A stretch of 64,000 bases of DNA from Lantana camara (lineage: Eukaryota > Streptophyta > Magnoliopsida > Lamiales > Verbenaceae), in contig CM074861.1 of the NCBI GenBank assembly GCA_037501455.1, positions 97,565,001 to 97,629,000 on the forward strand, given 5' to 3'. Below, piece by piece: positions 1-64,000 of this stretch. The notes under the pieces are model-generated. The model made no database searches and was not told the DNA's origin. It was given only the letters and a program-made list of their open reading frames with translations. Made by a program: the position numbers and the translations under genes. The first letter of the stretch is position 1. Each line of letters starts with the position of its first letter.

Positions 1-256
1 TAATAATTTGTTTTTTCTCCACTAATGGAGAATCTTTTGGCTTAACGTCTCATTAAGGCGTTAGTTTTTTGTTAACTAATATATTATTTTTATTATTTAG
101 TAAAATTATACGTGTCGCAGATCTGAGAAGTGGAGCAAGAGATGAAGCACCAATTGGAGCAGAAGATCCCGTTCGGAACCTCTCTTTATTAAATTAATTT
201 AAGGAAAGGTATGAATGATTTGGTTCATTCTTTAAATAAATTAGTATGAGGTGTAC
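1..256. other. AT-rich intergenic flank, no gene seen
   Basis: No coding potential or recognisable RNA was seen. The stretch leads up to the 10 bp target duplication of the first Mutator-like element and ends with it partly included. Confidence 0.5.
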
Positions 257-319
257 ATTTAATTAAGGGAAAATTGCAATTTTAGTCCCATTAGATTCAA
301 ACCGTTGCAATAAAGGTCC

Positions 320-1133
320 TGATGGGTTCAGAATGTGAGGATCCGAATCCAATCACTTTATGATTTGTTTTTGTGAGGGAAACCACCGGAGACTCGCCGG
401 AGAAGATAAAGGGGGTTCTACCTGTTGGGACAAGCACAATAAAAGTCAGAAGGCCAAGCTGGGGGAACTGGGGGTGATACCCAGTTTGGCTCTCCGACGC
501 TCAAGTCAGTTCAAGGTATGAAGGAGAAACGTAGGTTCAGTAACAGTTTCCGTGATGAAGAATGCTTACCATGTAGAAGATGACTTTTGCTATTTATAGT
601 TGAGGGTCAAGGGCCCTTTGGTCATTTGCCTCAAGTGGTCCTGGCCGAATGTTGCCCTAACACGTGGCGCCATGAGAGAGAAACCTAGGAGGAATCTTCT
701 GCAAAAGCGGCCAAAAGTTGGTGCTAGCAACAGTGGCAGGTGCGCGGGCATGTACGATGTGTCAGAGAGCCATTTGGGGTGGTTGGTAACGAGGGCTTAA
801 GAGCACGCTCGTGACAACCTGGAGTATTAGAAGCCAAGATATCCGCTGGGGGGAATGAAGGCTCCAGTTCAAGTAACGAGCCAGAAGGGGAGGCCACTCT
901 GAGGGAGTGTGACGCTCGAAGAGGGCTCCCTTGGCACGTGGACGTGCCAAGCATACAGTATGGGCGGCGCTCGTGAGAGTGAGAGCGCTCGTTGTGCTTA
1001 ACTCTTGCAGAAGGATTGCGCTCGTTGGGCTTAACGCTCGTGCACTGAGGGGTGTAACCTTGGGGAGACAGATGTCGTCATCTTGGTGGTGCCACGTGTC
1101 CTAGCGTGGGACGATCGTATTTTGACCCCATCA
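320..1133. mobile_element. solo LTR, family 'TGATGG' copy 1 (814 bp)
   Basis: It begins TGATGGGTTC and ends GACCCCATCA (TG...CA ends). It is flanked by the 5 bp duplication GGTCC at 315-319 and 1134-1138. Removing it restores the inverted-repeat sequence of the host Mutator-like element. A TATA-like run, TATTTATAGT, lies at 591-600 in the middle, as expected at a U3/R boundary. No internal region, PBS or second LTR is present, so a solo LTR left by LTR-LTR recombination fits best. The similar 860 bp copy at 45757-46616 shares the start, the 'ccaatcacttta' and 'ctaacacgtggc' segments and the TATA position. The superfamily (gypsy or copia) cannot be told from the LTR alone. Confidence 0.75.
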
Positions 1134-1524
1134 GGTCCCATTGGTTTGAAATATCCAAAACACATCCCATTGGATTCTAAAACATTGCAAAATTAGTCCC
1201 ATATTTGATCAACTAACAAAATAATTACCTATTTCATTAGTGTCTATCTTTTTTGCTTATTTTATTGGGAAATCACCTTTTTTTTATAAAATATTTTATT
1301 TTCACTCGTATTTCTCTTAGTTTCAATATTTTATTTTCGTTAATATTTCTCCTATTTTTCACCCCATTTCTACGGTCTCATTAAGGAGTTCTTTTTTAAA
1401 AAATTAATTATTTCCACCCCATATCTCTTGATTTCCATCAAAATTTTCTATCTTTTTATTAAGAGTATTTTCTTTTTTTCAAATTCTACATTAATCTTAA
1501 TAAAAATTAAAAAGAACTTCAAAT

Positions 1525-1613
1525 TTTTCAATGTTTTTATTTATAGGGGAGAAAATAAAAAATATTCAAAATTTTCAATGTTTTTATTTATAGGGGAGGA
1601 AATAAAAAATATT
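1525..1613. repeat. two-copy tandem duplication, period about 47 bp
   Basis: The segment starting TTTTCAATGTTTTTATTTAT is present at 1525 and again at 1572, with one or two changes. It lies within the left arm of the Mutator-like element and probably arose by replication slippage. Confidence 0.7.
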
Positions 1614-2616
1614 GTTTGGCACATTTATATGATTTTTTTTAAGTAAGAAATGAAAATCTTCTTTTCGATTACTCATTAGAGGACTTATTTATTTATTTAT
1701 TTATTGTTATGAGTATTTTTAATTTTTATTAGGAGTATTTTTCTATCATTTTATTAAAGAGTTCTTTTTAAAAAAAAAATACCTTTTCCCACCTTATAAA
1801 TGAAAACATTGTTTGGCACATTTATATATATATGATACTTTTGATGTGAGAAATGAAAATCTCCTTTCGACTTACTTACAATAGGAGTTATTTATTTCAT
1901 TGTAATCCATAGTGCATTATAGAAATTTTTAAAAAAAATACTCATAATAAAAAAATAGAAAATTTTGGTGGAAATCAAAAGATATAGGGAAGGAAATAAT
2001 TAATTTTTTGTAAAAAAATCTTTAATAAAATGACATAAATGAGGTGGAAATTAGGAGAAATATGGGGGAAAATAAAATATTAAAAATTCGAATAAATATG
2101 GGTAAAAATAAAATATTTTAGAAAAAAAAATGATGATTTCCCAAAAAGAAAAAAAATATTTTACACTAACGAAACATCTAATTATTTTGTTAGTTGATCA
2201 AATATGGGACTAATCTTGCAATGTTTTAAAATCAAATGGGATGTATTTGGATTTTTAAACCAATGGGACCTTTATTGCAACCTTTTAGAATCCAATGGGA
2301 TGTGTTTTGGATATTTCAAACCAATAAGACCTTTATTGCAACGATTTGAATCCAATGGGACTAAAATTGCAATTTTTCCATTTAATTAACAAGTTAAAAG
2401 TTATAGCATTAACTAATGGAGGGAATCAAATGTCAACCCCCAAGAAATCCGTTGCCTTGACTTGACTTTTTTGGGTAATTCTATCACGAATTCAATTCCG
2501 TTAACAAATGGAGGAGTATTTTATACTGACTTTTAAAATTTTTAGAAAGTGAAAAATATAATACACTTAATGTTAGAAGTCGAGTTTGGGCAAGAAAATT
2601 GTGACCTCGTTGATAT

Positions 2617-3242
2617 CAGTGTTTTGCGGACCGGACCGGACCGGAGTTGGACCGTCGACCGGTCCACAAAACGAACCGGGTTAGACCATAAAACCGGACA
2701 TAGTTGAAAACACCTCTATTTTTTAAAAATCGGAAAAAACCGCGGTTCAATCGGTGAACCGTGTGAACCGTTACGGTTTACCTTGAACCGGACGGTTCTT
2801 GGAGCATAGAAATTGGGAGACAAAAGTAAATTTATTTTTTTTATTTCTTCCGTTTTTTTCTCTCAAACTGTATTTTTTATCTCACTTCTTTGGTTTTCTA
2901 ATTATCAAAGTTCAAAGTCCAAATTTCAATAATTTTTTCTTTTTCTTTTTGTGAAGAGACTTCAATAACTTTTATTATATATATATTTACTTTATGAAAT
3001 TTTCTTTTCTTGTTATTTGTTCAACTTTTTTTTAGAATTTTCAATTTACCACCAATTAGATAAAAGTAAAAATTTTAGTATGTGTTCTTTAACTATTATT
3101 TTAATTATTTTATATATTAAAATAATATTTATTATAATTATGACGTCATCGGTTCGATCACGGTTGACCCAACGGTTGAACCAGTAACCCTTAACCCAGT
3201 TAATTTTTCGATTCACTTAACGGTCCGGTCCTGAAAACATTG
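2617..3242. mobile_element. hAT-type non-autonomous element (626 bp)
   Basis: The ends are CAGTGTTTTGCGGACCGGAC (left) and, read inwards from the right, CAATGTTTTCAGGACCGGAC. They are imperfect TIRs with the CARTG start known for hAT elements. The flanking 8 bp direct repeat GTTGATAT at 2609-2616 and 3243-3250 is perfect, and 8 bp is the hAT target-site length. Subterminal regions are rich in CCGG, CCGGTT and GGTTGAACC motifs, and the centre is AT-rich. No transposase frame is present. These subterminal repeats are the kind bound by hAT transposases (family knowledge). Confidence 0.8.
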
Positions 3243-3250
3243 GTTGATAT

Positions 3251-3979
3251 GTGGAAGTTGGAACTTGGAATTAGACGCGTAGTGTTATTGGGCCTTCTTT
3301 ATCTGTGCATGAGGAAACAGTCGTGTGCCCCATAATAGACAAAATATAGCGATCATCCTTAACGGGTTATTGGGCCCAATTGAAACATGCCAATTTAAAC
3401 TTCTAGCCCATTATCTAAAATAGTTGTAGCAAAAATTTACTGTAAATAGTTCCCTAAAAAAAGGGAAAAAATTAAGTAAGTGGTTAGTTTGAAATATCCC
3501 CTCATCAGTTTCAAATATTTTTAGTTTAATTTCTAATAAAATTATATTTTCCCTAAATATTAGAACGTACTATATTTTATAAAAATTATATAATATATTT
3601 TAAAAGATATTTTAAATACTATATTATCTGAAAATTATACCATTTATCCCACATTACCCATTAAGTAAGTAAAGAGTTCTTTTCTTTTTTTCCTCCCTGA
3701 AGAGCTTGAACTTGTATAGTAATTATCATTATCATTTATCAAATTAATTTCTTCCTTTTTTTTATATGTTTTCCTCCGTTAATTTGTCAGTTCTCGGGTG
3801 GGAGCGCTGGCACATCAGTATAGCTGGGTGGGTTTGCTGTACTTGTATCAGTTTCTTGAAAAAGAAATTCAATCTTGGAAATTTTAGTTGAAATTCTGCA
3901 CTTCACACTTCACTCTCCAAGAAAGGGATATAAGAGTGTTAAAGCTTACATTTTTCAGGAATTCTTGCATCCCAGAAGG
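3251..3979 (+). promoter_or_regulatory. putative promoter and 5' leader of the SWIM zinc-finger gene
   Basis: This is the intergenic stretch between the hAT-type element and the first exon. It contains TGGGCC/TGGGCCC boxes near 3290 and 3371 (Site II/TCP-type promoter elements in plants) and pyrimidine-rich runs near 3680-3780. The sequence from about 3900 reads as a short leader ending at the ATG at 3980. No clear TATA box was picked out. Confidence 0.35.
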
Positions 3980-6900
3980 ATGAAGGGCCATCACGAAGCA
4001 AAGGTACAATTCTACTGACCCCTGATTTATTGATTACTTTGATTTCATGTCATATCATCGGTTGAATCAATTGTGGAAGCTGTAAAAGAACAAATTTTTA
4101 TCTGCAAACTAGACTTACAGTGAAATGGGGATGTTATGAATTGTACTCTTGGAGGGAGTTTGGTAGCGGTAGTTCTTGTTATATTTCTTAATCTTTATAT
4201 TCTTGTTTTTGTAGATGGCAAGGATGGAGGACATATTGAGCCTGCCAGTGCAGGATCCTCCTTATTCGGAATTCTCGGCAGCTCATGTGAATTGGGTAAA
4301 AGTAGAAGGCGGTCGTCAGGGTGGTGATGACATTGCCTTAATTCCATTTTCTAGAGTGGATGATTTTGTAAAAGGGGAATCGAGCAATGCGGAATGCCCG
4401 GCTAGCTTTCGTGTGGAATCGAGAAGGAAAAGAGCTGAAGGGAGTCTAAACAAGCCTAGAGTTGACGGATATCTTGAGTATACACTGTATGTCTCTCCTT
4501 GTAAGTCGTATTTTTCGCGATGCTGTTATTGCTTTCTTTCAGACGGTTCGTTAACTAGGATGTGTTGTTAGAACTGCTCCTTCTGAGCTGTGGTGGATAT
4601 TTGGCTTAGCTTATTTTATGGAGGTAATAAGCTCTTGCGCCTTATAAGATGTATCCGGAGCTAATGAGATTTTAAAGTGCTCGTATAGAAGTAAGATCAT
4701 GAGCTTCTAAGATGTTAGCAATGGTCGTTCTGTAATTAGTATGATTAAAATAGAAAGTAGGGGAATGCGTAACATATGATAATAAGTTGGCGTTGCCTGA
4801 ATCATTTTAAAAGGAGCTTGTACTAGCTCGTTTAATAGAGAAACTACCAAAAACTTTGCAACATCGTATAAGCTCTTAAACAGCTTAGAAGATGTTTTGA
4901 GGAGCTTATAAGCTCAAGCAAACACCCTCTTACATGTATGTAGATTAATCCTGTGGTGAAGCTAGGACTTTGAGGCAAAGGGTAAACCTGCCACTTTTTT
5001 TATCCTTTTAAACGATTCTTGTATAAAGTAGGCCTAATGGTGCAGTAGATAGCAATGAGGGATTCATTAGAATGAAGATGTAATCCTATAATACATTGTG
5101 TCTGTGTGCCCCTTCCCTCGAGGCCTCAAAATTGCTTCTCAAACGGATTGCTGCATTCTTCTTGTGTATTCATCGCAACTTCATAGAAAAGGTTCTGAAA
5201 ATACAATTATAAATATCTAAACTCAACAAACTCATTTATTTTTCATTTTCTTGATTTGTAGGTATTGGTGCTCTTACGGCCCCGACGACTACCGTGACAT
5301 GGAACCTCACATAGGCGAAAACTCAATTACGAAGCCAACTTCTGGCAAAGGGAGTAGGCCCGGCAGGAGACACATGATGAGAGGGTGTCTTTGTCATTTC
5401 ACAGTCAAACGCCTATACACTCGCCCACAACTCGCCCTCATAATCTACAATCAGAAAACCCATGTGGACAAAACTGGAAACCCCTGCCATGGGTTGCTTG
5501 ATCAAGAAGCTGTTGGAACAAGGGCAATGTACGCTCCTCGAATATCAGAGGAGCTCAGACAAAAGGTTATGTCCATGCTTCTTGTTGGAATATCGTTGGA
5601 CACTATTGTGCAGCATCATATGGAAGAAGTGCAGAGGCACGGTGGGCCCCACCACCGTGATGATTTCCTCACACGAAACGATGTGCGCAATATGGAGAGG
5701 ATCATACGCACCTCATCTCATGAGCTGCATTCTGACGATTGGTGCAGTGTCAGGATGTGGGCCCAACGTCACCATAAACATGTGTTTTACTTTGGGGAGG
5801 ATTGTGGTCGCGATGAGGCTTTTGTGTTGGGGATTCAAACGGAGTGGCAGATGCAGCAGATGCTTCGTTATGGACATGGTGGATTTATAGCCTGTCATTC
5901 TACAGCTGGATCGAAGAGACTTAAGGTTTTCTTTTTCTTGGCTATGAGTTCTTCCATTTTCTCTGTCAGGTTTGGTGAAATTACAAATTAGTCTTTTTGT
6001 TTCAAAACTTTCGGACACTCTTTACAGCTTCAAAGTTTTGTTTTGTAATCCCTTAAACAAGAAGGGCTAGTTTGTAATTACACCAAACCTTGGAGTGGAT
6101 TTAAAATTTCCCTATTTATTATTATCCCTTTCTATTTTATTTGCTTCCGTAATTAGTTTTATTACTATATTAGAAAGAACTGTATAGGTGTTTTACAAAA
6201 TTAAACTTCCTATTGATTTGTCTTTCTCCTTTTGGCTAATGCAGTATGTTTTGTGCTCCCTACTCGCATTTGACTCGTCACAAAATGCAATTCCAGTTGC
6301 CTGGGTCATCACCTCCTCTTCTCTTGGTCAAAGTATTCACAAATGGATGCCTTCTCTTGTTGAAAGAATACGTGGCAAGGACACGAGGTGGAGACCCAAT
6401 GCAATTCTAATTGATGATCCCCTTTTTGAGGCATCAATTATCCGGTAAACCCTAAATTCTGGTCTTTATCCCGTGCCAATCAATTCTTTTTAAAGGTCTA
6501 ACCTGGAAAATCACATAATATTGTGTTGCTTCCTCAGAGAAGCCTTCCAATGCCGAGTTCTAATGTGCCTTTGGCATGTTCGTCGTGGTTGGCTTAAAGG
6601 GCTATTAAAATATTGTGACAATTTTGATGTGCGAAGGGAAATGTTTAAGCACCTAGGGAGGATTTTGTACTGCACAAGAAATGGATCGAGCACTTCAGAT
6701 GCTGTTGAAGAGCTCATGCAAATATATGTTGATCAATCCGCATTTATGCAATATTTCAGGTCTAAATGGTTGCCGAAAATAGGTATGCTTTTTATGCCAA
6801 TAATTACAGCATCCTCCCCAATAACTATATAAAATTACACAAGTATCCTCTCTTGGTTCCAGAATAAGACATACAGGTCTCTTGTAATTTACTGGGATAA

Positions 6901-9041
6901 TTACGAACTTCCCCGGAATTTCGATAAATTACAAAAGCTTGCCCAGAGGTTTGAGAAATTAGAAAAACTTCCCCCATTTAAGAATTTACATTACTTATGG
7001 ATCCATCCATTCGACAATTCATCTCTATTATTTATGCATACCCTATTTTGCCTTTGTCACTTACTGATCAATATTTGCTTTTAAAATTCATGGTTGTAAT
7101 AGCATATGTTAGGCCAAATCCTAGAGTATGTCATGGGAACTTTTTGTAATTTCTCAAACCTCAGGGGGAGTTTTTGTAATTAGGCCAAACCTCAGGGTCC
7201 GTTAGTGTAATTATCCCTAATTTATTTGTTGCTACTTATTTGTAAAGCATGCAATAGAATCACAGACATTGATATGATAATCTTGACTATCAGAAATATG
7301 GGTCAACTCTGTGAGGACACTCCCGGTTGCAGGTCAAGAGCCATATGCTTCAATAGAGTCCTATCACCTAAGATTGAAATCTAGAGTTCTAACTTTGCTG
7401 CCTGAAAAACCATTCCAGAGAATTGACCTTTTGGTGCATGCCTTGACCAACCAATTTCACTCCTTCTATTGGTTTGACCAATACATAGTCGAGACGGGCT
7501 ATTTTGAAAATATGAGGGACAGGTTCAGTTTAAGCAATCCATGGTATCAAGCCATGCATATCCCTGACATCGACATTCTTCTAGATGAGGAGAATCTCCA
7601 CTTTGCTAAAGTTGTTTCTCAGGCAGATAGTAATGTGGCATATACTGTATGGAATCCGGGTTCTGAATTTGGGCTCTGTGATTGTTCTTGGTCTATGGTG
7701 GGTAATATGTGTAAGCACACAATCAAGGTTGGGATTTTCTGCAGAATTCGTCAGATTGCAAGACCGTTGTTGTCTGCTCAAATTTATAGGCAGACTTTGC
7801 TTAACTTGCTACAGAATCTTCCGGATGATCCTTTAGTTCTGGAACATGCAATTTCACATGTGACACGGTTACAGCAAGATATCAAGAACTTGGAGGATTT
7901 GTCAAACAATGGGATGTTGTCTTCTGGGACAAACTCCATTCGTGATGATAATATCATGCATTTCCCGAGGACCGATGGTCAGTGTAATTAAGGTGTCTGT
8001 CTCATGTATAGTTCGAATAGTAGCAAATGGGTTGATGAATTTTGCAAGTCTTTCATGTAGAGGTATGTTTCTATTTGGCATGGTTACATCACATGAAGAA
8101 TTTCAAAAACTTCCCCTACCAAAGAATTTCTATTACTTCTGCATGGATGAACTTTGATGGTATCATCACTAATTTTTTTTAGGCACTTACTGAAATAATA
8201 TATGACTGCAATAGCATGCATTAAGCCAAAACCTCAATTGTATGTTAGGGAAGTTTTTTGCTTCATTTAATTTCTCAAACTTCAGGGGAAGTTTGTGTAA
8301 TACGGACAAACCTCAGGTTATGTCAGTGTAATTATCCTTTGTTAATATGGTAGTAAAAGGGAATGAATCATTGTTCGGCCAACCTTAAATGTTGCTTAGT
8401 TGAAATGATTGCAAGAATGTTTGTGGTGAAGCCAGATATGTAAATGATACTTTTCCCAATCTTACATCATGTCCTTAATATTAGAGACTGTTTGTTCATT
8501 CCTCTATGCTGTGATTTTAAGTATTTTATATACTGTGACGTGAATCGTAAATGCATGGATAAAAATCGAATTGATTTAAGCATTTTCCAGAAATATCGGC
8601 TAGCAAAAAATGAAGGAGGATAATAACTCTAAATCCTGCAGATATTGCAGACCCAGTAAACATAAAATTTGTTATTTAGTCTTCTAGGATCATTCCTTTA
8701 TACATTCACAGATTTACTGTAACTTCAGTTAAAAAAAAATAAAATCACCTAGTATACCGACTGATAGTAATTGTTTGATAATGTCATTCTCTTCCCTTTG
8801 AGCAACAGCATACTGTGACTTTTACAATTTCATTAATCATAAAAATTATTGACATGCAGGAAATGGCCACAGATTGATGCTCTCTGTCGCGAGAGGGCAG
8901 TATCAATGTGGAAGAGAAGACTATACATTGAGGTGCATGCATGAAATTCCAGAGACTGACATGATCAAATGGTTGGTGGCGCTTCTGATGGCAGTGATGG
9001 GTGCTGCTGCTGACATTTACACAGTGGCGGTGGAGGTGTAG
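3980..9041 (+). CDS. SWIM zinc-finger protein, MULE-transposase-like (seven exons)
   Basis: Proposed exons: 3980-4003, 4215-4486, 5262-5925, 6245-6444, 6538-6782, 7294-7977 and 8860-9041. All have GT..AG borders and compatible phases, giving about 756 aa. Exon 2 begins at an in-frame ATG (MARMEDILSLPVQ), so translation may start at 3980 or 4215. From memory it resembles the Arabidopsis SWIM zinc-finger protein At1g60560 throughout. Residues about 325-415 look like a MULE transposase core (FDSSQNAIPVAW, LIDDPLFEASIIREAFQC, LWHVRRGW). The SWIM finger CDCSW..MCKH (CxCx9CxH) is near 597-610. Such proteins are thought to be domesticated transposases acting in the nucleus; the function here is inferred. 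The last exon is the weakest: without that splice the frame stops at 7991. If real, it overlaps the 3' end of the convergent LRR-extensin gene by 77 bp. Introns 3 and 5 carry MITEs. Confidence 0.75.
5968..6090. mobile_element. small foldback MITE in an intron (123 bp)
   Basis: The left end AGGTTTGGTGAAATTACAAA is mirrored at the right end (reverse complement AGGTTTGGTGTAATTACAAA). A second inner inverted pair flanks the centre. It lies entirely in the intron between exons 3 and 4 of the SWIM gene. A target duplication was not clear. Confidence 0.6.
6894..7217. mobile_element. MITE in an intron of the SWIM gene (324 bp)
   Basis: It is bounded by GGGATAATTAC at 6894-6904 and its reverse complement GTAATTATCCC at 7207-7217. 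Subterminal 'acaaaaacttccccc' and 'cctgaggtttgagaaatta' segments occur in opposite orientations near the two ends. It makes up most of the intron 6783-7293. A related sequence with the same right end is at about 8085-8340. The superfamily was not decided because the target duplication is unclear. Confidence 0.6.
8085..8340. mobile_element. related, degenerate MITE in the last intron of the SWIM gene
   Basis: It shares 'aaaaacttcccc', 'ctcaaacttcagggg' and the terminal 'gtgtaattatcc' with the MITE at 6894-7217, in the same order. The left terminus is not recognisable, so it appears decayed or truncated. Confidence 0.45.
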
Positions 9042-10467
9042 AAACTGTAGGTGGCGAAGGCGGAGGCGGTGGTGGTGTTTTGGCAGGGGTGGGCGGGTGT
9101 GGTGGTGGTGGTGACCGCATGGGCTTGGGCTGTGGTGGTGGCGGCGGCGGCAGGGGCTGTGGATTCCTAGGTGGGGGTGAAGACGCCGCGGGTGGGGGTG
9201 GGGGTGGGGTGGGAGTGGGAGTGTGGGGTGGGGGTGCCAGAGGCATCTTTGGCGAAGGTGGATGATGATAACAGAAAGTTGGCGGCGGCGGTGAAGATTG
9301 CGTAGACGAGGTATTACATTTGAAATTATTACAACTAATCTTCTTAGCCAAGAACCTGTGACACTCCAAAGCCCTCCTCTGTTTCGGCCTTCCTCTAAAA
9401 CAATTCACTGAATCATCAAATTTCGACAATTTCAGGCAAGGGTGCGCCTCCTCCAAGAAAAAGTTATGTCCGTATCCAAAGTTTTTCAAATTTGGAAGTT
9501 GACATATACTGCCCAAAAGATTCCCAGACATCATATTCCATCCCACATTCAGTACCTCCAAATTGTTCATTTTTCCAACAGTCTCAGGCAGCGGGCCCAC
9601 GATCTTGTTCTTGCTCACATCCAAAACAGTCAAATTCTTCATCTTCCCAATATCACTTGGGAAGCATGACCGAAGCTCGTTATTCTGTAAAATCAGTTCA
9701 TTCAACGTCTCCATTTGCCCTAAACTCTTAGGCACACATCCCTCAAACTTATTGTTAGCCAAAACAATGACAGAAGCAGGGGATTTGCCTATGTTATCGG
9801 GCAAGACAGACGAAAATCTATTGTTATTGATGAAAATAGCATCAAGATCTTTTTCAAATAGTCCCTTTGGGATCTCGCCTTCAAATTCATTAAACCTCAA
9901 GTCCAAATACTTGAGGTTCGAGATTTCGAGCACGTTTTCAGGAAACTTCCCTGCAAAACGGTTGTTGCTGAGATCCAACTCGTTCAAGAGCTTCATATTC
10001 ACAAAGCCCTGAGGAATCGTCCCGCATAACCGGTTTGAGTTTGCATGAAATAAAGCAAGATCGTATAACAACCCCAGTTCATGAGGGAGGTGACCTGCTA
10101 TATCTCCATGGTTGATATCAATGCCTGCAACGGTGCGTTCACACGGGAAATCCGGCGCCGGCCAACAGAATACTCCCGTGTAGTTGCAGATGTCAGGCCC
10201 CACCCAGTTTCCCGTTATGTTCTGAGGGTCTGACAGAATTACTTCTTTCCAAGCTTGCAGTGCAATGTAAGCGTTCTTCAATCTCGGGTTTTCGAATTTG
10301 AGGCTCGGGTCTGTGGCGAGAGGATCTCCATTGTAGGATAAGAGGTGCCTGTGTTGCGAAAGATCAAGATCGTCCGTTTGATACGGGGCGGAGATTTGGG
10401 AGAGGAGGAGAAAGATGGTGCATAAGAACCAGATTCTTGAGGGGTGGATGTCTGTTGCCTTCATCAT
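8965..10467 (-). CDS. leucine-rich repeat extensin-like (LRX) cell-wall protein
   Basis: A single uninterrupted exon of 500 aa. It has an N-terminal hydrophobic signal peptide (about residues 9-28), an LRX-type N-terminal region (ALQAWK, NWVGPDICNYTGVFC), then about nine LRRs (about 120-355; LDLSNNRFAGKFPENV, LDLRFNEFEGEIP). A Cys-rich hinge follows, then a Pro-rich tail (about 391-500). LRX proteins sit in the cell wall, bind RALF peptides and link wall status to growth (family knowledge). The tail is poly-proline with Ser, Thr and His but has no Ser-Pro4-Tyr cross-linking repeats, and the protein is shorter than typical LRX3/4/5 proteins (about 700 aa or more). It may be a short LRX or PEX-like form. 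The start ATG at 10467 is followed directly by the signal peptide. A (TA)n TATA-like run lies about 300 bp upstream, at 10764-10777. Confidence 0.88.
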   Translation of the reverse strand: MMKATDIHPSRIWFLCTIFLLLSQISAPYQTDDLDLSQHRHLLSYNGDPLATDPSLKFENPRLKNAYIALQAWKEVILSDPQNITGNWVGPDICNYTGVFCWPAPDFPCERTVAGIDINHGDIAGHLPHELGLLYDLALFHANSNRLCGTIPQGFVNMKLLNELDLSNNRFAGKFPENVLEISNLKYLDLRFNEFEGEIPKGLFEKDLDAIFINNNRFSSVLPDNIGKSPASVIVLANNKFEGCVPKSLGQMETLNELILQNNELRSCFPSDIGKMKNLTVLDVSKNKIVGPLPETVGKMNNLEVLNVGWNMMSGNLLGSICQLPNLKNFGYGHNFFLEEAHPCLKLSKFDDSVNCFRGRPKQRRALECHRFLAKKISCNNFKCNTSSTQSSPPPPTFCYHHPPSPKMPLAPPPHTPTPTPPPPPPAASSPPPRNPQPLPPPPPPQPKPMRSPPPPHPPTPAKTPPPPPPSPPTVSTPPPPLCKCQQQHPSLPSEAPPTI

Positions 10468-10800
10468 ATGATTCTTTTTTTTCTTTTCTTTTTGGTATAT
10501 TTGAGTTTGGAAAGATTAATGTTGGAGAAGAAGGTTTAGTTTGTGTGAGACATAGGTTTGTGGGAGAGTTATGAAGTGAGTTTTACTGATGAGAAGAGAT
10601 GGCTGATGTATAGCAAGATTTTTGACTGCTTCTCTTGCTGCTTTTTATGCTCAGTAATTAGCTTAGATGAGATTTTCATGCTTTTTTTTCTGCCTGAAAC
10701 GTTGCAGCTTTTACCGCGCTGAATCTGAATTTTTCTCATCTTGAAAGTCATTTTTTCTTTCTTTATATATATATATGCTCCTAATTTAATTCAATTGAAA
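10468..10800 (-). promoter_or_regulatory. putative 5' leader and promoter of the LRX gene
   Basis: The sequence upstream of the LRX start is pyrimidine/purine-biased. On the minus strand a run TATATATATATAAAG at about 10763-10777 could be the TATA box, giving a leader of about 270 nt. This is based on composition and position only. Confidence 0.3.
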
Positions 10801-13725
10801 AAACTTTACAATTGAGAAATTACGGAAAAATATTGTGATGTTTGAACGAGGCTTAACTAACATAATATGATTACCATTAAATTATCGGCTTGTCCTAGGT
10901 TTTTTTGATATACTAAAATAATGTTTGATTTCTTTTTCTTTTATGAAACAAAATAATGTTTGATTTCTATATGTACTTGTCACCTGTCCCTTAAAAAATA
11001 AAAAATTGAACAAATCAGGATTTCAAAGTTTAAATAATAGTTCCATACAAATCGAATACGAATTTGAGTTTCAGTTCCATAAGAGAGGATCCGAATAATA
11101 ATAATAACCACTTTAATTTGGCTATATTTTTTACTTTTTGTACATAAACAGCTCTAATATTTAATCTTATTATAATTTATACATCTAACTATTTGCGGGA
11201 AAAAGAAAAAATCTTCTTGATCTCAAATATTTGAGGACCACCAGTCACAACATATGAACTCCATTTTGAGTGTGCTCATGCAAAGACAATGGGCGGGTCT
11301 CCGGGAAATTCTGTCAAACATCGGATGTGTTGATTCCAGTGCATTAATGGAAAATTAATAATTTTTTATATTTTTAAATTTTTTTCTATCATTTATTTAT
11401 TTATTTGAAATAAACAAATGGGGGATGCATGCTTCGGGCCCACACCCGATGCATGCAAGACTTTCCCCGGGTCTCTTCTTCAAATGACTCTTTGTCTCAA
11501 CCACATCACCAAACCTATAATTTATTGAAAGTAAATCTGATAATCAATAATTATCTCAAACAAATTTAAATGATTTTAATATATAGACCATTAGAGGTGG
11601 AGTTAAGATTTTGTACAAAATAAATAAAATTAAAATACGAATTAAAATAAAATGTATTTTATACCTTTCTTATAGGGTTGTCTTGCATTTATCAACTAAC
11701 ACATTATTAACAAAAAAAAAAAAAAAAAACTAACACATTGTTAACGCACATCTTGCATTTATTAACACATTGTAACACACATCCCGCACACTACACAGGG
11801 TTGTCTTGTTTTATTAACTAGCACATTGTTCACACACGTCTTGCATTTATTAACTAACGCATTATTAATACACATCCCACACATCTTGCATTATTAACTA
11901 ACAAATTGTTAACACACATCCCACACGTACAGGGCCCAACAATGAGCTGCCCGATATCATGTGAAAGTTTGTATTCGGCCTAACCCATCTTAAAAACTAA
12001 CTGTAAAAACTAACTAATGAGATGAGGATTGTCTTGCATTTATTAACTAGCACATGGTTTAATTTTTTTTTTAATGTGGAATGTTAAAACCTTTCCATTT
12101 GTTACTACTAGGTAGTATACAAATTTTTTTTTTTTATTTGATATGGAACGTTTAGCACCTTCTCTTTCTATTATGATTAATAATAATATTTATTTTAAAT
12201 AATAATATTTATTTTGAGCAAATATACATTATAGAAAATTTGTGAAAAACCCACATAAATTTCCGATATGAGGAAGTTTATTGGTAATTTCTAAAATATC
12301 ACTCCTTGACTATAGTACTCACTACACATAGACGTAACCTTATTCATTACGCATAAGTTCCCAATAAGAAAATTTCCGATACCTTTTTATTAAATTATAC
12401 GTATTCGGCCTAACTCACTCAAATATTAAATATTATAATTAATAGTTATATAAATTAAATTTAAAAACTTTAATATATAGATTCGGTACTTCTCAATTAA
12501 ATATTATGTATTTGGTCTAATTTACTAAAAGCTAAACGATAATATAAGATTTGTTTGAATATTATTAAATAATAAATAATTTAATATTTATTTCATTTTT
12601 TATTTTTTATTTTTGGTAAAGAGTATTTATTTCATATGGAACGGTTAACGCCCTTCCTTTTTGTTGTTAGGATCAACAATAATAGTTAGGCAAGAAAAAA
12701 AACATGAAATAATGTTTAATTATCTCTTACATAGGGAAGCATTCTCATGGTCCTTGAAGTTCCCACTGCACATAGATTATAGTAATTTTGTTGGTTGTGT
12801 ACATACATAAAATCGATGTGCGTAAAGTTTAATAAATGCTAAACTGGATCCATGAGCATATCAGATATGATGCACGTAAAAATAAAAAGTTATTATTATT
12901 TAAATCTATATTGCACGAATACGGATATGACAACACGGACACAATACAATACCGTGGCAATATGAATTTTTTTGTGAATTTTCCACATGAGAAGTGTTGG
13001 AGACAGTGTCCGACACGATACGATACGGTAAAATGATATTTTTAGAAATATCGGTGTATTATAAATTCAAATGTATGTTGAAATTAAATTCTGTATATTA
13101 ATTATATTTTATAATTATTTTTAATGTTGTTATTAGATTTTTACCTACTGAATTTATGATAAACAAGTTAATAATAACAAAGACAGAAATTAAAAAATAT
13201 GGGAAAATAAAAAAAGAGCTAAAATGAAGTAAGACAAAAAAAGACTTGGGAAATAAATAAGATGATTGGATTGGTGAAAAATAAATAAATAAGAAAAGAG
13301 TCAAAAATTCAAGAAAACAATGTAGTTAATCTAATGTTTTGAGATAGTTGTTAAAGGTTTTTTTTCTCTAAAACAATAATTTTGGATTCGAATCTCTCTA
13401 GTTACTTTGAAAGTACGGTTTTAACAAAATTTAAAGTTTCGAACTAAATATAATGTATTTCTTTTTGGTTCTATTATAGCTCCGGAAAGGGTCGAACTTC
13501 TAAGTTGTAAAACTCTTCCATACTATTAGTAGCTATTTATTTAGTGACTCAAATTTAAAATCCCTCATATAATGTATAGACTAGCAACTCTGCACATTTA
13601 ATGGGTATGCAAATATTTTTTTTATTTTTTGATGCGTGTGCAAAAATTAAAATTCTAAACAGATAACTAATAAAATCCATGAATACTATTTAAAATAGAA
13701 TATCTACTTTTACGTAGTTGAGATT
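10801..13725. other. AT-rich intergenic region, no gene recognised
   Basis: No open frame looks coding. It contains the degenerate tandem repeat at 11675-11945 and a duplicated AATAATATTTATTTT unit at about 12181-12217. 'CGGATATGACAACACGGACAC' and CGATACGATACGG-type segments near 12915-13030 resemble 'cggatac...gatacgg' segments near 40440-40515 and may be an old dispersed repeat. Confidence 0.5.
11675..11945. repeat. degenerate minisatellite, units of about 50-75 bp
   Basis: The phrase 'ttgcattTATTAACTAacacattgttaacacacatccc' recurs imperfectly about five times, starting near 11681, 11752, 11840, 11887 and again near 12030. Spacing is variable, so this is an old, diverged tandem array. Confidence 0.55.
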
Positions 13726-14759
13726 GATTATGTAACGCCCCGACTCTTCGATCGTACAGGTATGACGTATGTGTTTACATAATCGCGCATTTTAAATATT
13801 TAATTATGTTAATTGAATATTTATTTGAATTATTGAACGTTTGAACGTGCTTGAACATGAATACGTGCCGTTTGCATTCGAATTGAATTCCGATTTTTAT
13901 GAAACTTTGGAACACTTGGGATATATGAGTATGATCATGTTTTAATGCTCGTTATTTGATTTCGGACTTGGTTGAGTTGGTTTTGATTTTATTTTGAGTT
14001 TTGGAACCAAATCGAGGCTAAAGGAGCATTTAGCGCACCTTTGGTTCCAGTCTTTGTAACTTGCGCTCGGGAACTCGGAATCGAGTTTCGTCACGTCCAT
14101 TGGACTCGTATCGACGATTCGGATCCGATGGAATAAGCCTCATATTTTTCTAAGGCTATTTGAATTCCCGAATTTCAACCGAAACGAGCATCTCGTACCT
14201 AAAACGACAACCATTGACTTTTCTAAGGTTACAGACCTATACAACACACCTATACTCCTAAACCTTGACCTAAGCCAACTTGCCACATCTCTCTCCCTCC
14301 CTACTCAGCCCCAACCGAACCACACCCCCCTCACAAGCCCCAAGTTCAGCCAAAGAAAGAGAAAGAAGAGAAAAGAGGAAGAAGAAGAACCCACTATTCA
14401 CCCTTGAGAGTTTTGAGCTCATCTCTCTTCCATCTCCCACCAGTTCTTGAAGGTAAGCTCATATTTGTGATGTGTATCTCCTTGTGGTCATCTTAAGATA
14501 GGTTATGTATGATTTCACCAAGTTTTGATTGTGGTTTGAGGAAGATGATGAATAGTAAGGGGTTCTTGCATTTTGATGAATCAACTTGGTTTTCTTGGGT
14601 TTTCTCTGATATTCATGAGTGTTAAATGATCACAAGATATGTATTTATGATTGTATGGACTTATATTACTTGTTGGTTGAGTTTTAAGTTGGTAACATGC
14701 ATTGTAGCCTTTCCTCTCGAGCATGCTCTATTTTTACAATTATTTTGCTTCTGGAACTA

Positions 14760-14879
14760 AATCCACGGCCGTGGAGTTCTCTTTGAAAACCAATCCACGG
14801 GCGTGGGTTTATGACCAGTTTTGGGGATTTTTGGGAATAAGATCCACGATCGTGGATCTCAAATCCACAGCTATGGATC
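14760..14879. repeat. cluster of ATCCAC....GTGGAT palindromes in LTR 'Z'
   Basis: Four imperfect palindromes occur within 120 bp: ATCCACGGCCGTGGA, ATCCACGGGCGTGGG, GATCCACGATCGTGGATC and AATCCACAGCTATGGATC. The dyad arms are conserved while the central four bases vary. Confidence 0.75.
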
Positions 14880-17337
14880 CTGTGTAGCGCCCCAAACGGA
14901 AGGCGCCACATCCCCCGCACCGAGACCCGACCCGCATATGGAATGGGAAGTCCATACACGTGCCAAATCATGGCGAACGGGGACCACTCACTCGCTATGC
15001 TAGGCGGGAGCTAACTTCGAAACCAAATAAACAATTCAAAAGAATAAGATGTATGTGCGGAAACAAAACATGTAATCAATCGTAAATACAATTAGCAATT
15101 GACGGGTTCAACTAGTAGAGATTCATAGTCCCGAAATTCAAACATAACTCGTAAATCATAGTGTACGGGTTCAACCTATCCGTAGAAGCCTGTCCCGAAA
15201 TCAATATTATATAATCATAACAATTCATACAATTCTTCGTATAACTTATTCAAATTACAATATGCGTGTGAAATGACTCCGATTTAACCACAGGACTCGA
15301 CAGACTCAAAATCCCGCCTAGCACTCCAAAACCTGCAAAAGAACTGAGAACAAAGCCGAGTTCAGTCTATAGGAGACTGGTGGGTATAAAACAGGGCATA
15401 TTATAATAATATCGCAGAATTTAAACACCCACACATGCAAGCTATAATCCCGTGCGAGGTTTTTGAGATATTTCCCAAGTGAGTAAAACAAAGGAAAACA
15501 ACGCTTGGGATTACAACTATCATATTCATTCATTTATTACAATCATACGGTCAATACGTGAGCCTGGCGGATGGGTGAATATCTCCAACCTACTCCTCGT
15601 GTGTGCATATCATTTCAATCTTTACATTAGCGATCATACACGTTCATACATAATTGTTCATATTCATTCATAATCAATCATAATCATTATCATAATCATA
15701 GTCATAATCATTCAATCATAAACATTAACACTTACACCTTTTTCCTCCGGGTGATGGACGGGTTTGCAGGGCCCGACCACCTATACATAGCATTGTGGCT
15801 AGTGAGGTACATGAATCCTCAAATCCTGGTTCCCCTTTCTCACCAAAAACTCCTTAACGAGGTCGGTTTCGCCGTAAATTTGGTTGGAACTAGTGCATGG
15901 GATCACCGTCGTCCGTTGCCTCCCCGGATAGCCACATGCACTAAGTCCCTAGGTCCGTGTTTCCATATCATGCTCTTGCGAAAATCATAAGATAGGGATT
16001 ACATAAAGTAGGGCTTTACGTTCGAAATCATTTACTCTTTTGAAAAGACTCGATATACGTATAATATAAATTCTGGCTTAAACTTTGCACATTGGATGTA
16101 TATAAGGTCGTTTTAACTAATAGAAGAGAAACCCACCTATTACACCATACCGAACAATGCCAGGAAGAAAAGAAGACTTGAAGAAAGCTTAAGAACCCGA
16201 CATATCTCCGCCCTGGAGAAAACTGTACAAGAAGCAACACGGTGCACTCGTGAGACTCAAGACTACATATGAACCTCATATGACACACGACAATGTAATG
16301 AACATGATATGATATGTACGAGAAATAATGATGAGCTAAGAAAGTGTTCATGTGCACCATTAACGTCTTAGAAGCATAGAAATGCGCACTTCATTCAAGT
16401 TCAGTCAATACATGAAGGTTTCATATTCATTAATTCCATATCTTTCATGAATCGTATCCAATCGAGCCATAATCTTCAAACCATAATCATAATACACATA
16501 TCAACATGTTTACAATGCATACAATAAGTATAGAGGGAAGAGGATTCACTTAAGACGTCGAAAGAATGCAAGAAAGCACTTAAGCCACGTTATAGCATAT
16601 TAGCTCGTTACCCAACAAAATCATATCGAAACACTCCACAACTTTAACACAACAATTATAACATATAACACAACATAACACAACATATCATGGTCATTCA
16701 TGAGTTTAAAATACATAACAGAGGCAAAGGATACAAGAAAGCTTCAAACGTGTCATTTAAATGTTCATGCATTCAAGTCACGTTTACACTTATCAAATGA
16801 AACCATAAATTAAATTAAGTAAGCAAACATATCATTTTATATCAATTAATCATGTATGCATACGCTCAAACTACATACAGAGTCTGAGGGAGTGGAAGGA
16901 AAGCAAGAGAATGGATTTAGGCGAGTTTTGACAAGAGCTGACAGTTTTCTAGATTGCACAAGCTGTAGAAAAATGGGAATATCTTGAGTTCTAGAAGTTG
17001 AAATTAGGTTTTGTTTGTTGGATATGAAAATAGACAAGTAAACCTTTAAAATGGTATGTGGATTGAATCGTGGTTCAAAGCGAGGTCAAAATGGCGTAGG
17101 CCCGAAGTTAGATGAATGTAGATTCCCGGTGAAGTGGCGACACCAAATTAAAATGATTTTAACTCACAAACGATAAATGATTTTGAGGTGTTTCCAATTA
17201 AAGAATACTCTAGACTCAATCTAGTTTCTATATTTCTAATTTCATGTCAATCGGAGTTCATTTGAACGGGTAACAGAAAATGAAACCAGGATGGAAAAGA
17301 ATAAAAGCACAAAATGGTAGGTCAGTCAAAAAGGGGT

Positions 17338-17464
17338 GGTAACGGGGGGTTACCACTTCCAAGGCAAAAATGGGTAACGGGGATTAACGAAGGTAGGCGA
17401 TAAAAGGGAAAAGGTAACGGGGGTTACCAATTTTAAGCACAAAAGGGGTAACGGGTGTTACTCC
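17338..17464. repeat. cluster of GGTAAC....GTTACC palindromes in LTR 'X'
   Basis: GGTAACGGGGGGTTACC at 17338-17354, GGTAACGGGGGTTACC at 17413-17428, and the degenerate copies GGGTAACGGGGATTAACG at about 17371 and GGGTAACGGGTGTTACTCCC at 17446-17465. The architecture matches the palindrome clusters in LTR 'Z' and in the intact Tekay-type LTRs, but with a different core. Confidence 0.7.
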
Positions 17465-17895
17465 CACCTGAACTGTAACTCCAAGTTTCGCCTTCAATGG
17501 CGGAAAACACACCCAAACACACACAAGCACCACACCACAACCCAAAATCATACAATTATCAAGCCATAAGACGTATATAACATGTAGATCATATATTTGC
17601 AAGTTAGAGTTGGTAAAATGGGCTTGAACACGTCAAATCCCGACCCCCTATACTATTCATCATCTTCCCCACAAAGGCAATTAGGCAAAGATTCAAGTCA
17701 CAAGGTATACATAGAATTAAAGCACGTAACGAGAGGAATACAAATCTTACCTTAGGTTGTTGATCGGACGGTTGGATCTCGAGAACCCGAGCTCAAGGGT
17801 TCATGGCCAAAAAGGGGGAAGAATTTCTCCTTCTCTTCCTCTTCTTCCTTGCTTGTACGTGGAATGAGGGAGAAGAAAAAAGGGTTGGCGCTTTT

Positions 17896-20800
17896 TGTAG
17901 CACCCCAAGCGGTGGGGCACCACACCCCCGCACTATGACCCGACACGTGTACGAAATGGAAAGTCCGCACACGCATCAAATCACAGCGAACGGGTGACAA
18001 ACCAAAAATCCAACCTACGCTAGGCGGAACGTAGACCCTGAACTTCAAAATCAAAACATGAAATGAGTGCGGAAGCGGAAGCATTCAAATCAAATTAGGA
18101 CATACAAGAGCAATTGACGGGTTCGACTAGCATAGATACCTAATCCCGAAATCAAACGGAAATCATAAATCAACTGGTTCAACTAATCAGAAAACCTGTC
18201 CTAACCTGTCCCGAATTCTATACATTTAAATCATGATCATAAACCTGCGCAGAATATATCATATATATAATTGCAACCATAATCCGAAACAAAAGCTTAA
18301 CAAACTCAGACAGACTGACAACAGACTCGAAGGACACAACTGACATCCGCCTAGCACGAACTTCAACGATCTGAACCTGCAACTAAAAACATAAAGGGGA
18401 GGGGTTAGTCCAAAGACTGAGCAAGGGGGCTAACGCACACCCACATAATATACATAATAGAGCAAAGCACGTATCAAAAGGAGGAATCATGAACCGGGAA
18501 TAGATTTTGCACACCAAATCATTTTTAAAAGAAAACCCATACATATACATGTACCTAATAAAAATCATTTCATAAAACTATCCCCGTTTCACAATTCCAA
18601 GACATAATCATAATGCTCGAGCGAGTAACGAGCTTCCAACCTTACTTCCATATTTAACATAAGAAAACTGAAATCATACATACCAATCCACCAAACTCCG
18701 AGATAGAAGGGCTACATAAACCCAAACTATCCATACATACATAACCTCAAGGGGTAGCGATCCCACTGCGAGTCTTTCCCGGTTTTTACACCGCGAGCTC
18801 GAAGAGTATGCCTTCCCCGAACTCCCAGGGTCGTGCGTGACACTTCAGATCATATGGAACTATGCTAAGGAGTGATAATCCCGACGGCCCAATACCGTCC
18901 CGGGTGTCCTCGTTCATAGCTCCCGGGGCCAAGTCATACGGAACATAACATACATATGCCAATCTTTCATGGCTGATCTCGCTTACATAACATATCATAT
19001 CATATCATAGCATAACATATCATATCATATCATAAGGGTTTCAAAACTTAAGCTTACATACGCTCGTATACATACTTTCAAAATCCAAAGGTGTTCACAA
19101 GATCATAACATATCATACTTAGCACATATTTAACTATATATATAATATATAGTCGCATGCGGGCTAGAAACATTAGCACATAAGGGTCATAGGTCGTTTA
19201 GCTAAAAGAAAAGATCCTAACCCTCACCTGGTACCAGACAAAGCTGACCCCAAAGCAAATGGTTCACCCCGGAACCTGCACGACCCACTTGTCACCACCC
19301 CGGGTGCACCTGAACCAACTGACACGCAAAACAGACCACAAAGCTCAGACTCAGACATACAACCACACAGAGACGCACGACAAATGAATTCGCATAATAA
19401 GGGATGCAATCACATAAGCAGGATTCAAATTCATATTAATTTCAAGCAAAACAAAACATTAAGGCATGTCCATAAGCACAATTAATGCAATTAAGGGAAC
19501 TCGAAAGGTAATGGAATTCGCATTATTTCATATCAATTCATATATTGCACATTTACAAAGAAATCAAATTAAATTCACATATAACATTTCATAAATTTAT
19601 ACGTATTACAAAGCCAAACAAATCATATAATAACATGCTAGAAAGTCTATTTAAAGATCACGAAGTTACATATCAAATTCCAATTTACGTGATTAACATA
19701 TTTATTTACCAAGTGAGAAAGTTTAATTAATTCAAATCATTCAAGTTCACATATCACATTTCATATAAAAGCACGTAGTACAAGAACAACCAAATCATAT
19801 AATAGCATGTTTCGAATTTCATTTAAATCTCACGAAATTACATATTAAATTCTAACCATGTTAAGTTCACATAATTCATACATGGCATACCCAATTCATA
19901 TATCTCATAACGGATTCAATTGACACGGTTTACCTAATTAAATCAAACAAATTCATATCTTTTCCAAAATTACACATAAATCACTTCAAGTTAAACAATT
20001 AGCTCAATTAGACAAAACGGGATTCAAATTGCCAATCAAAACATCCACATATATCATAATTCATTTCATACATGATTTCGTATACATTAGAGTTCATATT
20101 GATCGACAATTCAAACATATAGTAATTAATTTGCATTTAAATAATTAATTCAAATAATCACAAATACACAAATAAATTTGTAAAAAATAAACCGAGTGTC
20201 CGATTGACGAACGGAAGGTGATGTTGGACTCACCACGACGAAGCGGACAAGCTGTCCGAAGGTCGCCGGAGCTGCCGGAACAGTGGCCGGCCGTCGTTCG
20301 GCCGCCGCCGGAACGTGCTGGAAAATTCCCGAAAATTCACCCGTGCAAGGATTCCTCGTGCTCGTTCCAAATCCTCGATCAATTTCTGGAAAATCCAAGC
20401 CAATCGTCACCAATTTCAGATCCAACAATACGAAAACCCTAAAATCTTCAAATCCAAATTACTTCCAAACCGGTGAACCAAAATGCGATCCGTAAAAGGC
20501 ATTGTCTTACCCGTGACGAGCTCTTCGAAAGCCCTAAGGTAGCTCGCCGGAAAAATCCTCGGAGCTAGCGCCGCCGTTGCACCGCCAGTGTGCCACCGCG
20601 GTCCGCCGCCAATTGGTCAAATCAGGAGTCGTGTGATCAAAGGCCATTAGTCCTCGTCGTTCCGAACAACTTTCGTGAAGAGCCCGAGGCCAAAAGATGG
20701 TCGGAAAAAGCCCCCGTTGGCCGTCGAATATTCTGCCGCCGCACACGTCGCCGGAACCACCACCTACGGTCAAAATTCGGTGAAAACGATGACGGAAATG

Positions 20801-21589
20801 GACTCATGGGGTCGGAAAAGGGTAGGAAACACCAACCTTCGTCGGAAAAGATCGCTGGAGAGGCGAAATCTCCGCCGCTATAGTGACGGGCGCCGCCGTC
20901 GCGGCCCGGATGGTCGCGCCGCCGACGTCAAACGATGCGCCGGGGAGTCCTCTCTATGGGACTGGGGCACGTGTCGCCGGAACTCCACCAGAAACCGCCG
21001 CGAAAGGGCGGCGAAGTGGCGGCTCTGCCACTCCTTCCAGCAGTGACTGTAAATCGCCAATATCTCCGTCGTCGGTCGTCGGTTGGTCGAGTTCTTGGTA
21101 CGGTTGTGACCGCGTCGTCGAGATAATCGAAATGGACTATTGGATCGTCGAATTCCGTAGAAACGAGCGAGTTTGGGCATGTGTGTGAAATCACACCTTG
21201 GGGTGTGTGTATGTGTCGTGAATCGCGGGAGAGAGAGAGAGAAGCTGAAGCTGGAATTATGGCACGTAAAACGAGGATTCGGGTCTTATATCCCGGGTTC
21301 TCGCACGCAAAACGATCGGTAGGAGAGGCTAACGACGTCAGAATAGGGCAAACTTAGAGTCTACGGACTCGTCTCGATGCCCCGAACGTGTTGAAGGGGT
21401 CCAAGAGGTCGAAATCTCGATCGAACGAGGAATGACCCAAAAACCCCTAACAAGAGAAAATTACAAAAAGGACCCTAAAATCTAAAAGAGTTCAAAATAG
21501 GGTCACACAAAATACAAAATCACATAATTAAACACATAAAAAGGTTGAAACATGGCGTACCTTATTTGTAGGACGAGCGGGGTGTTACA
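17896..21589 (-). mobile_element. solo LTR 'Y' (Tekay-related, 3.69 kb, minus orientation)
   Basis: It begins TGTAGCACCCCAAGCGG and ends GGGGTGTTACA, flanked by the perfect 5 bp duplication CTTTT (17891-17895, 21590-21594). It shares with the intact Tekay-type LTR the order of several landmarks: 'atggaa(a/t)gtccgcac', 'gagggggctaacgcacaccc', 'cgag..gtaacgagcttccaacc', 'ggggtagcgatccc', 'caatctttcatgg'. The stretch 20200-21330 is GC- and CpG-rich, so it has open frames on both strands, but none resembles a protein. A short ATATC tandem lies at about 18985-19032. No internal domain is present. Confidence 0.75.
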
Positions 21590-22929
21590 CTTTTTAGTGC
21601 TGAAACGGGTCGAAATATGAGAAACGGGTGGGTCAAATGGATCGGATTTTAGAATGGTAAAGCGATCAAATGACTTTAGAAAATAAAAAGATTAATTCAT
21701 TAAATTCGAATCATCAAAACAAACTCAATGAGAAGGTTGGAATTCGAATCCGAATTCCTAAGATCGAGGTAGCCACGAAGGTGTTAGGAATAGTGCCCTA
21801 GAAAGCCGATTGTATATCCGCTTTGTGCTTTTCCTTATTGTAATCACAGACAATCTTTGAATAAAATAACGAATTGAGGCAACACTTCTTTATATGCTCT
21901 TGTTTGGTATGCGTTTACTTTAGCTGTGCATGTATGAGAACTCCCCTAATCCTGATGACTTTAGGACTCTACCATTTAGGTGAAATGGTTCATGAAACGA
22001 GCCCTATATCACATAAGTCATGATTAGTAAAATACTCCAAGCCGATGAGTCCTACAGACAGTGGGAGTGTCAACCTGACTCCTCTAAGGCTTGCTTGTGG
22101 GATCACGCCCTTAAGAAGGACCACCTTGTTTCATGGAGGTGCAAAGTGTATAGTTGATACGTGCGTGATACATGAGGGTGCTTACTTTAATAAGTAAGTT
22201 CACTGAGGTGCCCCGTGTGAGAACATTCCTAAATGGGAAAGGAAGTTTCTATTTCAGGAAATGGAAACTTCCAGATTAGGAAATATCTCACGAGTCATTG
22301 ATGTGATTAATTGATCCTTAGACTTGAGGTTCCTTCTCACTTTATGAGTTAACTCTGTAGTCTTAGGTATAAGCTTTAAAGGGTGTCGCCTTAGACAACT
22401 GATTCAAGGCTTATGCTGGGGCTGCACAAGTGATTCATGAAAGTGAATGAGAATCAAGAAAGGACCTACACTTGCATTTGCAAGGTGATCTCTTATTGTG
22501 TAAGTCATTCATATGCCATATGGAGTCCTTGGCCAAGGCAGTAGATCAAGACATCAAGAAAAGGGTTTCTTGGATTGAGATCAAATGGATATGAAATGCA
22601 CTTAGCTTTAAGACCGGATTATTAGGGTTCTGATTATTCCCTTGCCCTAAATCTTGGTTGAGAGATAGTAAGTAGGAGGATTGTATCTCACATGAATCAA
22701 TGACTTAAAGGTTCTGTCGAATCCGAACATTCCAATTCAGCTAGGGGTTAAACACCTGTTGCTAGACTATGGTCGTTTAATCTGTGGACTGATTAATTAA
22801 TTAGTGAATAAATTAATTAGGGTCACTGCTAATTGAATTGAGAACCTAGAGGGTCACACACAACAACTTGGTTACATGAGTTGAGGCTTGAAAATGATTA
22901 AACGAGTTAATCGGGCCGAGAGGGTTCCA

Positions 22930-22997
22930 CACGTGTGAAATCACACGTGTGGCTCACGTGAGTGACACGTGTCACTATGACACGTGTCACACACGTG
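22930..22997. promoter_or_regulatory. six-copy CACGTG (G-box/ABRE) array in copia U3
   Basis: CACGTG hexamers start at 22930, 22944, 22955, 22966, 22981 and 22992, several inside longer palindromes such as CACACGTGTG and GACACGTGTC. CACGTG is bound by plant bZIP and bHLH factors (family knowledge). The array lies about 340 bp upstream of the LTR TATA box and is repeated in the 3' LTR at 31141-31208. Confidence 0.8.
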
Positions 22998-23339
22998 TAT
23001 ATATATATATTATATATATATATATTAAATAATTAATTAGTTAATTATTTAATAGACTTTGGTTTAATTTTGAATTAAAAAGAAAGTCTAATTTTGGAGA
23101 AAATAATCTAGTTAATTAATTATGAATTAATTAATTAGATAAAAATAAGTTATTTATTTTATAATAAATAAAGTATAAAATTATCCAAAAATAGTTTGGA
23201 TATTTTTAGCTCTCTTCAAAGTTGACTAGAATTAGAATTCAAAGTCAAAGTTGGAAAATACTTGATCATCAAGTAATAGGAGAGAGAGGGACCAAATCCT
23301 AGTCCAATAAGGACTAGTTTCGGCCGCCCTTCCCCTTCC

Positions 23340-23366
23340 TATATATAGGGGAGCTCATGCTCCCCT
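23340..23366 (+). promoter_or_regulatory. copia LTR TATA box with adjacent hairpin
   Basis: TATATATAGG is followed at once by AGGGGAGCTCATGCTCCCCT, a perfect 8 bp stem with a 4 nt loop. If transcription starts about 30 bp after the TATA box, the hairpin lies at or just before the 5' end of the RNA. Confidence 0.6.
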
Positions 23367-23735
23367 TTAGAGCTAATTGACAATTCTTGGTTCATGTGTT
23401 GAACACCTTCCTTTCTCCAAGATTAAATTAAACCCTAGGTTAAGCCTAAACACTAACTAGAGAACTAGCATCCTTACTAGTTAGATTGTGATCAAGTTGG
23501 TGGACTTTCTCTAGAGACTTCAAGTTAGAAGTTTGAAGATTCGAGCTTTACCAAGGAGAGGGGATCAAGCCGCGTGAAGAGCGTTCTTGGGTGGCTTGAA
23601 ACGCTTCAAGAAAGAATAAAAGAAAAGTAAGTTTTCTATCTTTACGAATTTGGTTACACGATTGCGAGTTCAAGGTCCTTTTGTTGGGAAAAATTTTTAA
23701 ATTCCGCTGCTTTCTGATTCGTGTTTTCCAACAAG

Positions 23736-23748
23736 TGGTATCAGAGCC
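23736..23748 (+). other. primer binding site, initiator-Met tRNA type
   Basis: TGGTATCAGAGCC lies two bases after the 5' LTR. It is complementary to the 3' end of plant initiator methionine tRNA. Confidence 0.92.
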
Positions 23749-24000
23749 ACCTCGTTAATCGTGTTTCTGATTCGTCTCAATTATACTGAATTTGGTAGAA
23801 ATTCTTAGGCTTGATGCGATTGAGTATTTGTAATTGTTTTAGAAAGCCTGAATTACGAAACTGTATTTTTTCCTGAAAGTTTCTGAAAATTGGTTTTTAT
23901 AAAATTTTGATTTTGAAAAACAATTTTAGATTTGAAACTGTATAAACTGTTTTTGGATTTCTTGGATTGGTTTTGCTTTTGAACGAAAACACGAAACGAA

Positions 24001-24415
24001 AGCCCGGAACACGATGAACACGCGAAACCCCGCGCGCGAAGGAGTCGCGCGCGCGGGCTTCGCGCACCACCCTCCCGCAACCGCGCGGGAGGCCCTCCCG
24101 CATGCCGTCCGCCCGTCGCCGCCCAGGCCTGGCCGGGACAGACCGGCCAGCCTCCCAGCTCCTCCCGCACGCCTGTGCGGGAGCCTCCCGGGCGCGCCTA
24201 GGCGCGCCCGCCCAGGGCGGCCGAGACTGGCCGCCCACCGCCTAGCAGGGCACGCGCGCGCGAGGCGCGCGGTATGCGCGCGCAGTGCGCGCACTCGCCT
24301 GGCCTTGGCCGGGCGCTGTGCGCGTCTGCCGTGCGCGTCCGCGCGCGCTTGCGTCGCTGTGCCCCGTTTCGCGCACGGGTCCCGTTTTCGTGATCCGGTC
24401 CCCTTTCGTGTTTCG
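24001..24415. other. extremely GC/CpG-rich block in the copia leader
   Basis: About 415 bp of CGCGCG-, GCGCGCGC- and CGGGAGGC-type sequence sits abruptly between AT-rich flanks in the untranslated leader. It is open in several frames on both strands, but this follows from its composition, and no protein family is recognisable. Many short self-complementary runs suggest strong RNA structure. Confidence 0.7.
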
Positions 24416-25528
24416 TGCAATCCAGTCCCAATTTTTATTTTAATTTTAAAATTTTATTTTTGAATATTTATTTTAATTTTTGAATAAAAACTTAAAATTG
24501 GGATTTTTAAGAAATTGAAACGGTTTATATTTTGGGAAAATACATCTTGATAAAATTATTAATTTTCAGAAATTAATTTGAATTTTATTTGTTTTGGTAA
24601 TTTGGGATTTATTGAAAACTTTTATAAATAAGACTCGCATCAAGTCGTGTTTTAAGCTATTAGAGCTTAAAGCGAGAATTTTAATTTATTGGTTAAATTT
24701 AAATTCTTGCAAAAGAATGTTAGGTGATCATGGGTTTAGATCTATGTATGGTTTTAATTTATGCACATGGATGGTTTAAATTGGGGTTGGAGCCCTATTG
24801 TTGCGTTTTTTCAATTGAGGTTGGAGCCTCACTTATGTGCGTACTGTTATGTGATTTATTATGTGGCTTTCCATATTACTGTTTTTGAGGCCGGGGTATG
24901 CCCCGTGTAATTGTCTAAGGCCAATATGAAGATTGAGCCTTATTACTTTATGTCTTTTTTCTTTTTATTGTAATTTGAGAGTAGAGATAGGTGGTGAGGT
25001 TTTATTTTCATTTTGGAGACAATGCACCCATGGAGTAAGATGGACCACATTCAAGTAACAAGGAGGCCATAAGTGAAGACCCCTCAAAATGTTAGGGAGG
25101 GGAATCTCAATTGTTAAATGTAATAGAGATAGGGCTCGTATTTTGTTACCGCTTTCCCTTATGTGATTTGAACTGTTTATGTGGCATGTATGTTAGAACT
25201 TGTGATTGTGGAGTGGCTCCCACATATCACGCATAAGATAGGTAGAACCCATGATCATTACATGTTAGTATCATGCTAGGACATGTTATCTGTTTATGTG
25301 CTTGTTTGAAATGCATTTAAGTGTACTTGCATTAATCAAGACTAATAAAATTGGATAACATATATGTTGGTGAGGTCGAACCGGACAACTCTCCGGTTGA
25401 TTCGAAAATTCCCATTAAATATTAAGCTAATTTCGAACAAATAGGTGTTTAATTCGAGATGCAAATTTTGAATTAAATTCCTAGCATTCCATCAATAGGT
25501 TTTAAGTTTAGTAAGTAAAGCTAGTTAT

Positions 25529-25849
25529 TGTCCGCGAGTCGTGGGATAGCTAGTGGAGCTTATTAGTTCTTAGTTACCTAATTAATCATTTCAAATGATC
25601 AATATTTCGTGGTCAATTTTAGCAAGGGCGATGTCCGCGAGTCGTGGGTCGTTCGAACTAAGTTTTGGTCATGATCTTATGATTGATGGGTCTAGCTTAA
25701 CGCCTAAGTAAATATGGATGTCGCACGAGTCGTGGGTCCATATTGAAAGATAGGTGATGCAAAAACAATTACTAAGAGTTCTAAAGGTGTTAGAATTGGT
25801 AAGTTGTACCTACCTAGGGTTCTTACTTAGAATGTCCGCGAGTCGTGGG
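25529..25849 (+). repeat. four-copy TGTCCGCGAGTCGTGGG motif upstream of copia gag
   Basis: Copies at 25529-25545, 25632-25648, 25719-25736 (variant TGTCGCACGAGTCGTGGG) and 25833-25849, spaced 87-114 bp, ending about 200 bp before the gag ATG. The sequence between copies is unrelated, so these are dispersed direct repeats, not a simple tandem. Confidence 0.85.
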
Positions 25850-26055
25850 TTCGAGGTAAAATGCCTGGGATCTTAGTACCCATTGGGAAACGTGTTCCTC
25901 TTAGATCTTTGGGAATTCTAGATCTTTGAAAAACAGTGGGAGCTACAATAGATTAAAGACCTTATCTTTTGTATATCGTTATAATTCAGCATGCTCACTA
26001 GTTCTCTGTTTTACCATTTAGGTCGTAGATTCTGTGATTCTCTACGTGTTTTGAA

Positions 26056-29000
26056 ATGGCAACCAAAAACCCTCTTGTATCGATCCTCGAGTCAAACAAG
26101 TTGACTGGTCCCAACTATTCTGATTGGCTCAGGAATCTAAAGATCATTTTAGATTCTGAGAAGAGAACTTATGTTCTCTTCGAAGGGGAGCCTAGTCCCG
26201 AAGGGGAGGCTCCCACTCGGGCCGAGCGGGATGCGATTCAGAAGTGGAAGGATGATAATCTCCAAGCCCGTTGCCTTATGTTGGCTAACATGTCTCCGGA
26301 CTTGCAAAGACAACATGAGGCCATGAAATTTGCTTGGGAGATTTACGACCACTTAGAGCAACTTTACCGCCCTCATGAACGTGTTACAAGGTATAACACT
26401 TCAAAGGAATTGTTCCACTTAAGAATGAGGGAAGGTTCAAGTGTCCATGAATATGGACTCAAGTTTCTTGCCCTTACTGAGAAACTTGCTTCCATGGACA
26501 TGCCGCTGAAAGATGAGCTTTCAGTGGATTTGTTGCTAGCTTCGCTCCCACCATCATTCAACCCATTTGTCCTTAACTTCAACATGAATCATGCTGGTGC
26601 TACTGTAGCTGAGCTGATTAGTCAGCTTGTGACTGCTGAAAGCACAATCAAGAAGGACAATAAGGTTTTGATGGTGAATGCTCCATCTTCCTCTTCTGGG
26701 CCTTCTAAAGGTAAGGGCAAGAAAGCCCAAAAGAAGAAGAAGAAACCCCTTAGGCCCACTGGTGGCATTTCGAAGGGGAAGGCCCAAAAGAAGAAGCGTG
26801 ATCAGAAAGAGGATGTTTGCTTCCATTGTGGCAAAGCGGGACATTGGAGGAGAAACTGCCCAGAGTACAAGGCTACTCTAAAGAAAGGTATCTTTCTCGT
26901 TGAAGTAAATCTTTCTATTAATTCTAGTTCTTGGGTACTTGATACCGGTTGTGGAACTCATATCTGTAATGATGTACAGATGCTAAGTGATGTTCAACAA
27001 TTAAAAGAAGGAGAATGTGTCTTGAAGATCGGCGATGGCTCAAACGTTGAAGCTCGAGCTTTAGGCACAATTAGATTAGATTTAGGTAGTTTTGAGTTAG
27101 TATTAAATAAAGTCCTTTTTGTACCGAGCATTATTCGTAATATAATTTCAGTTCCAATATTAGATTGTGAAGGTTATGAAACTTATATTAAGAATGGTAA
27201 ATATTTTATCAAACGGAACAACTCTTCCGTTCATATCGGTACTCTAAGTAATGGACTTTACCTAACTCAAAATATCAATATTATGAATATACAACGAGAA
27301 ACAAAGCGTAAGAGAGATGACAAAGTTTCAGCTCCCTTATGGCACGCTAGATTAGGACACATTTCCAAGAACAGAATTAGCAAGATAAACACTTTAGGAT
27401 CATTCTCTGAAAATGATCTCAAAGAGTTGACTTCTTGCGAATCCTGTCTCAAAGGAAAAATGTCCAAAGTCCCTTTTAAAGGAACTGTGGAACGTGCCAC
27501 TGAGGTTTTGGATTTGATCCATACTGATGTTTGTGGACCGCTTAGTGTAAGCACTAGAAACAATCATCAGTACTTCATAACCTTTACTGATGACTTTAGT
27601 CGGTATGGTTATGTATACTTAATGAAGTATAAATCTGAAGCTTTTGAGAAATTCTTAGAATTTCAAAAGGAGGTTGAGAACCAAACTGGTCACAAGATAA
27701 AAGCACTTCGATCTGATCGAGGAGGCGAATATCTTAGTGAAGAATTCCTTAATCATCTCAAAGATAATGGGATTATCTCTCAGTGGACTCCTCCGGGAAC
27801 TCCTCAACTTAATGGAGTTTCTGAGAGAAGGAATCGAACCCTACTTGATATGGTTCGTTCCATGATGAGTTTCACTGACTTACCACCTTCTTTCTGGGGT
27901 TATGCCCTAGAAAGTGCAGCAAAGATTTTGAATCTCGTTCCCTCTAAGTCAGTCCCTAAAACGCCCTATGAAATGTGGCATGGTAAAATCCCTAGTTATT
28001 CTTACTTAAGAATTTGGGGTTGTCCTGCTTACGTGAAGAGGACAGTGGGAGATAAGTTAGAATCTCGTTCTAACTTATGCTACTTTGTAGGTTATCCTAA
28101 GGAATCCATAGGATACTATTTCTATGATCAATCTGAGCAAAAGGTGTTTGTTTCCAGAAATGCTACTTTTCTGGAGGAACCGTTCCTTAAAGAAAAACAA
28201 GGCAAGATCATAGAATTAGAAGAAGTACAAAGTGACCCCATACCACCCACTGAAGAAACGTCCCACTCTGATCAACCACAACCAATCACGAATTTCGATA
28301 CACATGAAAATCCTCCTCTAAGGCGTTCTGAACGCACTCCTAGACAGCCGGAGAGATGGTATGGATTCTTCCATGAAATCTCTCAAAAGGATAATGATCC
28401 TTCAACATATGAGGAGGCACTTTCAGATTCTGACTCTGAACAGTGGATAGAAGCCATGAAATCCGAAATGGATTCCATGAACTCCAACCAAGTTTGGACC
28501 TTGGTAGATTTGCCTGATGGGGTCAAACCCATAGGTTGCAAATGGATCTTTAAGAGAAAGCTTGGAGTTGATGGAAGCATTGTAGCCTACAAAGCAAGAC
28601 TGGTTGCAAAAGGATTCACTCAAAGACCCGGCGTGGACTTTGACGAAACCTTTTCGCCAGTTGCAATGCAAAAGTCCATTCGAATCATGCTTGCCATTGC
28701 TGCATATTATGACTATGAGATATGGCAAATGGATGTGAAAACTGCCTTTCTCAATGGTGACATTGACAAAGACATTTATATGGAACAACCCATAGGTTTC
28801 ACATTCAGTGGGAGTGAGCAAAAGGTTTGCAAACTCCAAAGATCAATCTATGGATTGAAACAGGCTTCTAGAAATTGGAACATTCGATTTGATGAATCGG
28901 TCAAAGCGTTTGGCTTCATCCAAATTTCGAATGAATCATGTGTGTATAGAAAGGAATTGGAGACCTCAGTGCAATTCTTAGTACTTTATGTTGATGTCAT

Positions 29001-29976
29001 CCTTCTTATTGGGAATTCGAAGGATGACATGAAAGTGACTAAGTTATGGTTATCGAACCAATTCGAGATGAAAGATCTTGGTGATGCGTCCTATATCCTT
29101 GGAATTAAAATCTATAGAGATAGATCTAGAAGGTTAATAGGACTATCACAGTCGATGTACATTGACAAAGTATTGAAGAGATTCAATATGGAGTCAGCAA
29201 ATGTTAAGAACCTTCCTATGAGTGTAGGAACATGTCTTTCAAAGAAGATGTGTCCTAAGACTAACCTTGAGAAGGAGAGAATGACTCATACACCTTATGC
29301 ATCAGCAATAGGTAGCATAATGTATGCAATGTTATGTACTCGACCGGATGTGGCTTATGCACTTAGTGTAACAAGTCGTTTCCAATCTGACCCTGGAGAT
29401 GGTCACTGGGCTGCCGTGAAGAATATTCTTAAGTACTTGAAAAGTACTAAAGATTTATTCTTAGTTTACGGAGGTCAGAAAGATCTTACTGTCGAAGGAT
29501 ACTGCGATGCAAGCTTTGCATCTGACTTAGATGATTTTAAGTCAATGTCAGGATACATTTTCTGCCTAAACGGCGGAGCAGTGAGTTGGAAGAGTTCCAA
29601 GCAAACTACCACTGCTGATTCGACCACTGAGGCCGAATACTTAGCTGCAAATGATGCAGCTAAGGAAGGTGTTTGGATTAGAAACTTCATTCAAGAATTG
29701 AATGTTGTTCCTAGCATGAAAGACCCCGTTACTGTGTTTTGTGACAACACTGGGGCGGTTGCTCAAGCAAGAGAACCAAGATCTCACCAACGGACCAAGC
29801 ACATTATGAGGAAGTATCACCTAATCCGTGATATTATCAAAAGAGGAGATGTGCTAATTGAGAGGGTCACATCAGCAGAGAACGTGGCAGATCCACTTAC
29901 TAAACCCCTTAGTCGAGAAGCTTTCCAAGGTCATCTTCAGAAGATGGGACTTAGAGTAGCTTTAGAATGGCTTTGA
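26056..29976 (+). CDS. Ty1/copia gag-pol polyprotein, RT catalytic Asp replaced
   Basis: One frame of 1306 aa. Order: gag (UBN2-like, about 1-230), CCHC knuckle CFHCGKAGHWRRNC (from 255), aspartic protease WVLDTGCGTH (near 296), GAG pre-integrase, integrase (HTDVCGP near 490, DRGGEY near 555, E of NGVSERRNR near 590), reverse transcriptase (from about 829, FLNGD intact) and RNase H (CDASFA near 1150, TEAEY, CDNTGA). Integrase-before-RT order defines Ty1/copia. The RT box reads LYVDVILLIGN: the second Asp of YVDD is Val at residue 981 (GTC at 28996). RT activity should therefore be lost although every other frame and catalytic residue looks intact. The lineage within copia was not decided. Confidence 0.95.
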   Translation: MATKNPLVSILESNKLTGPNYSDWLRNLKIILDSEKRTYVLFEGEPSPEGEAPTRAERDAIQKWKDDNLQARCLMLANMSPDLQRQHEAMKFAWEIYDHLEQLYRPHERVTRYNTSKELFHLRMREGSSVHEYGLKFLALTEKLASMDMPLKDELSVDLLLASLPPSFNPFVLNFNMNHAGATVAELISQLVTAESTIKKDNKVLMVNAPSSSSGPSKGKGKKAQKKKKKPLRPTGGISKGKAQKKKRDQKEDVCFHCGKAGHWRRNCPEYKATLKKGIFLVEVNLSINSSSWVLDTGCGTHICNDVQMLSDVQQLKEGECVLKIGDGSNVEARALGTIRLDLGSFELVLNKVLFVPSIIRNIISVPILDCEGYETYIKNGKYFIKRNNSSVHIGTLSNGLYLTQNINIMNIQRETKRKRDDKVSAPLWHARLGHISKNRISKINTLGSFSENDLKELTSCESCLKGKMSKVPFKGTVERATEVLDLIHTDVCGPLSVSTRNNHQYFITFTDDFSRYGYVYLMKYKSEAFEKFLEFQKEVENQTGHKIKALRSDRGGEYLSEEFLNHLKDNGIISQWTPPGTPQLNGVSERRNRTLLDMVRSMMSFTDLPPSFWGYALESAAKILNLVPSKSVPKTPYEMWHGKIPSYSYLRIWGCPAYVKRTVGDKLESRSNLCYFVGYPKESIGYYFYDQSEQKVFVSRNATFLEEPFLKEKQGKIIELEEVQSDPIPPTEETSHSDQPQPITNFDTHENPPLRRSERTPRQPERWYGFFHEISQKDNDPSTYEEALSDSDSEQWIEAMKSEMDSMNSNQVWTLVDLPDGVKPIGCKWIFKRKLGVDGSIVAYKARLVAKGFTQRPGVDFDETFSPVAMQKSIRIMLAIAAYYDYEIWQMDVKTAFLNGDIDKDIYMEQPIGFTFSGSEQKVCKLQRSIYGLKQASRNWNIRFDESVKAFGFIQISNESCVYRKELETSVQFLVLYVDVILLIGNSKDDMKVTKLWLSNQFEMKDLGDASYILGIKIYRDRSRRLIGLSQSMYIDKVLKRFNMESANVKNLPMSVGTCLSKKMCPKTNLEKERMTHTPYASAIGSIMYAMLCTRPDVAYALSVTSRFQSDPGDGHWAAVKNILKYLKSTKDLFLVYGGQKDLTVEGYCDASFASDLDDFKSMSGYIFCLNGGAVSWKSSKQTTTADSTTEAEYLAANDAAKEGVWIRNFIQELNVVPSMKDPVTVFCDNTGAVAQAREPRSHQRTKHIMRKYHLIRDIIKRGDVLIERVTSAENVADPLTKPLSREAFQGHLQKMGLRVALEWL

Positions 29977-29981
29977 CGGGC

Positions 29982-29992
29982 AAGTGGGAGAT
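29982..29992 (+). other. copia polypurine tract
   Basis: AAGTGGGAGAT directly abuts the 3' LTR. It is the site for plus-strand priming. Confidence 0.88.
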
Positions 29993-31948
29993 TGTTAGGA
30001 ATAGTGCCCTAGAAAGCCGATTGTATATCCGCTTTGTGCTTTTCCTTATTGTAATCACAGACAATCTTTGAATAAAATAACGAATTGAGGCAACACTTCT
30101 TTATATGCTCTTGTTTGGTATGCGTTTACTTTAGCTGTGCATGTATGAGAACTCCCCTAATCCTGATGACTTTAGGACTCTACCATTTAGGTGAAATGGT
30201 TCATGAAACGAGCCCTATATCACATAAGTCATGATTAGTAAAATACTCCAAGCCGATGAGTCCTACAGACAGTGGGAGTGTCAACCTGACTCCTCTAAGG
30301 CTTGCTTGTGGGATCACGCCCTTAAGAAGGACCACCTTGTTTCATGGAGGTGCAAAGTGTATAGTTGATACGTGCGTGATACATGAGGGTGCTTACTTTA
30401 ATAAGTAAGTTCACTGAGGTGCCCCGTGTGAGAACATTCCTAAATGGGAAAGGAAGTTTCTATTTCAGGAAATGGAAACTTCCAGATTAGGAAATATCTC
30501 ACGAGTCATTGATGTGATTAATTGATCCTTAGACTTGAGGTTCCTTCTCACTTTATGAGTTAACTCTGTAGTCTTAGGTATAAGCTTTAAAGGGTGTCAC
30601 CTTAGACAACTGATTCAAGGCTTATGCTGGGGCTGCACAAGTGATTCATGAAAGTGAATGAGAATCAAGAAAGGACCTACACTTGCATTTGCAAGGTGAT
30701 CTCTTATTGTGTAAGTCATTCATATGCCATATGGAGTCCTTGGCCAAGGCAGTAGATCAAGACATCAAGAAAAGGGTTTCTTGGATTGAGATCAAATGGA
30801 TATGAAATGCACTTAGCTTTAAGACCGGATTATTAGGGTTCTGATTATTCCCTTGCCCTAAATCTTGGTTGAGAGATAGTAAGTAGGAGGATTGTATCTC
30901 ACATGAATCAATGACTTAAAGGTTCTGTCGAATCCGAACATTCCAATTCAGCTAGGGGTTAAACACCTGTTGCTAGACTATGGTCGTTTAATCTGTGGAC
31001 TGATTAATTAATTAGTGAATAAATTAATTAGGGTCACTGCTAATTGAATTGAGAACCTAGAGGGTCACACACAACAACTTGGTTACATGAGTTGAGGCTT
31101 GAAAATGATTAAACGAGTTAATCGGGCCGAGAGGGTTCCACACGTGTGAAATCACACGTGTGGCTCACGTGAGTGACACGTGTCACTATGACACGTGTCA
31201 CACACGTGTATATATATATATTATATATATATATATATATTAAATAATTAATTAGTTAATTATTTAATAGACTTTGGTTTAATTTTGAATTAAAAAGAAA
31301 GTCTAATTTTGGAGAAAATAATCTAGTTAATTAATTATGAATTAATTAATTAGATAAAAATAAGTTATTTATTTTATAATAAATAAAGTATAAAATTATC
31401 CAAAAATAGTTTGGATATTTTTAGCTCTCTTCAAAGTTGACTAGAATTAGAATTCAAAGTCAAAGTTGGAAAATACTTGATCATCAAGTAATAGGAGAGA
31501 GAGGGACCAAATCCTAGTCCAATAAGGACTAGTTTCGGCCGCCCCTCCCCTTCCTATATATAGGGGAGCTCATGCTCCCCTTTAGAGCTAATTGACAATT
31601 CTTGGTTCATGTGTTGAACACCTTCCTTTCTCCAAGATTAAATTAAACCCTAGGTTAAGCCTAAACACTAACTAGAGAACTAGCATCCTTACTAGTTAGA
31701 TTGTGATCAAGTTGGTGGACTTTCTCTAGAGACTTCAAGTTAGAAGTTTGAAGATTCGAGCTTTACCAAGGAGAGGGGATCAAGCCGCGTGAAGAGCGTT
31801 CTTGGGTGGCTTGAAACGCTTCAAGAAAGAATAAAAGAAAAGTAAGTTTTCTATCTTTACGAATTTGGTTACACGATTGCGAGTTCAAGGTCCTTTTGTT
31901 GGGAAAAATTTTTAAATTCCGCTGCTTTCTGATTCGTGTTTTCCAACA
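29993..31948 (+). repeat. copia 3' LTR
   Basis: 1956 bp. Differences seen against the 5' LTR are G/A near 30598 (against 22387), T/C in CGGCCGCCC(C/T)TCCCC near 31544, and four extra bases in the (TA)n tract near 31235. Confidence 0.95.
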
Positions 31949-33672
31949 GAAGGCCCCAAAACATCTTAATTAAATTAGGTCCTTAACGAACAAATATTGG
32001 ACAATAGAGTCCAAGAATAATTGAATAAATTCTAAGGTACACGTAATTAAAATAACTTCACGTTGACACTTAGGCATGCAACGTCACATAAATCACGAAA
32101 TTACTGAATTAAACTCTCACGTGACCTCGTACCTGGCTTGCCGGAAAACTGGGGTGTTACAACCTGTCAGCATCCCTCGTTGTTCCGCTTTTCGTTTTCT
32201 CGTGTCTCATTGCTTGTTTGATCTTTCCCTACCCCTTTTGATGATTCCTAAGCTTTGTTAATATGCATTAGGATGTGTTATGATTGTTATATGAAGTTTA
32301 TGACTTGAATTGATATGGAATATGAAAGATATGAACGAATGAACTTGATATCTCCGTGTATTGAATGTATTTGAACGAATTACTCAATTAGGTGGCTTCA
32401 TGACATGATTTTTACTTCTTGTGCATCTCATATCATGTACATAGCATTGTCGTGCGTCATATATGGTCATTTTGAGTCTCACTTCACTTTTCTTGCATAG
32501 ATTTTGGTCCGAACGGAGACGAAGCCGATCCTTGAGGCTCTTGCACCGTTTCCTTTTGCTTCTAAGGTGGGTTTCTCTTCTATTAGTTAAACGATCCGAT
32601 ATATTTCCAATGTGTAACGTTTTAAGCCAAACTATTATATGTATATATCGAGTCTTTTGAAGAGTCAATGATTTTGAACATTAAAGCCCTTTTCTTTATT
32701 AAATACCCTACCTATTGTTTTGGCGAGACATGATTGATTGCACTGAATGGGGGCCCTGGGACTTAGTGCACGTGGCTAACCGGGGAAGCAAGGGTTGACG
32801 GGGATCCCATGCACTAGTTCCACCAAACTACGACGATATCGGCCCTCGCTAGGAGGTTAGCGAGGAATGGGAACCGGGCTTTTGGGGATTTATGTACCCC
32901 ACTAGCCACAATGATTGAGGTGGCCAGGCCTTGCAAACCCGTTCACCACCATGAGGAAAAAGGTGTTGACTTGAATGACTATGAATGATCGAATGATTAT
33001 GATTGATCGATTGATTATGCACGAAAGATTGTATGTGTGATAACCTAATGAACACTTTACTGATTACACAAGGTGGAGGTTGGAGACTTAGCCTTCTCGC
33101 CGAGCTCACATATAACCTATTGAATGAATACGGTTGTTATAATCCCGTTTGATGATTTTCTTGTTTTACCCACTTGGGAAATATTCTAAAACCTCTTTCA
33201 GGATTATAACTTGCATGAACGTGTTTTAATTCCGCATTATTTATATGTTATGCCCCGCTTTTATACCCACCAGTCCCTTTTGGACTGAACCCGTTTGATT
33301 TTCAGTTTGTGCAGGTTTTGGGCTTTGCTAGGTGGGAATCCGAGTTGTTGGGTCTTGTATTTGAGTCTAGCATTTCTTTTGTTCTTCTACACTCATCTCA
33401 TTTTGTATTATGAATATTGATTATGTATATGATGGGCGTACATGATAGATTAAGTCGTAATGGCAATTTTGAATACTTGAACTCTTGTATTTATTTTGGA
33501 GCTTGAAGGCTCATGGTATATATGATATTGACGTTTAGCTTCCGCTTATTACATTGCTCTGTTTCATTGCATTTTGGTATTGATTGGTTTAAGGGTTAGC
33601 TCCCATCTAGCATATGCGGATCGGGTCTTAGTGCGGGGGATGTGGTACCTTGCGCTCGGGTGCTACAGATTA

Positions 33673-34200
33673 ATATTGTACATGAGGTGAATTTCGTTTT
33701 GTAATATCAAATAAAACTAAAAGGAAATAGAGAATTAAGAAAACTATTTGAAAAAATAATAATAATAACTAAAATGTCATCCACCTCTTCAAAACAGCCT
33801 TTTCTTCTTTTATAATTGAGTCTCACGCCATTCAGCAGTTAGGCAAATAAGCAACTTTTACTTTTCATCAAGGATTTACATTCTACCTTCCAATTAGGGT
33901 TTGTTGGGAGTTGAGAGAAAAATAAGAGAAATTATCCCAATTATTTGAATTTGAATCCCACTTATCCCTCAAGAATTTCATCATCTCCAAAACATGGTTG
34001 GACCAGATAAAACCACATGAATTCATCTGGATTTATCCGAAATCGGACCCGATTTAATCGGACCCGACTACTTTCCTGGTACCCTAAGCGTTCCTGCTAT
34101 TGCATACCTTCCGGTTGAAAGGTAAATATCTTCTTCCTACTATCGATTGGGCCTTTATGAACTGGGTCATGATCGCTTTTATGGCACATCAATAATCAAT
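33673..34200. other. AT-rich intergenic DNA, no gene recognised
   Basis: Right flank of the LTR nest. There are short runs such as (AAT)n at about 33756-33770 and TGGGCC near 34148. No coding frame or mobile-element ends are visible. Confidence 0.45.
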
Positions 34201-34210
34201 ATTGCATATG

Positions 34211-34842
34211 AGTAGGGTTGTCAACGGGTCGGATTCGGGCCGGGTCAGGGGATTCCGGATCCGAATCCGACAAGAGGATCCGACAACGAATCCTATAGGA
34301 TTCGGATTCATTTGTTTTGAATCCATGCATAATCGGATCGGACTATATTCGATTAAAGATCCGACCCGATTAACAATAAAATTTAATTTTTTTTATTTAA
34401 CAAATTTAATATAAAGAATAAATATAATTACATAATATTAATAAATAATAATTATTTAATGGATTATTTGATGATTTTATTTATATTTGTTTAAAATAAG
34501 TTAATTTAAACTTATTAATAAAGGAAAATATATACTTTTAGAGTAAATAATTCAAATTTTATTGTTGTTTAAAGTGATAATTATGTGAAAATTATAATTT
34601 TAGTCATTTTACTTAATATTATGTACTAGTAAAAAATTTATTTTAATTAAATATTATATATATAATCGGATTCGGATTCTAAACGGATCGGATTCGTTAA
34701 TTCCATATTCGCTCCATTTATTTCGGATAACGAATATTTATAATCGGATATGATCCATCGGACATTTTTATCGGACGAATATGCTAAAATTCGGATCGGA
34801 TTCGAACCGGATTCGGATTATCAGGATGCCCATTGGGCCTAA
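34211..34842. mobile_element. probable non-autonomous hAT-like element with CGGATTCGGATT ends
   Basis: The left part (TAGGGTTGTCAACGGGTCGG, then repeated 'ggatccgaatccgac') is mirrored at the right by 'cggatcggattcgaaccggattcggattatc' in inverse orientation, with an AT-rich centre. The start TAGGGTTGTCAACGG is common for plant hAT-type MITEs (family knowledge). A clean 8 bp duplication was not found, so the ends are approximate. Confidence 0.5.
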
Positions 34843-34849
34843 CCCAACC

Positions 34850-35865
34850 CCAATCCAATCGACCCGAACCCGGTTTTCAAAAAACCGGGTAATATGCCCC
34901 CTAGGCGTCGGCGTACTGGCGCCACCCGGCTTAACTTCTGGCCACCTCAAATCTCCCCGGAAAATGCTGTATGGGTAAAATCGTACTTTCACCTCTCCCC
35001 AAAACAGACAGTCAGCTTTCCCTTAATTTCGTCTCCACTCCCGATACTCATTGGCTGCAGATTCTCGTACGTTGCTGAATCCGACACCTGGTACTCTGTA
35101 TACGCAACAATCACACGGAAATACTCACAGTTGCTGCCTGTGTCTAATTCTATACATGCATGTTCGCGTGGGTGTCTGCTTGATCGGTTGATTTTGATTT
35201 TGGCATGATTTCGATGTCGCGGTGATGAGTTTCGGTAGATTAATCTGCGTTTTCCGTTGTTATTTCTTGATATTTCTTGATGTTTGATTTGATTTGATTA
35301 AATCTTGGTAATGATGGTCTCCGCCGTGCTGCAGTTTTTCTGGGTGCCGGGTTTCTTGGATTTGTTCTCGGTTCGGCGAGGAGATAGCAGCGATTTGTCT
35401 TTCATCAGGTATTTTGCGTGTTTGTTGACTTTTTGTGGTGGTATTTGGGGCGGGTTCGTTTCATTTGGCCCTTTGTTTATCTTTTGTGCCCTAAATTTTC
35501 CCGTTTTAAGGTTGTTAGATGCTCATTCCGTGTATGTGTGTGTGTGTGTGTTTGTTCTGTGTGTTGTTGATATCCTGTTGAAAAAGTGACTGCTGAAGAA
35601 GAAGAAAAAAGATCGATGCAGCGCTTGGTGAGGAGGGGTGTTTGTGCGAGAGTTTTCCTTGCTGGTTTTTATGTTACTCATGGATTGTTCTATTTAATCT
35701 ATATTAGGTGTTTATGAGATACTTTGAACTTTAGCCAATTATTTCTGTTCTTCTTTAGTTTATAGAACTTGATTGTGCTGTTCTCATTGACAGTTCTGGT
35801 TTCCAGGTTTTTACCAAACGGAGGAGGTAGTGAGCTTTTGTTGAGGGATTGTTGAGAACAAGATA
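34850..35865 (+). promoter_or_regulatory. putative promoter and leader of the SUVH gene
   Basis: No coding frame continuous with the SUVH protein. A GT-rich microsatellite lies at about 35537-35561. A plausible leader-intron acceptor (TTTCCAG before GTTTTTACC) is at about 35807, so the 5' UTR probably contains an intron. The transcription start was not located. Confidence 0.4.
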
Positions 35866-38800
35866 ATGGTTTCATTTTCGAACGGCAGCTTATCTGGTGA
35901 GGTCTCACACAAGCGGCCTCTGGAGAATGGTTTTATGCCTAAATTTAAACCAAGGAAAGTATCTGCAATCCGGGATTTCCCGCCTGGATGTGGCCCCAAT
36001 GCTGTGCCCATTAATTTGAAACTTCAAGAAAATGGTGTTGATGGAACTGGGAAGGGTCATCATGGGGCTAAAAATTCTGAAGGTACCAGTGCTGTGGTGG
36101 CTAATGGTGTTCAAAGTTCTGAAAAGGCTGATCTAGTGGAGTCTGAGGCAGTTGGAAAGTCTGCAGTGGCCAATAGAATTAAATCTGATGGTGTTGTGAC
36201 TGCTGAAATGCAAACTGTTGGGGGCTCTGGTGTCAAAAACTCTACTGTCGAGGTGGAGCGTCAACCCCATGAAGCAGTTAACAGTAGTTTGGCTGTAGAT
36301 ATGACTGAGTCACTGGTTGCATCAGTGGGAAAAGTCTTGGAAAATGCAAACGGAATACAGAAACTGATCAAGGAAACGCGACCACATGGAATCCAGTTTC
36401 CAAGCGAGATTGAGCGTCACGGACATGAAGCTATAGATAATCCTGTTGAAGTAGAGATATCTGAATCTCTGAATGCATTGGTGGGAAAAGTGACAACAAC
36501 GATTTTGGGTAGTTCCTCAAATAATGTAGAAGAGTTGGTAACAGAATCTGAACCCGTCAGAGTTGATACACAGAATGACAAGAAAAATGATTCTTCCAGT
36601 GAAGATACTGAGGCTAGAGATCAGAGGATGTTGAAACAGTTAAATGAGGTGGAAGTTTCAGCATTTGTTCCAAATCCAGCTGGTTTGGGGGAGGCAAAGC
36701 CCAAACTAAGTGCCGGTTCCATTAGGCCGAAGGATAAATACCGTGTGAGAAGAGTGTCTGCTGTTCGTGACTTCCCTCCAAACTGTGGGACCAATGTTCC
36801 TTTACCGATTGAAGCAGAAAAACAAATGGTTATATCTGAAAATGGTACTGAAAAAGTTGAAGGGGAATCAAATGCAACTCACTTGAGGAATGTTTCCGAG
36901 GGAAGTGAAGTAGGAGATATGGTGGCTGCTTCTCAAACAGAATGCTTGGAACAACTTGACAACATTCATGTTAAAAATGGAACAACCGAAATATTGGATG
37001 ATGCTTCTGGAAGAGGGCAGCTTGGGGAAGTGTTGGGAGCCACTGTGGAAGGTGGCCTTGTGGATTCTGAAAATTGTGATAGAAGCCAACAGCATAGCCA
37101 ATCTGAAAATATGGAAGCAAGACCAGCTGTTGATACCATTGTTGAGGATACTAGAGGATCAGTGGGGAAAGAGATTGTTGTTCGCACAGCAGAGACAGGT
37201 GATGAGGTAATGTCTCCGCATATTGGTCGAAGCATTGGAAATGAATTGCATAGGGAGATTGTGCATGGTCTGATGGCTACAGAACATTGTCCATGGAGGA
37301 AACCGAAGGCAACTTCGAATAACTCGGATTGTAGAACAAGTGGAGATAAAGGTTGGGTGCAGAAAGCGTCTCAGCAGCAAAAATCCAAAGCTGTTGTTGC
37401 TTCAGATATTGCTTTTAAAGTTGATTCTTCAGAAAGAACTCCTCCAAATGGAAGCTCTGATTCTTATGATGCAGATGAAAGCCCTTATCCATTAACCGCC
37501 ATACATGGTGAAGATCTTGGTTCCTATGAAGAATATGGGTCTGAAATCACACCTATTTCCATGATCAAGCTTGATGATACTGAGAATGAATCTGCTGAAC
37601 CTGTTGGGAAGGAGATTGTTGTTTATTCACAGGGTAAGAGTGATGAAATGAGGCCTGCGCCAGGTGTGTTCAGCTCGGGTGATGAAGAGGATAGAGAGGT
37701 TGTGCATGGTTTGATGGCTGCACCTAATTGTTCATCGAGCAAAGGGAACAACACAGTTTTATCTGTTACCCGAAAAAGTGGAGAGAAAAAGAAGAAAAAA
37801 TATTCGTCTTGGCGACAGAATGCCAAGGCTGTTGCTAAGAAAAGCATTCCTCATCCTAAAGTAAATTCTTCAGGATCGCCATCTAAGAAGAGGCAGAAGA
37901 AAGTTTCTACTTTTCATGATCACGATGGAGATATCCCTACAAATCCTCCTTCCACCCAAGGACTAAAAGAGCTTGAAGTTAGACTGCCTCCTTCCATTCC
38001 TAATCCTAAAGTAAACTCTTCAAGATTGCCATCTAAGAAGAGGCGGAAGAAAATTTCTGTTATTCATGACGGCAAAGGGGATATCCCTACAAATTCTCCT
38101 TCCAGCCATGGACTGCAAGAGCTTGAAGTTAGCCTGCCTCCTTTTGGTCCCAAGAGCTCAGATAATGGCGATGCCCGTCACAAAGTCCGAGAAACCCTTC
38201 GTTTATTTAATGCTCTTTGCAGAAAGCTCTTGCAAAAAGAAGAATCAAACTCAAGGCGAGAGGATGAACCAAAATCAAGTCAGTCCAAGCTCAAGCCAAA
38301 TAGGATCGATCTTCTTGCAGCAAAGGCTATCAAAGATCAGGGAAAAGAAGTCAACACCACATCAGAGTTCATTATAGGGCAAGTTCCTGGAGTTGAAGTG
38401 GGAGATGAGTTTCAATACAGAGTAGAGCTTGCTGTTGTTGGTATTCACCGCCTATACCAAGGTGGTATAGATGGGGTGAAATATAATGGAAAGAAGGTTG
38501 CGGTGAGTATTGTTGCTTCTGGTGGTTATGATGATGATACAGAGAATGCCGATGTCTTGTATTACTCTGGGGCAGGTGGAACTGGTAAGGATAAGGAACC
38601 AGAAGATCAAAAACTCGAACGAGGGAATTTAGCTCTATATAATAGCATATCAGAGCAGACTCCTGTTCGTGTGGTTCGGGGTTGGAAGGAGACAAGAACT
38701 CTAGATCCCCTTGACCGAAAACCTAAGATAGTGATGACATATATTTATGATGGCCTATACACTGTCAAGGGTTGTGAGACCAAAACTGGGGCCAACGGTA

Positions 38801-39729
38801 AAAAGGTTTTCATGTTTGAGTTGAGGAGGAACCCTGGTCAGCCCGAGCTTGCTTGGAAAGAATTGAAGAGAACAAGTTTGTCCAAATTCCGACCCGGTAT
38901 GTGTGTCGCAGATATTTCTTACGGAAAAGAACAGTTTGCTATTTGTGCCGTGAACACACTAAATGATGAGAAACCACCTCATTTCAACTATGTGTCGAAA
39001 ATGAAGTATCCCAATTGGTTCAATCCGGTCCCTCCACCTGGCTGTGACTGTACAAGCCGATGCTCCGACTCAAAGAAATGCAAATGTGCAGTGAAAAACG
39101 GGGGTGAAATCCCTTACAACCATAATGGAGCTATTGTTGAAACAAAACCACTCGTATATGAATGTGGGCCCCATTGTAAGTGCCCCCCTTCTTGCTATAA
39201 CAGGGTAACCCAACGTGGCATCAGATTCAAGCTCGAGATTTTCAAGACTGAGTCGAGAGGGTGGGGCGTGCGGGCCCTCACTTCTATACCTTCTGGAAGC
39301 TTCATATGCGAGTATGCAGGAGAGCTTCTAGAAGACAAAGAAGCTGAAGAGAAAATTGGCAACGATGAATATCTCTTTGATATTGGTACGAACTATAGTG
39401 ACTGTTATGTGAAGCCTGAAGATCAAGCCGTTTCAGCAGAACTTATGGAAGAAGGTGGATACACGATCGATGCTGCTCAGTTTGGAAATGTCGGGAGGTT
39501 TATTAATCATAGCTGTGCCCCGAATCTTTATGCCCAGAACGTGATTTACGATCATGATGACAAGAAAATGCCACATGTGATGCTTTTTGCTGTGGAGAAT
39601 ATCCCTCCCTTGCAGGAGCTGACGTATCACTATAACTACTCTGTTGATCAGATTTACGATTCTGATGGTAACGTTAAGGTTAAGAAATGTTATTGTGGTA
39701 CTGCAGAATGTACTGGCAGGATGTACTGA
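35866..39729 (+). CDS. SUVH5/6-type histone H3 lysine-9 methyltransferase
   Basis: An intronless frame of 1287 aa; intronless coding is usual in SUVH genes. The long N-terminal region carries two copies of a VSA(I/V)RDFPP(G/N)CG motif (near 32 and 298), two HGLMA segments (near 467 and 615) and two PKVNSS..PSKK basic segments. The YDG/SRA domain (about 835-985; GQVPGVEVGDEF, YSGAGGTGKDKEPEDQKLERGN) binds methylated DNA. Next come the pre-SET Cys cluster (GCDCTSRCSDSKKCKC, ECGPHCKCPPSCYNR; about 1050-1110), SET (about 1120-1260; SRGWGVR, GRFINHSCAPNL near 1213, YHYNY) and post-SET CYCGTAECTGRMY. The family writes H3K9me2 in heterochromatin and works with CMT-type DNA methylation (family knowledge). 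All residues expected for catalysis are present. The VSAIRDFPPGCG motif and the length favour SUVH5/6 over SUVH1/3/4. Confidence 0.95.
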   Translation: MVSFSNGSLSGEVSHKRPLENGFMPKFKPRKVSAIRDFPPGCGPNAVPINLKLQENGVDGTGKGHHGAKNSEGTSAVVANGVQSSEKADLVESEAVGKSAVANRIKSDGVVTAEMQTVGGSGVKNSTVEVERQPHEAVNSSLAVDMTESLVASVGKVLENANGIQKLIKETRPHGIQFPSEIERHGHEAIDNPVEVEISESLNALVGKVTTTILGSSSNNVEELVTESEPVRVDTQNDKKNDSSSEDTEARDQRMLKQLNEVEVSAFVPNPAGLGEAKPKLSAGSIRPKDKYRVRRVSAVRDFPPNCGTNVPLPIEAEKQMVISENGTEKVEGESNATHLRNVSEGSEVGDMVAASQTECLEQLDNIHVKNGTTEILDDASGRGQLGEVLGATVEGGLVDSENCDRSQQHSQSENMEARPAVDTIVEDTRGSVGKEIVVRTAETGDEVMSPHIGRSIGNELHREIVHGLMATEHCPWRKPKATSNNSDCRTSGDKGWVQKASQQQKSKAVVASDIAFKVDSSERTPPNGSSDSYDADESPYPLTAIHGEDLGSYEEYGSEITPISMIKLDDTENESAEPVGKEIVVYSQGKSDEMRPAPGVFSSGDEEDREVVHGLMAAPNCSSSKGNNTVLSVTRKSGEKKKKKYSSWRQNAKAVAKKSIPHPKVNSSGSPSKKRQKKVSTFHDHDGDIPTNPPSTQGLKELEVRLPPSIPNPKVNSSRLPSKKRRKKISVIHDGKGDIPTNSPSSHGLQELEVSLPPFGPKSSDNGDARHKVRETLRLFNALCRKLLQKEESNSRREDEPKSSQSKLKPNRIDLLAAKAIKDQGKEVNTTSEFIIGQVPGVEVGDEFQYRVELAVVGIHRLYQGGIDGVKYNGKKVAVSIVASGGYDDDTENADVLYYSGAGGTGKDKEPEDQKLERGNLALYNSISEQTPVRVVRGWKETRTLDPLDRKPKIVMTYIYDGLYTVKGCETKTGANGKKVFMFELRRNPGQPELAWKELKRTSLSKFRPGMCVADISYGKEQFAICAVNTLNDEKPPHFNYVSKMKYPNWFNPVPPPGCDCTSRCSDSKKCKCAVKNGGEIPYNHNGAIVETKPLVYECGPHCKCPPSCYNRVTQRGIRFKLEIFKTESRGWGVRALTSIPSGSFICEYAGELLEDKEAEEKIGNDEYLFDIGTNYSDCYVKPEDQAVSAELMEEGGYTIDAAQFGNVGRFINHSCAPNLYAQNVIYDHDDKKMPHVMLFAVENIPPLQELTYHYNYSVDQIYDSDGNVKVKKCYCGTAECTGRMY

Positions 39730-41272
39730 ACTTTTGGAAATGTTGTATGGTTTTTTAGTTGGTGTATCGGCTCTCCGGTTTAGTTGCTTCTAAAGGCAGT
39801 TCGGGCTCTGTTTGAAGTTTAAATCTTGCTTCATATTTTGAGTTATGGATGAGTTATGGAGAGAAGTTGCAATCTTTCGAAAGTGCAGCAATGGTCTGAA
39901 AGTATCAAATCAACCCAATGTTATTCGGGGTGTATGTATATATAATATATTCGGTTTGATGACAGATATGAGTACTCTTGTGGGAAGGAAGAGGCCAGAG
40001 GAAGATGGTTTAATGTTTATATTTGGAAATTAAATGTTTCTGTAACGTTACAGTTTGATATATTGATGTGGCAAGATTCATATGTTAATTTTAAGGCAGT
40101 GATCTCCTGATTTAGGGGAGGAAAATAACTAGATATAAATGTTTATGCATAAGAACGCAATTGGGATTAAGTTGGGTGATCGTGACATCTCAATTTTAGG
40201 GCTTATAAAGCAAAAACTTAAGAAAAATGAGTTTCCAAGTTAAGCAAGCAGCCTCCTTTACTTACATACATTTTAAGCCAACCTTAGAGGCCAAGTGAAC
40301 ATTTTGCTTAGAGCATATGGCAATACAACATCACTCGTCACCATTGCAATCTTTGTAAAAGAATGCACATCCTAATGGAAATTCTCTTAAATGTACCCTT
40401 TTTGGGTCCCCATTTGTGGACCCAAAATTTGAGGTCAATGATGCACGGATACAAATATGGCGACACGGTGTATTTTGAGGTCTATGATGCACGGATACAA
40501 ACATGGCGATACGGATTTTTAAAAGTGTTCATGCATTAGAGGTTGAGATGATACTACATTTAGTATGTTAAATGTTGCTCTTTTTTTATTAGATGTATTG
40601 AAGATGTGAAACAATCTTGATCCATTGGTGCACATGTTGAAGAACTTCCCCTTCCATATGAAGAGCTTCTTTCACTAAAGAATTTGGCTCAAATAATGCC
40701 TTCGGAATGTGCACAAGGTAGAAGAAGATGGAAACATGACCTTCCAAAACTTACACATAGCAAAGCTAACACATACACATACACATCACATGTACAAAGA
40801 AGATGGCAACTCGAGATCATATCGATTAGAATCAAAGAATTTCATCGAAACCAACAAGAACGAGATGAATATATTCGTAAGCGCCATTTATATTGATTCA
40901 AAAATTTTAGTAAAAGTGTTTGAGAATCAAACATAGGTGATAAAATTGGGGAGCCACTTAAAAGGGCTACTACCCTTCTAAAACATCACCAAAATTAGGC
41001 TCTTTTTTCTTTTTTTTTTTCCTTCTTTTTTGTTATCCTATATAGAAGTACATGACTGACTCAGAAAACCAGCTATGTTCCATATACTATTACACACTAT
41101 TACCATGAGAGACGAAACGCTATCAGCATAAGGCACAACTGTCCGCTCGAACGATCATCCAAAAGGCTGCAAAACACATACATAAACAGCTCTGAGTAAG
41201 TGGACGATCACCGAAGGTCCATCTGCACCCTCAGTTTCATCAATCATGATCATAGTGCGAGATGACTCGGCC
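39730..41272. other. 3' flanks between convergent SUVH and FLZ genes
   Basis: Contains the SUVH 3' UTR (probably to about 40060), a roughly 47 bp direct duplication at 40428-40514, a T-rich run at about 41003-41030 and the FLZ 3' UTR. No coding frame is credible. Confidence 0.5.
40428..40514. repeat. tandem duplication, period 47 bp
   Basis: The segment TTGAGGTC(A/T)ATGATGCACGG plus 'atacaaa.atggcga.acgg' occurs at 40428-40467 and 40475-40514 with a few substitutions. Confidence 0.7.
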
Positions 41273-42542
41273 CTATGTAGTTGCTATGAACAAGCTGCTG
41301 TTATAAATTTCTTTGCAGCTGTTGGAAATTTCAGAAGGATTGTTATTGTCGGTTTTCTCCATCTCTTCATCAATCTCAATCTCACGAGACCTGCAACTAT
41401 AACTGCAAAACGCTTTCTCACCTCTGCATGACAAAGAAACAAGAACATATACACATTACACATATGCCAAAGAATTATAAAAAATGAGAAATAAAAAGAT
41501 TTAAATAGAAAAACCAAAAAGAGGCTAACCTATACATGAAAATATCTTCACCATCCAATTTCTTGTTGCAAGAGTAACAAAACTTCAAGAAATCATCGCA
41601 AGGATAGGAAGCAAGAACGTCGTTATCAACACCCTCACTGCACTTCTTCAAAAGGTTGCCTACTTTCTTTTCATCATCGTGACATTCTAAAATGCAGTCA
41701 CCAAGAATATGAGTAACTTTCGGGTTCGGGCCATGAGTTGTAACACAAGTATAATCCTCCAAAAGCCCAAGCTCACTTGCTGTAATAGAACTGTATGAAG
41801 TACCCAACTTAAGGCCTTCTCCAACAAATGTCGACCCTGAGGGCACTTTCATCATTTTATCCTCAAGAACCAAGTTTCCTGAGCCAAGCCTTGACTTACG
41901 GTTCCCAAAATTGATCAAGTGGGACCCAGACCTTCCCGAATCCAAAGAGCAAGCACGAAGATTTTCATGCAACTTGGGTTCCAAAGTGCCCTCTCCAATC
42001 TCAAAGACAACATCAGAATTACCCTTTTGGATATTAACTGTCTTATTGTTACTAGGAAAAACAGCAACATTCTTAGGAAGTGACTTAGGTGTTGCCTCTA
42101 TAGAACTAACATGGCTACAAAAATTAGGACTTCTAACACTCATTTGTCTTCCAAAAAGAATATTTTTATTATCAGACGAACGGGTAACTTTCCCTGGTTG
42201 TTTAGTTTCGTTTTCAAGAGAATCTATAATGCTTAGGCCTACTTTGCTGCAACCCCAACTCTTGGGACATCCTTCATTCTGCGATTTGGGACATCTAAAG
42301 GGATTGCCAAAATTCGAAAAAATTCTAAAATCTAAAGGGGAGGTGGGACTTCTAACTGAATCAGAATCCGAGCTTCTGGGATTGAATCCCACAAATAAGC
42401 CAGTTACTTTTAGAAAGGAGTTATCTTTATGCTTCTGAGGCATAATATCAGAGTGAAAATAGGCCTCTGATATATCATCAGGCTTCAAGTTATTCATCCG
42501 TTGATCTTTCGGGTGCGATGATCGGGTCCTCTTCCTCAGCAT
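41273..42542 (-). CDS. FCS-like zinc finger (FLZ, DUF581) protein, two exons
   Basis: Exon 1 is 42542-41530 and exon 2 is 41423-41273. The intron has GT..AG borders and splits an AGA codon, giving 387 aa. The FLZ finger spans the junction: FLKFCYSCNKKLDGEDIFMY in exon 1, then RGEKAFCSYSCRSREIEIDE in exon 2 (about residues 322-365), completing the four Cys ligands. The N-terminal 320 residues are low-complexity and Ser/Asn-rich with no other domain; VTGLFVGFNPRSSDSDSVRSPTSPLDFRI-type segments are typical of longer FLZ proteins. FLZ proteins bind SnRK1 subunits and act as scaffolds in energy and stress signalling (family knowledge). A leader intron of about 950 bp (about 42588-43538) precedes the start. 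Transcription converges on SUVH. Confidence 0.9.
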
Positions 42543-43740
42543 TGTCGGAAAATCAAAACTTTGAGATAATTCCGAGAATACCTACTGCCTGTATCAAGAT
42601 TCAAAGAATCAGTCACAAATTAGTGTTGGATGAAGACAAATGTACAGCAGGAAGTTTCAAACACAACAAAAATACATAATCCACCAGATATAGAAAAGGA
42701 AAACATGGAATTAATAAAAGTAGGAAACAAATAAGCAAGAAATTGTACCCATTTTCTCAACCAATTTTTATGCAGAAAAGAAAACCCATATTTAAAAATT
42801 AATAATTAATGTTGCCGATGGTATAATACTCGCACAAAATAATGAAACAAGATTAAGAACGCCTTTTCAAAAGAAAATATTTTTTCCTTTAACAAAAAAA
42901 AAAAAAAGAAAGCCCGCTGCCCATTTAGAGATCTTGAAGAATCAACGAACAATGCAGTGGATTAAAAATTGCAAAAAAAAAAAAAAGATATCAAAAATGG
43001 AAAAGACAGAGAAATTAATGAGAAATAATCCAGAAAAACTGAGAGGGTCAACTTTACACTCAAATACAGTAATGAAGAGTGAAAAAAAAGGAAAGAAACC
43101 AAATGCTCATACGAAGAATTCTGGAGTTAGAGTAAGAGAGTTAACTTATTTAAACATGCCAATAATTAATCCCAAATCTAGAACTCCAGAAACACCTGAT
43201 CAATATTCTTGAAAACAATACAAATTCTTTTAAAAAAAAGTAAAGGAGCCCCAGATAAACCCCACCTGAATCCCTGTTGCTGCCCAATTATTACAATCAA
43301 TTTATTCAAAAACCACACTCAGAGAAGCATCATTCAACCCATGAACTCGCCCTAAAAGCAATGACCCAGATGAAAACAATGAATCATCATCAACAAAGAT
43401 TGGAACTTTCCAGAAAATCTGGGCTTCCAGAACCAAGAACAATCAAGATTCAACAAACCCACAAAAAATACAGTAAATTTGTTTAACATATCCTAAAATG
43501 TTGCAGAAAAAACACACAATAAGGGCGAAAAACCCACCTAGTTCTCTCCTCCAGAACCTCGATAGAAAATGGGTTTTTGAGTGAGATGAAGGAAAAAACC
43601 AAATGCGATGAAATGGAAATGGAGACCACTCTTCTGTCTTTATCTTGTGTATGTGTGTGTGAACCTTGTGTAGTACTGCACTGTACACTCTCTCCTCCCT
43701 CTCTCTCTCTCTCTCTCTCTCGCATCAAAATCAGAGACTG
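42543..43740 (-). promoter_or_regulatory. FLZ 5' leader with intron and proximal promoter
   Basis: On the minus strand GAGAACTAG|GTGGGT near 43539 is a plausible donor, and TGATACAG|GCAGTAGG near 42588 a plausible acceptor. That makes a long 5' UTR intron containing poly-A runs. A (CT)n/(GA)n microsatellite at 43687-43722 lies just upstream; such tracts are common near plant transcription starts. Confidence 0.45.
43687..43722. repeat. (CT)n microsatellite
   Basis: An almost uninterrupted CT run (GA on the FLZ coding strand), close to the inferred FLZ transcription start. Confidence 0.85.
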
Positions 43741-44452
43741 AGCTTCACAAATACTCTTCCTTTCTCTCTCTTTTCCATTTATTTTCTCCCTCCCATGTCG
43801 TATTTACACATGGCAGTGGGATTCCGTATACATACGCTTGCATTTATACGCTGCTCTGCGTGTGTGTTTGCAGAGATGGAATACAAGTATACATTTAAAC
43901 TATGTACCCAACTCTATTTCTGCACCATATTCATTTTTATTATATTTCTCTTACTTTCTCATGAAGGAAATTTGAAGGATGAAGCTAAGATTATGTGAGT
44001 ATTTATTTTATTGGTTAGTGAATAGTTAGAAAAAAATTCACAAATTTAGATTAGCTGAAAATCACATTAATTCTTCTCTTCGAAATGTTAAATTTGATTC
44101 GATCGGAATATATTGATAAATAAATTCGACATAAAATTCAGTAATTTTCTCGGGTGATTACGAGAATATATAGCCTTTGTAAATGAGATTTTGTTAAAAA
44201 AATTTATTTCAGTATATTAAGGTTAGTCGTAAGGAACTATTTACTTATTTATAATTTTCGACGCATATAAAGTATGTGGTATATGTTATTTCAGTATATA
44301 AAATCTAATACACGTCACATTAAAATACATCACGGTTGCACTAATTTGAATTAAATAAATATAAAATACAAAATTTAATTATTACATTACTAATTTTTAA
44401 TAATCATGTATATATATATATATATATAAATTACAATTTTAATATACGCACA
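43741..44452. other. AT-rich intergenic DNA, no gene recognised
   Basis: Includes an (AT)n run at about 44408-44428. No credible coding frame. Confidence 0.45.
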
Positions 44453-44668
44453 CAGTGGCGGAGTCCGAAATTTCTTTTAGTGGGACCGATCAAAGTATAA
44501 TATTAAAATCAAAATAACAAATGACTCTTATTAGTATTAATTTTAATTTTGATGATTGGATTAATAATATAAAATTATATAAAATTACATACATATATCA
44601 TATATCTATATAATAATAAAAATTGAGGGATCAATTCTATCCCTCATTTCTCGGTGGTTCCGCCACTA
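44453..44668. mobile_element. short hAT-like MITE (216 bp)
   Basis: CAGTGGCGGAGTCCG at the left and, inverted, TAGTGGCGGAACCACC at the right. CAGTGGCGGA-type ends are typical of plant hAT MITEs. The flanking octamers ACGCACAC and ACGTACCC match at 6 of 8 positions, so the duplication is at best degenerate. Confidence 0.5.
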
Positions 44669-44816
44669 ACGTACCCGTGTAAGTATACATACATGCGGAT
44701 CCATCCATACATGTACATGATTGTTGTTATAATTAATATTATTTTTATTTTTATTGGTGAACTGAAATAAAAAAATAAAAGAATATTCACAACTAAAGCA
44801 CTTTATATATATATAA

Positions 44817-46635
44817 GGAGAATTACATACGGGTCCCTAAGGTTTGGTCTAGTTACACAGTAGTCCACGTATCTTTGGATTTTACATACAGGTCCCTAAG
44901 ATTTGATTCCGTTAGAGGTTCATAGGTTCCGTTAGAATTTTGCCCAAAATGACCAGAATGCCCCCAACCCCTAAGGACTGGATTGTAATTAGGTCAAACC
45001 TCAGGGACCCGTATGTAATTATATTTAAATTATATTAAAAAATTAATATATATAATTACTATTTTTTATTCTTGTTTGTTATAATATATATCTTTTAGTT
45101 TTGAAAATTTTAACTCGTTTCGCAATGATTTAGTAAATACTAATCTTGCTAATATTATATAAATATTTTCAATTAATCATTAAATATAAATTATTATTAA
45201 TTTTAATATATATAAATATTGTTAATTATTACAGAAACACTTCAACTAATCATTAAATGCTCATCTTATTAATATTATCTCTACGATTATTTATTAAATA
45301 CTAATAATACTAATATTATATTTTTACCAAAAAAAAAATACTAATATTATATAAATACTTTTAATTAATTTAAATATAAATTATTTTCAAAATGCATACA
45401 CATACAATCAGAAATCACAAGTTCTAAAATTTAAAATATTTAAAGTTAATACTTTTAATTAATACTAATATTGTTTATTAATTACAAAATACAGATTAAT
45501 TTATATAAAATATGCATAATTACATATATATTTAATTATAAATACTAATTTTTTAATATAATTTAAACATAATTACATACGGATCCCTGAAGTTTGGCCT
45601 AATTACAATCAAGTCCTTGGGGACATTTTGGTCAAAATTCTAACGGAACCCTAACGACCGTTATGGACTTCTAATGGAATCAAAATCTTAGGGATTGGTA
45701 TGTAAAATCCAAAGATACGTGGATCGCTGTGTAATTAGTCCAAAACTTAGGGACCCTGATGGTGCAGAAACTTGTGAAGGATTTAGACACCAATCACTTT
45801 AGAATTTGTATGTAGGAGGGAAGACCATCACAGGCGTAGGAGCCTCAGGAACTGGGTTTCCAATGAGCGTGGGTTCTTCCAGCTAGGATAACACCAAGAA
45901 ATCGTGCAGCAAAGGTGCAGAAAATGGTGGAGTATATGAGACTTTTGAGAAGATGAAGATGCAGAGGAAAGATGATGCCCAGTTCGGTTGTGTGGTATTT
46001 AGTGAAGAAGATGACTTGGGGCAGAATGCATGTGTTCTCCCCTTATTTATATGTTAGGGGCGAGGGTAAATGGGTAAATTGACCGTGTGGTCCCAAACCT
46101 GTGTTGCCCTAACACGTGGCAGCCTGTGAGGGTGTGAGAGTGACGTTTCTGCAAAGGAGGCGGCGTGTCAGGTACAATGGTGCGCACTACCTTTGTGTCA
46201 GAGGTTGTTGGCGAGGGTCGCGCGGGATGATGGACCAAAACCCGCTTGTGAAGGCTAGGATCCGTCGCATGAGAAGTAGGGTCACTCCCGAGCGTTGGTG
46301 ACGCTCGAACAATCCACAGATGGACTCCCCATGATAGATGACCCTTGAGCGCCAAAATCCCGAGCGTCATTAATGGGGCCCCCCATGTGGGTGCTTCCCT
46401 GAGAAGGGTAACCCTGAGGGCCGAGATGCGAGCGTCAAACTCGTCGGTTCTGGCCCTTTACCTGAATTGTCGTCCGAGGCTTGACGGTTTATATTAGCTG
46501 GCAAATGAGTGGGCTGGGAAGGCTCACGAGCCCATCAATGCGAGCGTCTTGGCCTTAGCCAGCGATGTGCTGACACGTGGACGGCTCTGATTCGAGCGTG
46601 ATTTTAGGTCTCATCAGACCCGTATGTAATTCTCC
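44817..46635. mobile_element. Mutator-like/foldback element 2, host of a solo LTR
   Basis: GGAGAATTACATACGGGTCCCTAAG-type sequence at the left is inverted at the right end. The inverted similarity runs for about 210 bp (44817-45030 against 45570-45756 plus 46617-46635) around an AT-rich centre. The flanks share CTTTATATATATATA, which could be the target duplication but is low-complexity. No transposase is present. The right TIR is interrupted by the solo LTR at 45757-46616. Confidence 0.65.
45757..46616. mobile_element. solo LTR, family 'TGATGG' copy 2 (860 bp)
   Basis: It starts TGATGGTGCAGAAAC and ends AGGTCTCATCA, with a 5 bp duplication GACCC at 45752-45756 and 46617-46621. Excision restores the GGGACCCGTATGTAATT terminal repeat of the host element. 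The TATA-like CTTATTTATATG is at 46043-46054. It is the same family as 320-1133 but clearly diverged from it. Confidence 0.75.
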
Positions 46636-49615
46636 CTTTATATATATATATATATATATATGTATTATTTATGTATATAAAATTTAATATTTGGAAAAGG
46701 AATCGAAATTATTAGTTTGTGTTTCACTTTAGGGGGTGATGATTCATCACAAAACGACAATGAAGGGGCCTGTGTGGGTCAGTGGGTCCCACTCTGTGTA
46801 CTTTTTTGTTTTTATTATTAATTTTTTAATTGAATTGCAATGAAAACTGCCTGACCAGACTTTCTTTTCCTTTTTTTTCTTAACTTTTTCTCTTTTCTTT
46901 TTCTCTTTTGTTAAAGTCCAACTCCAACTCAACCTTTGAGAAGTACACTTACTCAAACTATTTTACTCATTTTTCTAATGCTCTAACAATAATAAAATAT
47001 GCACACTTTTTTTCTTAGTATTTATAATTTAATTCAATACATGTTGACGTGGGGTTACCAGTATTTTGATTTTGGCCCTACCTTAATGGTTTTAAATTTT
47101 AATACTAAAACATTAGGTTACCTTCCAAATACTCAATTACAAAACATGCATACCAATTTTTTTTTGATCAAAATAGCTCGACTGAACTCATCCAATCATA
47201 TAACATTGGTTCTAGACTTATTTATTTGAGTTTAAATTGAGGCAAACCACTTAATTTTTAGGTGTAAAACTTTTTCTATCGATCATAATTATATTTTCAG
47301 AAATTAAATTGAGGAGATGATGCTCCAATTCAAGACAAGAAAATATCTTTGGACTCATCGAGTATTTACAAAATTATTTATTTTTTTTAGTAGCAACAGA
47401 AATTAAAAAAAAAAAAATAGGTTGAGGGAGATGTCGTCTCGATCCAAGGCAGAGAATGCGTTCAAACTCAGCGAAAACTTATAATATACTTACATTGTAC
47501 TTCATTGCATGAAAACGATGAGAGTTTGAGCCTGCAACTTTGTTAGGATCAAATTTTGTCATACCCCACTTAACCAACTTTATAAAATTTGAACAAAAAA
47601 CTTGTATAAATTAACATAGCACTGAACCGCTAAGCTATTTACATTTCTACCAATAATGCAACAAATATAAAATTCTCCTTCTTTCCCTACACAAAGTTTA
47701 AAGTAAAATTGCCCAATAATATATTACATATCTTTAATTTTATCGTTCAGTTCCTTATTTGAATCATAGAGGATTACAAACAATATCTCATATGTAGTTA
47801 ACGTCAAAGATCCACAAAAAAAAATGTAGTTAGCATTTGTTCTGACTTTAACGTATTTTTTCGAATATTAAACAAATTAATAATTAACAATTAAATAAAT
47901 ATCAAGTTGATTTTTCATATCTAATTTACCATCACAATACCCTTAAAAATATTTCCTACATCTTTAAGTCTTGAAAAGTACATTTTAAATTAAATAAAAA
48001 AAATCAATATACTCTAAATTATTTTACATCTTTTTTAAAGGTAGACATTCATGCAATTAATATTTTGTATTATTATTGTGTGAAAAATCTGCAAAATTGG
48101 TGGGGGCATTTAAGACATTTTACATCAGCATCCCTTTATTCCAAGTAATAGCAGTAACTCGCCGCGTTTCGCCCGCATTGACTCGGGTCAACGTCAAATC
48201 GAAAGTTCCCCTACACCTCACACACCGACAACTAACGGCCGTTAAAACTTTTAACTGTGCCGTTAAATTCAATTTCGTTCTCTGACTGCAGTGCAGGGTT
48301 AGCTTAACCCACGTACATGGTTAGACTTAGAGCATCACGCAAAGGTAACCTGACCATAGTTGGGAGTCATCATCACAGCACATTTGTACTGTTCTTCCCT
48401 TTAAGGGACTGTCCTTCATTTTCTGTCGCTTTTGTGGCTTTGTAAAAAGGTTTTTTTTTTTTTTTTTCCTTTTATTTATTTTTTGGTTGAGGGGTAGTTG
48501 TGGGTGGAGTCGATTTTATTAGTTGTGGGTGGAGTCGATTTTATTTAATTTAATTGTATGTAGATATTTGTGCAATTAATTGAATTTTATTGTTGAAATT
48601 GACATTGTGTTGAAATCTTTATTTATTTTTTAACAATTTTTTTCCAATCGATATATCTTAAACGATGAGATAACGATAACTACAACTAATACTCATTTGG
48701 TTAGATCACATACAAATTAAACTATGGAAAAACTTAAATAGTTAGATAACTGATAGTAGTACGTAATTTAATTATAAGCACGTTAAAGAGGCAGAACAAA
48801 TGAGAGATTAGTATTGCGATTTGCGTACAAGAAAGTAAAATTATTTACATCGAAAAAAATAGTAATGTGTGTGCAGATGCGTTGGTTGATCGGGATCATA
48901 AGATTAGGAGCATCTAAGGTTGTGACTTACTTGATAACGATATTGAGACTTTTGCTACGTGACGTTTTTTATAATTCGTCATCAATTATATATGGTGATT
49001 AATCTAATTACATGTGGATATTTATGCAATTAATTGAATTTAATTGTTGAAATTGACATTGTGTTGAAAATTTTATTGATTTTTCAACAATTTTTAATAA
49101 GAGATGGGACAACCGGGCGATGAATAGTTGTTTCGTTGGATTGTAAACGATTTAAATTGTGGAAAAAATGATAGCGAATAATTCTTTCATTGCATAGTAA
49201 AAAGTAGTTGACAAGAAACTTATAAAAAATTTAAACAGTAAAAAAGTGGCAATGAATAATTCACATGTTGAATTAAACAACTTAAATAGTGAGATGACTA
49301 ACGGATAATAATTTACCTATTGAATAATAAGCATATTAAAGAGGTGGAACAAATGACTTGATAAGATGGATATCAATATTACATGCAAGAAAGTAAGGAA
49401 GCGTTTGGTACCCTTGCAGACTTAATTCAAGTTAATATTATTCGGGCTTATTAAACTATATTAGCCAACACAAGCAATGTTTAATTTCCTGTTTGGTACC
49501 TTATCCGTACAAACGAGGCGGTTTTTGCTAAACTTAATTTTCTGTTTGGTTGGTCATCAGAGAAATCCCCTTTCACCTGGAAAAGCCAAAATTGCCCTTC
49601 AATTATGATGGAAAA
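46636..49615. other. AT-rich intergenic region, no gene recognised
   Basis: It begins with an (AT)n run (46638-46660). It holds a tandem 25 bp duplication (TTGTGGGTGGAGTCGATTTT at about 48497-48545) and a roughly 65 bp segment ('gcaattaattgaatt..attgttgaaattgacattgtgttgaaa') present at about 48563-48613 and again at 49023-49072. The GC-richer patch 48150-48300 might be part of a small gene or promoter, but no protein frame is convincing. GTTTGGTACC-type repeats near 49435-49555 look like part of an old mobile element. Confidence 0.45.
48497..48545. repeat. 25 bp tandem duplication
   Basis: TTGTGGGTGGAGTCGATTTT plus ATT is repeated twice back to back. Confidence 0.75.
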
Positions 49616-50152
49616 GGGGTAGGTTTGTCACATTCATTGCTCAAGTTGAGAATCTAGGGTTTCAGCTCAGAAGAAGAGGCTGCGATCGTGGCATCGGCGT
49701 CGCTGGTTGAGTTGATAAAGAAACGTGGTCGTCGTTCGTGTAATTTGTGGAAGGTATGTGTTTACTAATTCCTGGGATGTATGTGTAGTTCATTGTTTTC
49801 TGCATCTGAGCTAAAAGTTTCCAAGTCGTCTGGCAGGAGGCCAATTTATTTGTGGATGCTTTCCGTTTATGATGCCTGAATTTATATTGTGTTATTCGAG
49901 TTGTACATGACCTCATCCCCGGGATTTAATTTTTGCAGTGAGGCCTATATGCATATTAGTATGAATGACTTGCACTGTAGGTGATTCGTCAATTTTTCCA
50001 TCATATTTACAATCCAGCAAGTACATTTTTTTTACTTGACAATGGCCTTGGTGGTTGTCCAAGGCAGTGCGCAGATTGCCCTCTTATGAACCTGCACTTG
50101 TTTCCAAACTAGCTTCAGTTGATTTCCGTTCCGTTGTGCAGGTTGCCAAGTT
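49616..50152 (+). promoter_or_regulatory. 5' leader of the GRF zinc-finger gene, with intron
   Basis: A non-coding exon ends at TGTGGAAG|GTATGTG (donor at 49754). The acceptor CCGTTGTGCAG lies just before 50142, 11 bp upstream of the ATG. The upstream part (49620-49753) is GC-richer than its surroundings, as expected for a leader. Confidence 0.45.
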
Positions 50153-50617
50153 ATGGGCTTTCTTGCAGCACCACAATGTCCGAAAGGACATGGAGAGATG
50201 ATCCTCCGAACATCTCAGTCAATTAAGAATCCTGGGAGGATGTACTACATCTGCCCTCTGGAATTGAAGCATGAAGGGTTCTTTATGTGGTGGGATGTGT
50301 ATCAAAAGAGTTGTGGTCGGCCGTATTCCAGCGATACAAACTCAGCAAACTGCTCTACAACAGACTCTAAGAAGCATGGAACAAGGCGTAACATTGGAGA
50401 TGACAATATGTCTAGTACATTCCCCTGTCCGTCCGGCTTACATACAGATCAGTTACGCGGCATGTCGACCTCCGATTTAGGAGGATGGGCAAACCAGAGC
50501 TGGGAGATGGATAGAGGTCGTTTTCTCGTACCTGCTGTTCATGTTTACGTATTCTCCTATGCTGTTGTATTGTTGGTTGGTATTGTTTTGGGCTTTATAA
50601 TTGCTCGTGCAATCTGA
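50153..50617 (+). CDS. small GRF-type zinc-finger protein with C-terminal membrane segment
   Basis: 154 aa. Residues about 8-50 fit a zf-GRF finger: CPKGHGEMILRTS, then NPGRMYYICPL and FFMWWDVY (the 'NPGR.YY.CP' and aromatic WD features). A Ser/Asn-rich linker follows, then a hydrophobic stretch at about 128-152 (VYVFSYAVVLLVGIVLGFII) that should anchor the protein in a membrane. GRF fingers bind single-stranded nucleic acid in some proteins (family knowledge); the role of these small plant membrane forms is unknown to me. It is followed by three small two-exon genes of another family. The fourth zinc ligand of the finger is not obvious (KHEGFF where many have a Cys). Confidence 0.7.
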   Translation: MGFLAAPQCPKGHGEMILRTSQSIKNPGRMYYICPLELKHEGFFMWWDVYQKSCGRPYSSDTNSANCSTTDSKKHGTRRNIGDDNMSSTFPCPSGLHTDQLRGMSTSDLGGWANQSWEMDRGRFLVPAVHVYVFSYAVVLLVGIVLGFIIARAI

Positions 50618-51008
50618 TGTGTACTATGTGTGTTTTAAGTTATTTAGGATGTACGTGTGGGCATTAGTATGAATTTTTATTTTGCGACCAATGTGATGTG
50701 GATCTGTATAAATTTGTCCCGTTTCAATTATGCCATATTCTGTTCATTCATACAACAACAGCTAGGTGTGGTTATTGATCTGTTTGGGTGACTGTTTTTG
50801 ATAAGACTATGGAGTGCCCCTGTCTGTTACATGTCACATGCAGAACAGTGAAATTCCCTTGGCCTAAGCATACGTTCCTTTGCAAAGTTTTTCTATATAT
50901 TGCCTGTTGTCATGGTGTAGGGGAGGCATACCGCACATTACTTGGAAAACTAGTCACTTTTAGTGCTTCATCACTTTGAGGTAAATTGTGCACAAAGTTT
51001 TCCTAGCT

Positions 51009-51537
51009 ATGTCACGGCACTCTGTCGAACAACTGGCAGAAATTTACAGACAAACACAGTGCTTTTACAAAAATGGTTGGTCAAGCACACATGGCTCTGT
51101 TTTCATAGCATTGCTTGAATGTGAAGCCCGAAGGGGACGTGGCCAATGGCCGAAATTGAACCATGATGTTGTTCGTGGTCTAACCAACGTACTGAATAAC
51201 CTCTTTGGGTTGTCTCATGATCAAAAATACTATCTGCGTCGGCTGTCCGTGTTGCAAAAGCGATTTCACACCTTTGATTATTTGAAATCGTTATCGGGTG
51301 TCAGTCAATCTGAGGACGAGGGTGTTTTGAATGTCCCTCCGTGTACGTGGGATCAAATCCGTCAGCAGGTATTATTTCCAGCTCGGTGGTGTTATATAAT
51401 TTGATATACGGAATTGTGGTCTTTTAATGCGGTCTGTATTTGCACATTTGCAGGGAAATTATCATTGCTTCTGGTACTATCACGACGACGAGCCGACTTG
51501 GAATTCACTTGTGCGCATATTCGGTCCACCTATGTAG
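51009..51537 (+). CDS. small two-exon Myb/SANT-like-type protein, paralogue A
   Basis: Exons 51009-51368 and 51454-51537, GT..AG, phase 0, giving 147 aa. The ATG at 51009 (MSRHSVEQLAEIY) is the first in frame. Features: a helical segment (FIALLECEARRGRGQWPKLN), VVRGLTNVLNNLFGLSHDQ, LRRLSVLQKRFHTFDYL, a Trp (CTWDQIRQQ) at the exon end, and exon 2 with WYYHDDEPTWNSLVRIFGPP. The pattern 'long helical repeat, W..., then a short exon with ...L..IFG' recalls plant Myb/SANT-like (Myb_DNA-bind_3) proteins; this assignment is tentative. The intron position and phase match paralogues B (disrupted) and C, about 1 and 12 kb further on. Confidence 0.55.
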
Positions 51538-52012
51538 CAGCATATAATCTGGTGGCAGCAGTTACGTCGAATTCAATTGTCGTTGCTTGATCTTTTCGTC
51601 TGTATAATATGTTTACCATGAATTGGTGGATTTTGTGTTGAGTAATGTACAATGTTTTTTGCCCCTACTGTTATGACCAATATGTTGTAAATTAAGTATA
51701 AGTTCGATATATTTTTTTGGGTTTTTCTTTAGAAAGGTTTTGGTTTGCACTTATTGACAGCATAGAGGAAGCCACAAAATGGAAAGTTGAAATCTGGAAC
51801 TCCATTTACAATAACCTCAGTGATACAGAGACAATTTATTCAATATGCTCAGATTAAGCCACACTAACTAGGGGTCTGGCGTGCATGCAACATTGTAAGG
51901 AATTATTCAAATTGAAACTAACACATTACAAGAGAATGAAGATTACTAACCATAAACACTTTCCAAACATTGCATAGCCATGGACTTAACAAAGGAAACA
52001 GTGTCCCGGCGG
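51538..52012. other. 3' flanks between paralogue A and the far end of paralogue B
   Basis: Non-coding by eye. It probably contains the convergent 3' UTRs of paralogue A (plus) and of paralogue B (minus), whose stop codon is at 52013-52015. Confidence 0.5.
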
Positions 52013-52119
52013 CTAGGGGATATCTTCATCAGAGTCCGAGTACATTTCCGGGTCGACAACCAAAGAGGGGGCATCATTTGGAAAGTTGGGAAACATTCTT
52101 TTCCTAAAAATTTCATGTA

Positions 52120-52124
52120 GTTCA
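52120..52124. repeat. target-site duplication GTTCA of the Tekay element (left copy)
   Basis: GTTCA here and at 62089-62093 flank the 9.96 kb element exactly. A 5 bp duplication is standard for Ty3/gypsy integrases. Confidence 0.93.
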
Positions 52125-54751
52125 TGTAGCACCCACACGTAGGGCCACATCCCCCGCACCATAATCCGAACCCGAATACGAAATGGAATGTCCGCACCCG
52201 AATCCGAATCATAGCGAACGGGAGACCAAACACACACTCTAGGCTAGGCGGAGCTAAACCAAACGGAAACAGAGTGCGCAGAAGCGAATAAATAAAAGCA
52301 ACAAGCAAAAACATCACATATATATATATGTATAGGTACCAACACATCCTATACAAAAGCCATCCCGGCTCGAACAAAATAGTGTATAAGTATATACAAA
52401 TCATAACTATACAACTACAAAATAATAAAGTGCAGGTATGTAAATGCACCTAACGAAACCTAGACCGACAAGTGTATAAAGCAGACACACTTCTCCGCCT
52501 AGCTCACGCTCCCAAAACCTGCAACTAAAAGAGTAAACGAGGAGTCAGTCAACTGACTGAGTGAGGGGGCTAACGCACACCCACACCCTACCTATATATA
52601 GAGCAGAGCACAAAGCAAATGGCGAAACTATGAACCGGAATAGGTTTTACAAACTAAAACTTTCCAAAACAAATACATATACTTTAAAACCTTTCATAAA
52701 CACTATCCCGATTCATACTTCTCAAACATACATAACAAAACATAATGCTCGGCGAGAACGAGCTTCCAACCTTTACTCCTCAGAACAAACAAAACGGAAA
52801 TCATACACTCTCCTCTACACCAATGATGGAGGAGCCACCGGCGGCCCTAACCATCCAGACATATACAGACTCACGAGGGGTAGCGAGCCCACATCGTGCC
52901 CTCCCCGGTTTTTACGCCGAAGGCATCGAAATATCACACCTTCCCAAACTCCCAGGGGTCGCGTGTGATATATCGGATGGAGACTACGCACAGGCCGAAC
53001 CTCGACGGCCCGAACCGTCCCGCGGGTTCCTTACCCGTAGCTCCTTGGATCCACACATACAAATCATATCATATCAAATGCCAAATCTTTCATGGCAATC
53101 TCGCTAACAGAATTTGTAAAGCCTTTTCCAAAACATAGCTTACATAAGCTTATTTAATATCTTTTCCAAAACAAAGTTGTTCACAAGATCATAAACGTAT
53201 TCTAATCAACACGTACATATCTATATATATAATATATAGTCACATGCACGGCCGGAAAACATCACATAAGGCTTTAGGTCGCTTAGCTAATAAAATTCCT
53301 AAACCTCACCTTGTGCGTGACAAAAATATGAGCAGACGTGAACAACCTACGCCTCGGGCTCGTCAACTGGAACCTCCTCTGAAAAGAAAACACGAAAGCC
53401 CAAGACTTAGACTCTATATGAACCAAAGAAGACGCCCGGCAAAATGCATGATTCACGTTCATAGATAAAATGTCCCAATTAGGTCATATAATTCACAAAT
53501 CATAGCATAACATAATTATTTACAATCCATTATGCAAAACAATCAAATTATAACAATTAATATGCAAAAGAAAAGCATTTAAAATCATACAATTGCATAA
53601 ACAAGGCAAAGAGAAAAAGTGGCAGAATCCACCCCCATGGATTTTTCCAAAGAGAAAAATCCATCCTCGCGGATTTTTCCAGAGCTACTGCCTCAAATCC
53701 ACCCCCATGGATTTTTCCAAAGGGAAAAATCCACCCTCGCGGATTTGACCCAGTAGAAGGGTTCCGGCCATGGGAACGGTCGTTCCCGTTCCCAGTACAA
53801 ACTGGGAACGGTCGTTCCCACTCTCGGCATGAACAGTAATTGGCCTGGGAACGGTCGTTCCCAGTTTGAAACTGGGCGGGAACGGCCGTTCCGGCCTGGT
53901 TCGAAAGCTGGAGCAGAAAATTTTTACAGAAAACAGGGGAAGCTCGTTTGTGAGCCAAAAATGGCCAAAATTCAACCCTTAAAATTGCCACAACTTCTCA
54001 AAATGCACAAACAATACACATAAATCATGCTTGACATATAAACACTCAAATAACTCAAGAAAACGGAATTAAAATGCATGATCAAGGAAATGAAATTTTC
54101 AAGCAAAAATCATGATCATTCATAAATACTCAACCAACCATGGATTAAATGCAATAAATGCAACACATACAACATATACAACTCATAAATGAAGCTAGTA
54201 ATCAAATACATCAAGCAAAGGACAAGTATCCAAGTTTTTCATGAAACCCTTACTATTCACGTAGGGAAGCAAAGGCATGCAAAACTCACTCCAAACTCAG
54301 AAATTAAACCATAGAAACGACGAGCACGACTAGGGGATTCCGAAACATACCTAAGTTCGAGAAAAGACGAAGAAACGAGAGAGATATTAGCTTGGGAAGT
54401 TGGATGATCAAACTTGGGGTTTTGGCTCAAGCTTGGACAAGGGCTGCTGCTGTTGTTTCACGTAAGAAAGGAGAAAGGAAGAATGGTTCAGCCTTTAAGG
54501 GCTGGACCGGTTCGGTTCACGGGTTCGGTTCAAGGTTCCCGGTTCAAGTTGGTTCGGTTCAACAAATACAGGTTCAAATAAGGCCAACTCAAATTAAAAC
54601 GAATAAATTTCATGCAACATGCATTCAAATAAATTCATATAAATTCATATAAGTTCAAATAATTCATATAAGTCGTAAACAATTAATCCAAAACGCAAAT
54701 ATTGATAAATCACATAATTTACCTGTACCGACTGTGAGTCGGGGTGTTACA
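52125..54751 (-). repeat. Tekay element 3' LTR
   Basis: 2627 bp. On the plus strand it runs TGTAGCACCCACACG...GGGGTGTTACA. A TATA-like CTATATATAG is at 52592-52601. The palindrome clusters are at 53633-53741 (AATCCACCCCCATGGATT type) and 53772-53892 (GGGAACGGTCGTTCCC type). Confidence 0.95.
53633..53892. repeat. palindrome arrays in the Tekay LTR
   Basis: Two adjoining sets. First, four AAATCCAC/T...GGATTT imperfect dyads (about 53635, 53667, 53697 and 53729). Second, four GGGAAC..GTTCCC dyads at 53772-53787, 53804-53819, 53847-53862 (inside the 20 bp CTGGGAACGGTCGTTCCCAG) and 53879-53892. Both sets recur in the 5' LTR at about 60965-61229. They lie at about 60-67% of the LTR counted from its plus-strand left end, i.e. 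in U3 upstream of the TATA box. Confidence 0.85.
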
Positions 54752-54765
54752 ACCTCCCCCCCTTC
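54752..54765 (-). other. Tekay polypurine tract
   Basis: AAGGGGGGGGAGGT on the minus strand directly abuts the 3' LTR. Confidence 0.9.
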
Positions 54766-54798
54766 GGAGAACCTGGTCCCCAGGTTAACTGTCTGACC

Positions 54799-57700
54799 TC
54801 AGAACAACTCTGGGTACAACTGTCTCATCTTCTCCTCAGTCTCCCAAGTAGACTCTTCAGATTTCTGATCTCTCCAAAGAACTCGGACCAAGGGAATCTG
54901 TTTATTCCTCAATACTTGTATCTTCCGGTCTTGAATCTCAACCGGGTGCCTTACTATTGTCAAATCCGTCTCAAGTTGTACCTCTTCCATAGGGAGAATA
55001 GTTGATTCTTCGGGATAAAATTTCCTGAGCTGCGAGACGTGAAACACATTATGTATCCCGGTCAATCTAGGCGGTAGGTCCAACCTATACGCCACTTCTC
55101 CAATTCTCTCAAGGATTTCAAAAGGTCCAAGGTATCTCGGGTTAAGCTTCCCACCTCGACCTATTCGAGAAAATCCCTTCCTCGGAGATGCTTTCAAGAA
55201 CACCTTATCTCCGACTTCAAACTCAAGGGGCCTTCTCCTCTTATCTGCATAGCTCTTCTGACGGTCCTGAGCTGCCTTCATTCTCTGCTGAATCAACTTA
55301 ACCTTAGCAGTGGTCTTATCCAATCTCTCTCGAGGTGTTGCTCTTTCAAGCTTATTCTCCTCTGTCCACCGCCAATCTTCCATATCCCAAAATAGAGGCG
55401 ATCTACACCTCCTTCCATATAGTGCCTCGTAGGGAGCCATACCAATAGAAGTCTGAAAACTGTTGTTATAGGCAAACTCAACCAGAGCTAAATGCTTGTC
55501 CCACTTTTCCTGGAAATCCAAAGCACACGCCCTCAACAAATCCTCTAAATACTTAATCAGTCTCTCTGATTGTCCATCTGTCTGAGGATGAAAAGCGGTG
55601 CTGAAATTAAGCCTCGTGCCCAACCTACTCTGAAGATCCTGCCAAAACTTAGCTGTGAACCTCGGATCACGATCTGAGACAATGCTAGCAGGCGCCCCAT
55701 GAAGTCTCACAATCTCATTACAATACAATTCGGCCAACTTCGGAGTCTTGTAAGACATCTTCACCTTGAGAAAATGAGCAGACTTGGTCAATCGGTCGAC
55801 TATCACCCAAATTCCATCATAACCTCCTCTTGATCTTGGCAAGCCGGACACGAAGTCCATAGTCACTTGCTCCCACTTCCATTCAGGAATCGGAAGTGGT
55901 TGGAGAGTTCCTCCCGGTTTCTGGTGTTCTGCCTTCACCACTTGGCACGTGAGACACCGCTTCACAAAGTTCGCGACATCTCTCTTCATGCCATTCCACC
56001 AGAAGTATTCCTTCAAATCTCGGTACATCTTCGTACCACCGGGGTGAATGGAATATCCAGAACGGTGCCCTTCCTCAAGTATTAACCTCTTGAGGTCTTC
56101 TGGGACACAAACCCTGGTCTTGAACCTGAACAAACCGGAATCATCAAACCCAAACTTCGTCTCGGGGTCTATCCTAGACCGAACCACTAATCTCTGAATC
56201 TCTGCATCCGAAGCCTGAGAATCCAACAACCTCTGTTTCAAATCCGGCTGAACTGAGATGTTAGCTAACCGAGCCACTGAAACCAAAACTGTCGAATCCT
56301 GTCCTGAAGACCCTGCACCCAAACCTGAAACACTTGCTTTCCTGCTCAAAGCATCTGCTACGACATTGGCCTTGCCCGGATGATACTGAATCGTGCAGTC
56401 ATAATCCTCTAAGAATTCCATCCAACGCCTCTGTCTATTGTTAAGCTCCTTCTGAGTAAAAAGATACTTGAGGCTCTTATGATCCGTGAATATCTCAAAA
56501 GTCGTCCCATAGAGGTAATGACGCCACTTCCTCAAAGCAAACACAACCGCTGCAAGCTCAAGATCATGAGTGGGGTAGTTCTTCTCGTGTTCCTTCAACT
56601 TCCTAGAAGCATAGGCCACCACTCGGCCATTTTGCATCAATACACATCCGAGTCCTTCCTTAGAAGCATCTGCAAAAACTGAATAGCCCTCGGATCCCTC
56701 GGGTAGGGTAAGAACTGGTGCTGAAGTTAATCTTTCCTTCAAAGCTTGGAAACTTCTCTCGCACCCATCATCCCACTCATACTTCACCTCCTTTTTGGTT
56801 AATCGAGTCAACGGGCAAGCAATCTTGGAAAAGTCCTTCACAAATCTCCTATAGTAACCCGCTAACCCGAGAAAACTTCTTATCTCGGAGGCATTCTTCG
56901 GTCTTTCCCACTGAACCACGGTCTCGATCTTGGAAGGATCAACTTCAATCCCCTCACCTGAAATTATGTGACCCAGAAATGACACTCTGTCGAGCCAGAA
57001 CTCGCACTTGCTAAATTTGGCATAAAGCTTGTGCTCTCTAAGGGTCTCCAACACAATCCTGAGATGCGATGCGTGCTCTTCTGCAGACTTAGAATACACC
57101 AAGATGTCGTCTATGAAAATGACCACAAACTTGTCAAGATACTGTCTAAACACTCGGTGCATCATATCCATGAACACGGCTGGAGCGTTAGTTAACCCAA
57201 ACGGCATCACTACAAACTCGAAGTGTCCATAACGGGTATTGAACGCAGTCTTAGAGATATCCTCTTCCCGAATACGAAGTTGGTAATACCCTTGCCTCAA
57301 ATCTAACTTAGAGTACACCTGCGACCCTTGCAAGATGTCAAACAACTCTTCGATATGAGGTAAAGGATACTTATTCTTCACTGTCATCCGGTTCAACTCG
57401 CGGTAGTCTATACACATCCTCAAAGTCCCATCCTTCTTCTTCACAAATAACACAGGAGCACCCCACGGGGATGTACTCGGACGGATGTAACCGCAAGTCA
57501 AAAGCTCATCCAGCTGAGTTTTCAACTCCTTCAACTCAGCAGGAGCCATCCGATACGGTGTCTTAGAGAAAGGCTCAGCTCCAGGATAAAGGTCGACTAC
57601 AAACTCGATGTCCCTATCAGGTGGTAAAGAACCCAAATTCTCAGGGAAAACATCGGGAAACTCACTCACGACCTCTGTCTCCTCAAGTTTGGCCTGATCC

Positions 57701-59232
57701 TTCGGTTTATTCAAAAGATAGGCCACAAAACCTGTCGCACCGTCCCGGAGGAGCTTACTCGCTTCCATAAAAGACACAAACGGGCTGGACTTCAACCTCT
57801 CACCCGTAAAGACCACTGTCCCCAACAAAACCTTCTTCTCATGACAGTCCAACTGAGCTCGGTATCTGAAGAGAAAATCCATACCAAGGATAACCTCATA
57901 CTTCTTCAACGGTAGAACTATCAAGTCTGCAGGAAAAACTCGGCCCTCAAACACTACCGGACACTCCCTGAACACCCTGTCAGCTTCCACAGATCCTCCC
58001 AAAGGAGTATTCACCACATACACATGCGCAGATAATTCATCAAGTAAAGGCAAGGAAGCAACAATATCCCGGGAAATAAATGAATGCGTAGCCCCGGGAT
58101 CAAACAATGCATGTAGTGATATGCCATGAATGTTTATTGTACCTTCTATCACGGCAGTCGGGTCGACATCAGCAGCTTCCTCCTCTCCCTCCAAAGCAAA
58201 CACGCGAGCCTGCACAACCGGTCTCCTATTCGGGCAAGCATCAATCAAGTGATCAGAAGACCCGCACGCATAGCATTTACCCTGAAGCTTCCAACACCTC
58301 TCCACCGGATGTCTCCCCTGACAATAAGAACAAACGGATGGTCCCTGAGCTGGAGCCGGTCGAGCTGGAATAGCAGGAGGTGCCACGGGACCGGTAATAC
58401 GGGGCTTCTTGTTCCCTAAACCCTGGGGACGAAAAGCCGGTGGAACAGGAGCTCGTGGAGCATAAGAAATGGGCCTCTTACCCAATCCAGAACCTGATCC
58501 CGATCCTCGAGTCGAAGAGAAAGGCGGAGGCTTCAACCGAGCCATTTGGGCCTCAACTTGAATTGCCCTCTTTGTAACCTTGGCCCAAGTACTCACGTTG
58601 ACAGCCTGTAAAGCTTCTTGAATATCCCGACGAAGTCCATGAAGAAACTTTCGGGCCTTATGATCGTCATGGTCGGTGATGTGAGTAGCATAAGGAGCTA
58701 ACCTCTCGAACTCCAAAATATAATCCTCCACCGTCCGGTTGCCTTGCCTCAAATTGGAGAACTCTTGGAGGCGACGTTCTTGTGCACTATGAGGGATATA
58801 TTTCTCATGGAATTCCTGCACAAACGTCTCCCAATTGAATTCCATTCCCGTTCTCTCAAGCCTGGACCTCACACTCCTGAGCCAAATAGCCGCTGGCCCT
58901 TGAATAATACGCCCGGTGCAAACAGCCTTGTCCTGAGAAGTCCCTGGACATATCTCCCAAATACCTCGAATCTCAGACAACCACTCTTCCGCCTTGATAT
59001 CATCACCTCCATACCACTTTGGAGGGTTGTTGTTCCGGAAGTCCCTATACACAGCGGAAATATCTTGTCCTTCACCCGGATTTGCATTACCCCTTTGATT
59101 TTGTTGGAGTTGATTGAGTAGGGCTTGGACAATATTCTCCGCATTCATAGGTGGTGGCGGAGGTGCATTCTGTGGAGCCGGTTCATTCAAATCAGGGGTT
59201 CGTTCACGGTTGTTATGTCTCCTTGGAGGCAT
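54799..59232 (-). CDS. Ty3/gypsy Tekay-type gag-pol polyprotein
   Basis: One intact frame. I place the start at MPPRRHNN (59232), giving 1477 aa; a further 21 codons upstream are open. Order: gag (about 50-290), CCHC knuckle [14 protein letters not shown] (near 320), protease [10 protein letters not shown] (near 375; D-P-G instead of D-S/T-G), RT ([10 protein letters not shown] near 620, FIDDILVYS near 705), RNase H ([11 protein letters not shown] near 847, DHKSLKYL), integrase zinc finger (H..H..CLTCQ, about 1060-1100), D-D-E core (MDFVSGLP near 1123, SDRDPRF near 1186, E of QSERL near 1215), GPF/Y-like region ([19 protein letters not shown]), and a C-terminal chromodomain-like tail (VRVLWRD...[12 protein letters not shown]). 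No frameshift or stop is present, so it looks autonomous. The chromodomain is thought to steer integration to H3K9-methylated chromatin (family knowledge), yet this copy sits in a gene. Confidence 0.95.
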
Positions 59233-59443
59233 CCTGAAACTCACAAATTCAAGCAATATGGATGCATGTGAATTAGTGTATGAATATGTATACAATTTAA
59301 GAAAATAATCAAGTAATCAAGTAATCAATTAGTCAAGTAATCACATACTCAAATCACACATGCACATAATCAAAAGTCACATTGTCCTAAGCCGTACGAC
59401 CTAGACAGACCCACACGACACTAGAGCCCGGTTTTGCAACCGC

Positions 59444-59455
59444 GCTCTGATACCA
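59444..59455 (-). other. Tekay primer binding site, initiator-Met tRNA type
   Basis: TGGTATCAGAGC on the minus strand, complementary to the 3' end of initiator Met-tRNA. It is separated from the 5' LTR by eight bases, a slightly long gap. Confidence 0.88.
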
Positions 59456-59463
59456 CTTCAGGA

Positions 59464-62088
59464 TGTAGCACCCACACGTAGGGCCACATCCCCCGCACCA
59501 TAATCCGAACCCGAATACGAAATGGAATGTCCGCACCCGAATCCGAATCATAGCGAACGGGAGACCAAACACACACTCTAGGCTAGGCGGAGCTAAACCA
59601 AACGGAAACAGAGTGCGCAGAAGCGAATAAATAAAAGCAACAAGCAAAAACATCACATATATATATGTATAGGTACCAACACATCCTATACAAAAGCCAT
59701 CCCGGCTCGAACAAAATAGTGTATAAGTATATACAAATCATAACTATACAACTACAAAATAATAAAGTGCAGGTATGTAAATGCACCTAACGAAACCTAG
59801 ACCGACAAGTGTATAAAGCAGACACACTTCTCCGCCTAGCTCACGCTCCCAAAACCTGCAACTAAAAGAGTAAACGAGGAGTCAGTCAACTGACTGAGTG
59901 AGGGGGCTAACGCACACCCACACCCTACCTATATATAGAGCAGAGCACAAAGCAAATGGCGAAACTATGAACCGGAATAGGTTTTACAAACTAAAACTTT
60001 CCAAAACAAATACATATACTTTAAAACCTTTCATAAACACTATCCCGATTCATACTTCTCAAACATACATAACAAAACATAATGCTCGGCGAGAACGAGC
60101 TTCCAACCTTTACTCCTCAGAACAAACAAAACGGAAATCATACACTCTCCTCTACACCAATGATGGAGGAGCCACCGGCGGCCCTAACCATCCAGACATA
60201 TACAGACTCACGAGGGGTAGCGAGCCCACATCGTGCCCTCCCCGGTTTTTACGCCGAAGGCATCGAAATATCACACCTTCCCAAACTCCCAGGGGTCGCG
60301 TGTGATATATCGGATGGAGACTACGCACAGGCCGAACCTCGACGGCCCGAACCGTCCCGAGGGTTCGTTACCCGTAGCTCCTTGGATCCACACATACAAA
60401 TCATATCATATCAAATGCCAAATCTTTCATGGCAATCTCGCTAACAGAATTTGTAAAGCCTTTTCCAAAACATAGCTTACATAAGCTTATTTAATATCTT
60501 TTCCAAAACAAAGTTGTTCACAAGATCATAAACGTATTCTAATCAACACGTACATATCTATATATATAATATATAGTCACATGCACGGCCGGAAAACATC
60601 ACATAAGGCTTTAGGTCGCTTAGCTAATAAAATTCCTAAACCTCACCTTGTGCGTGACAAAAATATGAGCAGACGTGAACAACCTACGCCTCGGGCTCGT
60701 CAACTGGAACCTCCTCTGAAAAGAAAACACGAATGCCCAAGACTTAGACTCTATATGAACCAAAGAAGACGCCCGGCAAAATGCATGATTCACGTTCATA
60801 GATAAAATGTCCCAATTAGGTCATATAATTCACAAATCATAGCATAACATAATTATTTACAATCCATTATGCAAAACAATCAAATTATAACAATTAATAT
60901 GCAAAAGAAAAGCATTTAAAATCATACAATTGCATAAACAAGGCAAAGAGAAAAAGTGGCAGAATCCACCCCCATGGATTTTCCCAAAGAGAAAAATCCA
61001 TCCTCGCGGATTTTTCCAGAGCTACTGCCTCAAATCCACCCCCATGGATTTTTCCAAAGGGAAAAATCCACCCTCGCGGATTTGACCCAGTAGAAGGGTT
61101 CCGGCCATGGGAACGACCGTTCCCGTTCCCAGTACAAACTGGGAACGGTCGTTCCCACTCTCGGCATGAACAGTAATTGGCCTGGGAACGGTCGTTCCCA
61201 GTTTGAAACTGGGCGGGAACGGCCGTTCCGGCCTGGTTCGAAAGCTGGAGCAGAAAATTTTTACAGAAAACAGGGGAAGCTCGTTTGTGAGCCAAAAATG
61301 GCCAAAATTCAACCCTTAAAATTGCCACAACTTCTCAAAATGCACAAACAGTACACATAAATCATGCTTGACATATAAACACTCAAATAACTCAAGAAAA
61401 CGGAATTAAAATGCATGATCAAGGAAATGAAATTTTCAAGCAAAAATCATGATCATTCATAAATACTCAACCAACCATGGATTAAATGCAATAAATGCAA
61501 CACATACAACATATACAACTCATAAATGAAGCTAGTAATCAAATACATCAAGCAAAGGACAAGTATCCAAGTTTTTCATGAAACCCTTACTATTCACGTA
61601 GGGAAGCAAAGGCATGCAAAACTCACTCCAAACTCAGAAATTAAACCATAGAAACGACGAGCACGACTAGGGGATTCCGAAACATACCTAAGTTCGAGAA
61701 AAGACGAAGAAACGAGAGAGATATTAGCTTGGGAAGTTGGATGATCAAACTTGGGGTTTTGGCTCAAGCTTGGACAAGGGCTGCTGCTGTTGTTTCACGT
61801 AAGAAAGGAGAAAGGAAGAATGGTTCAGCCTTTAAGGGCTGGACCGGTTCGGTTCACGGGTTCGGTTCAAGGTTCCCGGTTCAAGTTGGTTCGGTTCAAC
61901 AAATACAGGTTCAAATAAGGCCAACTCAAATTAAAACGAATAAATTTCATGCAACATGCATTCAAATAAATTCATATAAATTCATATAAGTTCAAATAAT
62001 TCATATAAGTCGTAAACAATTAATCCAAAACGCAAATATTGATAAATCACATAATTTACCTGTACCGACTGTGAGTCGGGGTGTTACA
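59464..62088 (-). repeat. Tekay element 5' LTR
   Basis: 2625 bp, nearly identical to the 3' LTR. Differences seen include two near 60360-60367 (GAGGGTTCG against GCGGGTTCC), one near 60734, one near 60983, a two-base change near 61116-61117, one near 61351, and a 2 bp shorter (AT)n run near 59660. The TATA-like TATATATAG is at about 59930-59938. Confidence 0.95.
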
Positions 62089-62550
62089 GTTCAGCCCAAT
62101 TTTCAAATCCATGATGTCGAAAGTTAGCTTCGACAGCAGTTTCCTGGTCAAAATAAACAACATACTTCATGAATAGATCGATGGTAAAAAAGAACAAGAC
62201 AAGTTGTGGTTCGTGTAAACCTGTTGTATGTGATGGTTAATATACTGAGGGTCTATTTCAATTCGGTTCTCATCCGCATCGTACATGACCCCTGGGACTT
62301 TCAAGAAATTACGGAACGAGATATACTCTGATCTCAAACTTGTGATCCCCCTTCGCACCCGGTTTTGAGCGATTCCAGTGCGTAATTTGCGTCCCATTTC
62401 ACCTGCTATCATACCACAAGCCCATATAGCTTCGACTTCCGTCACCAGTACATGATTGCCAACATAATCATGAAGCTCTCCAATGAGGATTTGCTTGAAG
62501 CACATCGTGCATGGAAACCTTGGCTGGTTTTGGCCATTGTGTGCATTCAT

Positions 62551-63138
62551 TTTTTTTTTTTTTTTGGATCCACCTCAGGTTATTCAGTTGTATTTGGCAA
62601 TAGTTTTTGTATTCCGTGTTGGTGTTTTTATACATAACTTCCATATAATTGGTCATTTTTGGAATTGGTTTCCAAGGCTGTAAAGTTAACAATGAAGGCA
62701 TGCGTGAACAGGAACATTTATGCTATAACCTTTATTCATGGACCCCTGACCAAAAGAATCTCCATCATTCCATGAAAGACAATACAAGTTCCAACAGGAG
62801 GCCACATAAAGAAAAGAAGTTGGGTGTATCTCATACTATTGGTTGTCAGGAACCTTGACGGATGAAGATATGAGAATCTCATGCTTTTTCTTTTTTATTC
62901 TGCAACTTCCTGAAAGATTCTCCAAAAGATTACTATGTGCGTGCAATAAAGAGGCACGCTAGTTCAATTTGGGGGAACAAAAGCTTGTGCTTCACCATCC
63001 AATCACATATAGCTTTTGTTTTCGATGACACATACTACACATTGCCAAATATATAAATGAAAGGCCAAGCTACTGACAATTACCTATGTAGACTCACATT
63101 TTCAAGCTTCGGAATATACCATCTCAGCTACATCTACC
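62551..63138. promoter_or_regulatory. divergent intergenic region between paralogues B and C
   Basis: 588 bp between head-to-head starts. A poly-T/poly-A run at 62551-62567 lies directly upstream of the B start. No repeat ends or other coding frames are convincing. It probably carries both promoters and leaders. Confidence 0.4.
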
Positions 63139-63741
63139 ATGCCTCGTTCACGACGGGAATGCCGCCCTGTCTTCCTAACTGATATTGAGCCATTTTGTGC
63201 TTGTTCGGAGCGTGTGCTTATTATGGAGCTCTACGAGTTTGCGAGCCAAAACGTTATTATGAGTGAACCTCCAGTTATGGTTGCCGCCGTTGAGGAAATT
63301 GCACGTAACATGAGCCGGCGATTGGATATCGATATATCCCAGAGCGAGGTCAGTGGACACATCATGCAGCTTCGAGAAATATACCGCGAATTCAGAATGT
63401 TTACGTACAAGGTTGGGGTCACGTACCATGGCCGCATTAACGTTGTCCATGTTGATGAGCAATACGTCCGCTACTTCGGTGACCGGGTAATGATTCCCAT
63501 TAACCTTCCAAATCTTCACGTAATGCCCGAATAAGTTTAATTAAAATGTTCATATGTATTTTAACTTCCATGTTTTTTGGTCTCACAGGAGAGTAGGCTG
63601 GATCGTCTTTTTCGGAGTCGTGGGTTCCCTTACTACCATGAACTTCATTACGTATTTCGGTCTTCGAAAGCAGCCCTACTTCCAGGGGAACCGACGACAA
63701 ACTACGTGGATCCGGAGGTCTTTTCCGACAATGAGTACTAA
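63139..63741 (+). CDS. small two-exon Myb/SANT-like-type protein, paralogue C
   Basis: Exons 63139-63486 and 63589-63741, with donor CGG|GTAATG and acceptor TCTCACAG|GAG, phase 0, giving 166 aa. Exon 1 aligns with B (LIMELYEFASQNVIMSE against LIGELHDYVGNHVLVTE; later VHVDEQYVRYF against IEIDPQYINHHI). Exon 2 reads ESRLDRLFRSRGFPYYHELH and ends VDPEVFSDNEY. Without splicing the exon 1 frame stops at 63534. The exon 2 pattern 'F...GFP.Y.EL..VF' resembles the end of Myb/SANT-like domains; the N-terminal half is not recognised. The function is unknown to me. It serves as the intact reference for the broken paralogue B. Confidence 0.65.
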
Positions 63742-64000
63742 ACAAATTCGGACACAACATACTGAGGACACAACAAGTTCGGATTTCATATCTGTGGCGT
63801 TCACTGTTGTTGGTTTCTCTTTAATTATGTCCCATGTATGCAAATATTATTTCCCTTTCCGTGTAGGGAGTCGGTGTTTATGCATCCTATGACTTGTTTG
63901 TCATGAATTTGTAATGATGCTGGACCTTATAGAACTAAGCAAATCTTTTTTATCTTGAACTTGTTTGTCGTAACATTTTCATAAGATAGCCTCACATTCT
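63742..64000 (+). other. 3' flank of paralogue C
   Basis: Probable 3' UTR and downstream sequence. No further gene is visible before the window ends. Confidence 0.45.

Follow-up and report, generated by a model that had tools for sequence, protein, structure and literature searches.

Genes and repeats at the locus

The window, a stretch of 64,000 nucleotides from Lantana camara, contains most of the genes of a PIF/Harbinger transposon, in the order GRF zinc finger, Myb-like A (MybA), B, C, ORF1 and transposase, with gene B split by an LTR retrotransposon. The features, with those of the retrotransposon named in its own orientation, are as follows:

49394..49396: PIF/Harbinger target duplication, TAA; second copy at L022:4070-4072
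49397..64000, on to L022:4069 (C7:97633069): PIF/Harbinger transposon, with sharp ends common to copies at independent sites
49397..49410, plus strand: left terminal inverted repeat (TIR) of the PIF/Harbinger element, GGAAGCGTTTGGTA, pairing with TACCAAACGCTTCC at the right end
50153..50617, plus strand: gene 1, encoding a GRF zinc-finger protein whose C-terminus is hydrophobic; open in the window copy, upstream exons possible
51009..51404, plus strand: gene 2 (MybA), Myb/SANT-like protein (Myb_DNA-bind_3)
52013..52124, minus strand: rest of gene B exon 2, including the stop codon
52120..52124: GTTCA target site duplication (TSD) of the retrotransposon, left copy
52125..62088, minus strand: LTR retrotransposon, Ty3/chromovirus-like, within gene B; TG...CA ends, 5-bp TSD, LTR pair, RT, RNaseH, integrase and gag domains
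52125..54751, minus strand: 3' LTR, 99.66% identical to its partner
54799..59316, minus strand: gag-pol open reading frame of the retrotransposon, open as it stands, with domain matches
59464..62088, minus strand: 5' LTR, whose first bases form the stop codon after GFENWAEL
62089..62093: GTTCA TSD of the retrotransposon, right copy
62089..62143, minus strand: gene B exon 2, first part
62221..62550, minus strand: gene 3 (B), exon 1, 110 codons
63139..63486, plus strand: gene 4 (C), exon 1, paralogue of B
63589..63741, plus strand: gene 4 (C), exon 2

Profile searches recovered DDE_Tnp_4 (PF13359) on two transposase exons (49.0 and 33.3 bits; cut-off 24.8) and Myb_DNA-bind_3 (PF12776) in ORF1 (27.2 bits; cut-off 23.6). 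The MybA protein matches the latter profile at 21.7 bits in the window copy, below the same cut-off, and at 24.4 bits in the L010 copy, in which gene 1 gave a Zn_ribbon_GRF match of 31.1 bits. The products of B and C share about 34% amino acid identity and align with an hhalign probability of 100, in agreement with the homology proposed in a preliminary description of this DNA. The profile search returned no significant Pfam match for either of them, including no match to PF12776 for B (exon 1, or both exons) or for C exon 1. The predicted model of B exon 1 comprises three helices, a beta hairpin and a further helix (pLDDT 69.9), and its fold-search matches were weak. B and C might be small DNA-binding, Myb-like cofactors that act in transposition or against silencing.

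The insertion in gene B

The retrotransposon has a single open frame in which domain searches detected gag, protease, RT, RNaseH and integrase in the order found in chromoviruses. The match to the integrase core (rve) is weak (18.5 bits, cut-off 32.6), and a C-terminal Chromo match (PF00385; 21.7 bits, E 1.9e-4) falls below the Pfam cut-off of 25.1; on these domains the element is plausibly a chromovirus. The LTR-homologous blocks (52124-54751 versus 59463-62088) are 99.66% identical over 2628 columns, with seven mismatches and one gap, and a global alignment of the LTR pair likewise yields seven substitutions. The divergence is thus 0.27% (7/2627), and the substitution rates used with it were 7e-9 and 1.3e-8 per site per year.

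On the minus strand the interrupted exon 2 reads GFENWAEL and then meets the stop supplied by the first LTR bases. When the flanks are joined with one GTTCA, the frame resumes at 52124 and continues HEIFRKRMFPNF...SDSDEDIP to a stop at 52013, giving 54 codons in sum. A query of 600 bases joined across the insertion site found full-length matches in the assembly at C5:29.76M (97.0%), C5:75.417M (96.7%) and C5:88.76M (95.1%, with nine gap openings), and a match of 96.9% at C5:75.44M over 540 columns spanning the junction. Since the joined flanks match other copies across the junction, the in-frame resumption is not a matter of chance. The assembly holds the gene B region in 24 or more further copies, and exon 2 is unbroken at the insertion point in all 15 that were examined; these empty sites are paralogous copies within one assembly and not the allelic locus of further plants, and accordingly they do not bear on the segregating presence/absence allele that the preliminary description thought probable. 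The possibility that the two exon halves derive from different genes, which the preliminary description had set as a check on itself, is rejected by the joined exon of these copies and by the end-to-end junction matches. Much else of that description stands, namely a recent retrotransposon insertion with a GTTCA duplication, the position at which the exon resumes and the stop created by the LTR; its LTR divergence of about 0.3% was right in being low, with the exact figure slightly lower. What is lost through the insertion is a single gene in a single copy of the transposon; copies with an unbroken exon are present elsewhere.

A six-gene PIF/Harbinger element in many copies

The element that contains gene B ends 4069 bases beyond the window and measures 8704 bp once the retrotransposon and one GTTCA are subtracted. 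Its TIRs are 14 bp long, within the 14-25 bp range of PIF/Harbinger elements. The copy at C8:1.598M carries the TIRs GGAACCGTTTGGTA and TACCAAACGGTTCC, and those of the C2:41.89M copy differ from each other at one position. A complete TIR pair with a 3-bp TSD is found at three copies (TAA in the window, TAA on C8, TTA on C2). At C5:75.417M the bases outside the TIRs are GTA on the left and CTA on the right, with no matching duplication, and at C5:29.76M the right TIR end has been lost. TIRs and TSDs of the kind observed at C5:29.76M occur in hAT elements. The copies at C5:88.76M and C5:75.44M were each covered at a single end in this comparison.

All six genes occur in identical order and relative orientation at C5:29.76M, C5:75.417M, C5:75.44M, C8:1.598M and C2:41.89M. 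The order also agrees at C5:88.76M, where the stretch compared included only the last exon of the transposase, and MybA adjoins gene B in 15 of the 15 other copies examined. The C8 and C2 copies are about 75% alike, and each retains all six genes within its own termini and target duplication; the C8 copy has a single stop in MybA and another in ORF1, and in the C2 copy the transposase contains one stop and exon 1 of B changes frame.

In comparisons with these two divergent copies dN/dS was 0.25-0.29 for the GRF gene, 0.14-0.24 for MybA, 0.11 and 0.28 for B, 0.09-0.13 for C, 0.10 for ORF1 and 0.04 and 0.07 for the transposase, a span of 0.04-0.29 that covers only the estimable divergent pairs. 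Four pairs had saturated dS (B and the transposase between the window and C2, ORF1 between the window and each of C8 and C2), and the values for B that involve C2 are inflated because of its frame change. Synonymous sites between the divergent copies are far diverged and in some cases near saturation, yet dN/dS is low. Among recent copies it ranged from 0.11 to 1.97 with mostly wide intervals, and the statement of constraint is thus limited to the divergent-copy comparisons. By these ratios the GRF gene, MybA and the B/C pair look like accessory genes retained by selection between divergent copies.

Nested transposition and its alternatives

As gene B lies within an element that has TIRs, a TSD and a transposase, and is unbroken in other copies, the insertion is one of a transposable element into another, and we are highly confident that a chromovirus-like retrotransposon recently entered gene B of a six-gene variant of PIF/Harbinger. 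On this reading the host is an older, autonomous-type copy, presumably cut and pasted at TAA/TTA by its transposase and Myb/SANT ORF1, as homology suggests; the insertion made the 5-bp target duplication and cut gene B short with an immediate stop, and the other four genes of the element are accessory genes maintained by selection. The preliminary description had instead taken gene B for a regular small gene of the host, next to a paralogue and split by a young retrotransposon. The in-frame continuation and the conserved joined exon agree with such a gene too, but the recurrence of B next to MybA at independent sites, inside a unit bounded by TIRs and a TSD and equipped with a transposase, leads us to reject it as very improbable; B belongs to a multicopy transposon, and the supposed host paralogue C is a second gene of the same element. 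Still less credible is a six-gene cluster spread by segmental duplication with coincidental PIF termini. The copies at C5:75.417M and C5:75.44M, 22 kb apart, share the same 40 bases of compared left flank, and one duplication of that kind therefore probably exists. However, TAA or TTA duplications are present at three sites, and beyond the ends of the window, C5:29.76M, C5:75.417M, C8 and C2 copies no left flank matches another left flank and no right flank another right, for which reason the explanation is rejected for these five sites.

It is somewhat easier, though still improbable, to suppose a standard two-gene PIF/Harbinger element that recently captured passenger host genes with no role in the element. 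Such transduplication is reported for grapevine PIF elements in the part of PMC2528002 available to us, and a GRF gene is atypical for PIF. Against this, passengers would decay, whereas copies that agree at about 75% retain the whole set of four extra genes, whose dN/dS is well under 1 in the pairs for which it could be estimated. B and C, about 34% identical, are moreover a long-standing pair of paralogues within the element. The element shares with PIF, Ping/Pong, PePIF1 and MtMaster the 14-bp TIR, the 3-bp TAA/TTA TSD, the multi-exon DDE_Tnp_4 transposase and the Myb/SANT ORF1, and differs from them in its six genes and its 8.7-9.2 kb. The usual description, as far as the accessible text of PMC9710019 goes, is of two protein-coding genes, against six conserved ones here; the element is still classed as a PIF/Harbinger variant because termini, TSD and transposase decide placement. 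In the literature searched, which left aside Repbase and most subscription papers and was in part accessible as excerpts, the PIF/Harbinger elements have at most two own genes each.

As to size, the table rows seen of PMC6327408 list TIRs of 14-25 bp, lengths of 1.5-5.1 kb and at most two ORFs, and excerpts of PMC2528002 give 5-7.2 kb for the grapevine Pifvine families. In Pifvine-3 up to 3.5 kb of sequence beyond ORF1 and the transposase is described there, which mostly resembles the grapevine genome, unlike the four extra genes here, which are common to divergent copies and look selected. In the portion of PMC2213677 consulted, Medicago elements span 2.2 to 25.3 kb, and nested insertions contribute to the long ones that are described; one element, MtPH-A6-1, holds a 7,555-bp gypsy-like retrotransposon, a like event in a different element family, whereas the insertion here lies in an exon of an accessory gene. 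The insertion itself is thus ordinary nesting, a known kind of event. The host element is more notable, as six genes move together in what is described as a two-gene system, and it may be asked what role the extra genes play in the transposon. A further caution is that small 'host genes' in such regions can belong to transposons.

Beyond the demonstrated anatomy, minimum copy number, empty sites, gene order and low dN/dS, we tentatively suggest, as a conjecture by analogy, that the element might represent a distinct PIF/Harbinger lineage with a selected accessory module of sequence-specific anti-silencing or targeting factors, comparable to VANC of the VANDAL MULEs, a sequence-specific anti-silencing protein according to the abstract of PMC5735166. 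The VANDAL MULEs are also plant DNA transposons with an additional gene but belong to another superfamily. The module would then possibly consist of the GRF zinc finger, a further Myb-like protein and a family of small proteins that undergoes duplication, namely B, C and a third relative in some copies. If this were true, the retrotransposon would have removed an anti-silencing gene from one copy.

A retrotransposon inside a transposon gene

The small two-exon gene B, whose intron has GT and AG termini, is interrupted in its second exon by an LTR retrotransposon, as follows:

62550-62221, minus strand, gene B exon 1
62143-62089, minus strand, gene B exon 2, first piece
52124-52013, minus strand, gene B exon 2, second piece
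52125-62088, minus strand, LTR retrotransposon with TG...CA ends
52120-52124 and 62089-62093, flanking GTTCA copies

The preliminary description had placed the retrotransposon at this same position. Its proposal that the frame resumes beyond the insertion also holds: with the retrotransposon and one GTTCA removed, exon 2 comprises 54 codons with SDSDEDIP at the C-terminus, and the in-frame stop following GFENWAEL is indeed formed from the first bases of the LTR. The retrotransposon has an open frame of 1505 codons with gag, protease, RT, RNaseH and integrase domains and a sub-threshold chromodomain match. Its LTRs are 99.66% identical (7 substitutions in 2628 columns), giving an insertion age of about 0.10-0.19 Myr for assumed substitution rates of 1.3e-8 to 7e-9. 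The finding is real and accurate at the base level, but the target is a gene of a transposon, and the insertion event itself is ordinary; such nesting has a precedent in Medicago, where PMC2213677 describes a gypsy retrotransposon within a PIF/Harbinger element.

The joined flanks of the retrotransposon matched about 2.6 kb at three other sites (96.5-97.3% across the junction) and 1360 columns at a fourth (96.7%). The left limit of the repeat falls at 49395-49398 in four copies, and the right limit, in the two copies with this end in the fetched sequence, at 68065-68072 (window numbering run on into the stretch past its right end). The window copy terminates in GGAAGCGTTTGGTA and TACCAAACGCTTCC, and a TAA borders the unit at either end. 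Inside the unit, beyond the window end, lie a DDE_Tnp_4 transposase, scoring 49.0 and 33.3 bits, and an ORF1 of Myb/SANT type, scoring 27.2 bits. The repeat unit is a PIF/Harbinger transposon, 8704 bp long without the retrotransposon. The copies at C8:1.598M and C2:41.89M have complete termini of their own (8694 bp, TAA, and 9196 bp, TTA, respectively). Comparison of five sites showed their outer flanks to be unrelated, with no left-left or right-right pairing and only short or dispersed matches. C5:75.417M and C5:75.44M have the displayed portion of their left flank in common, and were therefore counted as one insertion.

A six-gene element and its copies

The gene order is GRF zinc finger (+), MybA (+), B (-), C (+), ORF1 (-) and transposase (-). 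All six are retained in order and relative orientation at C5:29.76M, C5:75.417M, C5:75.44M, C8:1.598M and C2:41.89M; at C5:88.76M the stretch analysed took in, of the transposase, only the last exon, the first two lying outside it. The C8 and C2 copies are about 75% alike in coding DNA; in the former, MybA and ORF1 contain a stop apiece, and in the latter the transposase contains one stop and the reading frame changes within exon 1 of B. According to PMC9710019, all PIF elements known from plants and animals have two genes, as against six here, and no six-gene PIF/Harbinger element was found in the accessible literature, a scope outside which Repbase and most subscription papers fall. PIF elements with captured host sequence are reported from grapevine in PMC2528002. 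This multi-gene element is a new variant that merits further study.

The gene-B region yielded 26 matches, including the window and two that are parts of one copy, and at least 24 further copies are present in the assembly. Exon 2 is unbroken at the insertion point in all 15 of the 24 that were read (L002-L008, seven loci, L034, L035 and L037-L042), with stops in three (L003, L035, L040). MybA adjoins B in every one, and 14 of them also have C or an exon like it; at C3:57.63M (L008) only B's own cross-match to C was found within the 1.5 kb covered on each side of the exon-2 match.

Several copies are interrupted elsewhere. At C5:75.440-75.450M (L020 ~5136 to L021 ~5078) exon 1 of B is independently split by a different element of about 10 kb, whose direct repeats, each about 2.55 kb long, are 99.3% alike; this element also matches the pol region of the window retrotransposon at about 73%. 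At C5:29.76M (L011 4253-5035) an insert of about 780 bp breaks the first transposase exon; it starts with AGGGGTGGGCG, finishes with CGCCCACCCCT, has a short direct duplication and resembles a hAT-type MITE. About 16.5 kb separate ORF1 from the last transposase exon at C5:88.74-88.76M (L013 ~793 to L014 ~7354), implying that this copy is interrupted too; a perfect direct repeat of 160 bases stands at either end of the inserted DNA.

The B/C family and the probable constraint on the extra genes

The suggestion that B is homologous to the neighboring C is borne out by exon-1 identities of 29-36% between window B and six C sequences, a profile comparison with probability 100, and a like two-exon structure; the two are paralogues. 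In six of the eight divergent loci read closely, the C-like exon lying closest proves to be a third relative, which shares 38-50% identity with C exon 2 (C exon 1 is also present, farther out, at L034). These exons, from a sublineage of divergent copies, belong to the B/C family but are not C:

L034:2349-2483, L035:2738-2872, L039:2772-2906, third B/C-family exon
L040:604-705, L041:606-740 (two stops), L042:535-669, third B/C-family exon

Hence duplication of the B/C family seems to be under way within the transposon. Neither B nor C matched Pfam. The B exon-1 model (pLDDT 69.9) comprises three helices, then a hairpin and a further helix, an arrangement that we take to be the layout expected of a Myb/SANT-like domain; fold searches gave weak results, and hhalign of B/C with MybA and ORF1 did not establish homology. 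A DNA-binding role for B/C is treated here as a lead.

Nei-Gojobori dN/dS, excluding codons with a stop in either copy, was 0.25-0.29 for GRF, 0.14-0.24 for MybA, 0.09-0.13 for C, and 0.04 and 0.07 for the transposase in comparisons with divergent copies. For B it was 0.11 (window-C8) and 0.28 (C8-C2, a value raised by the frame change), and for ORF1 0.10 (C8-C2); dS was beyond estimation for B and the transposase in window-C2 and for ORF1 in both window-C8 and window-C2. Among recent copies (window versus 29.76M and 88.76M) the values ranged from 0.11 to 1.97, with intervals mostly wide on account of the few differences. The low dN/dS of the four extra genes suggests that they probably help the element, and their roles would most likely be as a cofactor or in anti-silencing; the transposase and ORF1 would divide their roles as in known PIF/Harbinger elements. 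The GRF protein ends in a strongly hydrophobic C-terminal stretch (L010:7840-8046; window 50408-50614), odd for a transposon protein, which might perhaps be a membrane anchor.
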